Below, piece by piece: positions 1 through 51,215 of a stretch of DNA of 51,215 bases (position 1 is its first letter; each line of letters opens with the position of its first letter). Both the position numbers and the translations under genes were made by a program. The stretch covers positions 1-51,215 of the forward strand of contig JAPLKL010000016.1 of the NCBI GenBank assembly GCA_026388095.1, in the 5' to 3' direction. The notes under the pieces are model-generated. The model ran no database searches and had not been told where the DNA came from. It saw only the letters and a program-made list of their open reading frames with translations. The DNA is from Elusimicrobiota bacterium. GTDB lineage: Bacteria > Elusimicrobiota > Elusimicrobia > UBA1565 > UBA9628.

Positions 1-69
1 ACCGACCTGCGACGATCCTGGGCCCGACAGGGTTCTCTGTGCGACGCTGTCCGGGGCAGGTCTGGTCGA

Positions 70-108
70 GGAATCTTAAGATTCCGGAGCAACTGTGTCC
101 GGACACAG
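70..108. repeat. Two tandem perfect palindromes
   Basis: Bases 70-85 and 93-108 are each perfect 16-bp palindromes separated by 7 bases. The second shares the core TGTCCGGACA with the 28-bp imperfect palindrome at 18261-18288. They could be operators for a dimeric regulator or ends of a repeat element. No gene starts close enough to decide. Confidence 0.55.
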
Positions 109-368
109 CGCACCCCGCCGCAACTCGCAGGACCCATCGGGGTTGTCAACGGCCACAGCCGTCATCGCCGGCGCGGGCCAACGCCGGGATGATGTCTCTG
201 AACAGGCTCTAAAGCCGCGCAAGCCGATGCAACGAGGCCTGCTGCCGATTTCCCGTCGGACAATCCCGACCGGAAGCTGTTTCATCAGGGCTTGTTGCGT
301 CGCGCGACGGATTTTCCCCGGACAGGAGTGGGCCGGCCACAGTTGGTATACGGGCATGGATCTCTCCC

Positions 369-386
369 GGGTTTGTCAGCAGCCTG
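369..386 (-). repeat. 18-bp repeat copy A (CAGGCTGCTGACAAACCC)
   Basis: Read on the minus strand, this starts immediately after the TAG stop codon (389-387) of the gene at 387-1409. It matches copy B at 18235-18252 at 17 of 18 positions, and copy B also starts immediately after a stop codon. Similar sequences can flank insertion sequences, so a repeat-element boundary is likely. Confidence 0.6.
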
Positions 387-1409
387 CTAGTGGTTCGCAA
401 GCCGCCGCGTCCACCTCAGCCAGACGGTCCTGCCCGGCTTGACGTTGACGTCCCAGGAGCGGCCCGCACCGTCGGCTACGTATCTGACCGGATGGTCCTG
501 GTGATTCCTGAATTCGTAGACGTAGAAGACGGGCGGGCCGTCCGGGTTCAAGTATCCGCGCCTGTGATCGGCCCCCAGCAGATGCGCTTGCACGAAGAGA
601 CCCCGGCAGCCGCCGAGAAGGCGCAGCGAATCCGTCCCCTGCAGCCAGCCCTCGGCGGCGGGCGCCGGGGCATTGCCCGGCCAGGCGACCGGCGCCATCT
701 GGTGGCAATAATAGGGCGGCGACTTCGGCTCCTCCGCGACGGCGGCCGGCTCCGCGGGGACAGGCGGCTGAGCGGGCGCCGGCTTGAGGGGCGTGCGCAG
801 CAGCGAAGGCTGGCGAGGCTGCACGGGGCCGGCCCGCTGCATCAGATGGGGCTGGGGCACGGGGAGCGCGGGAGGCCGCGCCTGCTCCTCGGCCTGGGGC
901 TGCTCTTGCGCCGGGGCCGGTGACGGCTCGGGCGCCACCTCCCGGGGAGGGCCGGCTACCTTGACGGGGATGGCGCTCGGCGCGACGTCGTCTTGCGCGG
1001 GAGGCTTGGCCGCGGGAGGGGCTGGCTGATCCATGGGAGGAGCCGCTGCCTTTGGGGCGGGCTCGGCAGGGGCCTCTTCATAGGGAACGAGGCCGCTGGA
1101 GTCGGCGCTGGGCCTGGGGGCTTCTTCCTTGGCTGGGCTGCTCTCCTGCGCCGGGGGCAGGATGAGAGGGAGGCTTTCCGGCTTTGCGGGCGCGGGGGCG
1201 GCTTTGGCGACCGGCGCGGCCGCGGGGCTTGCGGGGGGGACCTCGGCCGGAGCCTGCTTGCTCTTGCCGGGGATCAAGCACAAGGATAGCGCTCCGGCCA
1301 TGCAGATGGTGAGCGCAGCGAGCTCCCAGTACCGAGGCCGAGGGGCGGGTCCCTTGGGCTTTGGCGCCGGCGACTGGGGGTCCGGGCTCGTCTCAGAGCG
1401 CGAAGGCAT
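387..1409 (-). CDS. Membrane-anchored Pro/Ala-rich protein of unknown function
   Basis: 340 residues. A short polar N-terminus precedes one membrane segment (about residues 28-46, around ALTICMAGALSLCLIPG). About 190 residues of Pro/Ala/Glu-rich linker follow, and then a C-terminal domain of about 90 residues ending in a basic tail. The layout resembles TonB-like or cell-envelope linker proteins, but no TonB motif is visible and I do not recognise the C-terminal domain. A -10 hexamer TATAGT (1420-1415) ends 5 nt before the ATG and no Shine-Dalgarno is present, which suggests a leaderless transcript. The long linker frame could be GC-driven, but the membrane segment and folded-looking C-terminus argue for a real gene. 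Confidence 0.6.
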   Translation of the reverse strand: MPSRSETSPDPQSPAPKPKGPAPRPRYWELAALTICMAGALSLCLIPGKSKQAPAEVPPASPAAAPVAKAAPAPAKPESLPLILPPAQESSPAKEEAPRPSADSSGLVPYEEAPAEPAPKAAAPPMDQPAPPAAKPPAQDDVAPSAIPVKVAGPPREVAPEPSPAPAQEQPQAEEQARPPALPVPQPHLMQRAGPVQPRQPSLLRTPLKPAPAQPPVPAEPAAVAEEPKSPPYYCHQMAPVAWPGNAPAPAAEGWLQGTDSLRLLGGCRGLFVQAHLLGADHRRGYLNPDGPPVFYVYEFRNHQDHPVRYVADGAGRSWDVNVKPGRTVWLRWTRRLANH

Positions 1410-1471
1410 GCGATACTATATCATTCCGCATCTTGGCGCGCCGTCCGCAGGGCCTGCGCTGAGAAGGTAGA

Positions 1472-1771
1472 TCAGCGGGGAGCGATACCAGGCCTGAGCT
1501 TGGACGCAGCGCCAGCCGGCGAGCTGTCCGCGACGGCGTCCCGCCAGAGCTCGCCGTCGGCGCCGGGAACGGACCTCGTGATGGTCTGGAAGGCCATGGC
1601 CAAGTCGGCGGGAGCCGCTTGGTCCGCGGCAGCGGCCCCGGATCGGCCGCGCGGCTGCGTGCCTGCGTGAAGCTGGACCAATGCCAAGCTGCTGCGCTGC
1701 GCAAGCGAGGCCGCCATAGCGGCAAAGCCTACGAGCAGGATCCAGGACAGGGACTTCAGTCTGGCGGACAC
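1472..1771 (-). CDS. Small secreted protein of unknown function
   Basis: 99 residues from a GTG start. The N-terminus is a good Sec signal: positive residues (SARLKS), a hydrophobic core (WILLVGFAAMAASLA), then a polar remainder. The GTG is preferred over the ATG at 1816 because it puts the signal peptide at the N-terminus and has a GAGG about 8 nt upstream. The mature part is Ala/Arg-rich with no recognised domain. It could be a spurious frame in GC-rich DNA; the signal peptide is the main support. Confidence 0.4.
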   Translation of the reverse strand: MSARLKSLSWILLVGFAAMAASLAQRSSLALVQLHAGTQPRGRSGAAAADQAAPADLAMAFQTITRSVPGADGELWRDAVADSSPAGAASKLRPGIAPR

Positions 1772-1998
1772 TCTCGCACCTCTTCGTTCCGACTTGGGCT
1801 CGGCAGAGGTCCGCAAAAGAAAACCAGAGCGGGCATGCGCCTAGCCTCGCCCTGGTGACACCGGATTGCGGTCCGGAGGTGGATGCTCCCCGGCCGATCC
1901 CGGGGATTACAAGGTCCCCATTATCATAAGCCCATTTCGCCGGCATTCCCAGGGGCTATGGGCCCAGCCCCGAGCTGGTCTTAGGACCTACGGGCCGA

Positions 1999-2027
1999 TT
2001 GACAAACCCAGGCATTGGGGTTAACCT
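1999..2027 (+). promoter_or_regulatory. Sigma-70-type promoter
   Basis: TTGACA (1999-2004), a 17-bp spacer and TAACCT (2022-2027). It predicts transcription from about 2034 into the gene starting at 2048 or 2060. Confidence 0.6.
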
Positions 2028-2059
2028 TATCCTGCATCCCGGATCGGATGGAGATCGAT

Positions 2060-3409
2060 GTGCCCCTGCTGAAAAAGCCTTCCCGGCTCGTGATGATCGG
2101 CCTCGGCGGGCTATGCGTCGTCGCCGTCTGCCATCGGATCTCTGCGCGCCAAGCGCCCGTGACCTTATCCGGCGAAGAGCGAGCCACCCTCCAAGACGCT
2201 GTGGCTGACCCGCTGCAAAGCGTCTTAGACCAGGCCGGGGCGGCCTTTGTCAAAGGCCAGCCTCTGGACGAAGAGAGACTCAAACGCCTGGCTCAGGCGC
2301 AGATAGCCGGTCTGCCCATGGCTTTCGACAGGGCTGGACTGGCTGGGGATTTCGAGGCCAAGCTGAAGTGCGCGGTCCTCGTCCAGCGGACTCATCCGCC
2401 CATGGACCAAGGGTCGTTCGGCCAGCTCATACGGACCGCAGCTTCCGGCCTGGGCCTCGACCGGCCTCGGACCGAGGCGGCGGTCAAGCTGTACGGCGAC
2501 CGGCTGCGGACCTTGCCGCCGGCATCGCCGCAGGACACCATCGAGAACATGGCCGCGGTCCAGGCCATCCTGCAGCGCCAGAGCCTGGATGCGAAGAGCC
2601 GGGCGCGCGTCGCGGATTTCGCCGGCAAGCTGCGCGGGCAACTCGAGTCCGGCGGCAAGCGCGACCCGGGCCTGCTGGGCGGCGAGGGAGGGGTTTTCGC
2701 CGGAGGGGGGAAGTCTCCCGGCTCGGCCGCGTGGAACAAAGGTCAGATGGCGCTTCCCCGGGCGCAGCTGCCCGCCAATCTCAGAGGGGCCGCGTCTGCG
2801 CCGCTGTCCCTGTCGGACCTGCTGCCTCCTCTGCGGCCGGATGCCTCCGGCCGCATAGACGTTTCCCGGGCGTCCCATCGTCTGCTGTCCCAATGCCCCA
2901 CGCCGGACGATGCCCTGTCGAACGTGACTCCCGCTCGGGGCGTGGGAAATGACAGCGGGGCCAGCGAAGCGACACGCCGGGAGGCGCGGAAGAAGCTGGC
3001 GGGCATGCTCAAGGTCCGCGACCAGGATCTGAGCGAGGAGTCGCTGCGCAACATGGACCATTACCTCAACGCTTACGGCGCGGTCCGGTTCACTGTCGGC
3101 GCCTCGCCCTGGATGGAGTGGACGAATGCCCGCAATCCCCAAGAGGGGGACAATTGGGCCACGCGGGGGACGCGCCGTCTCGGGCGGATGGCCGTGGGCC
3201 TCGAGGTGGCCGGCCTTTCCTGCGGCTATGAGTACTACAAATTCGTGGACCAGACCTTCGGCACCAATTACGGCGCGGTTATCGGCGAGGATTTCAAGCA
3301 CAACAGTTCTCCTGCCAGCTGGCGGGCTCTGGGCGCAAAACTGAGCGGCACTTGGAGCGGCATCTTCAACAACAGCCCGGATGGGCCGCGCAAACAGATG
3401 GGCGATTGA
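2060..3409 (+). CDS. Anchored or secreted protein of unknown function
   Basis: 449 residues. The first 30 contain KK-flanked positive charge and a hydrophobic stretch (LVMIGLGGLCVVAV), so a signal anchor or signal peptide is likely. The body is mostly polar and helical with Gly/Ala-rich linkers, and I recognise no family. GTG at 2060 is chosen because GGAG lies 6 nt upstream; ATG at 2048, in frame, is the alternative. The stop is 4 nt before the ATG of the next gene, so the two are probably co-transcribed from the promoter at 1999-2027. Confidence 0.65.
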   Translation: MPLLKKPSRLVMIGLGGLCVVAVCHRISARQAPVTLSGEERATLQDAVADPLQSVLDQAGAAFVKGQPLDEERLKRLAQAQIAGLPMAFDRAGLAGDFEAKLKCAVLVQRTHPPMDQGSFGQLIRTAASGLGLDRPRTEAAVKLYGDRLRTLPPASPQDTIENMAAVQAILQRQSLDAKSRARVADFAGKLRGQLESGGKRDPGLLGGEGGVFAGGGKSPGSAAWNKGQMALPRAQLPANLRGAASAPLSLSDLLPPLRPDASGRIDVSRASHRLLSQCPTPDDALSNVTPARGVGNDSGASEATRREARKKLAGMLKVRDQDLSEESLRNMDHYLNAYGAVRFTVGASPWMEWTNARNPQEGDNWATRGTRRLGRMAVGLEVAGLSCGYEYYKFVDQTFGTNYGAVIGEDFKHNSSPASWRALGAKLSGTWSGIFNNSPDGPRKQMGD

Positions 3410-3413
3410 TCCC

Positions 3414-4580
3414 ATGCGCGCCAGATTGTCCGCCATCTGTCTTCTACTCGGCTGCGCGGCCGGCGCAGCCGCCGCGTCGACCCGCACGGGCGCAGTCGAC
3501 GGCGCGCCGGAGATCGTGCTGGTGCGTCCCGCCCTCGGGGGCTCCGGCGTCCCGGCTCTGCAGCCGGACCTGAAGTTCACCTTGTCCCCTTTGACGCCCG
3601 CCCTTGCGCCTGTGCCGGCGGCCCCGCTCTCCGTCCTGGCGCCTCTACAGGTCCTGCCCCCTCTTTCCGCCCCGGCGCCCGAGGCCGACGCCCCCAAGCC
3701 CGCGGATTTCAAAGCCAAGGTCCAGCAGCTGTCGGCCTCCGTCTCGGAGGCGGGCAAGCGATCCGACAATCCCGCGGCTGACGGCGGCCGCGGGTCGGCG
3801 GACAAGCAGTTCGCGCTGCTCACCGGCGAGCGGCAGGCGGCCGCGGGAGATGACGAGCCGACGGAGGAAGACAGCAAAGCGGCGATGCGCGCGCTCATCC
3901 TGCGCCATCCCACCCTGCCGCCGCGCGTGGCCAAGGTCATCGAGCGCGAGCTGGGCCTGACCGTGGACGATCCGCTCTTCGCGCACATCAGCAAGTCCGG
4001 GAGCCAGGCGCGCAACTCGCACACCAACGCCCCCTTGGGCGAGGCGTACGCCCCGATCGATCCCATCCATGTGATCGCGGGCTTGTTCCTGCTCCGCCAG
4101 GACCACCGCGCCTACTACGACAGCCTCAAGAACCCCCGGACGGGCGTGGTGGCCACGGGAGTGCGCGGAGGCGTGGACTCCATGGTCGATTCTCTGCTGG
4201 ACCAAGGCTTCATCCCGCCGCGCTCCCAGGGCCGCAACCTGCGCTTCAAGAACGGCGTGTACATGGACCTGCCCAGCTACATCCACGAAGCCCGCAAGTT
4301 CGCGGTGGTGGACCCGTACCTGACCGAGGGCAAGGACCGCTATCCCATGTACGTCGCGTTCCGCGCCGGCGACGTCCATAACCCGGGCTCCGAGCACGAA
4401 GGCCGCATCATGGGCGACGGAGGCACGCTGGGGCAGGTCGCCTTGGACCCGGTCACGCCGAAGGATATCGTCTCGATCTACGTGCCGAACGCGCGCCTAG
4501 CCCAGACCGTCGCCCGCCTGAAGGGCACGGCGCTGGCGCATGTCCAAGTCTATCCCACGGACATCCTGCCCAGCCACTGA
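3414..4580 (+). CDS. Secreted protein with QF-x-LLTGE N-terminal module, unknown function
   Basis: 388 residues. A signal peptide (RLSAICLLLGCAAGAAAAS) is followed by about 100 Ala/Pro/Leu-rich residues, the motif DKQFALLTGER near residue 125, and a C-terminal domain of about 230 residues rich in charged and aromatic residues (HISKSGS, VDPYLTEGKDRYP, HNPGSEHEG). The N-terminal layout and motif recur in the MFS protein at 37187-39301 (ETQFSVLTGEK), so this looks like a lineage-specific exported module joined to different bodies. ATG 3414 is chosen over an upstream ATG (3381) because it starts the signal peptide. It follows the previous gene by 4 nt. I recognise no catalytic motif. Confidence 0.75.
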   Translation: MRARLSAICLLLGCAAGAAAASTRTGAVDGAPEIVLVRPALGGSGVPALQPDLKFTLSPLTPALAPVPAAPLSVLAPLQVLPPLSAPAPEADAPKPADFKAKVQQLSASVSEAGKRSDNPAADGGRGSADKQFALLTGERQAAAGDDEPTEEDSKAAMRALILRHPTLPPRVAKVIERELGLTVDDPLFAHISKSGSQARNSHTNAPLGEAYAPIDPIHVIAGLFLLRQDHRAYYDSLKNPRTGVVATGVRGGVDSMVDSLLDQGFIPPRSQGRNLRFKNGVYMDLPSYIHEARKFAVVDPYLTEGKDRYPMYVAFRAGDVHNPGSEHEGRIMGDGGTLGQVALDPVTPKDIVSIYVPNARLAQTVARLKGTALAHVQVYPTDILPSH

Positions 4581-4587
4581 GCGCTGC

Positions 4588-4932
4588 TTACTTGCCCATC
4601 AGCCAGTATTCGTTGCCGTCGATGTCCAGGAACCGACATTCCACGCCCCAGACCTGCTTCTTCGGCGGCACGCTGAACTTGACGCCCTTTTTCTTGAGCG
4701 TCTGGTAGGCATCTTCGAGCGGGGCGTCGGCGAAGAAGCAGATGCCGGTGTTGCCCTTCTCCCGCGGTTTGGTCTCGCAGAGGTGGATGCGCATGCCGGT
4801 CCTGGGCTGTCCGACCGTGACCCAGTGCCCGAAGTTTTCGAGGACCTTGAGGCCCAGCTTGGCGGTGTAGAACTTCTTGGCCTTCTTCAGGTCCTTCACG
4901 ACCACGGCAGCGGTCAACGGGGACAGTCTCAT
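4588..4932 (-). CDS. VOC-fold (glyoxalase/bleomycin-resistance-like) protein
   Basis: 114 residues, one VOC superfamily domain. The start LTAAVVVKDLKKAKKFYTAKLGLKV is the classic first beta-alpha-beta unit, and FLDIDGNEYWLMGK is the typical C-terminal strand with its conserved Asp-Gly-Asn and Glu metal-site region. Such proteins act as metal-dependent dioxygenases, lyases or resistance proteins, usually as dimers; the substrate cannot be read from sequence. The start has AAGGAGG just upstream (minus strand of 4937-4943). Its stop faces the end of the previous gene. Confidence 0.85.
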   Translation of the reverse strand: MRLSPLTAAVVVKDLKKAKKFYTAKLGLKVLENFGHWVTVGQPRTGMRIHLCETKPREKGNTGICFFADAPLEDAYQTLKKKGVKFSVPPKKQVWGVECRFLDIDGNEYWLMGK

Positions 4933-4955
4933 CTTCGCCTCCTTTCAATCCAGAT

Positions 4956-6032
4956 CTATGGCTTGGCCGCGCACGACTGCCGGCATCTCCGCGCGGCCAG
5001 CACCGCCTGCAAGGCCGGCCCCGCCTCTTTCTTGAGCCGCGCCAGCAGGGCGCAGTTCATCTCCACCTGTGGCCCGCCCAAGGACCTCATCCAGGCCTCC
5101 CAATCCTTGGCCGTGTCGAGCTTGAGGCCCGGGATCCTCATCGGATACGAGACCTCCAGGTCCTGGTCCGGGAACTTCCCATGCAGCTCGTAGAAGAGGG
5201 AGCGTTCGCCGATGCAGACCGGCTTGGACCGGACCGGCACGGCGAACTCCATGGGGATGCCCTTGGGCATGGTCACCACCGCGGTCACCGAGGCCGGCGG
5301 CGGCGAGGCCCACTGCTTCAGCGGGGTCAGGTAGTAGATCATCCGGTCCGCGCCGAACATCTGGTCCGTCTTCAGCTTGAACCAGGGCGTCTCGCCGCTG
5401 GCGTACTCCCGGTCCGAGTAGAAAGAATTGCTCGTGTCCACGCCGAAGTCATAGACCGTGCGCAGGGTGTAGCGCCCGCCCTTCTTAAAGGAAGCGGTCC
5501 AGGTGTAGCCCAGGACCTTCTTATCCTGCTTGGCTCCCACCCCGTCGAGCCATTTGAGTTCCGTGGGCCTGAGCTCGGTCTTGCCGACGAAGGTGTGGAA
5601 GGCGACCGCGCCGGGTATCGGGGTGCTGCCCATATCCATATGCCAGGCGTGCACCGGGAAACCGAAGAGCACGGCGGGCGCGTCTTCCAGCGCCTCGATC
5701 TCATAGACGGCCTCGGCGGACCACCGGGGCATGAACTGCTCGTTGTATTTCCTGGGCTCGCAGACGACCTGCTTGCCCAAAGTGGCGAACTCCCCGGGTT
5801 TTTCATCCTCGGTATCCGGGGTCTGCGCCTTGCCCTTGAACATGACCTCATAGCAGGGGGCCTTGTCCAGCGCGGTGAGCGTGAGCTTTTCGTTGAGCAC
5901 GCGCAGGCTCTGGCTCTGGACTGGCCTGAGGGTGTCGCCGGCTCCCCAGAAGAAGCCGTCGTTGGCCGCCAGGGGGGCGGCGGCCAGGGCCAGACCGAGC
6001 ACGGCGAGCGCGGCAGGATGGTGTTTGTGCAT
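4956..6032 (-). CDS. Secreted DUF4424-like protein
   Basis: 358 residues with a signal peptide (LAVLGLALAAAPLAA, cleavage before NDGFFWGAG). The mature start, with Asn-Asp and a Gly-rich turn followed by alternating beta-type segments, resembles DUF4424 proteins, which are periplasmic and of unknown function; this assignment is by overall look only. Later features include YTWTASFKKGGRYTLRTVYDFG and a C-terminal Cys pair. TGGTAACAT (minus strand, 6048-6040) lies 7 nt before the ATG with no Shine-Dalgarno, suggesting leaderless expression. It is divergent from the gene at 6191. Confidence 0.7.
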   Translation of the reverse strand: MHKHHPAALAVLGLALAAAPLAANDGFFWGAGDTLRPVQSQSLRVLNEKLTLTALDKAPCYEVMFKGKAQTPDTEDEKPGEFATLGKQVVCEPRKYNEQFMPRWSAEAVYEIEALEDAPAVLFGFPVHAWHMDMGSTPIPGAVAFHTFVGKTELRPTELKWLDGVGAKQDKKVLGYTWTASFKKGGRYTLRTVYDFGVDTSNSFYSDREYASGETPWFKLKTDQMFGADRMIYYLTPLKQWASPPPASVTAVVTMPKGIPMEFAVPVRSKPVCIGERSLFYELHGKFPDQDLEVSYPMRIPGLKLDTAKDWEAWMRSLGGPQVEMNCALLARLKKEAGPALQAVLAARRCRQSCAAKP

Positions 6033-6190
6033 GGGGTTTATGTTACCAAATCAGGCCTTAGGTCCCTGGACCCAGCAGGCCAGGGCCGATCGGGGAAGGA
6101 CTTTCTGTTATCCGGCTGTCATCTGGGAGCCGGCGGGGTGCGGTAGAATCTAGAGGCATGATCCCTCAGCACTCCTCAAGGAGGCGCCCG

Positions 6191-7015
6191 ATGTCCCACG
6201 CCGAGAAGTCGCTCTTGATCTTCCCCGTGCTCGCCGCCCTGGCCGCGGCCCCGCTGGCGGCCCAGGACCTGCCGGACCTTTCCGCGGTCCAGGCCCAGAT
6301 GAGCGAGACCTTCGCCGCGGCCACCGCGGCCCGGCCCGCCCCGGCCGCCAAGCCGAGCCGCAGCGCGCAGCTGAGCTGCGCCGCGGTCGTGCGAGACCTC
6401 GACTGCCTCGTAGAGGGCGAGCAGCGGCCGATCGGGGTCTCCAAGGGCCCGGCCGACGACAGGTTCCGCGAGTTCCGCACCGAGTCCTCGGGCAAGCCGG
6501 TGGTGATGCTGCTGGCCCCTGGAGCGAACTACGACTACGACGTGCATTACGACTTCGACGCGAAGGACTACGATGCCTTCGTCCAGGGCAAGGTGTCCTC
6601 GCTGAAGGGGACGTATGTGGAGAACATCGAGCGGCTGGACCCGCACAGCGCGCCGGCGGTCTGCACCAAGCCGCGGCAGGGCTCGGCGGACTACTCCATC
6701 AAGGGCCGGCTGGACCTGGACTCCTTGGCGCTGGTGGTCAACTCGCGCTCGGGCGAGCGCAGCCCGCTGCTAGACGTCTCCAAGGCCGGGATCGTGGATG
6801 AGCGCTGCGGCAAGACGGCGCTGGCTGCGGCTGACAGCCTGAACTATTACGTGACTCCGGCGCATTACTGGGGCGAGGACATCCTGCAACTGCCCAAGTC
6901 CGCCGCCACCGGCCGGGTGTACGTGGACGGCAACCTGCATCTCTGCCAGTATGACGGGGATTGGAGCGACTCCGAGGACGTGCCTCTGCACTGCAGTCTG
7001 AGAGCGGAACAGTAA
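6191..7015 (+). CDS. Secreted protein of unknown function
   Basis: 274 residues. AAGGAGG at 6178-6184 is 6 nt before the ATG, and the protein starts with a signal peptide (SLLIFPVLAALAAAPLAA, cleavage before QDLPD). An in-frame ATG at 6158 is a weaker choice, although it lies near the predicted transcription start: TAGAAT at about 6144-6149. The mature part has four cysteines (CAAVVRDLDC, VCTKPR, HLCQYDGDWS) that could form disulphides, and beta-rich segments. No family is recognised. Confidence 0.75.
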   Translation: MSHAEKSLLIFPVLAALAAAPLAAQDLPDLSAVQAQMSETFAAATAARPAPAAKPSRSAQLSCAAVVRDLDCLVEGEQRPIGVSKGPADDRFREFRTESSGKPVVMLLAPGANYDYDVHYDFDAKDYDAFVQGKVSSLKGTYVENIERLDPHSAPAVCTKPRQGSADYSIKGRLDLDSLALVVNSRSGERSPLLDVSKAGIVDERCGKTALAAADSLNYYVTPAHYWGEDILQLPKSAATGRVYVDGNLHLCQYDGDWSDSEDVPLHCSLRAEQ

Positions 7016-7255
7016 GGGGTCGCGGCTGTCGGAACTGTCCCACCCCCATGGGGTGGGACTGGTGGGGTGGGACATGGGGGACATGCATGCTACATACATA
7101 TCCCCTAGGGGGGATGGGTATGTACGAATGACCCCACCAGTCAGCAACCGCGTTTAAATCTCCGGAACGGTCTGATTCCAGTTTTAATCGCTTATTGGCC
7201 TACCCCACCAGTGGACCCCACCAGTTAGAGCCGCCCCACCAGTCGGCCCCACCAG
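7016..7255. repeat. CCCCACCAGT repeat cluster with two hairpins
   Basis: Intergenic DNA between convergent genes. A perfect 10-bp stem with a 3-nt loop (7037-7059) is followed by an inverted ACTGGTGGGG (7058-7067). A second hairpin at 7091-7124 has 13 of 15 bp paired. Direct copies of CCCCACCAGT start at 7132, 7203, 7216, 7234 and 7247; the last reaches the stop codon of the minus-strand gene. Spacing is irregular, so this is not a CRISPR. The first hairpin may end transcription. Confidence 0.7.
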
Positions 7256-8335
7256 TCAGAGCAAAGTTTCGCCGTTGGCTGTTAGGCGATATTTCTGGAG
7301 GCGACTGTTGGGTTTGTCCGGAATGGTGAGCTCGATAAGGCCGGCGTCCAAAGCCGGGTCGAGATAGTGCTGGCGCAGGTGGTTGCGGTCCTTCATCTTG
7401 AGTCCTTTTAGTATGTCGGCTGTGCCCAGGGGGGCTTTTGCCAGCAGGCGCAGGAGGGGCAGGAGCCGCGGCTCGATTGCTGGGGAGGTTTGGTCTCCGG
7501 CTTCAGGGGGCATGGGCAAGCGGGGCAAGGTCACGGTGAAGCCGTCCTCGATCTGGAACTGGGGCTGGGGGAGGCCGGCTTTGCGGCAGAGCTGGATGAT
7601 GTCCGTGGTGCCGGTGGCTTTGCTTGCGCGGTAGTAGGCCAGGTAAAGGGCTTCGGCCAGCAGGGGGTTGGGCGGGTAGGAGCCGTGGGGCCGGCTGAGT
7701 TGGTCCGGGGTGAGGTCGGGGGGGAGTGTGCCTGGGTTGTGGATATCGAGGCGGTCGCTGTAGAGCTGTATTTCGACCGTTTGGTTGCTGGTGTAGTCGC
7801 AATGGGCGACGGCATTGGCTAGAGCTTCGCGGACGGCTTCTGTGGGGAGCTGATGGGGGTTCTGGTCATCGAGATGGGAGAGGACGAAGTACATGGCTTC
7901 GTCGAGCATCTGGAAGAGGGTGCCTTGGCAGGTCTGCTGGGCTCGGGCGCCTTCGTACTGCGCGCATTGGATGCGGGCTGAGGGGAAGCACTGCTGGGGG
8001 TCGTGGCCGAAGAGGAGGATGGCGGCGGTGGTGGGGCGATCTTGGCTGAGGAGGCGAAGTTCGTTTAGCACGGCGTTGGGGGCGGCGTCTGGGGCGAGGG
8101 GGAAACCGCGGGATCGGGCGATGGTGGTGAAGCGGCGGATGTGGTCGGAGGAGAGGTCGTCGAGGGTGGCGCCGGGGCAGGGGGTGGAGTCGAAGTATTG
8201 GGGCAAGGGCGGTTTCCGGGATAGAGTATACAAAACTCCGGTATTGGGGCAGCTTCTTTGTGTGGGCGGGGGTGACGTCCCCCTAATTGGCAGTGTGGCG
8301 CATCTGCTCCGAGTAATGCTCCTTGAACTTTTCAT
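7256..8335 (-). pseudogene. N-terminally truncated RecG-like/AlbA_2-family ATPase
   Basis: From about residue 41 (PPLPQYFDS..PCPGATLDDL) the frame matches the C-terminal half of the AlbA_2/RecG-like regulators. It has the HATPase_c_4-type segment AVREALANAVAHCDY (Asn and His-Cys-Asp-Tyr as usual) and RLDIHNPGTLP, then a winged-helix-like C-terminus. The expected N-terminal AlbA_2 DNA-binding domain is missing, and the first 35 codons look like an unrelated frame overlapping the 50-residue gene at 8283-8435. No good start precedes the conserved part, although a TTG at 8233 is possible. The family's role is transcription or defence-linked regulation. Probably a decaying fragment. Confidence 0.65.
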
Positions 8336-8435
8336 GGGCCACGCGGATGTCTGAGGTCTTGAGTGTGCGCTCCCAACCGCAGAGGCACTTCAGCCTTTTA
8401 TTCATGGAATTGAACTCGAAGAGATGCATCTTCAT
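8283..8435 (-). CDS. 50-residue Cys/His small protein
   Basis: A short gene with AGGGAG 5 nt before its ATG. The protein is basic and contains KCLCGWERTLKTSD followed by H34 and H40 (AHEKFKEHY), so C17, C19, H34 and H40 could form a small zinc-ribbon-like site. Composition and spacing look protein-like, unlike the overlapping frame of the ATPase fragment. A hairpin with a T-rich tail lies just upstream (8457-8472). I do not recognise the family; phage or mobile-element origin is possible given the patch. Confidence 0.55.
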   Translation of the reverse strand: MKMHLFEFNSMNKRLKCLCGWERTLKTSDIRVAHEKFKEHYSEQMRHTAN

Positions 8436-8456
8436 GTGGTCTCCCTAAAACACGAA

Positions 8457-8472
8457 ACCCCCTTTCGGGGGT
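8457..8472 (-). terminator. Small hairpin with T-rich tail
   Basis: ACCCCC-TTTC-GGGGGT is a perfect 6-bp stem. On the minus strand it is followed by TTTCGTGTTTT, so it can terminate or attenuate a minus-strand transcript just before the 50-residue gene. Confidence 0.5.
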
Positions 8473-8646
8473 CAAGGTCCTGACATTACTCGTTACAGGT
8501 TCGAATCCGTTAAACCTGACTTTATGATATCAAAATACCATCTCTTCGACAATCAAAAACATCGCCGTTGATCGGCCCGGCCTCAGGTTCAGTCAGAGTC
8601 GGATGCAAATGATAGAATCAATCCGGCCGAATCAAGGAGATATCCC

Positions 8647-9174
8647 ATGAACGAAATCGCCCAGATCCGCGAATGGTACGCATTCAACTCCGAAGTCCGT
8701 AAGAAATACCTCAAGACCCTCTCCGCCCTCCCGCGCCGCGCCCTTCTCAAAGACCGCAAAGCCTCCTTCCCATCCCTCCTCGACATCTACGTCCACACCC
8801 TCGACGCCTACAACTGGTACATGTTCTACGCCTACCAGGACCGCGCCGCCGACTTCAAGCGGAGCGCAGGCAGCATCAAGACCATCGCGCAGGCCCGCCA
8901 GTACGAGCGCGAGGTGGACCGGAAGGTGAACGCCTTCCTCAAACGCCTTGACGCCCGCCTCCTCGCCTCGACCTTCCAGTTCACCTACCCGCCCGGCCAC
9001 CCCCGCGGCAAAGGCCTGCGCAAGGTGCGCACCCGCGACATGGTGCTCGCCCTGATCGCGGAGGACCTGCAGCACCGCGGCGAGCTCGCCGGCCTGCTCT
9101 GGCAGTTCGACGCCGAGGTCCCCTTCACCAGCTTCATCGATTGGAGCGAGCGGCGCAGGCACGCCAGGAGATAG
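8647..9174 (+). CDS. DinB-like four-helix-bundle protein
   Basis: 175 residues, near the usual DinB/YfiT length. Helices carry His at LDIYVHTLDAYNWYMF and again at DLQHRGELAGLLWQF, which match the three-His metal-site pattern of the DinB superfamily (the third ligand is less clear). Members include thiol-dependent metalloenzymes and damage-inducible proteins; the substrate is unknown. AAGGAG at 8634-8639 is 7 nt before the ATG, and TGATAGAAT about 35 nt upstream is a likely extended -10. The next gene starts 9 nt after the stop, suggesting an operon. Confidence 0.75.
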   Translation: MNEIAQIREWYAFNSEVRKKYLKTLSALPRRALLKDRKASFPSLLDIYVHTLDAYNWYMFYAYQDRAADFKRSAGSIKTIAQARQYEREVDRKVNAFLKRLDARLLASTFQFTYPPGHPRGKGLRKVRTRDMVLALIAEDLQHRGELAGLLWQFDAEVPFTSFIDWSERRRHARR

Positions 9175-9183
9175 GAAGACACG

Positions 9184-9669
9184 ATGGGGTGGCTGCGCGG
9201 GATATACCTCGGCAAGCCCCAAGTCTACATCCTGCTGGCCTTGCTCGCCCTCGCCGGCAGCGCCTGGAATATCAGCGCGCCCTCGTGGATCGTGGCTCTG
9301 GCGCCCAGCATAGCCCCGGACCGCTGGGGCCCGCTCCTCTCAGCGTACTGCCTCATCGTCATCGGCTCGCATCTCGTCGTCCACCCAGCCGTCGCCCTCC
9401 TGCGCGCCGCCACCGGCCCCCCGGAGCAGCAACCCGCGCCCAATTGGCTGCCCGTCATCGCCGGGTCGTGCGAATCCGTGCTCTTCGCGACCTCCTTCTA
9501 TATCAACAAGCCCGGATACATCGCCGTCTGGCTGGGCGTGAAGGTGGCTGCCGGCTGGAAGCTCTGGGAGCCGGGCCGCAACCGCTTCGAGGTCTTCGTC
9601 ACCGGCAACGCCCTGTGCATCGGGTGCGCCTACATCGGCGCCAGGGCCATCGCGGCCGTGCTCCGCTAA
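9184..9669 (+). CDS. Integral membrane protein of unknown function
   Basis: 161 residues with about four hydrophobic segments (VYILLALLALAGSAW, LLSAYCLIVIGSHLVV, LPVIAGSCESVLFATSFYI, ALCIGCAYIGARAIAAV). It follows the DinB-like gene by 9 nt. No catalytic motif or family is recognised. Confidence 0.65.
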   Translation: MGWLRGIYLGKPQVYILLALLALAGSAWNISAPSWIVALAPSIAPDRWGPLLSAYCLIVIGSHLVVHPAVALLRAATGPPEQQPAPNWLPVIAGSCESVLFATSFYINKPGYIAVWLGVKVAAGWKLWEPGRNRFEVFVTGNALCIGCAYIGARAIAAVLR

Positions 9670-9866
9670 GGAAGGGTCGCGTCGGGGTCGCGGCCTGAGC
9701 GGCCGCAACCTCCATATTCTGACGCGGCCTGCGCTATGTGCCCTACTGGGCATGAGTATTTGATTGGATAGCACCGCGATGTCAGTGCTCTCGTGAAAAG
9801 TGCAGTTAATTTCAGGAGTTCTTTCTTTGACGGGTCTTTGATGGCCGCGAACTCAGCCCACTGGAT
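9670..9866. other. Intergenic, nothing distinct
   Basis: About 200 nt with no open frame of interest. TTTGACGG near 9828-9833 could be part of a -35 box for the following gene, but no matching -10 at a good distance is seen. Confidence 0.4.
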
Positions 9867-11657
9867 ATGACATCACTCTCCGTATTTTGTTCAATAGCAC
9901 CCTTGCCGACCCGCCTCGCCATCTGCTTCTTTTGCCTCGCAATCCCCGGCTTGATCCTTTCTCCGGCCTGCTGGCCCGCCGCGGTCAATGATCAAGAGCC
10001 ATCATTCGAGCCGGACCAGCCCTCCGAAGGCTTCCTCCCGCGAAGCTCCAAACCCGAAGCCCTCGGCATAGACAAAGCCGCCTTGGCGAAACTGGTCCGG
10101 CAAGCCCAAGCCAGCCATTCGCACGCCCTCATCGTCATCAAGGATGGCCGCGTGGTCGTCGAACGCTACTTCGGCCGCCCGCCAAAACCCCTCCGCCTCA
10201 ATTCCGTCACCAAGAGCGTCGTCTCCTTGGCCATCGGCGCCCTCATCGGCGAAGGCAAGATCGCCGGCGTCCACGCCCCCCTGTCCACCTGGTTCCCCCA
10301 GTTCAAAGAAGGAGACAAGGCCAAGATCACCCTATGGAACATCCTCACCCACACTTCCGGCCTATACCATGAGGAGAGCGCCGCCACCCTCTATCACCAG
10401 CGCGACGTGGTCCAGTACGCGCTCGGACTGCTGACCGCTGACGAGCCGGGCAAGCGCTTCTCCTACAGCAACGAGGCGGTCGCGCTCCTGCCCGGGATCG
10501 TCCTGGCCGCGGCCGGCAAGCCCCTGGACGCGTACCTGCAGGAGAAGCTGTTCGGACCCATGGGCATCACAGCCTGCGATTGGGACCGCGACCCCGCGGG
10601 CAACGTCATGGCCTACGGCGGCCTGTCCATGGCGCCGCGCGACCTGGCCCGCATCGGCCAGCTCATGCTCGATTCCGGGCGTTGGCAGGGGCGGCAGCTC
10701 GTCCCCGGAGCCTGGGTGCGCGCGGCCACCTCGCCGGCCCGCTCCGACATCGCGGACTACGGACTGCTGTGGTGGCTGCGCGGCGGCGGGTTCGGCGGCG
10801 AAGGCTGGCTGGGGCAGTACTTGCAGGTCTATCCCGAATGGCGCCTGGTGGCGGTGCGCATGCACGGCCAAGAAGCGGGCAATGACATGAAGGAGAACCA
10901 GGATTACGGGTTCGAGGACTTCAAGAAGATGACCCTGGCTTTGGTCCAGCATCCGCAAAAGCCGAAGCAGGGCTTGATCGACTGGGTAGCGATCCCGGGG
11001 GGAAGCTTCATGATGGGCGCCGACGACCTGCCCGGCGCCCGGCCCCATCGAGTCACGGTGCCGTCATTGCAGGCCGCGAGGACCCTGGTGACCAATGCCC
11101 AGTACCAAGCCTGCGTGGACGCCCACGGCTGCACTCCCCCGAGGTGGGGCTGGCCCGTAGCTCCGGACAAAAGCAATCTGCCCGTCTTCTTCGTGAGCTG
11201 GAGCGATGCCGCACAGTTCTCCGAGTGGGCCGGCGGAAGGCTGCCGAGCGAAGCGGAGTGGGAATACGCGGCTCGCGGCGCGGGCCAGGATCGCAGGTTC
11301 CCTTGGGGCGATGAGGAAGCGACCTGCGCCAGGGCCGTCATCTCGGAGGGCGGCGATGGCTGCGGGAAGGACTCCGCATGGCCCGTATGCTCGAAGCCCG
11401 AAGGCAACACGCGGCAGGGCCTCTGCGACATGGCGGGCGATGCGTGGGAGTGGACGCAGGACTGGTATCATGCCTCCTACGACGGCGCGCCGGCTGACGG
11501 CCGCGCTTGGCAAGACCCGTCCGGCTCGGCTCGGGTCATCCGCGGCGGGTCCTGGTGCGAGCCCGGCTCGCATGCTCGCTCGGCCGTCCGCCGCGAAGGT
11601 CCGCTTACGTGGGGCTCCGCGATAGGGTTCCGCCCCGTAAGGGAGCGCCGGGACTAG
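9867..11657 (+). CDS. Secreted serine beta-lactamase-like hydrolase fused to FGE-sulfatase domain
   Basis: 596 residues. A signal-like segment (about residues 15-38) is followed by a class C beta-lactamase/penicillin-binding-like domain (about 60-365). This has the catalytic S-x-x-K (SVTK, S113-K116), YSN (200-202) and a Gly-rich segment near the usual K/H-T-G position (GGGFGGEGW). From about 370 (VAIPGGSFMMGADD) to the end it is an FGE/SUMF1-like C-type-lectin domain with LPSEAEWEYAARG, FPWGDEE, GDAWEWTQDWY and IRGGSW. FGE-like domains include formylglycine-generating enzymes and ergothioneine-type oxidases, but many are only binding modules. I cannot see the paired active-site Cys with confidence. 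Substrate unknown. Confidence 0.85.
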   Translation: MTSLSVFCSIAPLPTRLAICFFCLAIPGLILSPACWPAAVNDQEPSFEPDQPSEGFLPRSSKPEALGIDKAALAKLVRQAQASHSHALIVIKDGRVVVERYFGRPPKPLRLNSVTKSVVSLAIGALIGEGKIAGVHAPLSTWFPQFKEGDKAKITLWNILTHTSGLYHEESAATLYHQRDVVQYALGLLTADEPGKRFSYSNEAVALLPGIVLAAAGKPLDAYLQEKLFGPMGITACDWDRDPAGNVMAYGGLSMAPRDLARIGQLMLDSGRWQGRQLVPGAWVRAATSPARSDIADYGLLWWLRGGGFGGEGWLGQYLQVYPEWRLVAVRMHGQEAGNDMKENQDYGFEDFKKMTLALVQHPQKPKQGLIDWVAIPGGSFMMGADDLPGARPHRVTVPSLQAARTLVTNAQYQACVDAHGCTPPRWGWPVAPDKSNLPVFFVSWSDAAQFSEWAGGRLPSEAEWEYAARGAGQDRRFPWGDEEATCARAVISEGGDGCGKDSAWPVCSKPEGNTRQGLCDMAGDAWEWTQDWYHASYDGAPADGRAWQDPSGSARVIRGGSWCEPGSHARSAVRREGPLTWGSAIGFRPVRERRD

Positions 11658-11660
11658 CGC

Positions 11661-12755
11661 ATGGCTGAAGCCAAGCAGTCCTTGCCGGCCCGCCTCGTCC
11701 TGACCGCCTGCCTGCTGTCCTTCCCCGGCTCGCCAAGAGCGGCCGTGCCAACACCGCCGGATTCCAACATCGGCGTCGTTCCCACCTGCTCCGTCCTCGG
11801 CGAGGTCATAGAGATCCGGCCCGCACCCCATGCGGCGCGGGTCCGCCTCCAGCGCGCCCATGGCTCGAGCACCATGGACGCTTGCGGCCAGACCGGCGCC
11901 GCGGCCATGGCGGACCAAGGCGCCGTCGTATCCGTTTCCCTCGACGTCCAGCCCAAGCCCCTGCTCGTTGCGGGCAGCCGGGTCTTCGTGGTCAAAGGCA
12001 TGGGCCCGGATTTCTCGCTGGAGACCTACCCCCCGGATTCCCTCACCGTCGATGCCATGGTCCGCACCGCGGAAACCAGCTGGGACGGGCCCGCCCGGCT
12101 CAGCGAACTCTACCCCGTCGAAACCTTCCTGGGGGTCCCGAGTACCGTTGAAAAGCTGTCCCGCAATCTCGACCTCGACGCAGAGGACCCCAAGACCAAG
12201 GACAAGCGGCTCGGCTCGGCCGTCCTGCTCATCGAGCTCGCCGTGGACAAGCAGGACGTCCCGGAACCGGTCCTGCGCAAGGCCTTCTCGGCCGCCCTGG
12301 CCGGAAGCTATCAGGCGGTCGGGATCGCCAGCCACGTCCGCCTCATAAAACACGACCGGGCCGGGCTCGTCGCGGAGCTCGACGGCTGGCTCAAAAAGAC
12401 CGTGACCGACCAGAGATGGCCCGCGGTCCGCGATCCTGCCGGCATCATCGTGGCGCTCGGAGAGCTCGGGCCGGCGTCGAGGCCCGCGCTCCCCGCCATC
12501 CTGGAGCGGATGAACGGCCTCAACGGCACCGAGCGCGATGACAGCCACACCATCTTCGCCGCCGCGATGGAGCGGATGCACGCCCAGGCGCAGGCCGCCG
12601 CTCTCTTCCTCCGGCAGGTCAACGCCGGCCAGCTCAAGTCGAACAGCGGCCCTCTGGCCCGCGGCGCCTGCCTGCTCACGCGAGGAGACCCCTCCCCGGC
12701 CCTCGGCGAGCTGCGCCATTGGTGCGCGTCAAGCTACACGGGCCCTGTCAGATAG
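11661..12755 (+). CDS. Secreted protein, possibly helical-repeat
   Basis: 364 residues starting 3 nt after the fusion gene's stop, so co-transcribed. A signal peptide (LPARLVLTACLLSFPGSPRAA) precedes a beta-type domain with conserved Cys (VVPTCSVLG, MDACGQTG) and an Ala/Leu-rich helical C-terminal half (ALGELGPASRPALPAILERM) that resembles HEAT repeats. No catalytic motif. Its place next to the hydrolase suggests a shared envelope function, which is inference. Confidence 0.65.
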   Translation: MAEAKQSLPARLVLTACLLSFPGSPRAAVPTPPDSNIGVVPTCSVLGEVIEIRPAPHAARVRLQRAHGSSTMDACGQTGAAAMADQGAVVSVSLDVQPKPLLVAGSRVFVVKGMGPDFSLETYPPDSLTVDAMVRTAETSWDGPARLSELYPVETFLGVPSTVEKLSRNLDLDAEDPKTKDKRLGSAVLLIELAVDKQDVPEPVLRKAFSAALAGSYQAVGIASHVRLIKHDRAGLVAELDGWLKKTVTDQRWPAVRDPAGIIVALGELGPASRPALPAILERMNGLNGTERDDSHTIFAAAMERMHAQAQAAALFLRQVNAGQLKSNSGPLARGACLLTRGDPSPALGELRHWCASSYTGPVR

Positions 12756-12792
12756 ATCGGTCTCAGGCTGACAGCCCGCTCCGGAATTTGTT

Positions 12793-12798
12793 TAATAT
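12793..12798 (+). promoter_or_regulatory. -10 hexamer for carA (TAATAT)
   Basis: TAATAT ends 5 nt before the GTG start of carA. CTGACA at 12768-12773 is a possible -35 with a slightly long 19-bp spacer. The transcript would begin at or next to the start codon. Confidence 0.5.
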
Positions 12799-12803
12799 CA
12801 CCC

Positions 12804-13886
12804 GTGCCGCGGACCCAGCCGGCCCGCCTAGTCCTCTCCGACGGCACCGTATTCTCCGGCGCCTCCTTCGGCTCACCCCATTGCGTTGACGGCGAAGTCG
12901 TCTTCAACACCGGCATGGTCGGCTATCCCGAAGCCCTCACCGACCCCTCCTACCGCGGCCAGATCCTCGTCTGCACCACCCCCATGGTCGGCAACTACGG
13001 CGTACCCCGGCGCGGACTCACCGACCGATACGGCATCCCCAAACACTTCGAATCCGACCGCATCCAAGCCGCTGCCCTGGTCGTCGCCGACTACAACGAC
13101 CACTACTCCCACTGGAGCGCGGCCAGCTCTCTGCATGACTGGCTCGCGGAGCAGAACATCCCGGCCATCCACGGCGTGGACACCAGAGCCCTCACCAAGC
13201 TCCTCAGGACCCAAGGCGTGATGCTCGGCCGCATCGGCGAGAGCAACGGCCCCCTTGACGACCCCAACAAGCGGAACCTCGTCGCGGAAGTCTCCTGCAA
13301 AGAAGTCAAAGAATACGGCTCCGGCCCCACGACCATCCTCGCCGTAGACTGCGGCATGAAAGCCAACATCCTGCGCAGCTTCCTCAAGCGCGGAGTCAAA
13401 GTCCGCCGCGTCCCCTGGGACCACGACTTTACAAGGGAGGACTGGGACGGCCTCTTCATCTCCAACGGCCCCGGCGACCCCCAGCGCTGCGGCAAGCTCA
13501 CCGCGCACCTGCGCGCCGCATTCGACCTCGACAAACCCATCTTCGGCATCTGCCTCGGCTCCCAGATCATGGGCCTCGCGGCCGGAGCCCAGACTTATAA
13601 ATTGAAATACGGCCACCGCTCCCAGAACCAGCCCTGCACCGACGTCGAGACCAGCCGCTGCCACATCACCAGCCAGAACCACGGCTATGCGGTCGCCGAA
13701 GACACCATGCCCAAGGACTGGAAAGTCTGGTTCGTCAACGGCAACGACCGCACGGTCGAGGGCATCCGCCATTGTTCCAAACCGTTCCGCGCGGCCCAGT
13801 TCCACCCCGAAGCCTGCCCCGGCCCCACCGACACCGCCTTCCTCTTCGACCAATTCATCCGCGAGGCCTCCGCATGCAGAGCCTGA
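12804..13886 (+). CDS. carA: Carbamoyl-phosphate synthase small subunit
   Basis: 360 residues from GTG, the family's normal length. It supplies ammonia from glutamine to CarB for carbamoyl phosphate, feeding pyrimidine and arginine synthesis in the cytoplasm. The N-terminal domain begins [17 protein letters not shown]. The C-terminal class I glutamine amidotransferase has the nucleophile Cys in [10 protein letters not shown] and the catalytic His-x-Glu in QFHPEA. No Shine-Dalgarno is present; TAATAT lies 5 nt upstream, so a leaderless start is likely. It overlaps carB by 13 nt, indicating translational coupling. Confidence 0.97.
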
Positions 13887-16800
13887 AGCGCAAAGTCCTG
13901 CTGCTCGGCTCAGGCGGCCTCTCTATCGGCCAAGCCGGCGAGTTCGACTACTCCGGCTCCCAAGCCATAAAGGCGTTGAAAGAGGAAGGACATCAGGTCG
14001 TCCTCATCAACCCCAACATCGCCACGGTCCAGACCTCCAAGGACATGGCGGACGCGGTCTATTTCCTCCCAGTGACCCCCGAGTTCGTCACCCAAGTCAT
14101 CGCCGCGGAAAAGCCCGACAGCATCATGCTCTCATTCGGCGGCCAGACGGCGCTTAACTGCGGCGTGGCCCTGCATAAAGCCGGCGTGCTCAAGGACCAC
14201 GGAGTCGAAGTCCTCGGCACCCCCGTAGACACCGTCATGCTCACCGAAGACCGCGACCTCTTCGCCAAGCGCATGCGGCAGATCGACGTCAAGATCCTGC
14301 AGAGCACGGCCGCCTCCAGCCTCGACGAGGCCAAACAGGCGGCCCAGGTCATTGGCTTGCCCGTCATCATCCGCTCAGCATACGCCTTAGGCGGCCAAGG
14401 CTCCGGCTTCGCCCACGACGAGACCCAACTCGCCGAGATCGTGTCCCAGGCCCTCTCCTCCGCGCCGCAGGTGCTCATCGAGAAATCCGTCCAAGGCTGG
14501 AAAGAGATCGAATACGAGGTCGTGCGCGACGCGGCCGACAACTGCGTCACCGTGTGCAACATGGAGAACTTCGACCCCATGGGCATCCACACGGGGGAAA
14601 GCATCGTAGTCGCCCCTTCCCAGACCTTGAGCAACGAGGAGTACCATTTTCTCAGGGAAGTCGCCATCCGAGTCGTGCGCAGCTTGGGCGTGGTCGGCGA
14701 GTGCAACATCCAGTACGCCCTGGCCCCCAACCTGGAGTATCGCGTCATCGAGGTCAACGCCCGCCTCTCGCGCTCCAGCGCCTTGGCTTCCAAGGCCACC
14801 GGCTACCCCCTCGCCTACATCGCGGCCAAGCTCGCCTTAGGCCAGAACCTGCCCGACATCGAGAACCGCGTCACCAAGTCCACCTATTCGTGCTTCGAGC
14901 CGGCCTTGGACTACGTGGTGGTCAAGGCTCCCAAGTGGGACCTGGCCAAGTTCCGCAAAGCCTCCAGGGGCCTCGGCTCCAGCATGAAGAGCGTGGGCGA
15001 GGTCATGGCCATCGGCCGCACGTTCGAGGAAGCCATCCAGAAAGCTTTGCGCATGATAGACCCCAAGCACCAGGGTTTCGTTGGCAACGACGAGGCATTC
15101 GAGGACCTGGAGGGGGAACTCAAGAATCCATCGGACCGGCGCATACACGCCATAGAGGCGGCTTTGCGGGAGGGGATGGAAGTCTCGCGGATAGCTGAGC
15201 TTACCAGCATAGATCCCTGGTTCTTGCACCGGCTCAAAGGCATCGTGGATATCCAGGAGCGGCTTGCGAAGCACGCTCTATCCGACCTGCCAAGTGACCT
15301 GCTGAAGGCTGCAAAAAAATCGGGATATTCCGACCAACAGATTTCGCGATCTCTGAAGGGAACGGAAACGGCATTGGCAGTCCGTGCTAGGCGAAAGGAG
15401 ACAGGGATAACGCCCTGGGTCAAGCAGATAGACACCTTGGCAGGGGAGTTCCCGGCCAAGACCAACTATTTCTACCTCACCTATCACGGGACCAGCCACG
15501 ACCTGCCTCCGCGCGAGGAGAAGCAAGTGGTCATCTTGGGCAGCGGCGCCTACCGCATCGGCAGCTCAGTGGAGTTCGACTGGTGCTGCGTGAGCTGCGC
15601 GCAGGTCCTGGGCCGGCTCGGCTACAAGACCGTGATGATCAACCATAACCCAGAGACCGTGAGCACCGACTACGACATCTGCGACAAGCTCTATTTCGAG
15701 GAGCTCAGCCTGGAGCGCGTGCTCGACATCGCCGATCTTGAGCAGCCCGAAGGCTTCGTGGTCTCGATGGGGGGGCAGATCCCCAACAACCTGGCCTTGG
15801 CCTTGCACAAGCAGGGGCTCAAGATCCTCGGCACCAGCCCGGAAGCCATAGACCGGGCCGAGGACAGGCACAAGTTCTCATCCTTGCTGGACCAGTTGGG
15901 CGTGGACCAGCCGCTCTGGGAGGAGCTTTCCAGCCTGGAGGCGGCCAAGGCCTTCGCGGCCAAGGTCGGCTACCCGGTGCTGGTGCGGCCGTCCTACGTC
16001 TTGAGCGGCGCGGCCATGAGCGTGGCCACCTCGGACGCGGACCTGGAGCGCTACTTGAACCGGGCGGTCAAGGTCTCCAACGAGCACCCCGTGGTCATCT
16101 CCAAGTTCATCACCGAGGCCAAGGAGATCGAGATGGACGCGGTGGCCAAGGACGGCCGCATCCTGGCCTACGCCATCTCCGAGCACATCGAGAACGCGGG
16201 CATACACTCCGGCGACGCCACCTTGGTGTTCCCGGCCCAGAAGCTCTACCTGGAGACCGTGCGCCGAATCAAGGCCATCACCCGGCAGATCGCGGGCGCG
16301 CTCAAGATCAACGGGCCTTTCAACATCCAGTACATCGCCAAGGACAACAAGATCAAGGTCATCGAGTGCAACCTCCGGGTGTCCCGGAGCTTCCCGTTCG
16401 TGTCCAAGGTCTCGGGCGTGGACTTCATCGGCGTGGCGACCGAGGTGATCATGGGCCTGCCGGTGGAGAAGGTGGAGTCCTCGGCCTTCGAGCTGGAGCA
16501 CGTGGGCGTCAAGGCCCCGCAGTTCTCCTTCACCCAGCTGCGCGGCGCCGACCCCGTGCTGGGAGTGGAGATGGCCTCCACCGGAGAGGTGGGCTGCCTG
16601 GGCGACGACGTGCACGAGGCCCTGCTCAAATCCCTGCTCTCGGCCGGCCTGCGCATCCCGAAGAAGAACGTGCTCATCTCCACCGGCCCCTTGGAGAGCA
16701 AGGCGCGCTTCATGTCAGCCGCGCGCAAGCTCAAAGCCATGGGCCTGACCATCTACGCCACCCGCGGCACCTCCGAGTTCCTCAAGTGGAACGGGGTGGA

Positions 16801-17074
16801 GTCCACGGTTTTGCACTGGCCCACCTCCAAGAGCAAGCCCAACGTCCTCGACTACCTAAAGAACCGCAAGATCGAGTTGGTCATCAACATCCCCAAGAAC
16901 GACGAGCCCGAAGAGCTCAACAACGACTACCTCATCCGCCGCACGGCCGCGGACTACAACATCCCGCTCATCACCAACCTGCCCGTAGCCGAGCTGTTGG
17001 TGGACGCGCTCTCAGCCAAGGGCGAGGTGAAGGCGCGCAGCTGGCAGCAGTACTTCGAGGCTCAGCCCGCCTAG
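13874..17074 (+). CDS. carB: Carbamoyl-phosphate synthase large subunit
   Basis: 1066 residues, full length. It makes carbamoyl phosphate from bicarbonate, ammonia and two ATP. The two homologous ATP-grasp halves are visible: the first starts [22 protein letters not shown], the second near residue 550 with [20 protein letters not shown]. The last 130 residues form the MGS-like allosteric domain ([11 protein letters not shown]). ATG 13874 is chosen because it starts [12 protein letters not shown], matching the family; it lies within the end of carA. A membrane protein gene follows after 1 nt. Confidence 0.97.
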
Positions 17075-17075
17075 C

Positions 17076-17711
17076 ATGCTTTTCCCCGAGCTCGTCCTGG
17101 ATGTCTTCATCCTCCTGCTTTTCGTCAAAACGGCCGGGGTCTGCGCGAGCGCCGCGGTGGTGCTGCGCCTGTGCGGGCCGGGGAAAGCCGGGGTCTTCTG
17201 GCGGAGATACTGGGCTTGGGAATATGCCGGTGAGAACGTCTTCGACGCCTCGGTCTGGCTTGCGACCGTGCTGGGGTTCCTCTACTCCCGCCGCCTGCTC
17301 GGCGGGCTCGGAGGAAACGGCCTGGCGGCCGCGCTGGGGGAGCATCCCGCTTTGGTGCTCGGCATAGGCGCGGCGCTGGCTTGGTTCGCCGTGTCCACCG
17401 TCCTGCAGACCCTGTCCTGTCTGCGGCGCACCCAGGTGCTCTGCGAGAAGATCAACCATCTGCCCCTGCTCAAGAAGCTCGGCCAATGGGTCCTCCAGCT
17501 TTCGCTCCTTTACCTCGAGCTCACGGGCTGGTCGCAAGCCCTCAAGGCCGGGCAGGCGGGCCTGGAACTGGTCCTCAAGCGCGCCTTGGAGGGCCGGATC
17601 AACAGGATGCTCTATAGGTCCCTCCTGCTCCTGGCCGTCGAATGCGCGGCCCGGGTCGCGGCGGTGGCGGCCGCGGGCTACGTCGCCACCGGCCGGCTCA
17701 GGCTCTGGTAA
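17076..17711 (+). CDS. Membrane protein of unknown function
   Basis: 211 residues with hydrophobic segments at the N-terminus (LVLDVFILLLFVKTAGVCASAAVVL), in the middle (ALVLGIGAALAWFAVSTVL) and at the C-terminus (SLLLLAVECAARVAAVAAAGYV). Starting 1 nt after carB, it probably shares that transcript, but no link to pyrimidine synthesis is apparent. No family recognised. Confidence 0.65.
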   Translation: MLFPELVLDVFILLLFVKTAGVCASAAVVLRLCGPGKAGVFWRRYWAWEYAGENVFDASVWLATVLGFLYSRRLLGGLGGNGLAAALGEHPALVLGIGAALAWFAVSTVLQTLSCLRRTQVLCEKINHLPLLKKLGQWVLQLSLLYLELTGWSQALKAGQAGLELVLKRALEGRINRMLYRSLLLLAVECAARVAAVAAAGYVATGRLRLW

Positions 17712-17775
17712 GGCGCCCTCTGCGAGGCGGCATCCTGCCAAGGAACGTCTGCTGACGTCGTCCTCGCGCCGGCCA

Positions 17776-18234
17776 ACGCATCCCGCCGTCCAGTTCGTCA
17801 AATACTCCATCGGCGGCGCGCTGGCCACCGGAGTGGAGATCCTGGTCTTCTATTCCGTCGCGATCTGGCTCCTGCCCGCCCTCGGTCCCGGGGATCCTGT
17901 CGCGCGCCTGCTCGGCCTTCGCTTGGCACCCATAGCCGAGGGCGCGCGCTCCGCGCACTACGTCTGGGGAAAGATGATCGCCTTCCTATTCTCCAACCTG
18001 ACGGCCTATGTCGTCAACGTGCTTTGGGTATTCATCCCCGGCCGCCACAGCAGGAAGGTGGAATTCGCCCTCTTCTACGCGGTCTCCGGGACCAGCTTCG
18101 CCCTCGGCACGGCTCTGGGCTGGCTGCTGATAAAATGGGCCGGACTGCCGACCACCTACGCCTTCGCCGTCAACGGCGCGGCTTCCATCGCGATGAACTA
18201 CGCCAGCCGGAAGTTCGTCGTGCTCAAGGGTTAA
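17776..18234 (+). CDS. GtrA-family membrane protein (start codon unclear)
   Basis: The body has the GtrA fold: QFVKYSIGGALATGVEILVFY, then three more membrane segments including FALFYAVSGTSFALGTALGWLLI and a Lys/Arg-ended tail (ASRKFVVLKG). GtrA proteins are small four-helix membrane proteins, often helping move polyprenyl-linked sugars. The first conserved helix begins before the only standard start (GTG 17833). The frame is open back to a TAA at 17710-17712 with no ATG, GTG or TTG before 17833. ACG at 17776, just before HPAVQFVKY, is where an initiator is expected. A frameshift or a non-standard start is possible. Confidence 0.7.
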   Translation, partial: THPAVQFVKYSIGGALATGVEILVFYSVAIWLLPALGPGDPVARLLGLRLAPIAEGARSAHYVWGKMIAFLFSNLTAYVVNVLWVFIPGRHSRKVEFALFYAVSGTSFALGTALGWLLIKWAGLPTTYAFAVNGAASIAMNYASRKFVVLKG

Positions 18235-18252
18235 CAGGCTGCTGATAAACCC
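18235..18252 (+). repeat. 18-bp repeat copy B (CAGGCTGCTGATAAACCC)
   Basis: Begins directly after the TAA stop (18232-18234) of the GtrA gene. It matches the minus-strand copy at 386-369 at 17 of 18 positions, which likewise directly follows a stop codon. Confidence 0.6.
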
Positions 18253-18260
18253 TCCTGCGG

Positions 18261-18365
18261 AAAGGACTATGTCCGGACACAGTCCTTTCGGTAGCGGGCA
18301 ACAGTCCATCCCCGAACTGGCCCAGACAGGCGCAGCCTGTCTGGGCCAGTCGCGCCGAAGGCGCC
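18261..18365. repeat. Inverted-repeat block
   Basis: An imperfect 28-bp palindrome (18261-18288, one mismatched pair, core TGTCCGGACA) is followed by a perfect hairpin with a 16-bp stem and 3-nt loop (18316-18350, ACTGGCCCAGACAGGC arm), then a smaller GCGCC repeat. No T-tract follows the large hairpin, so it is more like a mobile repeat than an intrinsic terminator. The block abuts the broken gene at 18400-18544. Confidence 0.65.
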
Positions 18366-18399
18366 ATCCTTCGTGCAACCTATCGGATGGGTTCTGCCG

Positions 18400-18544
18400 C
18401 CCCGCTTCGCGCAGTGCCATGAGGCCCAGGACGTAGGCCGGGTCCAGAGGACGAAGCCACACCAGCGCCCCCATGGGGATGCGCGAGAGCGACACCAGGT
18501 TGGGGGCGGTCAGCCAGCTTCCGCTTCACCGCCGATCTCTCCAT
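18400..18544 (-). pseudogene. Truncated, frameshifted CDP-alcohol phosphatidyltransferase
   Basis: Eleven nt after the PAP2 stop, an ATG at 18544 starts MERSAVKRKL. After a one-base frame change near 18512, the next frame reads LTAPNLVSLSRIP-x-GALVWL and LDPAYVLGLMAL. That resembles the N-terminal first helix of CDP-alcohol phosphatidyltransferases (PgsA-like). Similarity stops near 18415, before the expected D-x2-D-G catalytic motif, and the repeat block lies beyond. With the kinase and PAP2 genes upstream on the same strand, it looks like the lost third gene of a lipid cluster. Confidence 0.5.
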
Positions 18545-18555
18545 GAGGCGCCTGC

Positions 18556-19197
18556 CTAAGGGCGTTCGAGCTCGGGATCCTTCAGATAGAGTCTGAGGAC
18601 GATCCCCAGGTAGGCGAAGCCGAATAGATAGCCCCCTATCACATCCGTCACCCAATGGGCGCCGAGATATATCCGGGAGATCGAGATGGAGAGGATCAGG
18701 AAGGCGGAAAGAACGCCGATGACGATCCTCCAGAACGAGGGGATCTTCTTGTTGGCGGACATCACCGCCAGGAGGAAACCGAAGAACACGACGTAGTGGA
18801 CCACATGCCCGCTGGGGAAGCTGGATTGGCCGGCGTCCGTGAGCAATTCAGCATTCTCCCAGGTCGGCCGGGGGCGGCCTACCAGCATCTTGACCAGGCT
18901 ATTGAGCAGGTCGGCGACGGGAGCGGCCAGGACGAAGAAGGATTCCCGTCGGCAGCGGGCCGCGAAGAAGAGCGCCGAGGCCAGGATGATCGAAAGAGAC
19001 GCGACGATGGGATCGCCGAAGAAGCTGATGCCCCTCATCACGGCGGTCAGATGCCTCATGCCGAGTTCCTGGCTCTCCTGGGTCACGTAGATGTCGAAGG
19101 AGGATATCGGATGAAGCCGGACGAAGGATATCAATCCCGCGACGGCGGCGGCCAAGCAGGCATAGAGGGCCAGCAGACGCTTATGCGCTGGCGTCAT
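18556..19197 (-). CDS. PAP2-superfamily membrane phosphatase
   Basis: 213 residues with about six membrane helices. All three PAP2 motifs are present: KMLVGRPRP, SSFPSGH, and SRIYLGAHWVTDVIGG with the catalytic His residues. Such enzymes remove phosphate from phosphatidate, phosphatidylglycerophosphate or undecaprenyl diphosphate at the membrane; which one is not readable here. It overlaps the end of the diacylglycerol-kinase-like gene by 17 nt and is followed by a broken CDP-alcohol transferase, so a lipid-modifying operon is likely. Confidence 0.9.
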   Translation of the reverse strand: MTPAHKRLLALYACLAAAVAGLISFVRLHPISSFDIYVTQESQELGMRHLTAVMRGISFFGDPIVASLSIILASALFFAARCRRESFFVLAAPVADLLNSLVKMLVGRPRPTWENAELLTDAGQSSFPSGHVVHYVVFFGFLLAVMSANKKIPSFWRIVIGVLSAFLILSISISRIYLGAHWVTDVIGGYLFGFAYLGIVLRLYLKDPELERP

Positions 19198-20098
19198 CTT
19201 TCTTGCCGGGGACCAGGACCTGGATCGCCCCGGGAACGACCTTAAAATGGAGGGGGATCCGGTCCAAGACCTCGCCGTCGCATTGCACCGTCTGCTCGGG
19301 GCTTGCGGAGACGCTGATGTCCCGGCCTTGCCAGTGCTGGACCAATTCCAGGTCGTGCGGACGTTCCCGTTGGATCAAGGTGACCGCCAGAAGCTTGAGC
19401 AGGCTGAGGTTCGCCTTGCGCACGACCACGACATCCAGCAGCCCGTCGCTGACATCGATGTGCTTGTCGAACGATACGCTGCTGAACCCGAGGTTCCCGG
19501 TGTTGGCGACGATGCAGGTCCAGCCTTGGACTTCGTGCTCCTCGCCATCGATCTTCAGATGGTAGACGGCTTTTTCAGCTTTCCTCATCGCTGCGGCCGC
19601 CGACAAGAGATAGGCGAAGATGCCGTGCTTGTTCTTGGCCTCGCGATCCGCGCCTTTGACGACGTCCGCCTCGAAGCCGAAGCATACTCCCGCGGTGAAA
19701 TAGCGCTCATCGAACCGCCCCACGTCGATGGCTTTCGTCTCCGGCGGGACGCGGCCCAGGAGCGCGCAGGCTTCTTTGAGGTCGCCGGGTATGCCGAGCT
19801 CGGTGGCCAGGACGTTCGCCGAGCCTCCCGGCAGGATGGCCAAAGGGATGTCCGACCCGATCAGGCCGCTGACCGCTTCCATGACCGTGCCGTCGCCGCC
19901 GTAGACGGCGAGGGCATCGGCTCCGTCCTTGACGGCGGCCTTGGCCAACTGGATCGCGTCGCCCGCCCGGTGGGTGATCGCCGCTTTCCACTCGATGCCG
20001 GCTTCCTTCATGGACGCGTTGATGATGGATAGAATGGAGCCGCCTTGCCCGGAGGCGGGATTGATGATGATGTGGATATCGGTTATCTTCTTCTCCAC
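19181..20098 (-). CDS. Diacylglycerol/lipid kinase-like protein (YegS/DAGK family)
   Basis: 305 residues from GTG 20098, chosen because it begins just before the conserved IIINPASGQGG. The catalytic-domain motifs GGDGTVMEAVSGL and LPGGSANVLATELG are present, and the C-terminal beta domain ends in a basic tail. The family phosphorylates lipid hydroxyls using ATP. A TATCAT hexamer lies about 10 nt before the GTG and no Shine-Dalgarno is seen. The gene overlaps the PAP2 gene by 17 nt, so kinase and phosphatase are co-expressed. Confidence 0.88.
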   Translation of the reverse strand: MEKKITDIHIIINPASGQGGSILSIINASMKEAGIEWKAAITHRAGDAIQLAKAAVKDGADALAVYGGDGTVMEAVSGLIGSDIPLAILPGGSANVLATELGIPGDLKEACALLGRVPPETKAIDVGRFDERYFTAGVCFGFEADVVKGADREAKNKHGIFAYLLSAAAAMRKAEKAVYHLKIDGEEHEVQGWTCIVANTGNLGFSSVSFDKHIDVSDGLLDVVVVRKANLSLLKLLAVTLIQRERPHDLELVQHWQGRDISVSASPEQTVQCDGEVLDRIPLHFKVVPGAIQVLVPGKKDDASA

Positions 20099-20202
20099 GA
20101 CAAGGGTAATGATACAAAAACGCCGCCGGATCGGGCTCCGGGCCTCGAGCGGCTTGCCCGAAGGCGTCAGTAATTTTCCCAATGTGAAGGCCCCGAGAAG
20201 TC

Positions 20203-20211
20203 TGTTATAGT
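20203..20211 (+). promoter_or_regulatory. Extended -10 (TGT-TATAGT) for first Spy-like gene
   Basis: CTGTTATAGTCA occurs here and again at 20988-20999 upstream of the second paralog, so the promoter was duplicated with the gene. Confidence 0.6.
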
Positions 20212-20257
20212 CATAAGTGACGAGCGGAAAGAAGGTCGCTTGATGTCAGGAGGGGAT

Positions 20258-20803
20258 ATGAAAAAAGCAACGATATTGATGTTGGCGTGCGCGCTGCTGG
20301 TCCCTGCGCTCGGCGCCATGGCGCAGGAGCAAGGCGGGCCGCCAAAGGGTGAGGGGCAGGGCAAGGGACTGAAGGGGCCGAAGGGACCGTTGGCCAAGTT
20401 CATCATCGAGTTGCCCGCTGAGCATCCGATGACCACGACGCACTTCGCGGACATGATGGCGGAGCGCCTCCAGCTCTCAGACGAGCAGAAGTCCAAGGTC
20501 CAAAAGGTGATGGCAACGTCCAAGCCTGGCCTGCAGGAGAAATTCGCTGAGATACTCAAGGTCCGCAAGGAGATGCAAGCCCTGGAGAAGGACCTCTGGG
20601 ACAAGATCCGCGCGACCTTGAACGACGATCAGAAGAAGTCCTTTGGCTGGATCGATCGGTGGCCAGGGGGGCCGAGCGGGCCGGGCGAACCAGGCCTGCG
20701 CCAGGGCGGCCAGCAGGGCGGCAGGGGCGAGGGACCCGGCGGCCAAGGCCGGGGGGAGCAGCCTGCGCAGCCTCCGCAGGAATGGCCGGGCGGAGGAAAA
20801 TAG
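20258..20803 (+). CDS. Spy/CpxP-like periplasmic protein, paralog 1
   Basis: 181 residues. Signal peptide (ATILMLACALLVPALGAMAQ), then a helical core with the LTxxQ-like repeats of the Spy/CpxP family (LQLSDEQKSKVQKV and ATLNDDQKKSF), and a Gly/Pro/Gln-rich tail. Spy-type proteins are periplasmic chaperones or metal-stress sensors. AGGAGGGG lies just before the ATG at 20258; an upstream in-frame ATG (20240) would interrupt the signal peptide. Two further paralogs follow at 21044 and 23630. The low-complexity tail is unusual for Spy and may be a flexible binding region. Confidence 0.8.
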   Translation: MKKATILMLACALLVPALGAMAQEQGGPPKGEGQGKGLKGPKGPLAKFIIELPAEHPMTTTHFADMMAERLQLSDEQKSKVQKVMATSKPGLQEKFAEILKVRKEMQALEKDLWDKIRATLNDDQKKSFGWIDRWPGGPSGPGEPGLRQGGQQGGRGEGPGGQGRGEQPAQPPQEWPGGGK

Positions 20804-20829
20804 CTGCGGCGCAAGCCTGACTTGGACCG

Positions 20830-20866
20830 AAGGCCGGGACCGGGGCTTTGCCCCGCTCCCGGCCTT
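20830..20866 (+). terminator. Long hairpin after first Spy-like gene
   Basis: AAGGCCGGGA and its complement enclose a second CGGGGC/GCCCCG stem with a TTT loop. Sixteen of 17 pairs form. The T-run afterwards is weak (CTTGCTTG), so termination may be partial. Confidence 0.6.
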
Positions 20867-20988
20867 GCTTGACGGCCTGGGCAGCCGGCCTAGCGCACTC
20901 CCCTTTTGGTATTTTGGCTCTCCCAAGGGCTACGGGATTCCCCGAGTTAAAATTACTAGATTCCCCGATACGCAATACCCGAATGACC

Positions 20989-20997
20989 TGTTATAGT
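20989..20997 (+). promoter_or_regulatory. Extended -10 (TGT-TATAGT) for second Spy-like gene
   Basis: Same CTGTTATAGTCA sequence as at 20202-20213, at a comparable distance before the paralog's start. Confidence 0.6.
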
Positions 20998-21043
20998 CAA
21001 GAGGCGTACGGAAGCAGGGCCCGCTTCTTGCGGGGGGGGAAAT

Positions 21044-21571
21044 GTGAGGAAAACGACGATATTGTTGCTGGCGTGCGCTTTGCTGGCCCCGGCGCTCGGC
21101 GCCATGGCGCAGGAGCCGGGCGGGCCGCCCCAGGGCGAGGGGCAGGGCCAGGCACCGAAGGGGCCGCCGTCCAAGTTCATCATGGACGTGCCCACGGAGC
21201 ATCCGATGACCACGGCTGGCTTCGCGGGCAAGCTCGCGGAGAGCCTCCAGCTCTCGGACGAGCAGAAGGCCAAGTTCCAAAAGGTGATCGCGGCGTCAAA
21301 ACCCAGCCTGCAGAAGAAAGCCGTGGAGATGCGCAAGCTCCGCAAGGAGATGCAAGCCCTGGAGAAGGACGTGTGGGACCAGATCGGCGCGACCTTGAAC
21401 GACGATCAGAAGAGGTCCGTGGGCTGGATCAATCGCTGGCGAGGGCCGAGCCGGCCGGGCGAACCAGGCCTACGCCAGGGCGGCCTGCAGGGCGACAGGG
21501 GCCCGGGACCCAGCGGCCAAACCCGGGGGGAGCAGCCTCCGAAGGAAGGGCCGGGCGGAGAAAAGACTTAG
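21044..21571 (+). CDS. Spy/CpxP-like periplasmic protein, paralog 2
   Basis: 175 residues from a GTG start with a G-rich Shine-Dalgarno. The signal peptide (TTILLLACALLAPALGAMAQ), core (EHPMTTAGFAGKLAESLQLS, DEQKAKFQKVIAASKPSLQ) and second LTxxQ-like repeat (ATLNDDQKRSV) are closely related to paralog 1, as is the Gly/Pro/Gln-rich tail. It probably arose by tandem duplication including the promoter. The first conserved Phe/Met residues differ, so partner specificity may differ. Confidence 0.8.
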   Translation: MRKTTILLLACALLAPALGAMAQEPGGPPQGEGQGQAPKGPPSKFIMDVPTEHPMTTAGFAGKLAESLQLSDEQKAKFQKVIAASKPSLQKKAVEMRKLRKEMQALEKDVWDQIGATLNDDQKRSVGWINRWRGPSRPGEPGLRQGGLQGDRGPGPSGQTRGEQPPKEGPGGEKT

Positions 21572-21601
21572 ACCGAAGCCCGGGCCGCTCAGCTCAGCCT
21601 T

Positions 21602-22249
21602 TCATCGGCAGAGCGCTCCGCCCTCTACACGCTCGGCCGGATAGGGCTTGGTCCCGTCGGGGCACTGTTCCACGGCCCGGTAGGGCTTGGCCGGGTCCTG
21701 GGTCTTCACATAGAACCTGGGCTTCTCCAGGCCGCCCTCCGGGCCGTTGAAGCGGAAGCGCCAGCCGAAAATGGTCGTGGGCTTGGAGGGCCGGCTCTGC
21801 TCCGCGGCGCGCAGGCGCTGCCATGACTCCGGGCTCATGGCCAGCCCAAGGAATACCGCGGCCCCGGCCAGGACACGCAGAGCGGCCGGGGGCTTCTCGA
21901 ACCGGCGCAGAGCGCGCCAGGCGGCATAGACGAGGCCCGACCAGAACAGGAGGCTGAAGAAGAGCGCGGGATGGATGATCGCGTAGCAGAGGTCCAGGAA
22001 AAGCCCCAGCACCAAGAACGCGCCGCCCGCCAGGCAGGCGGCGAGCAGGGGGAGGGCCGCCAGGACGGCGAGAACCGCGGCCGCTCCTTTCGGCTTGGCG
22101 CCGGCGCAGCGCCGGGCCACCTCGAGGCAGGACATGCAAACCACCGCGGCGACGAGTCCTCCCGGGCCGAGCACCACATAGGCGGCGGCCGCGGCCAAGG
22201 CGCAGGCCCAGACGAAACCGGGCCGCGGCGCCGCGGCCTTCTTGATCAC
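21602..22249 (-). CDS. Membrane protein of unknown function
   Basis: 215 residues, five or so hydrophobic segments in the first 150 (FVWACALAAAAAYVVLG, AAVLAVLAALPLLAACLAGG, LFLDLCYAIIHPALFFSLLFW), then a soluble C-terminal part (TTIFGWRFRFNGPEGG, DPAKPYRAVEQCPDG). It starts GTG, overlapping the TGA of the OB-fold gene (GTGA), so the two are translationally coupled. No family recognised. Confidence 0.6.
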   Translation of the reverse strand: MIKKAAAPRPGFVWACALAAAAAYVVLGPGGLVAAVVCMSCLEVARRCAGAKPKGAAAVLAVLAALPLLAACLAGGAFLVLGLFLDLCYAIIHPALFFSLLFWSGLVYAAWRALRRFEKPPAALRVLAGAAVFLGLAMSPESWQRLRAAEQSRPSKPTTIFGWRFRFNGPEGGLEKPRFYVKTQDPAKPYRAVEQCPDGTKPYPAERVEGGALCR

Positions 22250-22932
22250 TTGACGGCCGCGTCCTCCACCAGCACCGGATAGAAATACCCCGCCCCGATG
22301 TCCTTGTCCGCGGCGACCTTGCCCTTGACGGTGACCACCTGTCCCGCCTTGGGCAGGTCCTTGGTGGTGACGGTGATGTCGTGGGTCCCGGCCTTCGCGT
22401 CGCCGGTCCCGTCCTGGAGATGGAGCCAGTTGCGCCCCATGATCTCCGGCGAGACCTTGACGACCTTGCCCCGCACCGTGACGTCCTTGCCCTCGAGCTC
22501 CTTGCGCCGGGCATGGAGCTCGGCTACGGTGAAGGCGCTGGGGCCCTCGGCCTTGGCGACCTTGAGGCCGGCCTCGGGCGCGGCCTCGCTCGAGCCGTGC
22601 CCGGGCATCATGGCGCCGCGCCCCTTGCCGGTCGAAGTCCCCGAAACCAGGCCCGGCGAGAAGATGATGGCTGGGAAGGTGCGCTTGAGGGTCCTGCTCT
22701 TGAAGTTCCGCATCGCCATGCCGGGCTGGAAGGACAGCTTCTGGCCCTTGGCGACCTTCGTCGGCGGGGCCGCCAGCCAGACGGAGCCCTGGTCTTGGAC
22801 CAGCCGCACGTAGGTGTAGCCGCCCGAGTCCATGGTCTCGGCCACCACTCCGGTGACGGGCGCCTGCGGCCCCGGCGCCGCGACACCGAGCGCTGCGGCC
22901 GATAGCAGGACCGCCGGCAAGAGCTTGATCAT
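22246..22932 (-). CDS. Secreted double OB-fold (NrfJ-like) protein
   Basis: 228 residues. Signal peptide (LLPAVLLSAAALGVAA). The first domain (about 25-90) has VVAETMDSGGYTYVRL, SVWLAAPP, and MRNFKSRTLKRTF, the pattern of NrfJ-like periplasmic proteins. A Gly/Ala-rich linker precedes a second OB-fold (about 135-225): DVTVRGKVVKVSPEIMG-x-NWLHLQDGTG. Function of the family is unclear; some members sit near cytochrome genes. AGGAGG lies 6 nt before the ATG and TGGTATCAT further upstream is a good extended -10. Confidence 0.75.
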   Translation of the reverse strand: MIKLLPAVLLSAAALGVAAPGPQAPVTGVVAETMDSGGYTYVRLVQDQGSVWLAAPPTKVAKGQKLSFQPGMAMRNFKSRTLKRTFPAIIFSPGLVSGTSTGKGRGAMMPGHGSSEAAPEAGLKVAKAEGPSAFTVAELHARRKELEGKDVTVRGKVVKVSPEIMGRNWLHLQDGTGDAKAGTHDITVTTKDLPKAGQVVTVKGKVAADKDIGAGYFYPVLVEDAAVK

Positions 22933-22972
22933 CGCATTCCTCCTAGGGACTGCCCAGGGCTATGATACCAAA

Positions 22973-23548
22973 ACGCCGCGGGCCTTCTTCGGATTTGACC
23001 TTTTCCTGCCCGGCCCGGTCTTGGCCCAAGCGCGGCCCAAAGCCGCGCCCGCCCATGACCGGGTCGTCCGCGTCGGGGTCCAGGTGGTGGTCTGGCCCGC
23101 GGAGTCCTTGCTGGTGGCGCATCTGATGATCCATAGATACGGACGGCCGGAGGAGGTCCATGCCGACCGCCTGGTCTGGCGCTCCCGCTGGCCCTGGAAG
23201 AGGATCGTGGTCAGCGCGGGCTCGCGGGCCAAGCCCCTGGAGCAGGTCGTCGCCTACCGCGTCCCGGCGGACAAGCTCCAAGATCTGGGGCGCTTCTCCC
23301 GCCGCTTGCTGGTCGACCAGGCGCGCGGGGAGCTCTCCTCGCTCAGCGACCGCGAGGACTACAACCGCCTGGCGCTGAACCTGGCCGACGAGGTCGTGCG
23401 CGGCAGGCGGACGCCTGAGCAGGCCAGGCGGTTCTTCGTCCGGACGGTCAGGCTCTCTTTGGCCGGGAAGGACGGCCCCTACACGAAGAGGCTCTTCATC
23501 GCGCCTCCGCTCATGTATCCGCCGCCTTCCCGCCTGGAGCGCTTCTGA
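22973..23548 (+). CDS. Probable secreted protein, start codon unclear
   Basis: About 191 residues from position 22973. The frame reads PRAFFGFDLFLPGPVLAQ as a likely signal peptide, then a charged body (RFSRRLLVDQARGELSSLS, LADEVVRGRRTPEQARRFFVRT). It contains no standard start near the signal peptide. ACG at 22973 sits 6 nt after TATGAT (22961-22966), exactly where leaderless genes here place their ATG, so either ACG initiates or an ATG was lost. TTG 23021 would remove the signal peptide. A longer open frame from 22832 is antisense to the OB-fold gene and unlikely. No family recognised. Confidence 0.5.
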   Translation, partial: TPRAFFGFDLFLPGPVLAQARPKAAPAHDRVVRVGVQVVVWPAESLLVAHLMIHRYGRPEEVHADRLVWRSRWPWKRIVVSAGSRAKPLEQVVAYRVPADKLQDLGRFSRRLLVDQARGELSSLSDREDYNRLALNLADEVVRGRRTPEQARRFFVRTVRLSLAGKDGPYTKRLFIAPPLMYPPPSRLERF

Positions 23549-23589
23549 CCGCCGCGGCGCGGGCCGCAGCCTAAACGGCTCCGTTGGTA

Positions 23590-23595
23590 TATAAT
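23590..23595 (+). promoter_or_regulatory. -10 hexamer TATAAT for third Spy-like gene
   Basis: A consensus TATAAT about 34 nt before the ATG at 23630. No matching -35 is clear. Confidence 0.55.
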
Positions 23596-23629
23596 ATGTT
23601 TGCTGACCCCGCACGGGTCGGGAGGGGAC

Positions 23630-24187
23630 ATGAAAAAGACGACGATTTTGATATTGGCGTGCGCGCTGCTGGTCCCGGCGCTGGCGGCGCTGGCGCAGGA
23701 GGAGGGCGGACCGCCGCAGGGCGAGGGACCGGAAGGGCGGCCGCCCATGGACCTGGGGATGCCCACGGAGCATCCGATGACCTCCGCGCGCTTCGCGGAC
23801 ATGCTCACGCAGCGGCTCGAGCTCTCCGACGAGCAGAAGGCCAAGGTCCAAAGCGCGATCGCGGGGTCCAAGGAGGGCCTGAAGAAGAAATTCGCTGAGA
23901 TACAAAAGGTCCGCAAGGAGATGGAAGCCCTGGAGAAGGACCTCTGGGGCAAGATCGGAGCGGCCTTGACCGAGGAGCAGAAGCGGACCTTGGACGAGAT
24001 GCAGAGGATGCGGCCCGGCGGGCCCGGCGGGCCGGGCATGCGCCGCGGCGGCGAGGGCGGCCAGCAGGGCGGCATGAGGCCCGGCGGCAGGGGCCGCGGC
24101 CGCAGGGGTCCGGGACGCACGGGACAAGGCGGGGGGCAGCAGCAGCCTCAGCAGGGTCCGCAGGAAGAGCCGGGCGGCGACCAGTAG
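23630..24187 (+). CDS. Spy/CpxP-like periplasmic protein, paralog 3
   Basis: 185 residues with GGAGGGG just before the ATG. The same architecture as the paralogs at 20258 and 21044: signal peptide (TILILACALLVPALAALAQ), EHPMTSARFADMLTQRLELS, DEQKAKVQSAIAGSKEGLKK, second repeat ALTEEQKRTLDEM, then an Arg/Gly/Gln-rich tail longer than in the others. It is the most diverged of the three, and two minus-strand genes separate it from paralog 2. Confidence 0.8.
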   Translation: MKKTTILILACALLVPALAALAQEEGGPPQGEGPEGRPPMDLGMPTEHPMTSARFADMLTQRLELSDEQKAKVQSAIAGSKEGLKKKFAEIQKVRKEMEALEKDLWGKIGAALTEEQKRTLDEMQRMRPGGPGGPGMRRGGEGGQQGGMRPGGRGRGRRGPGRTGQGGGQQQPQQGPQEEPGGDQ

Positions 24188-24230
24188 CGGCGGCTCAGCT
24201 CCGCGCGGCCGCCCGGACCGGGTCCGCTGG

Positions 24231-24252
24231 CCCGGCATCATCTGATGCCGGG
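24231..24252 (+). terminator. Perfect hairpin after third Spy-like gene
   Basis: CCCGGCATCA-TC-TGATGCCGGG, 10 bp with a 2-nt loop, 44 nt after the stop. There is no T-tract, so it may be a processing site or barrier rather than a strong intrinsic terminator. Confidence 0.5.
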
Positions 24253-24285
24253 GTCCGAGCCATATATTCGCGGCGCCAAATACAT

Positions 24286-24291
24286 TATAAT
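24286..24291 (+). promoter_or_regulatory. -10 hexamer TATAAT before a leaderless mini-ORF
   Basis: TATAAT ends 6 nt before an ATG at 24298, which opens a 6-codon reading frame overlapping the start of the receiver-GcvH gene. Confidence 0.6.
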
Positions 24292-24297
24292 TACAAA

Positions 24298-24318
24298 ATG
24301 CTCCAGGTGAGACCATGA
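24298..24318 (+). CDS. Six-codon upstream mini-ORF (MLQVRP)
   Basis: ATG at the predicted transcription start, six codons, and a TGA that overlaps the ATG of the next gene (ATGA). It may control translation of the receiver-GcvH protein by reinitiation. The only support is position and overlap. Confidence 0.35.
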   Translation: MLQVRP

Positions 24319-25121
24319 AGAAAGAATGCGACCTGCTCGTGGTGGATGACGAGCCCGCGATCACCGGCTCCGTGGCGAGGATATGCGCGGCCGAGGGGAT
24401 GACGGTCGACCAGGCGGATTGCGCGGCCGCCGGATTCGCGATGCTGGAGCGCTGCGCCTATCGTCTCATCGTCTGCGACATCAGGATGGCGGGCGTGGAC
24501 GGCTTCCAGTTCCTGTCGACGGTCGCGGCCATGCACATCTCCACGCCGGTCGTCATGGTCACCGGCTATGCCACGGTCCAGAACGTGGTGCGGTCCATGT
24601 TCTCGGGGGCCGTCGATTTCATCCCGAAGCCCTTCACCAGCGACGAGCTGCTGGCCGTGGTCCAGCGCGGTCTGCGCTACGACCAGCTGCTGAAGGAGGC
24701 GATCGCCGCCGCCGTGAAGTCGCCCCCGGGCGCGGCGCCGTATGCGTCGTGCCCGCTGGAATACCGCCGCCTCGGGCATGTCAGCTGGGTGTCCATGGAG
24801 AGCCGGGAGGCCGCCTTGGTGGGGGTCTGCGACCCGTTCGTCAGGACCGTAGGCGGGGTGCGCAGCGTCAAGCTCATGGCTGCCGGCGGCGAGATCGTCC
24901 AGGGGGACCGCTGCGCGGCGATCATCTCGGAGGATGGCTTGTCGCACGGCGTGATGAGCCCGATCAGCGGCCGGATCCTCGGCGTGAATGCCAAGGTCGT
25001 CTCGCGCCGGTCCTTGGTCGAGGAAGAGCCGTATGCCAAAGGGTGGCTGTATCGGGTCCTGCCCTCCAACCCCGAGCCCGAGTTCAATGAGCTGGTCAGG
25101 TGCCGCGTGGATTCCCTGTAA
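24315..25121 (+). CDS. Response-regulator receiver fused to GcvH-like domain lacking the lipoyl lysine
   Basis: 268 residues. Receiver domain about 1-125: D11/D12, phospho-acceptor D55 in VCDIRM, T83 in MVTGYA, K105 in IPKPF. After a linker, residues about 148-262 resemble glycine-cleavage H protein (RRLGHVSWVSM, MSPISGRILGVN, EEEPYAKGWLYRV). At the position of the lipoylated Lys (ESVKAAS in GcvH) this protein has SEDGLSH, with Gly208 in its place, so it cannot be lipoylated there. No DNA-binding domain. It probably signals by protein contact; the partner is unknown. AGGTGAG precedes the ATG. Confidence 0.8.
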   Translation: MKKECDLLVVDDEPAITGSVARICAAEGMTVDQADCAAAGFAMLERCAYRLIVCDIRMAGVDGFQFLSTVAAMHISTPVVMVTGYATVQNVVRSMFSGAVDFIPKPFTSDELLAVVQRGLRYDQLLKEAIAAAVKSPPGAAPYASCPLEYRRLGHVSWVSMESREAALVGVCDPFVRTVGGVRSVKLMAAGGEIVQGDRCAAIISEDGLSHGVMSPISGRILGVNAKVVSRRSLVEEEPYAKGWLYRVLPSNPEPEFNELVRCRVDSL

Positions 25122-25246
25122 CAGGGTCTGGGATCGCGCCCAGGCAGAGGCAGTCCAGAGGTCCTAGCGGAAGCCGGGTCTTTTTCCGCATGCCGGCTGC
25201 CCGAGTGTCCCTCCCGGGGCTCCGCAAAACCGCTCATACTCCCGAT

Positions 25247-26095
25247 ATGCGCCCGCCCTGCCGGCTGCTTGGGCTGTTTCTCGCCTCTGTCTTTCTGGCC
25301 GCGGCAAACGGTTCGGCCGCGGACAATCAATCCCTCCGTGAGCTCCGCCGATGGGGGGACCAGCTCAACATAGCCCCTGATGCTCCCGTCGCCTTGCCTG
25401 AGGGCAGGCCGGTGGCCGCGGCCCCCGGCGCGGACCCGCTGGAGCTCCCCGCGCGCTGGACCATGGCCTGCGCGAGGGAGGAATGGCGGTATGCGAATCT
25501 GCTGGCGCTCCCCCAGGAGACGGTGGAGCGGTATTTTCAGGAGCTGGTGAGGAGCACTTTCGTCAAAGGATTCACGCGCCTTTCCGCCGTCAACGGGCCC
25601 ATGGCGGAGGAACTGCTGCGGCGGGCGCGAAGCTCTTCGGTGTCCATACGCTGCAAGAATCTCCAGGGTCCTTACGGCGAGTCGAGGAATCCCTTGCTCG
25701 CGCGGCTCATCGGCCCCGGCTGGATCAACGTCAACAGCGCCTTGCTGTCGGTCTACGCCAGCGCCAAGGAGCTCAACAAGACCATCCCGGCCGACGGCGA
25801 GATGGCGGCGTTCCGCGTGGCTGAGGACGGCGGGGACCTGGCCATCTTCCATGAGATGCTGCACGCCGTGGGCCTGGACACCTTGCCCATGCGCGTCCAC
25901 AACGACCCCAGGGCCGACCGCTCCAAGGACCTCGTGTTCGCATGCACGGATGCGGTCTTCTCAGCCAGCCGGGACGACTGCATCGCCTGCGCCCTGGCCC
26001 GCAGCGTGAACGGCTCCTTCGTCGCGTCCGAGTCCCCCGCAGATGTGGATGCCGCCTCCCGGAGCTGCGACGCCCTGTCGCGGCCCGGCAGATAG
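25247..26095 (+). CDS. Secreted zinc-metalloprotease-like protein
   Basis: 282 residues. Signal peptide (LLGLFLASVFLAAANGSAA). The zinc site is HEMLH (H202, E203, H206), with AVGLD after it and H218 as a possible third ligand, in an otherwise unfamiliar domain with several cysteines (CKNLQ, FACTDAVF, DDCIACA) likely to form disulphides. ATG 25247 is preferred because it begins the signal peptide; CATACT lies 6 nt upstream with no Shine-Dalgarno, as in other leaderless genes here. It follows the receiver-GcvH gene on the same strand by 125 nt. Substrate unknown. Confidence 0.7.
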   Translation: MRPPCRLLGLFLASVFLAAANGSAADNQSLRELRRWGDQLNIAPDAPVALPEGRPVAAAPGADPLELPARWTMACAREEWRYANLLALPQETVERYFQELVRSTFVKGFTRLSAVNGPMAEELLRRARSSSVSIRCKNLQGPYGESRNPLLARLIGPGWINVNSALLSVYASAKELNKTIPADGEMAAFRVAEDGGDLAIFHEMLHAVGLDTLPMRVHNDPRADRSKDLVFACTDAVFSASRDDCIACALARSVNGSFVASESPADVDAASRSCDALSRPGR

Positions 26096-26206
26096 GCTGG
26101 CAGGCAGGGCCGTTTCTCCGAAAATTTAACCGGATTTTGCCGAATTTTTAACGGCCTGTAACATCGGCGCAAGGCCCCCGGATTATACTCCAGATAGAGG
26201 CAAGCC
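26096..26206 (+). promoter_or_regulatory. AT-rich intergenic with -10 TATACT
   Basis: An unusually A/T-rich stretch (26120-26165) is followed by ATTATACTCC near 26182-26191, about 20 nt before the ATG of the repeat protein. AGAGG lies 5 nt upstream of that ATG. Confidence 0.45.
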
Positions 26207-27166
26207 ATGGCTCTTGAATCAGTGGTGGACCTGGCGCAACCCAGACCCGCGCTGTCCCCGCTGCCAAGCGCTCCGGTCCTGGCTCGGCAGGCGTCCGCGG
26301 GCCGGGATAGCCGGGGCGGGGCGGGCCTGGTCCGCCTCGCGGCGCTGGCGCTGTTCGCGGCGGGCATGGCCTCGACCGTCGCCTTCAACACCCGGCCGCC
26401 GGCGCCCGCCGCGGCCGCGCCGCGCCCCGCCGCGGTCTTCGCCGTGCGCACGCCGGCGGCGGCGCCCGCCCCGCAGTCTTTGGCGCGCACGCCCGCCAGC
26501 GGCGAAGTCCGCTCGAGCAGCCCGGTCCCGTTCTACGGAGGAGCAGACCAGATCGCCGCCGTGGGCGCCGATGCCGCCCTGCCGTCAGCGTCGAGCCAGA
26601 TCGAGACCGGCAGGCTCGTGCCGTTCTTCCAGCCGGCCCACGCCTGGCGGGAGACGGCGCAGCCGGCCCAGGCGCAGCAGGCTCAGCCGAGCCAGGTGCA
26701 AGCGCAGCCCAGGGCGCAGCTGGCCAAAGCCTTCCGAGCTCCCCATCTGCGGCCCACGGCCCACTTCATCGGCGTGACTTACGCCCGGGGTTGGGGCGGG
26801 GGAGCCCTGCGCTCCTCGGCGGTCGCGACCTCGATGATCGTCGGGGGCGGGCCGGCGAGACCTTGCCGCAACGCCCGGCCGAGGCCGGCTTTCGCCGTCC
26901 CGGGCGACGGCGGCGGGCCGCAGCCGGCGCGGCAGGCCTTCGCCGTCCCCGGCGGCAGCGGGTATGGGCAGCGGCCGGCCTTCCAGGTCCCGCAGGGCTT
27001 CGCCGTCCCCGGCGATCAGGGCGTAGCCCGGCAGATGCTGGCCTTCCAGGTCCCGCAGGGCATCCCCACCCCGGGCGACGGCGGCGGGGCGCGGCAGGCG
27101 CGCCAGGCCTTCCCCATGCCGGGCGACGGCGGCGGCGCGCGTCAGGCGTGCAATACCTGCCCCTAG
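26207..27166 (+). CDS. Membrane-anchored repeat protein with Cys-x-x-Cys tail
   Basis: 319 residues. One N-terminal membrane segment (about 41-60, VRLAALALFAAGMASTVAF) and a long Pro/Ala/Gln-rich region lead to a C-terminal run of related units: FAVPGDGGG, FAVPGGSG, FAVPGDQG, IPTPGDGGG, FPMPGDGGG, separated by short ARQA or FQVPQG spacers. The protein ends CNTCP. No enzyme motif. It lies directly upstream of the Cys-ended peptide and radical SAM gene, so it might be another substrate, a carrier or a surface scaffold; this is speculation. Codon composition is very GC-rich. Confidence 0.65.
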   Translation: MALESVVDLAQPRPALSPLPSAPVLARQASAGRDSRGGAGLVRLAALALFAAGMASTVAFNTRPPAPAAAAPRPAAVFAVRTPAAAPAPQSLARTPASGEVRSSSPVPFYGGADQIAAVGADAALPSASSQIETGRLVPFFQPAHAWRETAQPAQAQQAQPSQVQAQPRAQLAKAFRAPHLRPTAHFIGVTYARGWGGGALRSSAVATSMIVGGGPARPCRNARPRPAFAVPGDGGGPQPARQAFAVPGGSGYGQRPAFQVPQGFAVPGDQGVARQMLAFQVPQGIPTPGDGGGARQARQAFPMPGDGGGARQACNTCP

Positions 27167-27249
27167 GAGTCCGGGCTTGCTCGCCGCACCATGACGGACG
27201 GCATACCAAAAGACCTCATCCGTCATAGGTCGAAAGGCCCACTTTGTGC

Positions 27250-27255
27250 TAGAGT
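27250..27255 (+). promoter_or_regulatory. Extended -10 (TGC-TAGAGT) of the peptide/radical SAM unit
   Basis: TGCTAGAGT with TAGAGT at 27250-27255. The predicted start is at or near the ATG at 27262, which opens an alternative 27-codon frame (27262-27345) overlapping the peptide gene. No convincing -35 is seen. Confidence 0.5.
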
Positions 27256-27311
27256 CGCGCCATGGGTGTGGAAGGCAATCTCAGACGCCCAAGGACGGGA
27301 ACGGAGGCGAC

Positions 27312-27386
27312 ATGCTGTTCGAGGAGCACATGGAAGCTGAAGTGAACGTCGTGACTGAGGCGCACTGCCCGGACATGGGCTGCTAG
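27312..27386 (+). CDS. Candidate RiPP precursor: 24-residue acidic peptide ending in CPDMGC
   Basis: A 24-codon gene with GGAGG 4 nt before its ATG. The N-terminal half is acidic and leader-like (MLFEEHMEAEVN) and the C-terminus is EAHCPDMGC, with two cysteines spaced C-x4-C. An intrinsic-terminator-like hairpin follows 6 nt after the stop, and then a gene for a radical SAM/SPASM enzyme with a PqqD-like N-terminus. That order (strong ribosome site, short peptide, hairpin, maturase) is typical of ribosomally made, post-translationally modified peptides. I do not recognise the peptide family. A competing frame (27262-27345) covers its start but has weaker context. Confidence 0.6.
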   Translation: MLFEEHMEAEVNVVTEAHCPDMGC

Positions 27387-27392
27387 CGTAAC

Positions 27393-27433
27393 GCCCAGGC
27401 ACTCGCGTGCACAGGGTGCCTGGGCCCCTTTTT
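27393..27433 (+). terminator. Intrinsic terminator/attenuator between peptide and radical SAM gene
   Basis: GCCCAGGCAC pairs with GTGCCTGGGC (27416-27425) around a 13-nt loop, followed by CCCTTTTT ending 2 nt before the radical SAM ATG. Read-through would give high peptide and low enzyme levels. The hairpin also occupies the space where a ribosome site for the enzyme would lie. Confidence 0.75.
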
Positions 27434-27435
27434 CG

Positions 27436-28644
27436 ATGCGGCTCAAAGACACCGTCTTCAAGCAGCTCGGCCCGGACCTGTGGATGCTCCACACGGCCAG
27501 CCCCTACAAGGTCCGGGTCAACGTCGAGACCTTGGCCCGCCTGGAGTCCTTGCTCGCCAAGCGCCCAGGCGAGGGCCTGGCGCCGGAAGAGGAGTTCCTC
27601 TACGGCAAGCTCCAGGCCAAGGGCATGGTCCTCGCCGAGCCGGGCGGCCCGGGGCAGCTGCGGCTCAAGCGCAGGAGCCTTCTCGACAACATCGAGCTGG
27701 AGTTCTCCGGCTCGTGCGATCTGAGCTGCCGCCACTGCTTCGCCGCGATGTCGGGCCGGATGATGGGGCCGGAGGTCTTCGCAAAAGTCGTGGCCGGCGC
27801 GGTGGAGCTCGACGCCGTCACGCTCATCTTGAGCGGCGGAGAGCCTCTGCTCAACCCGGGCTTCCCGCAAGCCTGCCGCCAGGCCCGGGCCGCGGAGCTC
27901 AAGGTCATAGTGATGACCAACGGCGCGCCAGTGACCAAAGAGCTCGCCCAAGGGATGCGGCAGGCCGGGGTCGCGGAGGCGGTGGTGAGCCTCGACTGCT
28001 TCCAGGAGCAGCATGAACGGCTGCGCGGCCCGGGCTCCTTCGCCGCGGCCGCGCGGGGCATCCGGCTGTTGGTCGAGGAGCGCGTGCCCGTCTACGTGAC
28101 CGCGCTGGTCACCGACGGCGGCGTCGGCCGCCTCGACGAGTTCAAGGCCTTCTGCCTCAAGGAGCTCGCAGTCTCGGGCGTCAGGCTCTCCGCGGTCGTG
28201 CCCATGGGCAGAGCCGCGCGGGGCCAGGGGCTCGGCCTGTCGGACGCGGACTTCGCCAATGTGTTCCAGGCCGACTGCGCGCAAGAGGCCGGCGAGCCGG
28301 CCAAAGGCTTCAAGTGCAGCGCGGGCAGCAGGCAGCTGTTCGTCGCTGCCGACGGTCAGGTGTACCCGTGCCGCTACTTCCAGAACCTCGGCGAATCAAT
28401 AGGAGCTTTGAACGACGATCCGCTGAGCGCCGTCTACAGGCGCAATCTGGAAGGCGGCCTCACCGGCAGCTTCGACCGCGGCTCCCTGCGGCAGTGCCGC
28501 GCCTGCCCCAAGTACGCGGCCTGCCTGGGCGGCTGCCGGGCGCGGGCCAAGCTGCTGGAGGGCGATATCAGCGCCCCGGACCCTTTCTCCTGCCGGGTCT
28601 ACGGAGTCCCGGCCCGGGCCTTGAACTCCCGCACCGCCTCATAA
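27436..28644 (+). CDS. Radical SAM/SPASM peptide maturase with PqqD-like N-terminus
   Basis: About 402 residues. The first 85 residues resemble a PqqD/RRE-type leader-binding domain (VNVETLARLESLL, LYGKLQAKGMV), by fold-like pattern only. The radical SAM core has C94-x3-C98-x2-C101 (CDLSCRHC), GGEPLL as the SAM-binding loop, and a beta/alpha barrel. The C-terminal SPASM region has Cys at about 293, 311, 353, 356, 362, 366 and 385 for auxiliary iron-sulfur clusters (VYPCRYF, CRACPKYAACLGGC). Such enzymes install thioether or C-C bonds in peptides. No Shine-Dalgarno precedes the ATG; expression may depend on read-through and coupling. Confidence 0.88.
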   Translation: MRLKDTVFKQLGPDLWMLHTASPYKVRVNVETLARLESLLAKRPGEGLAPEEEFLYGKLQAKGMVLAEPGGPGQLRLKRRSLLDNIELEFSGSCDLSCRHCFAAMSGRMMGPEVFAKVVAGAVELDAVTLILSGGEPLLNPGFPQACRQARAAELKVIVMTNGAPVTKELAQGMRQAGVAEAVVSLDCFQEQHERLRGPGSFAAAARGIRLLVEERVPVYVTALVTDGGVGRLDEFKAFCLKELAVSGVRLSAVVPMGRAARGQGLGLSDADFANVFQADCAQEAGEPAKGFKCSAGSRQLFVAADGQVYPCRYFQNLGESIGALNDDPLSAVYRRNLEGGLTGSFDRGSLRQCRACPKYAACLGGCRARAKLLEGDISAPDPFSCRVYGVPARALNSRTAS

Positions 28645-28776
28645 AGGGCCTCGACGAGCCGGGCTTGGACGGCCGGGTCCTGCATGCGCCCTTCCTCTTC
28701 CCGGTTGATGATGACGCCGCCTGCGCCAGAAGGTGGCTCTTCTGCGCCAGCGGCTTGGGCCGGCCTCAGGGGATGC

Positions 28777-30699
28777 TCAGGGCCGCAGGCTCTTGACCTT
28801 CCAGCCGCCGTCGTCGGAGCGGTCGAAGTCCAGCCGGTCCTCGCCCACCGAGACCTCGATCAAGGCGGGCTGGGTCTCCACGGACCAGCGCGGCATGGCC
28901 GGCTCGGTCCTGCCGCGAGGATAGAGGACCGTGGCCAGCACCGTCTCCCTGGCGGCAGCGGTCTTGAGGCTCACGGCCTGCACCGGCCTGATCCAGCCCT
29001 TGGGCTGCTCCAGGCTGTCCGAGACCGGCTGCGGCCCCGCGGTGAACAGCTCGAGCGCCGCGTCGCCCTGCTCGAAGAGCCAGTTCCCGGCGGACCTCCG
29101 CGAGACGCTGCCGTAGCTGTGGAAGCGCAGCTCCATGCTGCGCGGCACGGGCGTGGCGGCCTCGTCGAGGATCACCCAGTAGCGCCTCCGCACGAAAACC
29201 ACGTGGCGCCTCACCCGCGCGGCGGGCACGGCGTAGGCGTCGTCAGCCCGGCCGACCAGCTCCTCATAGCCCGGGCCTTGGAAAGGCCCTTCCAGCTTGC
29301 CCTCGCGGCCCGGGACTTGGCCCTGGCCGCCGATGAGCACCGAGTTGTGGCCCGCGGTGGAGAGCTCGTAGTAGCCGTAGCGCTTCTTGCGGTCGAAGTA
29401 GTCCGCGGGATAGGGCCGGCTGCCCAGCTCGGCGAGCACCATCTGGTCGCCCACGCCCAGGCTCAGGTGGTCGAGGTCTAGGTGGGTGTGGTTGGCGTCG
29501 AGCGAGCCGTTCTTGAAGGCGAGGAAGAAACGCGGGTCCGGCTGGCGGTCCGCCATGAGCGCCCAGCCGATGGACGGGAACACGGCGGTCTGCGGCAGGC
29601 TGGGCACGAAAGCAGCGCGTGCCTCAGGCAGCCAACTCTCGCTGACGCGGCGCCACAGCAGGGCGAGCGCTTCCTGGGGCCAGCCTTCCTTCTTGACCGG
29701 GGCGAGCCCGTTGCGGTCCTGGAACCAGATGAAGTCGGGGTTGCGGTACTCGCGGCCGAGCAGGTAGAAGAGGGGGTCGTCGGCCCGGCCGTTGCTGTCG
29801 CTGAACCCGGCGGCCAAGGAGCGGCCGGGGCAGAACGCCATGGGGAAGTAGGCGGTGCTGCGCGCTCCCGGCTGGGCGAAGACCGCGGCTCCTTCCTCGC
29901 GGCCGGAGCGGCGCAAAGCCTCCGCGGCCAGGAACCCGTAGCGCATGCCGAAGACCCAGTAGCCGACGCCTTCCTCCCAGCCGCCGTCCGGGCCGAGGCG
30001 GTCCCAGAAGCGCCGCAGCGCCGGCACGGACCGGGCCAGGACCCTGTCCGAGAGCCCGCTCTCGCCCGAGAGCGCCAAGGCCAGCACCACGGCCCCGCCG
30101 TTGCACACGGGGTTCCAGTTGTGGGTGGCCGTGAGCCAGAAGGGTGGCTTGGGCTTGGCCGCGGCTTCAAGATACGGCTGCAGGGCCCGGCGCGCCGCTC
30201 CTTCGCGCAACCGACGGCGCTGGTCCTCGGTGAGGTCGCGGTAGAGCCAGTCATAGGCCAGGCCGAAGGTCATGCTGTTCTCTCCGGCCATGAGGTCGAA
30301 GGGCGGCTGATGCGCTGTGTCCACCCAGCTGGGCCAGTCGAGGGCTTTGTCGAGCTCGGCCACGGCCGCGTCGCGGTACCGGGCTTGCCCGCTCAGGGTG
30401 AATGCCATGCAGAATGTGAGCACGCGGCCCTGCAGGCGGCGCGCGGCTTCCAGGCCTTTGATCTCGCCGGCGGCGTCAGGCTCGCCGCGCTTGGACAGGG
30501 AGACGCGCAGAGGAGGGGCCTGGAGCAGGGCTTGGGCGCGCTGGAGCAGGCGGTCCGCGTAGGGCTTGAGGGCCGGGTCCTGGGCCCGGGCGCGTATGCC
30601 GGGGATCTCGCTCTGGCTGAAGAGGAGCCGAGGATGCTCCGCTGCCGAGGCTGAGCCGGCCGCGCAGGCCAGCGTCATGATGAGGCGGAGGAGTCTCAT
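28777..30699 (-). CDS. Secreted heparinase II/III-like polysaccharide lyase
   Basis: 640 residues, signal peptide (LLRLIMTLACAAGSASA). The alpha/alpha-toroid half spans about 20-370 (HPRLLF start, GLAYDWLY, THNWNPVC). The beta-sheet half contains the heparinase II/III signature NHTHLDLDHLSLG and YYELSTAGHNSVLIGG, followed by the lyase-type C-terminus. These enzymes cleave uronic-acid polysaccharides by beta-elimination in the periplasm. TGTAGAAT ends 6 nt before the ATG with no Shine-Dalgarno. Its 3' end faces the radical SAM gene. Confidence 0.85.
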   Translation of the reverse strand: MRLLRLIMTLACAAGSASAAEHPRLLFSQSEIPGIRARAQDPALKPYADRLLQRAQALLQAPPLRVSLSKRGEPDAAGEIKGLEAARRLQGRVLTFCMAFTLSGQARYRDAAVAELDKALDWPSWVDTAHQPPFDLMAGENSMTFGLAYDWLYRDLTEDQRRRLREGAARRALQPYLEAAAKPKPPFWLTATHNWNPVCNGGAVVLALALSGESGLSDRVLARSVPALRRFWDRLGPDGGWEEGVGYWVFGMRYGFLAAEALRRSGREEGAAVFAQPGARSTAYFPMAFCPGRSLAAGFSDSNGRADDPLFYLLGREYRNPDFIWFQDRNGLAPVKKEGWPQEALALLWRRVSESWLPEARAAFVPSLPQTAVFPSIGWALMADRQPDPRFFLAFKNGSLDANHTHLDLDHLSLGVGDQMVLAELGSRPYPADYFDRKKRYGYYELSTAGHNSVLIGGQGQVPGREGKLEGPFQGPGYEELVGRADDAYAVPAARVRRHVVFVRRRYWVILDEAATPVPRSMELRFHSYGSVSRRSAGNWLFEQGDAALELFTAGPQPVSDSLEQPKGWIRPVQAVSLKTAAARETVLATVLYPRGRTEPAMPRWSVETQPALIEVSVGEDRLDFDRSDDGGWKVKSLRP

Positions 30700-30763
30700 G
30701 GGCTGATTCTACAGAAACTATAGAAACTAAAGGGCCGTCGAAACACTCAGAGGCGCCGCCGGC

Positions 30764-31852
30764 CTAGCCCAGGGCGCGGCGGAGGTCTTCCAGCAGGTCC
30801 CGGCGGTCCTCAAGCCCGACGGAGAGCCGGACCAGATTGTCCTTGATGCCGCGCTTGAGCCGCTCCCCTTTGGGCAAGGAGCCGTGGGTCATCTGCGGCG
30901 GGTAGCAGACCAAGGACTCCACTCCGCCCAGGCTCTCGGCCAGGATGAAGAGCTTCAGGCGCGAGAGGAACCTGTCCACCGCGCGCCGGCCTCCGGCGAG
31001 TTCCAGGCTCACCATGCCGCCGAAGCCGGGATAGCGGACCCGCTCGACTTTGGGATGCCTGCGCAGGAAGCGCGCCAGGCAGGAGGCGTTGGCCTGGTGC
31101 TGGCGCATGCGCACGGCCAAAGTCTTGAGGCCGCGCAGGACCAGCCAGCAGTCCCAGGGACCGGGCACCGCTCCGGCCGCGTTCTGGTGGAACTTCATGG
31201 TCTCGTAGGCGGCTCGCCGCGACGTCACCACCGCCCCGCCCACGAGATCGCTGTGGCCGCCCAGGTACTTGGTCGTGCTGTGCACAACGATGTCGGCGCC
31301 CAGCTCCAGGGGCCTTTGCAGATAGGGGCTGGCGAATGTGTTGTCCACGGCCAGCGGCACGCCGGCCGCGCGCGCGATCTTGGCGACGGCGCGGATGTCG
31401 CAGACCTTGAGCAGGGGGTTGGTCGGGGTCTCCAGCCAGATGAGCCGGGTCTGGGGCCGCAGGGCGCGGCGGAACGCTTTCGGGTCATCCGAGCTCACGT
31501 AGCTCGTCTTGAGCCCCCATTTCCCGTAGACCTTCTCGAGGAGCCGGTAGGTCCCGCCGTAGAGATCGTCGCCCGCGACCACGTGGTCACCGGGCTTGAG
31601 CAGCTCCAGCACCGCCGATATGGCGGCCACCCCCGATGAGAAAGCCAGGCCGTAGGCGCCGCCTTCCAGAGCGGCCAGGGACTTTTCCAGAGCCGCCCGG
31701 GTCGGGTTTCCCGTGCGGGAATACTCGTAGCCGCGGGGCTTGCCCACCGCGTCCTGCTGATAAGTGGAGGTCTGGTAGACCGGCACGGTCACTGCTCCGG
31801 TCTGCTTGTCCGGCTCCTGGCCGAGATGGATGGCCAGCGTCTCGAATCTCAT
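30764..31852 (-). CDS. Cystathionine gamma-synthase/lyase-family PLP enzyme, internally shortened
   Basis: 362 residues; relatives are about 380. Trans-sulfuration PLP enzyme with the Lys in [20 protein letters not shown] and [10 protein letters not shown] near the start, [10 protein letters not shown] and [10 protein letters not shown] near the end. It either makes cystathionine or cleaves it to cysteine; its pairing with a cystathionine beta-synthase (4-nt overlap) favours cleavage (reverse trans-sulfuration, H2S release). Compared with E. coli MetB, about 15 residues are missing between RVRYP and GFGGM. Last gene of an eight-gene run. Confidence 0.9.
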
Positions 31853-32838
31853 GGTTTGCTCCTCGGGCGGAAGCCGTGCTCGGCCATCCAGCCGTCGTCA
31901 TACATCTTCGAGAGATATTTGTTGCCCGTGTCGCAGACGAAGGTGACCACTCGCTTGGGCTCGCGGCTCTCTCGGCAATAGCGCAGGGCCGCGGCCAGCA
32001 GGGTCCCGGTGGAGGAGCCGGCCAGCACGCCTTCCAGGCGCAGAAGCTCCCGAGCCGTGCTCAGGCTCTCCTCGTCGGTCACGGTATAGGCCTTGGCGAC
32101 GCGCGAGAGGTCCGCGATGGGGGGGATGAAGTCCTCGCCGATACCTTCCACGAGCCAGGAGCCGGCCTTGCCCAGCGTCTTGGTCCGGACATAGCCGGCC
32201 AGAACCGAGCCGGCCGGGTCCGCCAGCACGAACTCGGTCGCGGGGCTGACGCGGGCGAAGAAGCGGCCCAGCCCGGTGAGCGTGCCGCCCGAGCCCACGC
32301 CGCAGACCACGGCGTCGACGCGGTGCTCCATCTGCTCCCAGATCTCCGGTGCCGTGCCCTTCTCGTGGGCTTCCGGGTTCGCGGGGTTGTTGAATTGGTT
32401 CACGTAGAAGCCGCCCGGGGTCTGGCGCGCCAGCTTCTCGGCCAGGTCCTGGTAGTACTCCGGGTGGCCTTTCTCCACGTCGGAGCGTGTGATGACGACC
32501 TGGGCGCCCAAAGCTTTGAGGTGCGATATCTTCTCCCGGCTCATCTTGTCCGGGATGACCAGGAGCAAGCGGTAGCCCTTCTGCGCCGCGACCAAAGCCA
32601 GCCCGAGTCCGGTGTTCCCGGCTGTGGCCTCGACCAAGGTGGTGCCGGGCCGGACCTTGCCGTCGCGTTCCGCCGCTGCGATCATGGACAGGCCGATGCG
32701 GTCCTTGATGGAGCCGCCTGGGTTCTGGTTCTCGAGCTTAAGGAAGAGCTCGCAAGGTCCGGCGTCGAGCTTCTGAGTCCTGAGCAGCGGGGTGTTCCCT
32801 ATGAGGTCCAGGGTCCGGTCAGCCTTTTTTAGGGTCAT
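31849..32838 (-). CDS. Cystathionine beta-synthase / cysteine synthase family
   Basis: 329 residues, PLP fold type II. NPGGSIKDR carries the PLP Lys, EATAGNTGLGL the phosphate/sulfide loop, and GVGSGGTLTGLGRF the PLP-phosphate loop. GSWLVEGIGEDFIPPI and the overall length are more like cystathionine beta-synthase than CysK, but no regulatory CBS-domain pair follows. It overlaps the gamma-synthase/lyase start by 4 nt and begins 1 nt after the ABC ATPase. Together the two enzymes would convert homocysteine and serine to cysteine or produce H2S. Confidence 0.9.
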   Translation of the reverse strand: MTLKKADRTLDLIGNTPLLRTQKLDAGPCELFLKLENQNPGGSIKDRIGLSMIAAAERDGKVRPGTTLVEATAGNTGLGLALVAAQKGYRLLLVIPDKMSREKISHLKALGAQVVITRSDVEKGHPEYYQDLAEKLARQTPGGFYVNQFNNPANPEAHEKGTAPEIWEQMEHRVDAVVCGVGSGGTLTGLGRFFARVSPATEFVLADPAGSVLAGYVRTKTLGKAGSWLVEGIGEDFIPPIADLSRVAKAYTVTDEESLSTARELLRLEGVLAGSSTGTLLAAALRYCRESREPKRVVTFVCDTGNKYLSKMYDDGWMAEHGFRPRSKP

Positions 32839-32839
32839 C

Positions 32840-33517
32840 TCAGACGATCCTGCCGTCCCTCAGCTCCACCACCCGCTGCGCCGCCTTGGCCAGCTCCGGG
32901 TTGTGCGTCACCAGAACGATGGTCACGCCCTTCTTGCGGCTCATCTCGTTGAGGACTTCCTTGATCTCTTCCGTGCGCTTGGAGTCGAGGTTGCCGGTCG
33001 GCTCGTCGGCCAACAGGATCTCGGGATCGTTGACCAAAGCCCTGGCCACCGCCACCCGCTGCATCTCGCCGCCCGAGAGTTGTCCGGGCAAGTGATTCTT
33101 GCGGCCAGCCAAGCCCAGGTCGGCCAGCAGCTTCTCTCCGTCGGCGGCCGAGCCCTCCTTTCGGTAGAAGGCGAAGGGCAGCAGCACGTTCTCCAGCACC
33201 GTCAAGGTCGGCACCAGGTGGAAGCGCTGGAACACATAGCCGAAGACCCGCCTGCGGATGCGGGTGAGCTCGGTCTCCGAGAGCACCCGTCCCGAGGCGA
33301 AGATCTCCTGGCCGGCCAGCCGCAACGAACCTGAGGTCGGGTTGTCGAGGCAGCCGAGTATGTTGACCAAGGTGGTCTTGCCCGAGCCGGACGGGCCCAC
33401 GAAGGAGACGAACTCTCCCTTCTTGATATCGAGCGAGACCCCGTCGAGGGCGGCGATCTCCTCGCTGCCGCGATGGTAGAGCCTGCGCAGGTCGCTGGCT
33501 TCGAGTATGTTGTCCAT
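32840..33517 (-). CDS. ABC transporter ATP-binding protein (LolD/MacB type)
   Basis: 225 residues. Walker A GPSGSGKTT, ABC signature LSGGEMQRVAVARAL, Walker B EILLADEPTGNLD and the H-loop VLVTHN are all present. It begins MDNILEASDLRRLYHRGSE, as in LolD/MacB-type ATPases. It powers the permease encoded 2 nt upstream. MacB-type systems act mechanically on periplasmic or membrane substrates instead of pumping small molecules through the permease. Confidence 0.95.
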   Translation of the reverse strand: MDNILEASDLRRLYHRGSEEIAALDGVSLDIKKGEFVSFVGPSGSGKTTLVNILGCLDNPTSGSLRLAGQEIFASGRVLSETELTRIRRRVFGYVFQRFHLVPTLTVLENVLLPFAFYRKEGSAADGEKLLADLGLAGRKNHLPGQLSGGEMQRVAVARALVNDPEILLADEPTGNLDSKRTEEIKEVLNEMSRKKGVTIVLVTHNPELAKAAQRVVELRDGRIV

Positions 33518-33519
33518 GG

Positions 33520-34707
33520 CTATTCCGCCTCGCTGCGGATGGCGTCCAAAGGCCGCACCCGGGCCGCGCGCCAGGCCGGGTAGAGCCCGCTGAGCAGGCC
33601 CGCCGCCGTGACCGCGGCCACGGTGCCCGCGGCCAGGCGCCAGTCAATCTGCACCAGGCCGCCGTTGGGAGCGTAGGGCAGAAGACGGCGGATGAGCAGT
33701 TCCGTGGTGCGCGAGAGGCCCAGGGCCAGCACCACTCCCAATCCGCTGCCGGCCAGGCATAGGAACAAAGTCTCGGCCCAGACCAGCTTGAAGACGTCGG
33801 AGGGCATGGCGCCCATGCTCTTCAATATCCCCAGCTCCTGGAAACGCTCGAACACGGACATGAGGATGGTGTTGATGACGCCGACCATGGCGATGATGAT
33901 GGCGATGATGGCGATGGAGAAGACCATGACCTTGGCGCTGGCCAGCAGACCGGTGATGGTGTTCTTGACCTGGGCCATGGAGACCACCTGCACGTCGGGC
34001 AGGTCGTAGAGCCGCTCGGTGAGCTTGTCTACGTCGGCGCCCTTGTGCACCTTGATGCCCAGGCCCGTGAGCAGGCCCTGTTTGCCGAAGGCCTTCTGCA
34101 CCGTGCGCACGGGCAGGAAGATGGTCCCGTCGTCCTGCGTGCCGGTGCGCTTGAGGATGCCCACGATCTTGACCTCCAGGTTCTTCTCCGGGATGAGGTA
34201 GGCGTCTCCGACCTCGCGCTGTTCGAGCTCGGCCGCCTCGTAGCCCATCACGGCCTCGCGCGCCTCGGGCGACCGGAACCACCCGCCCTTCTTGAACTCC
34301 AAAAAGCCCTTGAGGCGCGGAAAGCTCCCCGGGTCCACGCCCAGAAAGGCGCTGAGGCCCCCGCTCTCCCCCTTGTTGGGGTCGAAGACGGCCGCCATGA
34401 GCATGGGCGTGAGCTCCTCCACCTCGGGGTTCTTGCCCACGCCTTGCACCATGCTCTCCTTGAGGTAGCGCAGCCCCGTGCCGCCCTTGAGCATGAGGGT
34501 CGCGGCCTCGTAGGGGCAGCCCTTGGCCGTGAGCAGGACCTGGAAGCCCATGTTGTCTATGTCGCGGTTGAGGGCCCATTCGTAGCCCTTGTTGAAGCCC
34601 AGCAGGCTGGCCAGCACCCAGGCGGACAGGGCGATGCCCAGCACGGTCAAAGCGGTGCGGGTCTTCTTGCGCAGCAGGTTCTTGTAGGCGATGAGGGTGA
34701 GCTTCAT
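33520..34707 (-). CDS. ABC transporter permease (FtsX/MacB family)
   Basis: 395 residues. An N-terminal helix after KLTLIAYKNLLRKKTRTALTVLGIAL, a large periplasmic MacB-PCD-type domain (about 40-260), then three membrane helices (VMVFSIAIIAIIIAMVGVINTI, LFLCLAGSGLGVVLALGL, AAVTAAGLLSGLYPAWRAARVRPLDAI). The ending, with P-L-D-A-I-R, is typical for this family. It overlaps the FMN-binding gene by 4 nt and the ATPase follows after 2 nt. Confidence 0.92.
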   Translation of the reverse strand: MKLTLIAYKNLLRKKTRTALTVLGIALSAWVLASLLGFNKGYEWALNRDIDNMGFQVLLTAKGCPYEAATLMLKGGTGLRYLKESMVQGVGKNPEVEELTPMLMAAVFDPNKGESGGLSAFLGVDPGSFPRLKGFLEFKKGGWFRSPEAREAVMGYEAAELEQREVGDAYLIPEKNLEVKIVGILKRTGTQDDGTIFLPVRTVQKAFGKQGLLTGLGIKVHKGADVDKLTERLYDLPDVQVVSMAQVKNTITGLLASAKVMVFSIAIIAIIIAMVGVINTILMSVFERFQELGILKSMGAMPSDVFKLVWAETLFLCLAGSGLGVVLALGLSRTTELLIRRLLPYAPNGGLVQIDWRLAAGTVAAVTAAGLLSGLYPAWRAARVRPLDAIRSEAE

Positions 34708-35291
34708 TTTGGTCTCCCGAACACGAATTCATCCATGAGGATGAGGTTCTTCTTGACCCCGCGCAAAGCGGCGCGGAAGTCCTTCTCCGCCTCCGGGACC
34801 GGGTTCTTGATGACCGGATAGCCGCTGGGGGGGAAGTCCTTGAGGCCCAAGCCGATGAACTGCTTGCCGAACTCAGGCGAGCGCAGCTGCTTGCCGAAGC
34901 GCGAGGTCAGCTTTTGGAAGTAGAAGCCTTTGATGACTCCGGCCGGGTCCAAGGCCAGGAAGACCTGGATGCCGCCGTAGACGCCTTTCTGGTTGACCCC
35001 GTGGATGTAGCCGAGCACCGACTGCCCCTTCATCACCGTGTAGACCGTGTAGGGCACGTCGATGGTCTCGTAGAGGCCCTGGAACTTGTCTCCCAGGCGC
35101 TTCTCCACGCGTTCCAGCATGGCCTTGCCGCCCAGGTCCTTGATGGAGAGGTAGCGGGTCTGGTAGCCGGTGGAGCCCGGGAAGAGCCGCGCCACGTCGC
35201 GGTCCGGCTCGTTGAGGTCGCAGCCCACCGCCGCGAAGAGCCGCAGGGGCAGGGCCAGAGTCAAGGCCAGAGCCAGGCAGATGATTCTCAT
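34704..35291 (-). CDS. Secreted FMN-binding-domain-like protein
   Basis: 195 residues, signal peptide (LALALTLALPLRLFA). The segment from about 85 (YTVMKGQSVLGYIHGVNQKGVYGGIQVFLALDPAGVIKG in pieces) through FGKQF-x-GLGL resembles the FMN_bind domain of RnfG/NqrC/NosR-type proteins. The covalent-flavin Ser/Thr-Gly-Ala-Thr motif is not seen, so flavin attachment is doubtful. It overlaps the permease by 4 nt, suggesting the ABC system and this protein work as one envelope complex. Confidence 0.7.
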   Translation of the reverse strand: MRIICLALALTLALPLRLFAAVGCDLNEPDRDVARLFPGSTGYQTRYLSIKDLGGKAMLERVEKRLGDKFQGLYETIDVPYTVYTVMKGQSVLGYIHGVNQKGVYGGIQVFLALDPAGVIKGFYFQKLTSRFGKQLRSPEFGKQFIGLGLKDFPPSGYPVIKNPVPEAEKDFRAALRGVKKNLILMDEFVFGRPK

Positions 35292-35298
35292 GTTTTCC

Positions 35299-36297
35299 TC
35301 ACAGTCTGAAGTAGTAGTAGAGCTGGGTCAGCACGCGGTGGCCGTCGGCCGCGTTGTCGTACTGGTACATGGCCCGCCAGGTCAGATCTCCGCTGATGAG
35401 ATAAGTGACTCCGGCGGCGACCTTGTTACTGATGTCCGTCCCGGTGCGCAGGAGCTCGGGCTGGGCTTCCAGCTTGAGCTGGCTCTCCTCGCCGAGGTTC
35501 AGGCCCAGGCGCCAGAGCAGGCCGTAGGCGGGCTGTCCCAATCTTTCGCCGCCCAGCACCTCGAAGCGGCCCTCCCACTGGTTCCAGAGCAAAGCCGCGT
35601 CAGCCCCGCCCATGGTGAAGTCCCGCAGGCCGCCGGGCATCACGTGGTAGCCCATGACGTCGAGGGTCTTGCCGCGCGCCACCGAGAGCCCGACGGCATG
35701 GTTGTCGCGGCTGAGCACTCCCAAGCCCGTGCGCGCCGAGGCCAGCCAGCCGCCGTCGAGATGCAAAGACATGCCGCTGCCGGTGGTGAAGGACGTCCTG
35801 ATGTCTCCCCAGGACAGGTCCTTCTGCGTGCCCACGCCCCAGTCTCGGTCGAAGCCGTAACCCTCCATGGCGAGCGGCTGGAGGAGCAGGCCGTGGCTGT
35901 CGAGATACGATGCGATGCCCAGGGCCGGCCGGTCGTGCCCGACCCAGATATCGGACGCCGGCGCCTTGAGCTTGAAGTAGGCGTTGTAGAGCTGGGGCTC
36001 CAGAGTCCGCGTGCCTTCCGCGTCGAGGGCCAGGCGGCCCTGCACCGCCACGGTGCCCAAATCCCCTCCGTGGGTGGAGAGCTTCTGGACCGCGTCGAGG
36101 CCCACGCCGGGTTTCTGCATGACCTCCCTCTGATCGATGGAATAGAAGACGGCCTTGTCGCGGGCGCTGTCATAGCCTCCCACGGCCTGGGCCTCAAGGT
36201 AAAGGAGCCGGTCCGAGGCACCTGCGCCTTCGGCGCAGGCCGGCGCGGCCAGGAGCGCCAAGAGCAGGAGGCTAGATCTCGAAGTCGATCTTGCCAC
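35299..36297 (-). CDS. Outer-membrane beta-barrel-like protein
   Basis: 332 residues, signal peptide (SLLLLALLAAPACA). Alternating hydrophobic/polar strands continue to the C-terminus, which ends VLTQLYYYFRL, an aromatic-rich last strand typical of barrels recognised by BamA. Repeated short Asp/Gly turns separate strands. It may form the outer-membrane part of the envelope system encoded by its neighbours. Its first 26 nt overlap the end of the FixH/YtkA-like gene. No specific porin family is recognised. Confidence 0.75.
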   Translation of the reverse strand: MARSTSRSSLLLLALLAAPACAEGAGASDRLLYLEAQAVGGYDSARDKAVFYSIDQREVMQKPGVGLDAVQKLSTHGGDLGTVAVQGRLALDAEGTRTLEPQLYNAYFKLKAPASDIWVGHDRPALGIASYLDSHGLLLQPLAMEGYGFDRDWGVGTQKDLSWGDIRTSFTTGSGMSLHLDGGWLASARTGLGVLSRDNHAVGLSVARGKTLDVMGYHVMPGGLRDFTMGGADAALLWNQWEGRFEVLGGERLGQPAYGLLWRLGLNLGEESQLKLEAQPELLRTGTDISNKVAAGVTYLISGDLTWRAMYQYDNAADGHRVLTQLYYYFRL

Positions 36298-36694
36298 GGT
36301 ATATCCTCTTGGCGTTCTTATAGAAGCTCAGCACCACTTCCCAGCCCCCCGGCATCGCGATGTCCACGGGCAGCAGGTAATCGCCCTTGCGGTTGAGCTG
36401 GAACGGCCTGTCCGCCGTGTCGTGGGCGCCTTTCATGGCCGGCATGCCGGAGCGCCCCCGGACCTTGAGGTCCGTGGCGCGGCTGCCGTCGGCCTTGAAG
36501 ACCTGGACCTTGAGCACCACCATCCCCATCTGGGGCCGGGAGGCGAACCGGTAGGTGAAATGCAGGCCTCCCGGGAGCTCGCAGTTCCGGCCTTCCCCCG
36601 GCAAGACCACGGCAGCGGGCTCGGGCGCGGGCTTGGCGGTCGGGGCCGCGGATGCCGCGAACGCGGCAAGCAAGACTAAGAAATATGATGACAT
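36272..36694 (-). CDS. Secreted FixH/YtkA-like protein
   Basis: 140 residues. Signal peptide (YFLVLLAAFAASA), a short Pro/Ala linker, then an immunoglobulin-like domain with GGLHFTYRF and MPGGWEVVLSFYKNAKRIYRG. The latter resembles FixH/YtkA-like proteins often found near copper and cytochrome genes. AAAGGAGG lies 5 nt before the ATG. One Cys (NCELPGG) is present. Copper handling is a guess from the family and from the Cys-rich neighbour. Confidence 0.75.
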   Translation of the reverse strand: MSSYFLVLLAAFAASAAPTAKPAPEPAAVVLPGEGRNCELPGGLHFTYRFASRPQMGMVVLKVQVFKADGSRATDLKVRGRSGMPAMKGAHDTADRPFQLNRKGDYLLPVDIAMPGGWEVVLSFYKNAKRIYRGKIDFEI

Positions 36695-36728
36695 TCGAAC
36701 CTCCTTTGCAGAGAGACGGAGCGAAGGC

Positions 36729-37076
36729 TCAGGCGACAGGGGGGGAACGGCCGGAGGACTCCCGCGGGGGAGGATGAGGAGGGACGGCTTGGACGGCGAA
36801 AGCGGGCGAGACGCTCCAGCCCGCGGCTGGGGCCGGCTCCGGGCTCGGTTGGTAGAGGAAGGCTGGCTGGGAGGCAGGCGCGGCGAAGGATATCCCGGAA
36901 GCGACGCCGGCCTCCTCGAGGTGCGCGCCCGTGCAGCACTTGGGCTGGCTGCCGCGATGGCAGTGGCAGGGAGGCCGGGCCTGATCCTCGCACTGGGACT
37001 GGGGCATGAGGCAGATGTTCTGCCCGGTCCAGAGGAGCGCGGCGGCCAGGACGAATCGCAAGGCCCGCTTCGTCAT
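36729..37076 (-). CDS. Cys-rich secreted protein, first gene of the eight-gene operon
   Basis: 115 residues. Signal peptide (RFVLAAALLWTGQNICLMP), then CEDQARPPCHCHRG and PKCCTGAHLEE, a cluster of Cys and His that could bind copper, zinc or an iron-sulfur centre, followed by a Pro/Ala-rich tail. A TTGACA-N17-TATACT promoter ends 6 nt before the ATG, so the transcript would start on the ATG itself. No family recognised. Confidence 0.65.
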   Translation of the reverse strand: MTKRALRFVLAAALLWTGQNICLMPQSQCEDQARPPCHCHRGSQPKCCTGAHLEEAGVASGISFAAPASQPAFLYQPSPEPAPAAGWSVSPAFAVQAVPPHPPPRESSGRSPPVA

Positions 37077-37082
37077 ATCCCC

Positions 37083-37111
37083 AGTATATGCGGCTCACGG
37101 TTTATTGTCAA
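37083..37111 (-). promoter_or_regulatory. Consensus sigma-70 promoter of the eight-gene operon
   Basis: TTGACA (37111-37106), a 17-bp spacer and TATACT (37088-37083) on the minus strand. The A of the ATG at 37076 is 7 nt after the -10, matching a leaderless start. Confidence 0.8.
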
Positions 37112-37186
37112 TGTCGGCCGTCATGCCGGCATCCTGGGAGGATTGTAATAGGAGCAGGTCAAATGAAGGTCCCTAGGACCTCAGTC

Positions 37187-39301
37187 TTACTTGACGGGGG
37201 TGGCCTTGGCCCCGCGCTGCGACTGGGTGAAGAAGAGCCAGGGCGCGGCCAGGCGGATGGCGGCCAGCACGGTCGTGGCGCCCGCCGCGATCAGCAGAGA
37301 CATGGCGATGGGGATGCCGGTCAGCACGAAGCCGTAGACATAGGTGGCGATGATGGCCGCCACGATGCTGAGCAGCGACTGGGCGGCCAGGATCTTGTTG
37401 ACGTCCTTGCCCTCGTGGCCGCCCAAGGTCTTCTGGTAGAAGCTGGAGATGGTGATGCCCGCGAAGCCCGTGAGCAAGGACTGCAGCAGGTAGAGCCCCA
37501 GCACGGCCCACATGGAGGGCGCGGCGATCATCAGCCAGAACAGCGGCGCTTCCAGGGCCGCCATCGCGTAGAAGGGGATGGTCAGAGACTCCTCGGTCTT
37601 GAAGCCCAGCTTGATGAAGAACCGGCGCAGGGGGTTGATGGTCACGCTGGCCACCATGCTGCCGACGCTTGCGCCCGCGGTCATGAGCGCGAAATAGCCC
37701 ATGGGCGTGCCGGTCAGGGCCTTGAGGAACCAGCCCAGCACCGGGACCTGCAGCAAAGAGCCCAGGCCTCCGGGGTTGGCCTTGATCACGCCCTCCACGA
37801 ACTCGGGCAGCACGTTGAAGATGAGCGGGTCCGAGAACAGGGCCGTGATGAGGGCCAGGCCGCAGCAGGTGCGCAGGAGCCGGTTCTTGTACACCAGGCC
37901 CAGGCCGTCCTTGAAGGAGACCCACAGGTCCTTCAAGGTCCCCTTGAGGCTGGCTTTCTGCGCCGGCTGGCCGCCTGCGGCGGCCTCGGCGGCCTTGCCG
38001 TTGATGATGCCCAAGGTGGCGAAGATCAGCCCGGCCGCGCCGCAGACCAAGGCGTAGATGCCGTAGATGAGGGCTCCGCCGGGGTTGGCCTTGCCGAAGA
38101 GGCTGCTGACCGCGGAGACCTGGCCGGCCAGGACCGGGCCGATGATGGACATGGCCGCGGAGATGAAGAACAGGATGGAGTTGGCCTTGGTGCGCTCCGC
38201 CTGCGTGACGGCCTGGTCGCCCACGAGCTTGGCCATGGACGCGGCCTCGGTGGTGCAGGAGAGGCCCTGGAAGAAGGACTGGGCCGCGACCAGGCCGAAG
38301 AAGATGAAGAAGGCCGTGTGCAAGGACAGCACGCCCGAGGCGAAGAACAAGGTGGGCACGAGGGCCAGCACGCCGAAGCGCACGAAGTAGGAGCGGACCA
38401 GCCACTTCTTGGGTCCCTCCGCGCCGTGGCGGGTGAAGAGCGGGACCGTGGCGTAGCTCAGGCCCTGCGCCACCCAATGCGCGATGCGCGCCAGGCTGCG
38501 GTTCTCGCGCACCAGGGCCTTGACCGCCTCCCCGTCGGCCAGGCGGGGGTCGCCGGACTCGCGCAGGGAGTTCTTGGTCAGGGCCGAGATGTAGTAAGGC
38601 AGGCCGACCACGTACATCCGGAAGCCGAAGAGGAAGGTGATGTAGCCGACCACGTAGCGCCAGAAGGTCTTGTTGCGCTCCGGGTCCTGGAAGACCTGTG
38701 TGAACTTGCCCCGGGCGGGGACCTCGGCTCGGGCGGCCGGGGCTTTCTGCTCGGGCGCGCGCAAGGACGCGGAGAGCGGGGCCGGGGCCGCCGCGGCCGC
38801 GTCTGCGACGAAGGTCGAGGAGGCTGCGCGCTTCTCGCCGGTGAGGACGCTGAACTGGGTCTCAGCCGCGCCCTTGGAGGAGTCGGCCGGGGCCCGGCCC
38901 AGGTCCCGCACGGCATCGGCGGAGGCCTGCACCGCGGGTGCCACCTTCTCCTGGGTCAAGGACCGGACGGCTTCGGAGACCGCGACGGAGGGCTGCGCAG
39001 CGGGAGCGGCCAGAGGCGCGGCCGTGAGCGATACGGCCGGCGAGACGAGGATCTTGACGGTCGGGACAACCGAGGGCGGGAGGGTGGAAAGGCTCTGCAA
39101 TGAGGCGGCCTGCAAGGTGAAGCCGCCGGGGCCGGCCTGGGACTTGAGCAAAGACGCTCCGACCTGCGTGGAGGCCGCTCCAGGCAAAGCGCCGGCCTGC
39201 ATCTGGACGGTCTGCACAGCCGCGAGCGCGGACTGCACGCTGATCAGATATGCCAGGAGGCCGGCGAGCGCCTTCCCGGCGCAGCGGGGCAAGGTCTTCA
39301 T
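37187..39301 (-). CDS. MFS-like transporter with a large exported N-terminal extension
   Basis: 704 residues. A signal peptide (LAGLLAYLISVQSALA) and about 185 Ala/Val/Pro-rich residues precede twelve or so membrane helices starting near YVVGYITFLFGFRMYVVG. The extension contains ETQFSVLTGEK, matching DKQFALLTGER in the secreted protein at 3414-4580. The transporter part looks like a major-facilitator protein with repeated helix pairs, but its substrate is unknown. A periplasmic N-terminal domain on an MFS protein is unusual and might tether to the wall or a partner. TATAAT lies 10 nt before the ATG. Confidence 0.8.
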   Translation of the reverse strand: MKTLPRCAGKALAGLLAYLISVQSALAAVQTVQMQAGALPGAASTQVGASLLKSQAGPGGFTLQAASLQSLSTLPPSVVPTVKILVSPAVSLTAAPLAAPAAQPSVAVSEAVRSLTQEKVAPAVQASADAVRDLGRAPADSSKGAAETQFSVLTGEKRAASSTFVADAAAAAPAPLSASLRAPEQKAPAARAEVPARGKFTQVFQDPERNKTFWRYVVGYITFLFGFRMYVVGLPYYISALTKNSLRESGDPRLADGEAVKALVRENRSLARIAHWVAQGLSYATVPLFTRHGAEGPKKWLVRSYFVRFGVLALVPTLFFASGVLSLHTAFFIFFGLVAAQSFFQGLSCTTEAASMAKLVGDQAVTQAERTKANSILFFISAAMSIIGPVLAGQVSAVSSLFGKANPGGALIYGIYALVCGAAGLIFATLGIINGKAAEAAAGGQPAQKASLKGTLKDLWVSFKDGLGLVYKNRLLRTCCGLALITALFSDPLIFNVLPEFVEGVIKANPGGLGSLLQVPVLGWFLKALTGTPMGYFALMTAGASVGSMVASVTINPLRRFFIKLGFKTEESLTIPFYAMAALEAPLFWLMIAAPSMWAVLGLYLLQSLLTGFAGITISSFYQKTLGGHEGKDVNKILAAQSLLSIVAAIIATYVYGFVLTGIPIAMSLLIAAGATTVLAAIRLAAPWLFFTQSQRGAKATPVK

Positions 39302-39740
39302 CTCGATAGTGATTATAACCGCCTAATGGCATGCCGCGGAAAGGCCCATTGGTGCAGTATGGGGAGGTATTGGGCCTAGGGGAGGCTGGGCCTTTGGACT
39401 GCGAAGAAGGTCGTGGGAATCTCTAGGGGCAGGTGCGCGGGTCGCTTGGTTCGACCCGCCTCCGCGGCCCGCGCCAATCCCGGGGACCGGTCTGCTGGCT
39501 GCCTGCTGCAGGATGGCGACCCCGGAAGATAAAAATGCTTATTCCGGATGCATTATTTGCGATTATACTTTCAGCGCTGGAAGCGATTATATCGTTGAGC
39601 GCATAAATGAACGCGCGGCGCGTCGAGCCGCGCGCAACCGCCGGCCGCAGGCCGGCGGCAGGACCGCTGAGTCCAGCCTCTTCCTCATCAAAGAAAGGCC
39701 CGGATGGGTGAGCCATCCGGGCCTGGGGGCGTAAGACCGG
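39302..39740. other. Intergenic region with hairpins, no firm gene
   Basis: Holds an A/T-rich patch (39525-39612) unlike its surroundings, three GC-rich hairpins and the terminator of the protease gene. An open frame at 39513-39734 (MATPEDKNAYSGC...) has no ribosome site and runs through the hairpins, so it is not called. The GC stems at 39612-39634 and 39638-39658 (CCGCCGGCC-GCA-GGCCGGCGG) may be repeat elements. Confidence 0.45.
39696..39724 (-). terminator. Intrinsic terminator of the subtilase gene
   Basis: AGGCCCGGATGG and CCATCCGGGCCT form a perfect 12-bp stem with a 5-nt loop. On the minus strand TTTCTTTG follows. It lies 17 nt after the protease stop codon. Confidence 0.8.
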
Positions 39741-41645
39741 CTAGAACTGCTTCTTCTTGATCGCGTCCAGGTGGGCTTGGAAGTACTCGACGGCCTTGTT
39801 GGGGTCGATCACTCCGCCGGAGGAGCGCAGATAGGGGTTGCCGTTGGCCACCGGGTCGGAGGATGCCTGCAGGATCTTCTTGACCTGGTCCGGGGTCAGC
39901 TGCACGCCGCTCTCCTTGGCTTTCTGCAGCAGCAGCGCCGTGACGGCCGTCGCGTGCGGCGTGGCCATGGAGGTGCCGCTCATCTGCTCGGCGAGCTGCT
40001 CGTTGGTCTTGCCGGCGTAGCCCTTGCCGTCGAAGGCGGCGGCGTTGATCGCCACTCCGTAGGCGAAGACGTCGGGCTTGGGGTCGGTCTTGCCGGTGCC
40101 CGTGTTGATCACGTCCTGGCTCGATGAGAAGTCCGCGATCTGGTTGAAGTAATCCACGGCCCCGACCGTGATGGCTTCGGGGGCGAAGCCAGGCTTGCGG
40201 GCGGTCTCCGCGCCCTCGTTGCCGGCGGCCACCACCACGACTACGCCCTGCTCGGAGAGCTTCTTGACCCAGGAGCTGAGCTGGTCGAGGTTGCGGGGGT
40301 CGAGCACCTTGGTGTTCGACTCGGGGATGCCCAGGCTCATGCTCACGATGTCGATGCGGTCGCCCTTGAGCTTGCCCTCGGCCACGGCCTGGTTGTGGTC
40401 ATAGACGCTCTTGAGGCCGTCGGCGATGGCCTGGGTGGTCATCATCTCGTCGCGGCGCAGCTCCTTGGGGATGCGCTCCAGGGCCGGCTTCTCCTCGTCG
40501 AGCACCTTGATGTTGATGATCTTGACCTTGGGGGCGTAGGCCAGCACGGTGGAGGCCACGTGCGTGCCGTGCTCGCCCGTGTAGTTGGGCTTGCCGAAGG
40601 TGGCCTTGTCCTTGGGATCGACGTACTTGTCCTGCGTGATGACGCTGCCGTCCAGACCGTCGGTGACCTGCCCCTTGAGGTAGGGGTGGTCCTTGTCCAT
40701 GCCCACGTCCAGGATGGCCACGGTGACCCCTTTGCCGTCGAGCTTCTGCCGCCAGAGCTTGTCCACGCGCTGCTGCCAGAGGCTCTGGCCCATGGGGTAG
40801 GATGTGAAGAGCGTGCGCCACTGCTGCTGGCTGAGCTCCTTCTCCGGTATGGCCTTGACCAGCTGCACCAAGGTGGAGGGCACCAGCGGCCGCCCGTCCG
40901 CGCCGATCTGCAGGGTCGTCATCTCGCCGTCGACCTGCTTGACGAACTCCGGGATGGATCTCGGGCAGCCCTGGCCCTTGCAGTTCTGCATGGCGGCCAT
41001 GGCCGCGCGCAGAGCGTCCTGCTTATCCTTGAGCACCGCGCGCAAAGACCTGCCCTGCTTGCCCAGGCCCGCGTAATCCGTGTCGCCCGCGACGTCCTTG
41101 GCCATGATCTCGTCGACGCGGGACTTGTAGCCGGCCAGCAGCGCGGGATTGGCCAGGTAGAGGGGGTCGTCCTGGCGCGCGGCGTAGTCGCGCAGGGCCA
41201 CGAGCAGGGCGCCCAGCTTCTTGTTCGTGATCTTCGCCACGGTCGCGGCCGGGGTGCGGTCCAGCAGCTCCAGGAGGGCGACTCCGATCTTGGTGGGGTT
41301 CTGGCCGTCCTTCTTCGGCCCCGAGCCCAGCAGCTGCTTGATGAGGTCCTCCATCGAGGGTTCGCTGCTCGCGGGCGCCGTGACCTTGAGGGGGAAGCGG
41401 TAGAGCTCCACGAAGGCTTCGCCGCCGTTGAGGTCCTCGGGATTCTGGAAGTAGAGGCCCGGGGGCAGGCCGTAGTCCTGGAGGGACATGATCCGCTTGG
41501 CCGACAGCTCGGCCGCGGCCTTGTCCTGCTCGCTGGGGGCCGGGGTCGCCGGCTTGAGCTGGGCGGCGGCTGGGACCGCCTGGAGATTGAGAGCGAGCAG
41601 GCTCGCGGCGAGCCCCAGGCTCAACAGCGTCTTGAACTTCCTCAT
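39741..41645 (-). CDS. Secreted subtilisin-family (S8) serine protease
   Basis: 634 residues from ATG 41645, which begins the signal peptide (MRKFKTLLSLGLAASLLALNL). A pro-region of about 290 residues precedes the catalytic domain. The triad is intact: D313 in AILDVGMD, H359 in GEHGTHVAS, S557 in GTSMATPHA, with oxyanion Asn in AAGNEG. The unusually long helical pro-region (with a Cys pair, NCKGQGC) may be an inhibitor or binding domain. GGGGG lies just upstream of the start. Confidence 0.92.
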   Translation of the reverse strand: MRKFKTLLSLGLAASLLALNLQAVPAAAQLKPATPAPSEQDKAAAELSAKRIMSLQDYGLPPGLYFQNPEDLNGGEAFVELYRFPLKVTAPASSEPSMEDLIKQLLGSGPKKDGQNPTKIGVALLELLDRTPAATVAKITNKKLGALLVALRDYAARQDDPLYLANPALLAGYKSRVDEIMAKDVAGDTDYAGLGKQGRSLRAVLKDKQDALRAAMAAMQNCKGQGCPRSIPEFVKQVDGEMTTLQIGADGRPLVPSTLVQLVKAIPEKELSQQQWRTLFTSYPMGQSLWQQRVDKLWRQKLDGKGVTVAILDVGMDKDHPYLKGQVTDGLDGSVITQDKYVDPKDKATFGKPNYTGEHGTHVASTVLAYAPKVKIINIKVLDEEKPALERIPKELRRDEMMTTQAIADGLKSVYDHNQAVAEGKLKGDRIDIVSMSLGIPESNTKVLDPRNLDQLSSWVKKLSEQGVVVVVAAGNEGAETARKPGFAPEAITVGAVDYFNQIADFSSSQDVINTGTGKTDPKPDVFAYGVAINAAAFDGKGYAGKTNEQLAEQMSGTSMATPHATAVTALLLQKAKESGVQLTPDQVKKILQASSDPVANGNPYLRSSGGVIDPNKAVEYFQAHLDAIKKKQF

Positions 41646-41793
41646 ATGGCCCCCTATCCTCGTCATGGTATCGATAGGGTATAGGCAATCGGGGCACCCG
41701 TCAAGGTTTATGGGACCTATGCACGCAATAGGACCAAAGGCCTAGGCTCTTTCCTGGCGTCGTCCGCGAGAATGTGGTAATCTAGCAGACCGG

Positions 41794-42660
41794 ATGCCCA
41801 AAACCATCCTCATCATCGACGACGACCAGACCTTGGTGGCTCCCCTGAAGGAAGGGTTGGAGGCCATGGGCTATCGGGTGGCGGCCGCTTTCGACGGCCT
41901 GCAGGGCATCCACCTGGCGGCGCAGGCCAAGCCGGACCTCGTCATCCTGGATTTCTACATGCCCGGAGGCGGGGGCGCCACGGTCTACGAGCGCCTGCGC
42001 CTGGAAAGGGCGACGGCTCAGACGCCCATCGTGTTCTCGACTGTCGTGTCGATGGAGGAGATCAAGGGCCGCATCCAGCCCAGCGCCCACACCTATTTCC
42101 TGCGCAAGCCCGTGGGCCTGGGCCAGCTCGCGGCGCTGATACGCTCGGTCCTGGGCGAGCCGCAGCCGGCGGCTGCGGTCGCGGACCCCTCCGCTTTGGA
42201 GAGGCTGTCGCCTCCTCTCCAGAAAGCGACTCCATCCGGCACTCGGGTGCATGAGCTCACCGTGCGCGTGACTTACGCGGACACGGACCGCATGGGCGTG
42301 GTCTACTACGCCAACTACCTGAGGTTCTTCGAGCAGGGCCGCACGGAGCTCCTGCGCAGTCTGGGCTCGCGCTACCGCGACCTGGAGCTGCAGCGCAAGC
42401 TCTATCTGCCCGTGGCCGAGGCCTCGTGCCGGTACGAAGGGCCCGCGCGCTACGACGACCTGCTTCTGGTGCGGACCTGGGTCTCGGCGTTGGGCAAGGC
42501 CAGCCTGAGCTTCGCCTATGAGGTGTGCGACGCGGAGCGCCCGGAGCGCCGCCTGGCAGCGGGCCGCACCCGCCACGCCTTGGTCAACGAGCTTTGGAAG
42601 CCCGCCCGGCTGCCGGACGATCTGCGCGCCGCGCTGTCGGCTTTTTTGGCGCCGGATTAA
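41794..42660 (+). CDS. Response-regulator receiver fused to 4HBT acyl-CoA thioesterase
   Basis: 288 residues. Receiver domain about 1-120: D9-D11 acidic cluster, phospho-acceptor D53 (VILDFYMPG), K105 in LRKPVG. After a 30-residue linker, about 152-288 is a hotdog-fold thioesterase of the YbgC/FcbC type with TYADTDRMGVVYYANYL (catalytic Asp region D163/D165) and RYEGPARYDDLLLVRTW. This would place hydrolysis of an acyl-thioester under phosphorylation control. TAATCT lies about 10 nt before the ATG. I see no cognate histidine kinase in the window. Confidence 0.88.
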   Translation: MPKTILIIDDDQTLVAPLKEGLEAMGYRVAAAFDGLQGIHLAAQAKPDLVILDFYMPGGGGATVYERLRLERATAQTPIVFSTVVSMEEIKGRIQPSAHTYFLRKPVGLGQLAALIRSVLGEPQPAAAVADPSALERLSPPLQKATPSGTRVHELTVRVTYADTDRMGVVYYANYLRFFEQGRTELLRSLGSRYRDLELQRKLYLPVAEASCRYEGPARYDDLLLVRTWVSALGKASLSFAYEVCDAERPERRLAAGRTRHALVNELWKPARLPDDLRAALSAFLAPD

Positions 42661-43736
42661 GTGTAAGGGACGGCGACGCAGGCCCGCGCGTCGTGCCCGC
42701 GCAGACGGGCTTCGCTGGCGTACCACTCCCACACGACCTGCAGCAGGGCCTTGATGATGCAGGCGGCAGGCACCGCGAAGACCAGACCCAGGAAGCCGAA
42801 GAGCTCGCCTCCGATCATCATGGAGAGCAGGTAGATCAGCGGGTGCAGGTGCACGGAGTACCTGGCGATGAAGGGCTGCAGCAGCGCCTCGTCGGCCAGC
42901 CGGATGCCGGCGAAGAGGGCGACCACCTTCAGGCAGGCCTCAAAAGTCCCGAACTGGACGGCGCCCGCGATGCCTCCGACCAGAGCCCCCACGACGGCGC
43001 CCAGATAGGGCACGAAGCTGGAAACCCCGGCGAGGATGGCGATGGAGAGCGCCGCGTCGATCCCGAGCGCCAGCAGGCCCAGGTAAGAGGCCGCGCCGAT
43101 GGCCGAGGCCACGATGAGGATTCCGCGCAGGTAATGGCCCAAAGAGGCGTCTATCGCGCTGAGCAGATGGAGGGCCTGCTCCACGTAGCGGCTCGGGGCC
43201 GCTTGGATCAAAGCCGAGATGATGAGCGGCCCGTCCAGGAGGAGGAAGAAGGTGATGAACGGCACCAGGAAGAACAGGGAGAGCAGCGGGAACAGGCTCA
43301 GGATATAGGAAGGGGCGAGCTGGAGCTGTCCCATGACCGAGGCGTAGGCCTGGCCGGCGAGCTGCCCGACGGGCAGGCCGCTGTGCGGCAGGCGCTTGGC
43401 GGCATGGGACTGGAGGCCGGCCGCGTACTTCTGCACTTTGGCGAGGAAGGCCGGGGCGTCGACCTGCAGGCGGGAGGTCTCCGCGATCACCACCGGGATG
43501 AGGATCTGCGCCAGGAGGTAGAGCAGGAAAGCGCCCAGGAGGTAGAAGGCCAGCACGATATGGAACCGCCGCAGTCCCCGCGTCTCGGCCGCGTCGATGA
43601 GCGGGTTGATCACGTAGGCCACGGCGAAGCTCAGCACGAAAGGCAGCAGGGCCTGGCGCACGATATAGGCGCAATAGAGGCCGCTGGCGCAGACCAAGAC
43701 GGCGGGCAGCAGCGGGGTGGAGCGGCGCTCGCTCAT
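42657..43736 (-). CDS. AI-2E-family (PerM-like) membrane transporter
   Basis: 359 residues, about eight membrane helices. The pattern matches the AI-2E/PerM family: early QALLPFVLSFAVAYVINPLID, a central amphipathic region, then GVSSFVPYLGAVVGALVG and the late HPLIYLLSMMIGGELFGFLGLVFAVP. Members export varied substrates (e.g. signals, Na+/H+), and the substrate cannot be read here. Its ATG overlaps the stop of the cNMP-binding gene, so it is coupled to it. Confidence 0.9.
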   Translation of the reverse strand: MSERRSTPLLPAVLVCASGLYCAYIVRQALLPFVLSFAVAYVINPLIDAAETRGLRRFHIVLAFYLLGAFLLYLLAQILIPVVIAETSRLQVDAPAFLAKVQKYAAGLQSHAAKRLPHSGLPVGQLAGQAYASVMGQLQLAPSYILSLFPLLSLFFLVPFITFFLLLDGPLIISALIQAAPSRYVEQALHLLSAIDASLGHYLRGILIVASAIGAASYLGLLALGIDAALSIAILAGVSSFVPYLGAVVGALVGGIAGAVQFGTFEACLKVVALFAGIRLADEALLQPFIARYSVHLHPLIYLLSMMIGGELFGFLGLVFAVPAACIIKALLQVVWEWYASEARLRGHDARACVAVPYT

Positions 43737-44233
43737 GAGACGGGCGGGGACCCGGCCGCCGAGGAGGCGCGGCGCAGGCGCGCCGACAGCAGCTGGGCGA
43801 GATGCGTCATGATCTGCACGCCGATGCGGGGGTGGTAGTTGAGGAGGGACTCCAGCTTGGAGCGATAGAGCAGGAAGATCTGCGATCGCTCCAGGGCCGT
43901 GGCCGTGGCCATGCGCGGCAGCTGCTCCAGCAGCGCCATCTCGCCGAAGAATTCCCCGGGCTGGATGGTGTAGATCTTCTGGGGCTTGCCGTCCGGGCCC
44001 GCCTTGGTGAGCTCGACCTGGCCCGACTCCAGGATGAAGAGGGCCCGGCCGATGTCTCCCTCCACGAAAAGGACCTCGCCCTCATGATAGGTCCGGCTGT
44101 GCAGGCTCTGGACGAGATGCCCCAGTTCCCCGAAGCGCAGGTCCCTGAAGAGGTCCAGGGACCTGAGGAAGGCCCGCTTGCGCGAGGTCGCGGGGTCGCG
44201 GAATATCCGCTTGAAAAGGCGGCTCAGCGGCAT
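43733..44233 (-). CDS. Cyclic-nucleotide-binding-domain protein
   Basis: 166 residues. One cNMP-binding beta-roll: EGEVLFVEGDIGRALFILESGQVEL then the phosphate-binding cassette PGEFFGEMALLEQLPRMATATA, in which Arg and Glu of the usual sugar-phosphate contacts are present. No helix-turn-helix follows, so it is not a CRP-type transcription factor. Overlap with the AI-2E transporter (4 nt) suggests it regulates that protein by contact. Confidence 0.9.
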   Translation of the reverse strand: MPLSRLFKRIFRDPATSRKRAFLRSLDLFRDLRFGELGHLVQSLHSRTYHEGEVLFVEGDIGRALFILESGQVELTKAGPDGKPQKIYTIQPGEFFGEMALLEQLPRMATATALERSQIFLLYRSKLESLLNYHPRIGVQIMTHLAQLLSARLRRASSAAGSPPVS

Positions 44234-44237
44234 GGGG

Positions 44238-44474
44238 CTAGGAGCTCTTGCCCAGATACCGGCTGGCGAGGTTGAGGACCGTGCCGAAGAGATGCATCCA
44301 GCCGGAGCGGACGGCCTCGCCGAAGGACTCGACCTGCTGGTCCACCCGGTAGGTCAGGACCTCCACGGCCTGGGCCGCTTTCTTGACCTGCAGCAGGGTG
44401 GCGATCAGGACGACAATGAGGATGCTCAGTTCCAAGGTGATGACGGCGAGGCAGACGGCGATGAGGGTTTCCAT
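44238..44474 (-). CDS. Small membrane protein (DUF948-like)
   Basis: 78 residues: an N-terminal helix (LIAVCLAVITLELSILIVVLIATLL) followed by an amphipathic helical tail (VKKAAQAVEVLTYRVDQQVESFGEAV). This is the shape of DUF948/YtxH-type small envelope proteins. It leads a three-gene run with the cNMP-binding and AI-2E genes, 4 nt before the former. Confidence 0.7.
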   Translation of the reverse strand: METLIAVCLAVITLELSILIVVLIATLLQVKKAAQAVEVLTYRVDQQVESFGEAVRSGWMHLFGTVLNLASRYLGKSS

Positions 44475-44530
44475 AGATGCAACGAATATAACTAATAGCG
44501 TCCGGCATCGTCAATGTCCCGGAGCCAATA

Positions 44531-44539
44531 TGCTACCAT
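44531..44539 (+). promoter_or_regulatory. Extended -10 (TGC-TACCAT) of lspA
   Basis: TGCTACCAT ends 7 nt before the lspA ATG at 44547. No Shine-Dalgarno is present, so a leaderless start is probable. Confidence 0.55.
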
Positions 44540-44546
44540 CACGCGG

Positions 44547-45020
44547 ATGACGCGGTTCAAGCGCGCCCTGCTGTTGCGCCCGGCGGTCCTGCTGGGCGTC
44601 TTCGTCGCGGACCGGCTGACCAAGCTGTGGGCCATGGAACGGCTCGCGCCGCTGCCCGGCCTGCCGCTGCTGCCTTTCTTCCATCTGACCTATGTGGAGA
44701 ACACGGGCGCGGCCTTCGGCATCGGCCGCAGCCGCAACGGGTTCTTCGTGGCCCTGACGCTGGCGCTGCTGGGCCTGCTCTGCTTCATGCGCCGCCGCTG
44801 GCCGCGCGAGGACCGCTGGCTGGAGAGCGGGTTCCTGCTCGTGGCCGCAGGCGCTCTGGGCAACCTCTACGACCGCCTGGCCTACGGGTTCGTGGTGGAC
44901 TTCCTGGATTTCCGCGTCTGGCCGGTCTTCAACGTCGCGGACTCCTGCGTGACCGTGGGGGCCTGCTGCCTGGCCTGGGGCCTATCCCGCCTGGAAAAGG
45001 AGAAGCCCGGGCGCTCTTGA
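44547..45020 (+). CDS. lspA: Lipoprotein signal peptidase (signal peptidase II)
   Basis: 157 residues, four membrane helices. It cleaves prolipoproteins after diacylglyceryl modification at the inner membrane. The conserved motifs are visible: VENTGAAFG, GALGNLYDRL, VVDFLDF with the first catalytic Asp (D118) and FNVADS with the second (D132). ATG 44547 begins the N-terminal basic segment and is preferred over the frame's earlier ATG at 44514. Its presence agrees with lipoproteins such as the one at 47292. Confidence 0.95.
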   Translation: MTRFKRALLLRPAVLLGVFVADRLTKLWAMERLAPLPGLPLLPFFHLTYVENTGAAFGIGRSRNGFFVALTLALLGLLCFMRRRWPREDRWLESGFLLVAAGALGNLYDRLAYGFVVDFLDFRVWPVFNVADSCVTVGACCLAWGLSRLEKEKPGRS

Positions 45021-45033
45021 GGCCCCGGGCTTC
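45002..45033 (+). terminator. Hairpin between lspA and a convergent gene
   Basis: GAAGCCCGGG and CCCGGGCTTC form a perfect 10-bp stem around a 12-nt loop containing the lspA stop. It could serve both converging genes; T-runs are weak. Confidence 0.5.
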
Positions 45034-45053
45034 CTCTGGCGTCAAGAAAGGCT

Positions 45054-45707
45054 TCAGCTCATCTTGTGGATGAAGTAGCCCGCGCCGAAGCCGACCATGG
45101 CGAAGGTCATCATCCCGATCGGCCCGCCGAAGCAGAACCCGATCAGCGCGGCCCAGATCGCCATCTTGCCGCCCGCGATGGTGTCGTTCCACTTGTTGGG
45201 GTCCGCCTTCTCCTCCGCCTTGACCGGGGTCTCGCCGTGCGGGACGACGCCGGCGGCGGTCACGTTGGCTTTGGCCGTGTTGTCGGTGTTGATGTTCGCC
45301 CCGGCGGAGGCGCCGGTGGTCGCCGTCTTCTTCTCACCCGGCTTCGGCTTCTTTTCCGGCACCACGGGAGCGGTGGAATCCTGGCACGGGGACCCGTCCA
45401 AGAGATGCCCGTTGTTGCAGGCCTTTTGGATATCGGTGACAGTCTGTCCTGGCTTCAGGGCGACGCTCCTCTTAGCCAAGTTCCTGTAGCCATCGAGATA
45501 CGCGTGCCATTGGGCGGCGTTCTCCGGCGAGTACTCGCCCCACTGCTTCAAGTGTTCTTTATAAGCGATCTCTACGGATCTGTCGTGCGACATGATCGCG
45601 TAGAGCGCCGCATCGTCGCTGGGCAGGCCCGGCGCAGCTTCCGCCGCAGCAGCCCACAAAGGACAAGCCAGGACGGCAAGGCAGGCCAAGGCCAGGGTAT
45701 TCTTCAT
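45054..45707 (-). CDS. Secreted protein with C-terminal glycine-rich membrane helix, unknown
   Basis: 217 residues. Signal peptide (LALACLAVLACPLWAAA), a helical N-terminal part (YAIMSHDRSVEIAYKEHLKQW), one Cys pair (CNNGHLLDGSPC), a charged Lys/Glu/Thr linker, and a C-terminal membrane segment (IWAALIGFCFGGPIGMMTFAMVGFGAGYFI). Such a combination suggests an inner-membrane tethered periplasmic protein. No family recognised. TTATGCTACT upstream contains a likely -10. Confidence 0.65.
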   Translation of the reverse strand: MKNTLALACLAVLACPLWAAAAEAAPGLPSDDAALYAIMSHDRSVEIAYKEHLKQWGEYSPENAAQWHAYLDGYRNLAKRSVALKPGQTVTDIQKACNNGHLLDGSPCQDSTAPVVPEKKPKPGEKKTATTGASAGANINTDNTAKANVTAAGVVPHGETPVKAEEKADPNKWNDTIAGGKMAIWAALIGFCFGGPIGMMTFAMVGFGAGYFIHKMS

Positions 45708-45844
45708 ATGAACCTCGGGATAGAGAATCGCGTCATCAGTAGCATAACTCCAAAAGCCGGAATATTCAAGCCCGACCGGTCGGCATAGGATGGGGCCCGC
45801 GGCCGCCCCGGCGCAGTGCCTTTAGGCCTAGCCGAGCCTGGGTC

Positions 45845-47239
45845 CTAAGACCCAGAGCGGTCGAGCCGGCCGACGAGCTCCACGTGCGAGGTCTGGGGGA
45901 AGAGGTCGACGGGCTGGACCTGGGCGAGAGAGAACCCGGAGCGGCTGAGATAGCCGGCGTCGCGGGCGAAGGTCGCCGGGTCGCAGGAGACATAGACCAC
46001 GCGCCGGACCGAGGGGCGGGTCAGGAAGCGCAGCACCGGCACGGTCAGGCCGGCGCGGGGCGGGTCCACGACTACGGCCAAGGGGCCGCTGCCCAGACCT
46101 TCCTTGAGGAGCCTGGGCAGGACCGACTCGGCCCGGCCTCCCGTGAAGCGCACGTTGCGCACCCCGTTGCGCTCCGCGGACTTCCAGGCGTCGCGCACGG
46201 CGTCGCGGTTCTCCTCCACCCCGATGACGCGCGCGGCCGAGGGCGCCAGCCACAGGGAGAGCGTCCCGACCCCGCAGTAGAGGTCCAGGACCTGGCCGAA
46301 GGCTTGCCCGCCCTGGCAGAGGGCGGACTTCGCGGCCTCATAGAGGAGCTCGGCCGCCTCGGTGTTCACTTGCAGGAATGCGCCCGGGGAGACCAGGAAG
46401 GAGAGCCGCCCCAGCTTCTCCTCCATGCCCCGGGCCCCCCAGAGGCAGCGCCACTGCGGCCCGAGGATGACCGAGGTCTTGAGCGGCTGGACGTTGTGGT
46501 GGATGCCGAGGATGTCGGGGAAGTCCGCGCGCAGGCGCGAGACGAAGGCCTCGACGGCCGGCAGGTGCGGGCCGTGGGAGACCACGGTCACCAGCGCCTT
46601 GCCCTGGCTGTTGGTGCGCACGAAGAGATGGCGCAGCGCGCCTCGTCCGGAGCGCTCGTCATAGGCGCGCCAGCCCAGTTCCTGCGCCAGAGCCTTGGCT
46701 TTCAGGACGATGCGCACGGAGAGCTCGGGCTGCACCGGGCAGGCGGGCAGGTCCACGATCTGGTGGGAGCCCGCGGCGTAGAAGCCGGCGATGAGCCCCT
46801 TGCCGCCCGGGCCCTCCCCGAATGGGACCATGACCTTGTTGCGGTAGGCCCAGGGCTTGGGCGAGGGCAAGGTGGGGAGGATGGCGACGCCCTTGAGCTT
46901 GCCGATGCGCTCGACGCAGTCGCCCACCAGCGCGGCCTTGTGGCGCAGCTGGGCCTGGTAGTCCAGGTGCTGCCAGTCGCAGCCGCCGCAGGCCGGGCCG
47001 GGACGGCCCGGCCCGGCGTGCAGAGGGCAGGGCGGTTCGATGCGCTCGGGCCCCGGCTCCAGGAGCCGGAGGATGCGGGCGCGGGCGAAGGAGGACTTGG
47101 CCTCCAGGACCTCGACTTCCAGGAGGTCGCCCGGCGCTCCGCCGGGGACGAATATGACGCGCGGGGAGCCTTCGGCCTTGGCCACGGCCTGGCCCTCCTG
47201 GGCCATGCGCAGCACGCGGACCGTCAGTCTCTCAGCCAT
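45845..47239 (-). CDS. TrmA/RlmD-family RNA (uracil-5-)methyltransferase
   Basis: 464 residues. An N-terminal TRAM domain, a Cys set for an iron-sulfur cluster (CPLHAG, CGGCDWQH), a Rossmann SAM site (DLYCGVGTLSLWL), and the catalytic Cys in YVSCDPATFARD (about C419). The family makes 5-methyluridine in 23S rRNA (RlmC/RlmD) or tRNA (TrmA); the Cys cluster favours the rRNA or RumA-like group. The spacing between the first Cys and CGGC is longer than in E. coli RlmD. It is divergent from the lipoprotein gene at 47292. Confidence 0.93.
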   Translation of the reverse strand: MAERLTVRVLRMAQEGQAVAKAEGSPRVIFVPGGAPGDLLEVEVLEAKSSFARARILRLLEPGPERIEPPCPLHAGPGRPGPACGGCDWQHLDYQAQLRHKAALVGDCVERIGKLKGVAILPTLPSPKPWAYRNKVMVPFGEGPGGKGLIAGFYAAGSHQIVDLPACPVQPELSVRIVLKAKALAQELGWRAYDERSGRGALRHLFVRTNSQGKALVTVVSHGPHLPAVEAFVSRLRADFPDILGIHHNVQPLKTSVILGPQWRCLWGARGMEEKLGRLSFLVSPGAFLQVNTEAAELLYEAAKSALCQGGQAFGQVLDLYCGVGTLSLWLAPSAARVIGVEENRDAVRDAWKSAERNGVRNVRFTGGRAESVLPRLLKEGLGSGPLAVVVDPPRAGLTVPVLRFLTRPSVRRVVYVSCDPATFARDAGYLSRSGFSLAQVQPVDLFPQTSHVELVGRLDRSGS

Positions 47240-47291
47240 GTCGTATCCGTTCTCCTGCCGGGAATTTTATCAATTTAGTAGACTAATAAAG

Positions 47292-48116
47292 ATGAGAGGC
47301 TTGGCTCTCTTGCTGCCGGCCGCCCTTCTGGCCGCGTGCGTCGCCGTGCCCGGCGGGGTGGACGAAGACCACTTGGCGCGCTCGCAGATCCTCACTACGG
47401 AGGTGTTCCCGGACCTGGATCCCGGCGTCAATGAACAGCAGACCCAACATTGCCTGGTGCGCGCCTACGGCAACGGCAAGGCCATGCAGGCCGCCGATAT
47501 CGCGGAGACGGTGTACCAGCGCATCATGGTGGACACCGGCCTGTCCTCCTTCGTGCCCTTGAGCGGCCGCTACAAGATCGTGATCTACGCCAGCGCCGAC
47601 GAGTACCATAAGAAGACCGGCCAGCCCGGCTGGTCGAGCGGCGTCACCATGGGCAGCGCCGTCTATTCCTACGAAGGCGGGCACCTCGACGGGCTGCTCT
47701 CGCACGAGCTGGCGCGTCTGGTCTTCTATGACTACATGGGCCGCAACAACCTCGACCACCACTGGGTCAGCGAGGGCCTGGCGTCCTACGAGGAGAGCAA
47801 GGCCGGCCAGTCCGCCTCGGGCGGCGTGGCCCCGCCCATGCCGGCCTGGCCCCAAGGCTGGCAGGCTCTGCCCATCGACTCCATCATCCACATGGTGCCG
47901 GCCTCGGACCGGGACCGCACGCTGAGCGCCTGGCATCGGCAGGCCGAGAGCCTGGTGCGCTTCATGCTCGAGCGCGGCGGGCGCATCGGCTTCGGCCAAT
48001 TCCTGGGCGCTCTGCGCCAGGACGCCGCCTTCGACAAGGCCGTGGCCGACGCCTTCCCCGGGACCTGGCGGGACCTGCCGGACCTCTACGCGGCCTGGTT
48101 CAAGGCCCAGCAGTGA
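47292..48116 (+). CDS. Peptidase-MA-like lipoprotein with altered zinc motif
   Basis: 274 residues. Lipobox LLAAC (Cys16) after a short hydrophobic signal. The domain resembles the gluzincin-like peptidase MA family (YKIVIYASADEYHKKTG, HHWVSEGLASYEE with the third-ligand Glu161). The first motif reads HELAR (H138, E139, R142), where HExxH is expected, so the second His ligand is replaced by Arg and proteolysis is doubtful. TAGACT ends 7 nt before the ATG with no Shine-Dalgarno. copA starts 4 nt after its stop, so the two may be co-transcribed. Confidence 0.78.
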   Translation: MRGLALLLPAALLAACVAVPGGVDEDHLARSQILTTEVFPDLDPGVNEQQTQHCLVRAYGNGKAMQAADIAETVYQRIMVDTGLSSFVPLSGRYKIVIYASADEYHKKTGQPGWSSGVTMGSAVYSYEGGHLDGLLSHELARLVFYDYMGRNNLDHHWVSEGLASYEESKAGQSASGGVAPPMPAWPQGWQALPIDSIIHMVPASDRDRTLSAWHRQAESLVRFMLERGGRIGFGQFLGALRQDAAFDKAVADAFPGTWRDLPDLYAAWFKAQQ

Positions 48117-48120
48117 TCCG

Positions 48121-50361
48121 ATGAGCGACCTCGAAACGGGCGCCGCTCCTGCGGCGAGCCTCGGCAAGCCGCGCACGGTGGTCCTGCCTGTGCGCGGCAT
48201 GCACTGCGCTTCCTGCGTGGCGAAGGTGGAATCAGCCATGGGGGGCCTCTCCGGCGTGCAATCCGTGAACGTAGACCTGCCCTCCCGCACGGTCGCCATC
48301 ACCTATTCCCCGGTCCCCGGCCGCTTCGGCGTGCGGGAGCTGCGCCGCGCCATCGAGAGCGCCGGCTACGACGTCTTGGGGGAATCCGAGTCCCGGGCCC
48401 AGGCCGAGCAGCTGAGCCTGCTGGCCCAGCAGAGCGAGCAGCGCGTGCTCATGACGCGCCTGCAGTGGAGCATGCTCTTCGCCGTGCCCCTGTTCTTCTC
48501 GGACTGGCTCAACCTCTCTCCTTACACGCAGTTCCTTCTCGCCATACCGCTGCAGGTCTGGGGCGGCTGGCATTTCCACGAGGGGCTGGTGCGCAGCCTG
48601 CGGCGGCGCAGCGCGGACATGAACACCTTGGTGTCCTTGAGCACCTGGGCGGCCTTCCTGCTCAGCGCCTATGTGACCATGTTCCCGGAAAGTCTGCCGC
48701 CGGCGGCGCGCCACCCGCAATGGGACGCGGTCGCGGGCTTGGTCACGATGATCACCTTGGGCCGCTGGCTCGAGGCCAAGACGCGGGGCAAGACCAACGA
48801 GGCCGTGGCCAAGCTCATGCGCATCGCGCCCAAGACCGCCCGGGTCCTGCGCGCCGGCCAGGCCGAGACCGTGCCCATCTCCGAGGTGGAGGTGGGGGAG
48901 ACCATCCAGGTGCGTCCCGGGGAGCAGGTCGGGCTCGACGGCACGGTCCTTTCCGGAGCCTCGACGGTGGACGAGTCGCTCTTGACCGGAGAGAGCCTGC
49001 CGGTCGAGAAGTCCCCGGGCTCGCGCGTCTGGGGCGGCTCCATCAACAAGACCGGGTCCATGGAGGTCCGCGTGGCCAAGCCGGGCTCGGAGTCGGCCCT
49101 GGCCCGCATCGTGGAGGCGGTCCGCGTCAGCCAAGCCACCAAGCCCCGCATCCAGCGCTTCGTGGACCGCGTGGCGGGCTGGTTCGTGCCGGGCGTGATG
49201 CTGGCGGCCGTGGCCTGCGCCGTGCTCTGGGCGCTCTACGGCCCGGAGCCCAAGGTCGTCTTCGCTCTGACCTCCATGGTCTCGGTGCTCGCGGTCGCCT
49301 GCCCCTGCGCGCTGGGACTCGCGACACCGCTGGCCATCGTGGCCGGCGTGGGCCGCGCCGCGGAGATGGGCGTCTTCATCCGCAACGCGGACGTGCTGGA
49401 GGCGGTGGGGCGCCTGGACGTGGTCCTCTTCGACAAGACCGGGACTTTGACCGAGGGCCGCCCGCGCGTGATGGAGACGGTCATCGTCGAGGGCGGGCGC
49501 GACGAGATGCTCTCCTACGCCTTCGCCGCGGAGCAGCGCTCGGAGCATCCGTTCGCGGCCGCGGTGGTGGCCTACGCGAAGGGCCTGGGCGTGGCCGCAG
49601 CGAAGGTCGATTCCTTCGAGGCTTTCCCGGGCCGCGGGGTGCTGGTCACCAGCGGCGGCCGCACGGTGCGCGTGGGGAGCCTGGGCTGGCTCAAGGAGAA
49701 CGGCTCTCCGGTCCCGCCCGGACCTGCCCGCCGGTTCCAGGAGGAGGCGGGCTCGGTCCTGGGAGTGGCCCTGGATGGCCGCTTCTTGGGAGCCTTCGTG
49801 TTGGCCGACACGGTGCGGCCTTCGGCCAAGGCCGCGGTGAGCGCGCTCAAGGGCATGGGCCTGGCCGTCTACCTGGTCTCCGGGGACCGCAACGCGGCCT
49901 CCTACCGGGTGGCAGAGGCGGTGGGCATCAAGACCGTGTTCTCCGAGGTCCTGCCCGAGGAGAAGGTCAAGACCGTGGCGCGGCTCAAGACGGAAGGCAA
50001 GCGGGTGGCCATGGTGGGCGAGGGGTTCAACGACGCTCCGGCCTTGAGCGAGGCGGACATCGGCATCTCCCTGGCCTCGGGCACGGACATCGCCACCGAG
50101 GCCGCGGACATCACGCTCATCAACCCGGACCTGGAGACCATCGCCCTGGCCATCCGCCTGAGCCAGAAGATCCGCAAGGTCATCTGGGAGAACCTGGTCC
50201 TGTCCTTCGCCTACAACCTGCTGCTCATCCCGGTGGCGGCCGGGGTGCTCTACAAGCCGTTCGGGGTGATGCTCAAGCCCCAATACGCGGGCGCGGCCAT
50301 GGCGCTCTCGTCGATCTCGGTGGCCTTGAATTCTTTGCGTTTGCGGAGGAAGAAGATATGA
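48121..50361 (+). CDS. copA: Copper-translocating P1B-type ATPase
   Basis: 746 residues, a normal CopA length. One N-terminal heavy-metal domain (GMHCASC, C29/C32). The six-helix transport core has the metal-site ACPCALG (C394-P-C396) and actuator TGES. DKTGT (D438 phosphorylated) begins the P-domain, and SEHPFAAAV is the nucleotide-binding HP signature. GEGFNDAPAL replaces the usual GDGxNDxPAL (Asp to Glu). It exports Cu(I) from the cytoplasm. Its stop overlaps queF (ATGA). Confidence 0.95.
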   Translation: MSDLETGAAPAASLGKPRTVVLPVRGMHCASCVAKVESAMGGLSGVQSVNVDLPSRTVAITYSPVPGRFGVRELRRAIESAGYDVLGESESRAQAEQLSLLAQQSEQRVLMTRLQWSMLFAVPLFFSDWLNLSPYTQFLLAIPLQVWGGWHFHEGLVRSLRRRSADMNTLVSLSTWAAFLLSAYVTMFPESLPPAARHPQWDAVAGLVTMITLGRWLEAKTRGKTNEAVAKLMRIAPKTARVLRAGQAETVPISEVEVGETIQVRPGEQVGLDGTVLSGASTVDESLLTGESLPVEKSPGSRVWGGSINKTGSMEVRVAKPGSESALARIVEAVRVSQATKPRIQRFVDRVAGWFVPGVMLAAVACAVLWALYGPEPKVVFALTSMVSVLAVACPCALGLATPLAIVAGVGRAAEMGVFIRNADVLEAVGRLDVVLFDKTGTLTEGRPRVMETVIVEGGRDEMLSYAFAAEQRSEHPFAAAVVAYAKGLGVAAAKVDSFEAFPGRGVLVTSGGRTVRVGSLGWLKENGSPVPPGPARRFQEEAGSVLGVALDGRFLGAFVLADTVRPSAKAAVSALKGMGLAVYLVSGDRNAASYRVAEAVGIKTVFSEVLPEEKVKTVARLKTEGKRVAMVGEGFNDAPALSEADIGISLASGTDIATEAADITLINPDLETIALAIRLSQKIRKVIWENLVLSFAYNLLLIPVAAGVLYKPFGVMLKPQYAGAAMALSSISVALNSLRLRRKKI

Positions 50362-50774
50362 AGAAGAAGCTCATCTATGGTTATCAGCCGGAGCTGGCTT
50401 TGGCCGGAGCGGACTCGCCTCTGCCTCCCATCGAGACCTGGCCGAACCAGAACCGGGGCTACGAGATCCGCATCGAGCATCCGGAATTCACCTCGGTCTG
50501 CCCCAAGACCAAGCTGCCGGACTTCGGGACCTTGTGGCTGAGCTACGAGCCGGCGCGCCTGTGCATCGAACTGAAGTCCTTCAAGTATTACCTGCTGGGC
50601 TACCGCAGCATGGGCATCTTCTACGAGAACGCGGTCAACCGCATCCTCAAGGACATCGTCAAGGCCACCAAACCCGTCTGGGCGGAACTGGAAGGGTCTT
50701 TCACCACGCGCGGCGGCATGCGCTCGGTCATCGTGGCCCGCTACGGGACGCGGCGCATCGCGCATCGGCATTAA
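50358..50774 (+). CDS. queF: NADPH-dependent 7-cyano-7-deazaguanine reductase
   Basis: 138 residues, the short unimodular QueF type. Makes preQ1 from preQ0 in queuosine synthesis. The catalytic Cys48 and Asp55 are in TSVCPKTKLPDF, and the substrate-binding ELKSFKYYLLGYR follows. The start ATG overlaps the copA stop by 4 nt (ATGA), indicating coupled translation despite unrelated functions. A palindromic hairpin follows the stop. Confidence 0.95.
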   Translation: MKKKLIYGYQPELALAGADSPLPPIETWPNQNRGYEIRIEHPEFTSVCPKTKLPDFGTLWLSYEPARLCIELKSFKYYLLGYRSMGIFYENAVNRILKDIVKATKPVWAELEGSFTTRGGMRSVIVARYGTRRIAHRH

Positions 50775-50785
50775 GAATCCGGGGA

Positions 50786-50817
50786 CACAATACTTATCTC
50801 CGGAATTAAGTATTGTG
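50786..50817. repeat. REP-like hairpin (CACAATACTTA / TAAGTATTGTG)
   Basis: An 11-bp perfect inverted repeat around a 10-nt loop, flanked by GGGGA upstream and CCTC downstream. It recalls REP-type hairpins mobilised by IS200-like (RAYT) transposases, but no such gene is in view. It may also terminate the copA-queF transcript. Confidence 0.55.
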
Positions 50818-51007
50818 CCTCTCGTAAGAACTCGGTGCCGAGGGTATCATGTGGCGCGTCGCGGCCCGGCTTGCTGAGCCCGTTGGGCTCGGCTCGTCTT
50901 GAAATCCCTTCTCGGGCCGCGCTGCTGCCCATGCCCGACCCGCCAGGTTGTGGATAGCCTGGATAACTTCCCATCTCGAATTGTAGGCCCGACTCGCCGG
51001 CGCCGCA

Positions 51008-51024
51008 CCGCGCTTTTAGCGCGG
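51008..51024. repeat. Short hairpin after transposase
   Basis: CCGCGC-TTTTA-GCGCGG, 7 nt beyond the transposase stop. It is probably part of the insertion-sequence end. Confidence 0.4.
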
Positions 51025-51030
51025 GGCGCC

Positions 51031-51215
51031 TCATGCAAGCGCGACCGCGCCCTCCACGGCCAGCCCAGGTTCGATCCAGCACCTCAGCGCGCGTTTGAGG
51101 TTGCACGCCGTCGCCTTCAAGTAAACCGACAGCCGGACCCGCTTTCCTCCGCGCACACGCAGTCTCCCCAGCCCATGAGCCCGCTTGAGCTCCGAGTTCG
51201 TGGACTCGATGCCCG
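51031..51215 (-). CDS. C-terminal end of a DDE-type transposase (cut by window edge)
   Basis: The last 60 codons read minus-strand: GIESTNSELKRAHGLGRLRV, then RGGKRVRLSVYLKATACNLKR and a tail ending VALA before TGA. The Glu in the E-x(5-6)-K/R context, the GLGRLRVRG run and the final Asn-Leu-Lys-Arg helix are typical of DDE transposases of the IS4/IS5/IS1182 type. The N-terminal part lies beyond the right edge, so intactness and family cannot be judged. Confidence 0.75.
   Translation of the reverse strand, partial: GIESTNSELKRAHGLGRLRVRGGKRVRLSVYLKATACNLKRALRCWIEPGLAVEGAVALA

Follow-up and report, generated by a model that had tools for sequence, protein, structure and literature searches.

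A conserved His-Cys peptide and its proposed radical SAM/SPASM maturase form a candidate RiPP system in Elusimicrobiota

We asked what a 24-codon gene with two cysteines near its end is doing directly ahead of a radical SAM gene in an Elusimicrobiota genome, and what its product might be for. The window, the whole stretch of DNA that was analysed, has 51,215 nucleotides and is contig C16 of genome G000; other codes beginning with G and L denote genomes and loci of the comparison set. The first-pass annotation had proposed that a GGAGG-started gene ending in HCPDMGC, a hairpin followed by T5, and a radical SAM/SPASM gene make up a new RiPP locus. All three elements are present where it had placed them, and the locus and its conserved neighbours have the following features:

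27303..27307, + strand: ribosome-binding site GGAGG of the precursor gene (from the sequence)
27312..27386, + strand: 24-codon precursor peptide gene, MLFEEHMEAEVNVVTEAHCPDMGC, with His18-Cys19 and Cys24 in the C-terminus HCPDMGC (18 peptides in 13 genomes, purifying selection)
27393..27433, + strand: hairpin (stem 27393-27404/27414-27425, 9-nt loop), then CCC and T5 (folding; a strong hairpin after 18 of 18 precursors)
27436..28644, + strand: radical SAM/SPASM enzyme, 402 aa, proposed maturase (Pfam, motifs, profile comparisons)
27436..27690, + strand: N-terminal domain of the enzyme, residues 1-85, candidate leader-binding domain (low-confidence model)
27715..27738, + strand: CX3CX2C motif (C94, C98, C101), which binds the SAM [4Fe-4S] cluster (invariant among members)
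28315..28593, + strand: SPASM domain, C294-x12-G-x4-C312 ... C354-x2-C357-x5-C363-x3-C367 ... C386 (PF13186)
30764..31852, - strand: Cys/Met-metabolism PLP enzyme of the cystathionine gamma-lyase/synthase type (CGL), conserved neighbour (PF01053)
31849..32838, - strand: cysteine synthase/cystathionine beta-synthase type enzyme (CBS), conserved neighbour (PF00291)

We place a putative leader at residues 1-16 of the peptide and a putative core, containing His-Cys and the second Cys, at residues 17-24. Among the 26 short ORFs of the window (20-50 codons with a strong ribosome site), only the precursor carries HC-x(2-6)-C, and it stands far above chance because it is conserved in relatives. Nearly all of these relatives are preceded by a GGAGG(T) site. 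The other two frames of the precursor region, examined in G000 and G050, are interrupted or dissimilar. The peptide has no convincing match to any NCBIfam or Pfam family.

A radical SAM-dependent RiPP system is expected to have an enzyme with a radical SAM core and a SPASM domain, and a conserved short precursor that co-occurs with it. Pfam finds both domains in the enzyme (PF04055, 1.8e-16; PF13186, 1.4e-06). PF13186 is present in 13 of 14 enzyme members, the remaining one being cut by a contig end, and the CX3CX2C motif and the seven-Cys SPASM pattern are conserved across members. The solved structure nearest to the enzyme profile is SkfB (E 2.6e-27), followed by anaerobic sulfatase maturase, CteB and SuiB. 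The window enzyme stays below the cut-off of every NCBIfam model. The best is StsB at 101 bits (cut-off 625), with MftC at 77 (265), PqqE at 63.5 (381) and PapB at 57 (340); no curated sactipeptide or ranthipeptide maturase family (StsB, PapB) is matched above cut-off. We saw no Shine-Dalgarno sequence in CCCCTTTTTCG, ahead of the enzyme ATG. A full-length AlphaFold model from a two-sequence input (window and L012) had a pLDDT of 41 and was not used.

The N-terminus of the enzyme had been called PqqD-like, a homology that our comparisons failed to demonstrate. Pfam PqqD has zero matches in the 14 enzyme members even at E<=1, and the hhalign score against 30 Elusimicrobiota PqqD sequences falls inside the range of column-shuffled controls. 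In a low-confidence AlphaFold model, residues 1-85 form a beta-hairpin plus helices, and Foldseek with this model returned no RRE match in the PDB. The profile alignment between the enzyme and CteB begins at query position 38, a weak hint for the N-terminal domain, and these 85 residues may bind the leader.

To define the family, we built an enzyme profile (A1) from four enzymes, which at E<=1e-50 matched 15 places in 13 genomes out of 341 searched in the phylum. Short ORFs upstream of or near these enzymes begin alike, mostly with MLFEEH, and contain His-Cys plus another Cys, and a relative of the peptide is present in 12 of the 13 enzyme genomes; the sole one in which no peptide was found, G190, has an enzyme fragment on a short contig. 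The search for short ORFs beside homologous enzymes, which the first-pass annotation had proposed, thus recovered a conserved one, and in the same reading frame. With a peptide profile (A2), strong matches (E<1e-9) came from only 12 of 336 genomes, namely 11 enzyme genomes and G197, whose 6755-base contig stops 92 nt past the peptide. Three further matches, with E of 0.001-0.03, look like chance. The diverged G008 peptide, MYFVEQNDLVVEFPEHAHCEGCGN, whose gene is followed by two XdhC-related genes and by the enzyme gene, escaped A2; our count may therefore underestimate the family. The pairing of peptide and enzyme proposed earlier is well supported, and the peptide is very likely the substrate of the enzyme.

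The closest named relative locus of the window is L012, from an Elusimicrobia MAG. It was also the single locus returned by a contig scan with strict patterns, a result that does not show absence elsewhere. Outside the phylum, a plasmid search found no close member (all <60% identity, and <35% among the matches listed), and a viral-contig scan gave one match only, at 24%. We found no paper on such a radical SAM RiPP in Elusimicrobiota in the literature within reach, which excluded most subscription papers. No NCBIfam or Pfam family covers the peptide or the enzyme. The system is by kind a radical SAM RiPP and as a family lies outside the curated libraries searched; it is a previously unnamed peptide-natural-product system of Elusimicrobiota.

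The family comprises 18 peptides of 24-47 residues, most of them 24-31, in 13 genomes. All have a short leader, an invariant His-Cys and then a second Cys. Met1, Glu5, Val11, His18 and Cys19 are invariant in an alignment of 15 peptides and are also kept in the G008 peptide and others found later. Selection on the peptide is purifying, with a pN/pS of 0.36 in its frame (pS 0.51, pN 0.18; codons 2-19, 17 peptides). C-x4-C, earlier suggested as a conserved crosslink site, is ruled out as a motif by a spacing that ranges from x2 (G035, G008) through x3 (G166) to x4 or x6 elsewhere; the invariant core element is His-Cys. In sactipeptides and ranthipeptides, a Cys thioether goes to an alpha, beta or gamma carbon of an acceptor residue; here every core has Cys, but only 14 of the 18 peptides show an acidic residue within the three places that follow the first one. 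The core occurs twice in four peptides (G207, two in G206, and G200b), and we count this for a RiPP, since core duplication is typical of RiPP precursors. In the enzyme tree, the three enzymes with duplicated-core peptides group together, the three x6 enzymes share one clade with two x4 enzymes, and the two x2 enzymes are adjacent, most of these forks having less than full support. Core type and enzyme tree thus agree in broad terms, which co-evolution of enzyme and core would predict.

The hairpin of the window (27393-27425) begins 6 nt past the precursor stop and has a stem of 12 bp, against the 10 bp first reported, with a folding energy of -25.8 kcal/mol and z = -3.2 relative to dinucleotide shuffles. 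A terminator consensus scan of the window, whose loop limit was 8 nt, did not list it, the loop being 9 nt. A strong hairpin stands behind every one of the 18 precursors (z -2.4 to -8.6), with stem sequences that differ between clades. It is also present when a gene other than the enzyme follows, and therefore belongs to the precursor. It is probably a leaky terminator or the point at which the precursor transcript ends. Rfam gave no known RNA family in the 12 loci searched. We note that a second hairpin, GGGCC...GGCCC, lies just 5' of the precursor ribosome site at loci of genus g45 (L016, L018-L022, L025, L026); both of its arms are changed in some genomes, and it has no Rfam match in the loci searched.

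What the product does has to be read from the neighbours, which are often metal-export and sulfur-metabolism genes. CBS and/or CGL are found about 5 kb or less from the peptide or enzyme in the window, G050, G008, G205, G193, G198, G166, G190 and G197, and also at two G200 loci, G199:C44 and G206 (cut by a contig end), in several gene orders and often alongside ThiF-rhodanese. CusA-type efflux is nearby in G035, G008, G205, G207, G193, G198, G200, G197 and G199:C44, and there is no CusA near the locus in the window and G050. At most loci of genus g45, a gene for a YHS/HMBD heavy-metal-binding protein ends about 60 nt upstream of the peptide. Within this genus, 6 of 9 peptide/enzyme genomes versus 2 of 22 others have CBS (Fisher p = 0.003), and 7 of 9 versus 8 of 22 have CusA (p = 0.04), both values being uncorrected for relatedness. 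No exporter or leader peptidase is consistently adjacent across loci, and there was no MNIO (DUF692) among the neighbours scanned. CBS-CGL-HMBD islands also occur without peptide and enzyme, at G189:C10 (L100, with CusA and ThiF) and G191:C72 (L101), and are possibly sulfide-linked metal-handling islands. The RiPP is therefore a part-time member of them, and linkage does not by itself prove a metal function.

Our preferred reading, to which we give a probability of about 0.68, is a two-gene RiPP system of a Cys-modified peptide and its maturase, with a product that probably handles soft metals. The precursor would be translated from its strong ribosome site, and the hairpin would stop most transcripts, so that less of the downstream maturase is made. 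The maturase would grip the leader through its 85-residue N-terminal domain and apply SAM radical chemistry to the HC-x(2-6)-C core, most likely at Cys, where a thioether crosslink or the like would form. Modification of a Cys is probable. The product would most likely bind soft metals such as copper as a small Cys/His ligand, and be made beside Cus-type efflux, heavy-metal-binding-domain proteins and cysteine/sulfide-producing enzymes; this metal role, taken on its own and judged from the neighbours, falls a little short of even odds.

In an unlikely alternative, the peptide would give rise to a small redox or enzyme cofactor, maybe tied to molybdenum enzymes or sulfur transfer, with the core crosslinked and the rest degraded. 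PqqA and MftA are precursors of small cofactors, and the PqqA/PqqD/PqqE and MftA/B/C systems share with ours a very short precursor, a SPASM enzyme and no bacteriocin-type accessory genes; most of our precursors have only 24-31 residues, and exporter and immunity genes are lacking. Every enzyme member scores with the mycofactocin and heme rSAM models, though far under their cut-offs. In G008, G190 and G199 the gene next to the peptide or enzyme is XdhC, in G166 the adjoining genes are MoeA and others for the molybdenum cofactor, and many loci have ThiF-rhodanese. The XdhC and molybdenum-cofactor genes leave a cofactor role some probability, and we counted them against the metal reading. However, most loci have sulfur and metal genes but only a minority have such molybdenum-related ones, and duplicated cores and variable Cys spacing would be odd for one fixed cofactor. 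The core here is HC..C, unlike that of PqqA, which uses Glu/Tyr, or of MftA, a C-terminal Val-Tyr; no separate PqqD or MftB gene was seen adjacent, and the enzyme is below the PqqE and MftC cut-offs.

Less probable still is a secreted bacteriocin or signal of the sactipeptide or ranthipeptide type. The likeness is in the architecture, as the SkfB, CteB, SuiB, StsB and PapB systems also place a radical SAM/SPASM maturase beside a short Cys-containing precursor; three of these enzymes (SkfB, CteB, SuiB) are among the closest solved ones and StsB is the best NCBIfam model. Unlike in those systems, the enzyme is far under every curated cut-off, and the precursor has 24-47 residues, with an invariant His-Cys, a very short core, no fixed acceptor position past the first Cys, and no exporter or conserved transporter, peptidase or immunity gene. 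Finally, a regulatory leader peptide or attenuator of the radical SAM gene, rather than a substrate, would suit an ORF that precedes the enzyme with a terminator-like hairpin behind it, but we rejected this very improbable reading since four peptides lie elsewhere than ahead of the enzyme gene (G206 and G198 each have a second one, convergent with it; G200 has one about 4 kb off on the other strand, and G199 one ahead of XdhC), cores are duplicated and core type follows the enzyme tree.

For the metal-handling RiPP that we favour, bufferins would be the closest functional analogue, made by unrelated enzymes; they chelate excess copper (PMC12452194). The likeness is that of a ribosomal peptide with a proposed copper-stress role, which is suggested here by the neighbours. 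The maturase here is radical SAM/SPASM rather than MNIO. A bolder version, which we consider less likely than not, sees in these very short Cys/His peptides a metal-handling family that is made by radical SAM enzymes and parallels the bufferins with their MNIO enzymes; it would sit in a metal-efflux and sulfide-producing island and carry a possibly unprecedented modification centred on His-Cys. If the product binds metal, then radical SAM enzymes, besides MNIO enzymes, build metal-handling ribosomal peptides. The locus also offers a clean, very small and testable pair of enzyme and substrate in a phylum of which little has been cultured. For the substrate, nature supplies 18 variants that differ in spacing (x2 to x6) and in having the core once or twice; for the enzyme, 14 sequences are at hand.

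We also noted several other genes around the locus. Just upstream of the precursor, the window has a Pro/Gly-rich ORF (26207-27166) without a Pfam or NCBIfam match; its product has FAVPGDGGG-type repeats, a hydrophobic stretch at the N-terminus and the ending CNTCP. Further upstream, at 24315-25121, is a fusion of a response-regulator receiver and a glycine-cleavage-H-like domain (PF00072 and PF01597), an unusual architecture. By eye, secreted proteins resembling Spy/CpxP are encoded in the window at 20240-20803, 21044-21571 and 23600-24187 and in L012 at 2523-3071; three of the four have weak sub-threshold LTXXQ or Metal_resist matches (none for 23600-24187), and one such gene is near the peptide in G050. 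Also in G050, an EamA-type transporter with a very His-rich C-terminal tail (L012, 6191-7216, - strand) adjoins the 3' end of the enzyme gene.
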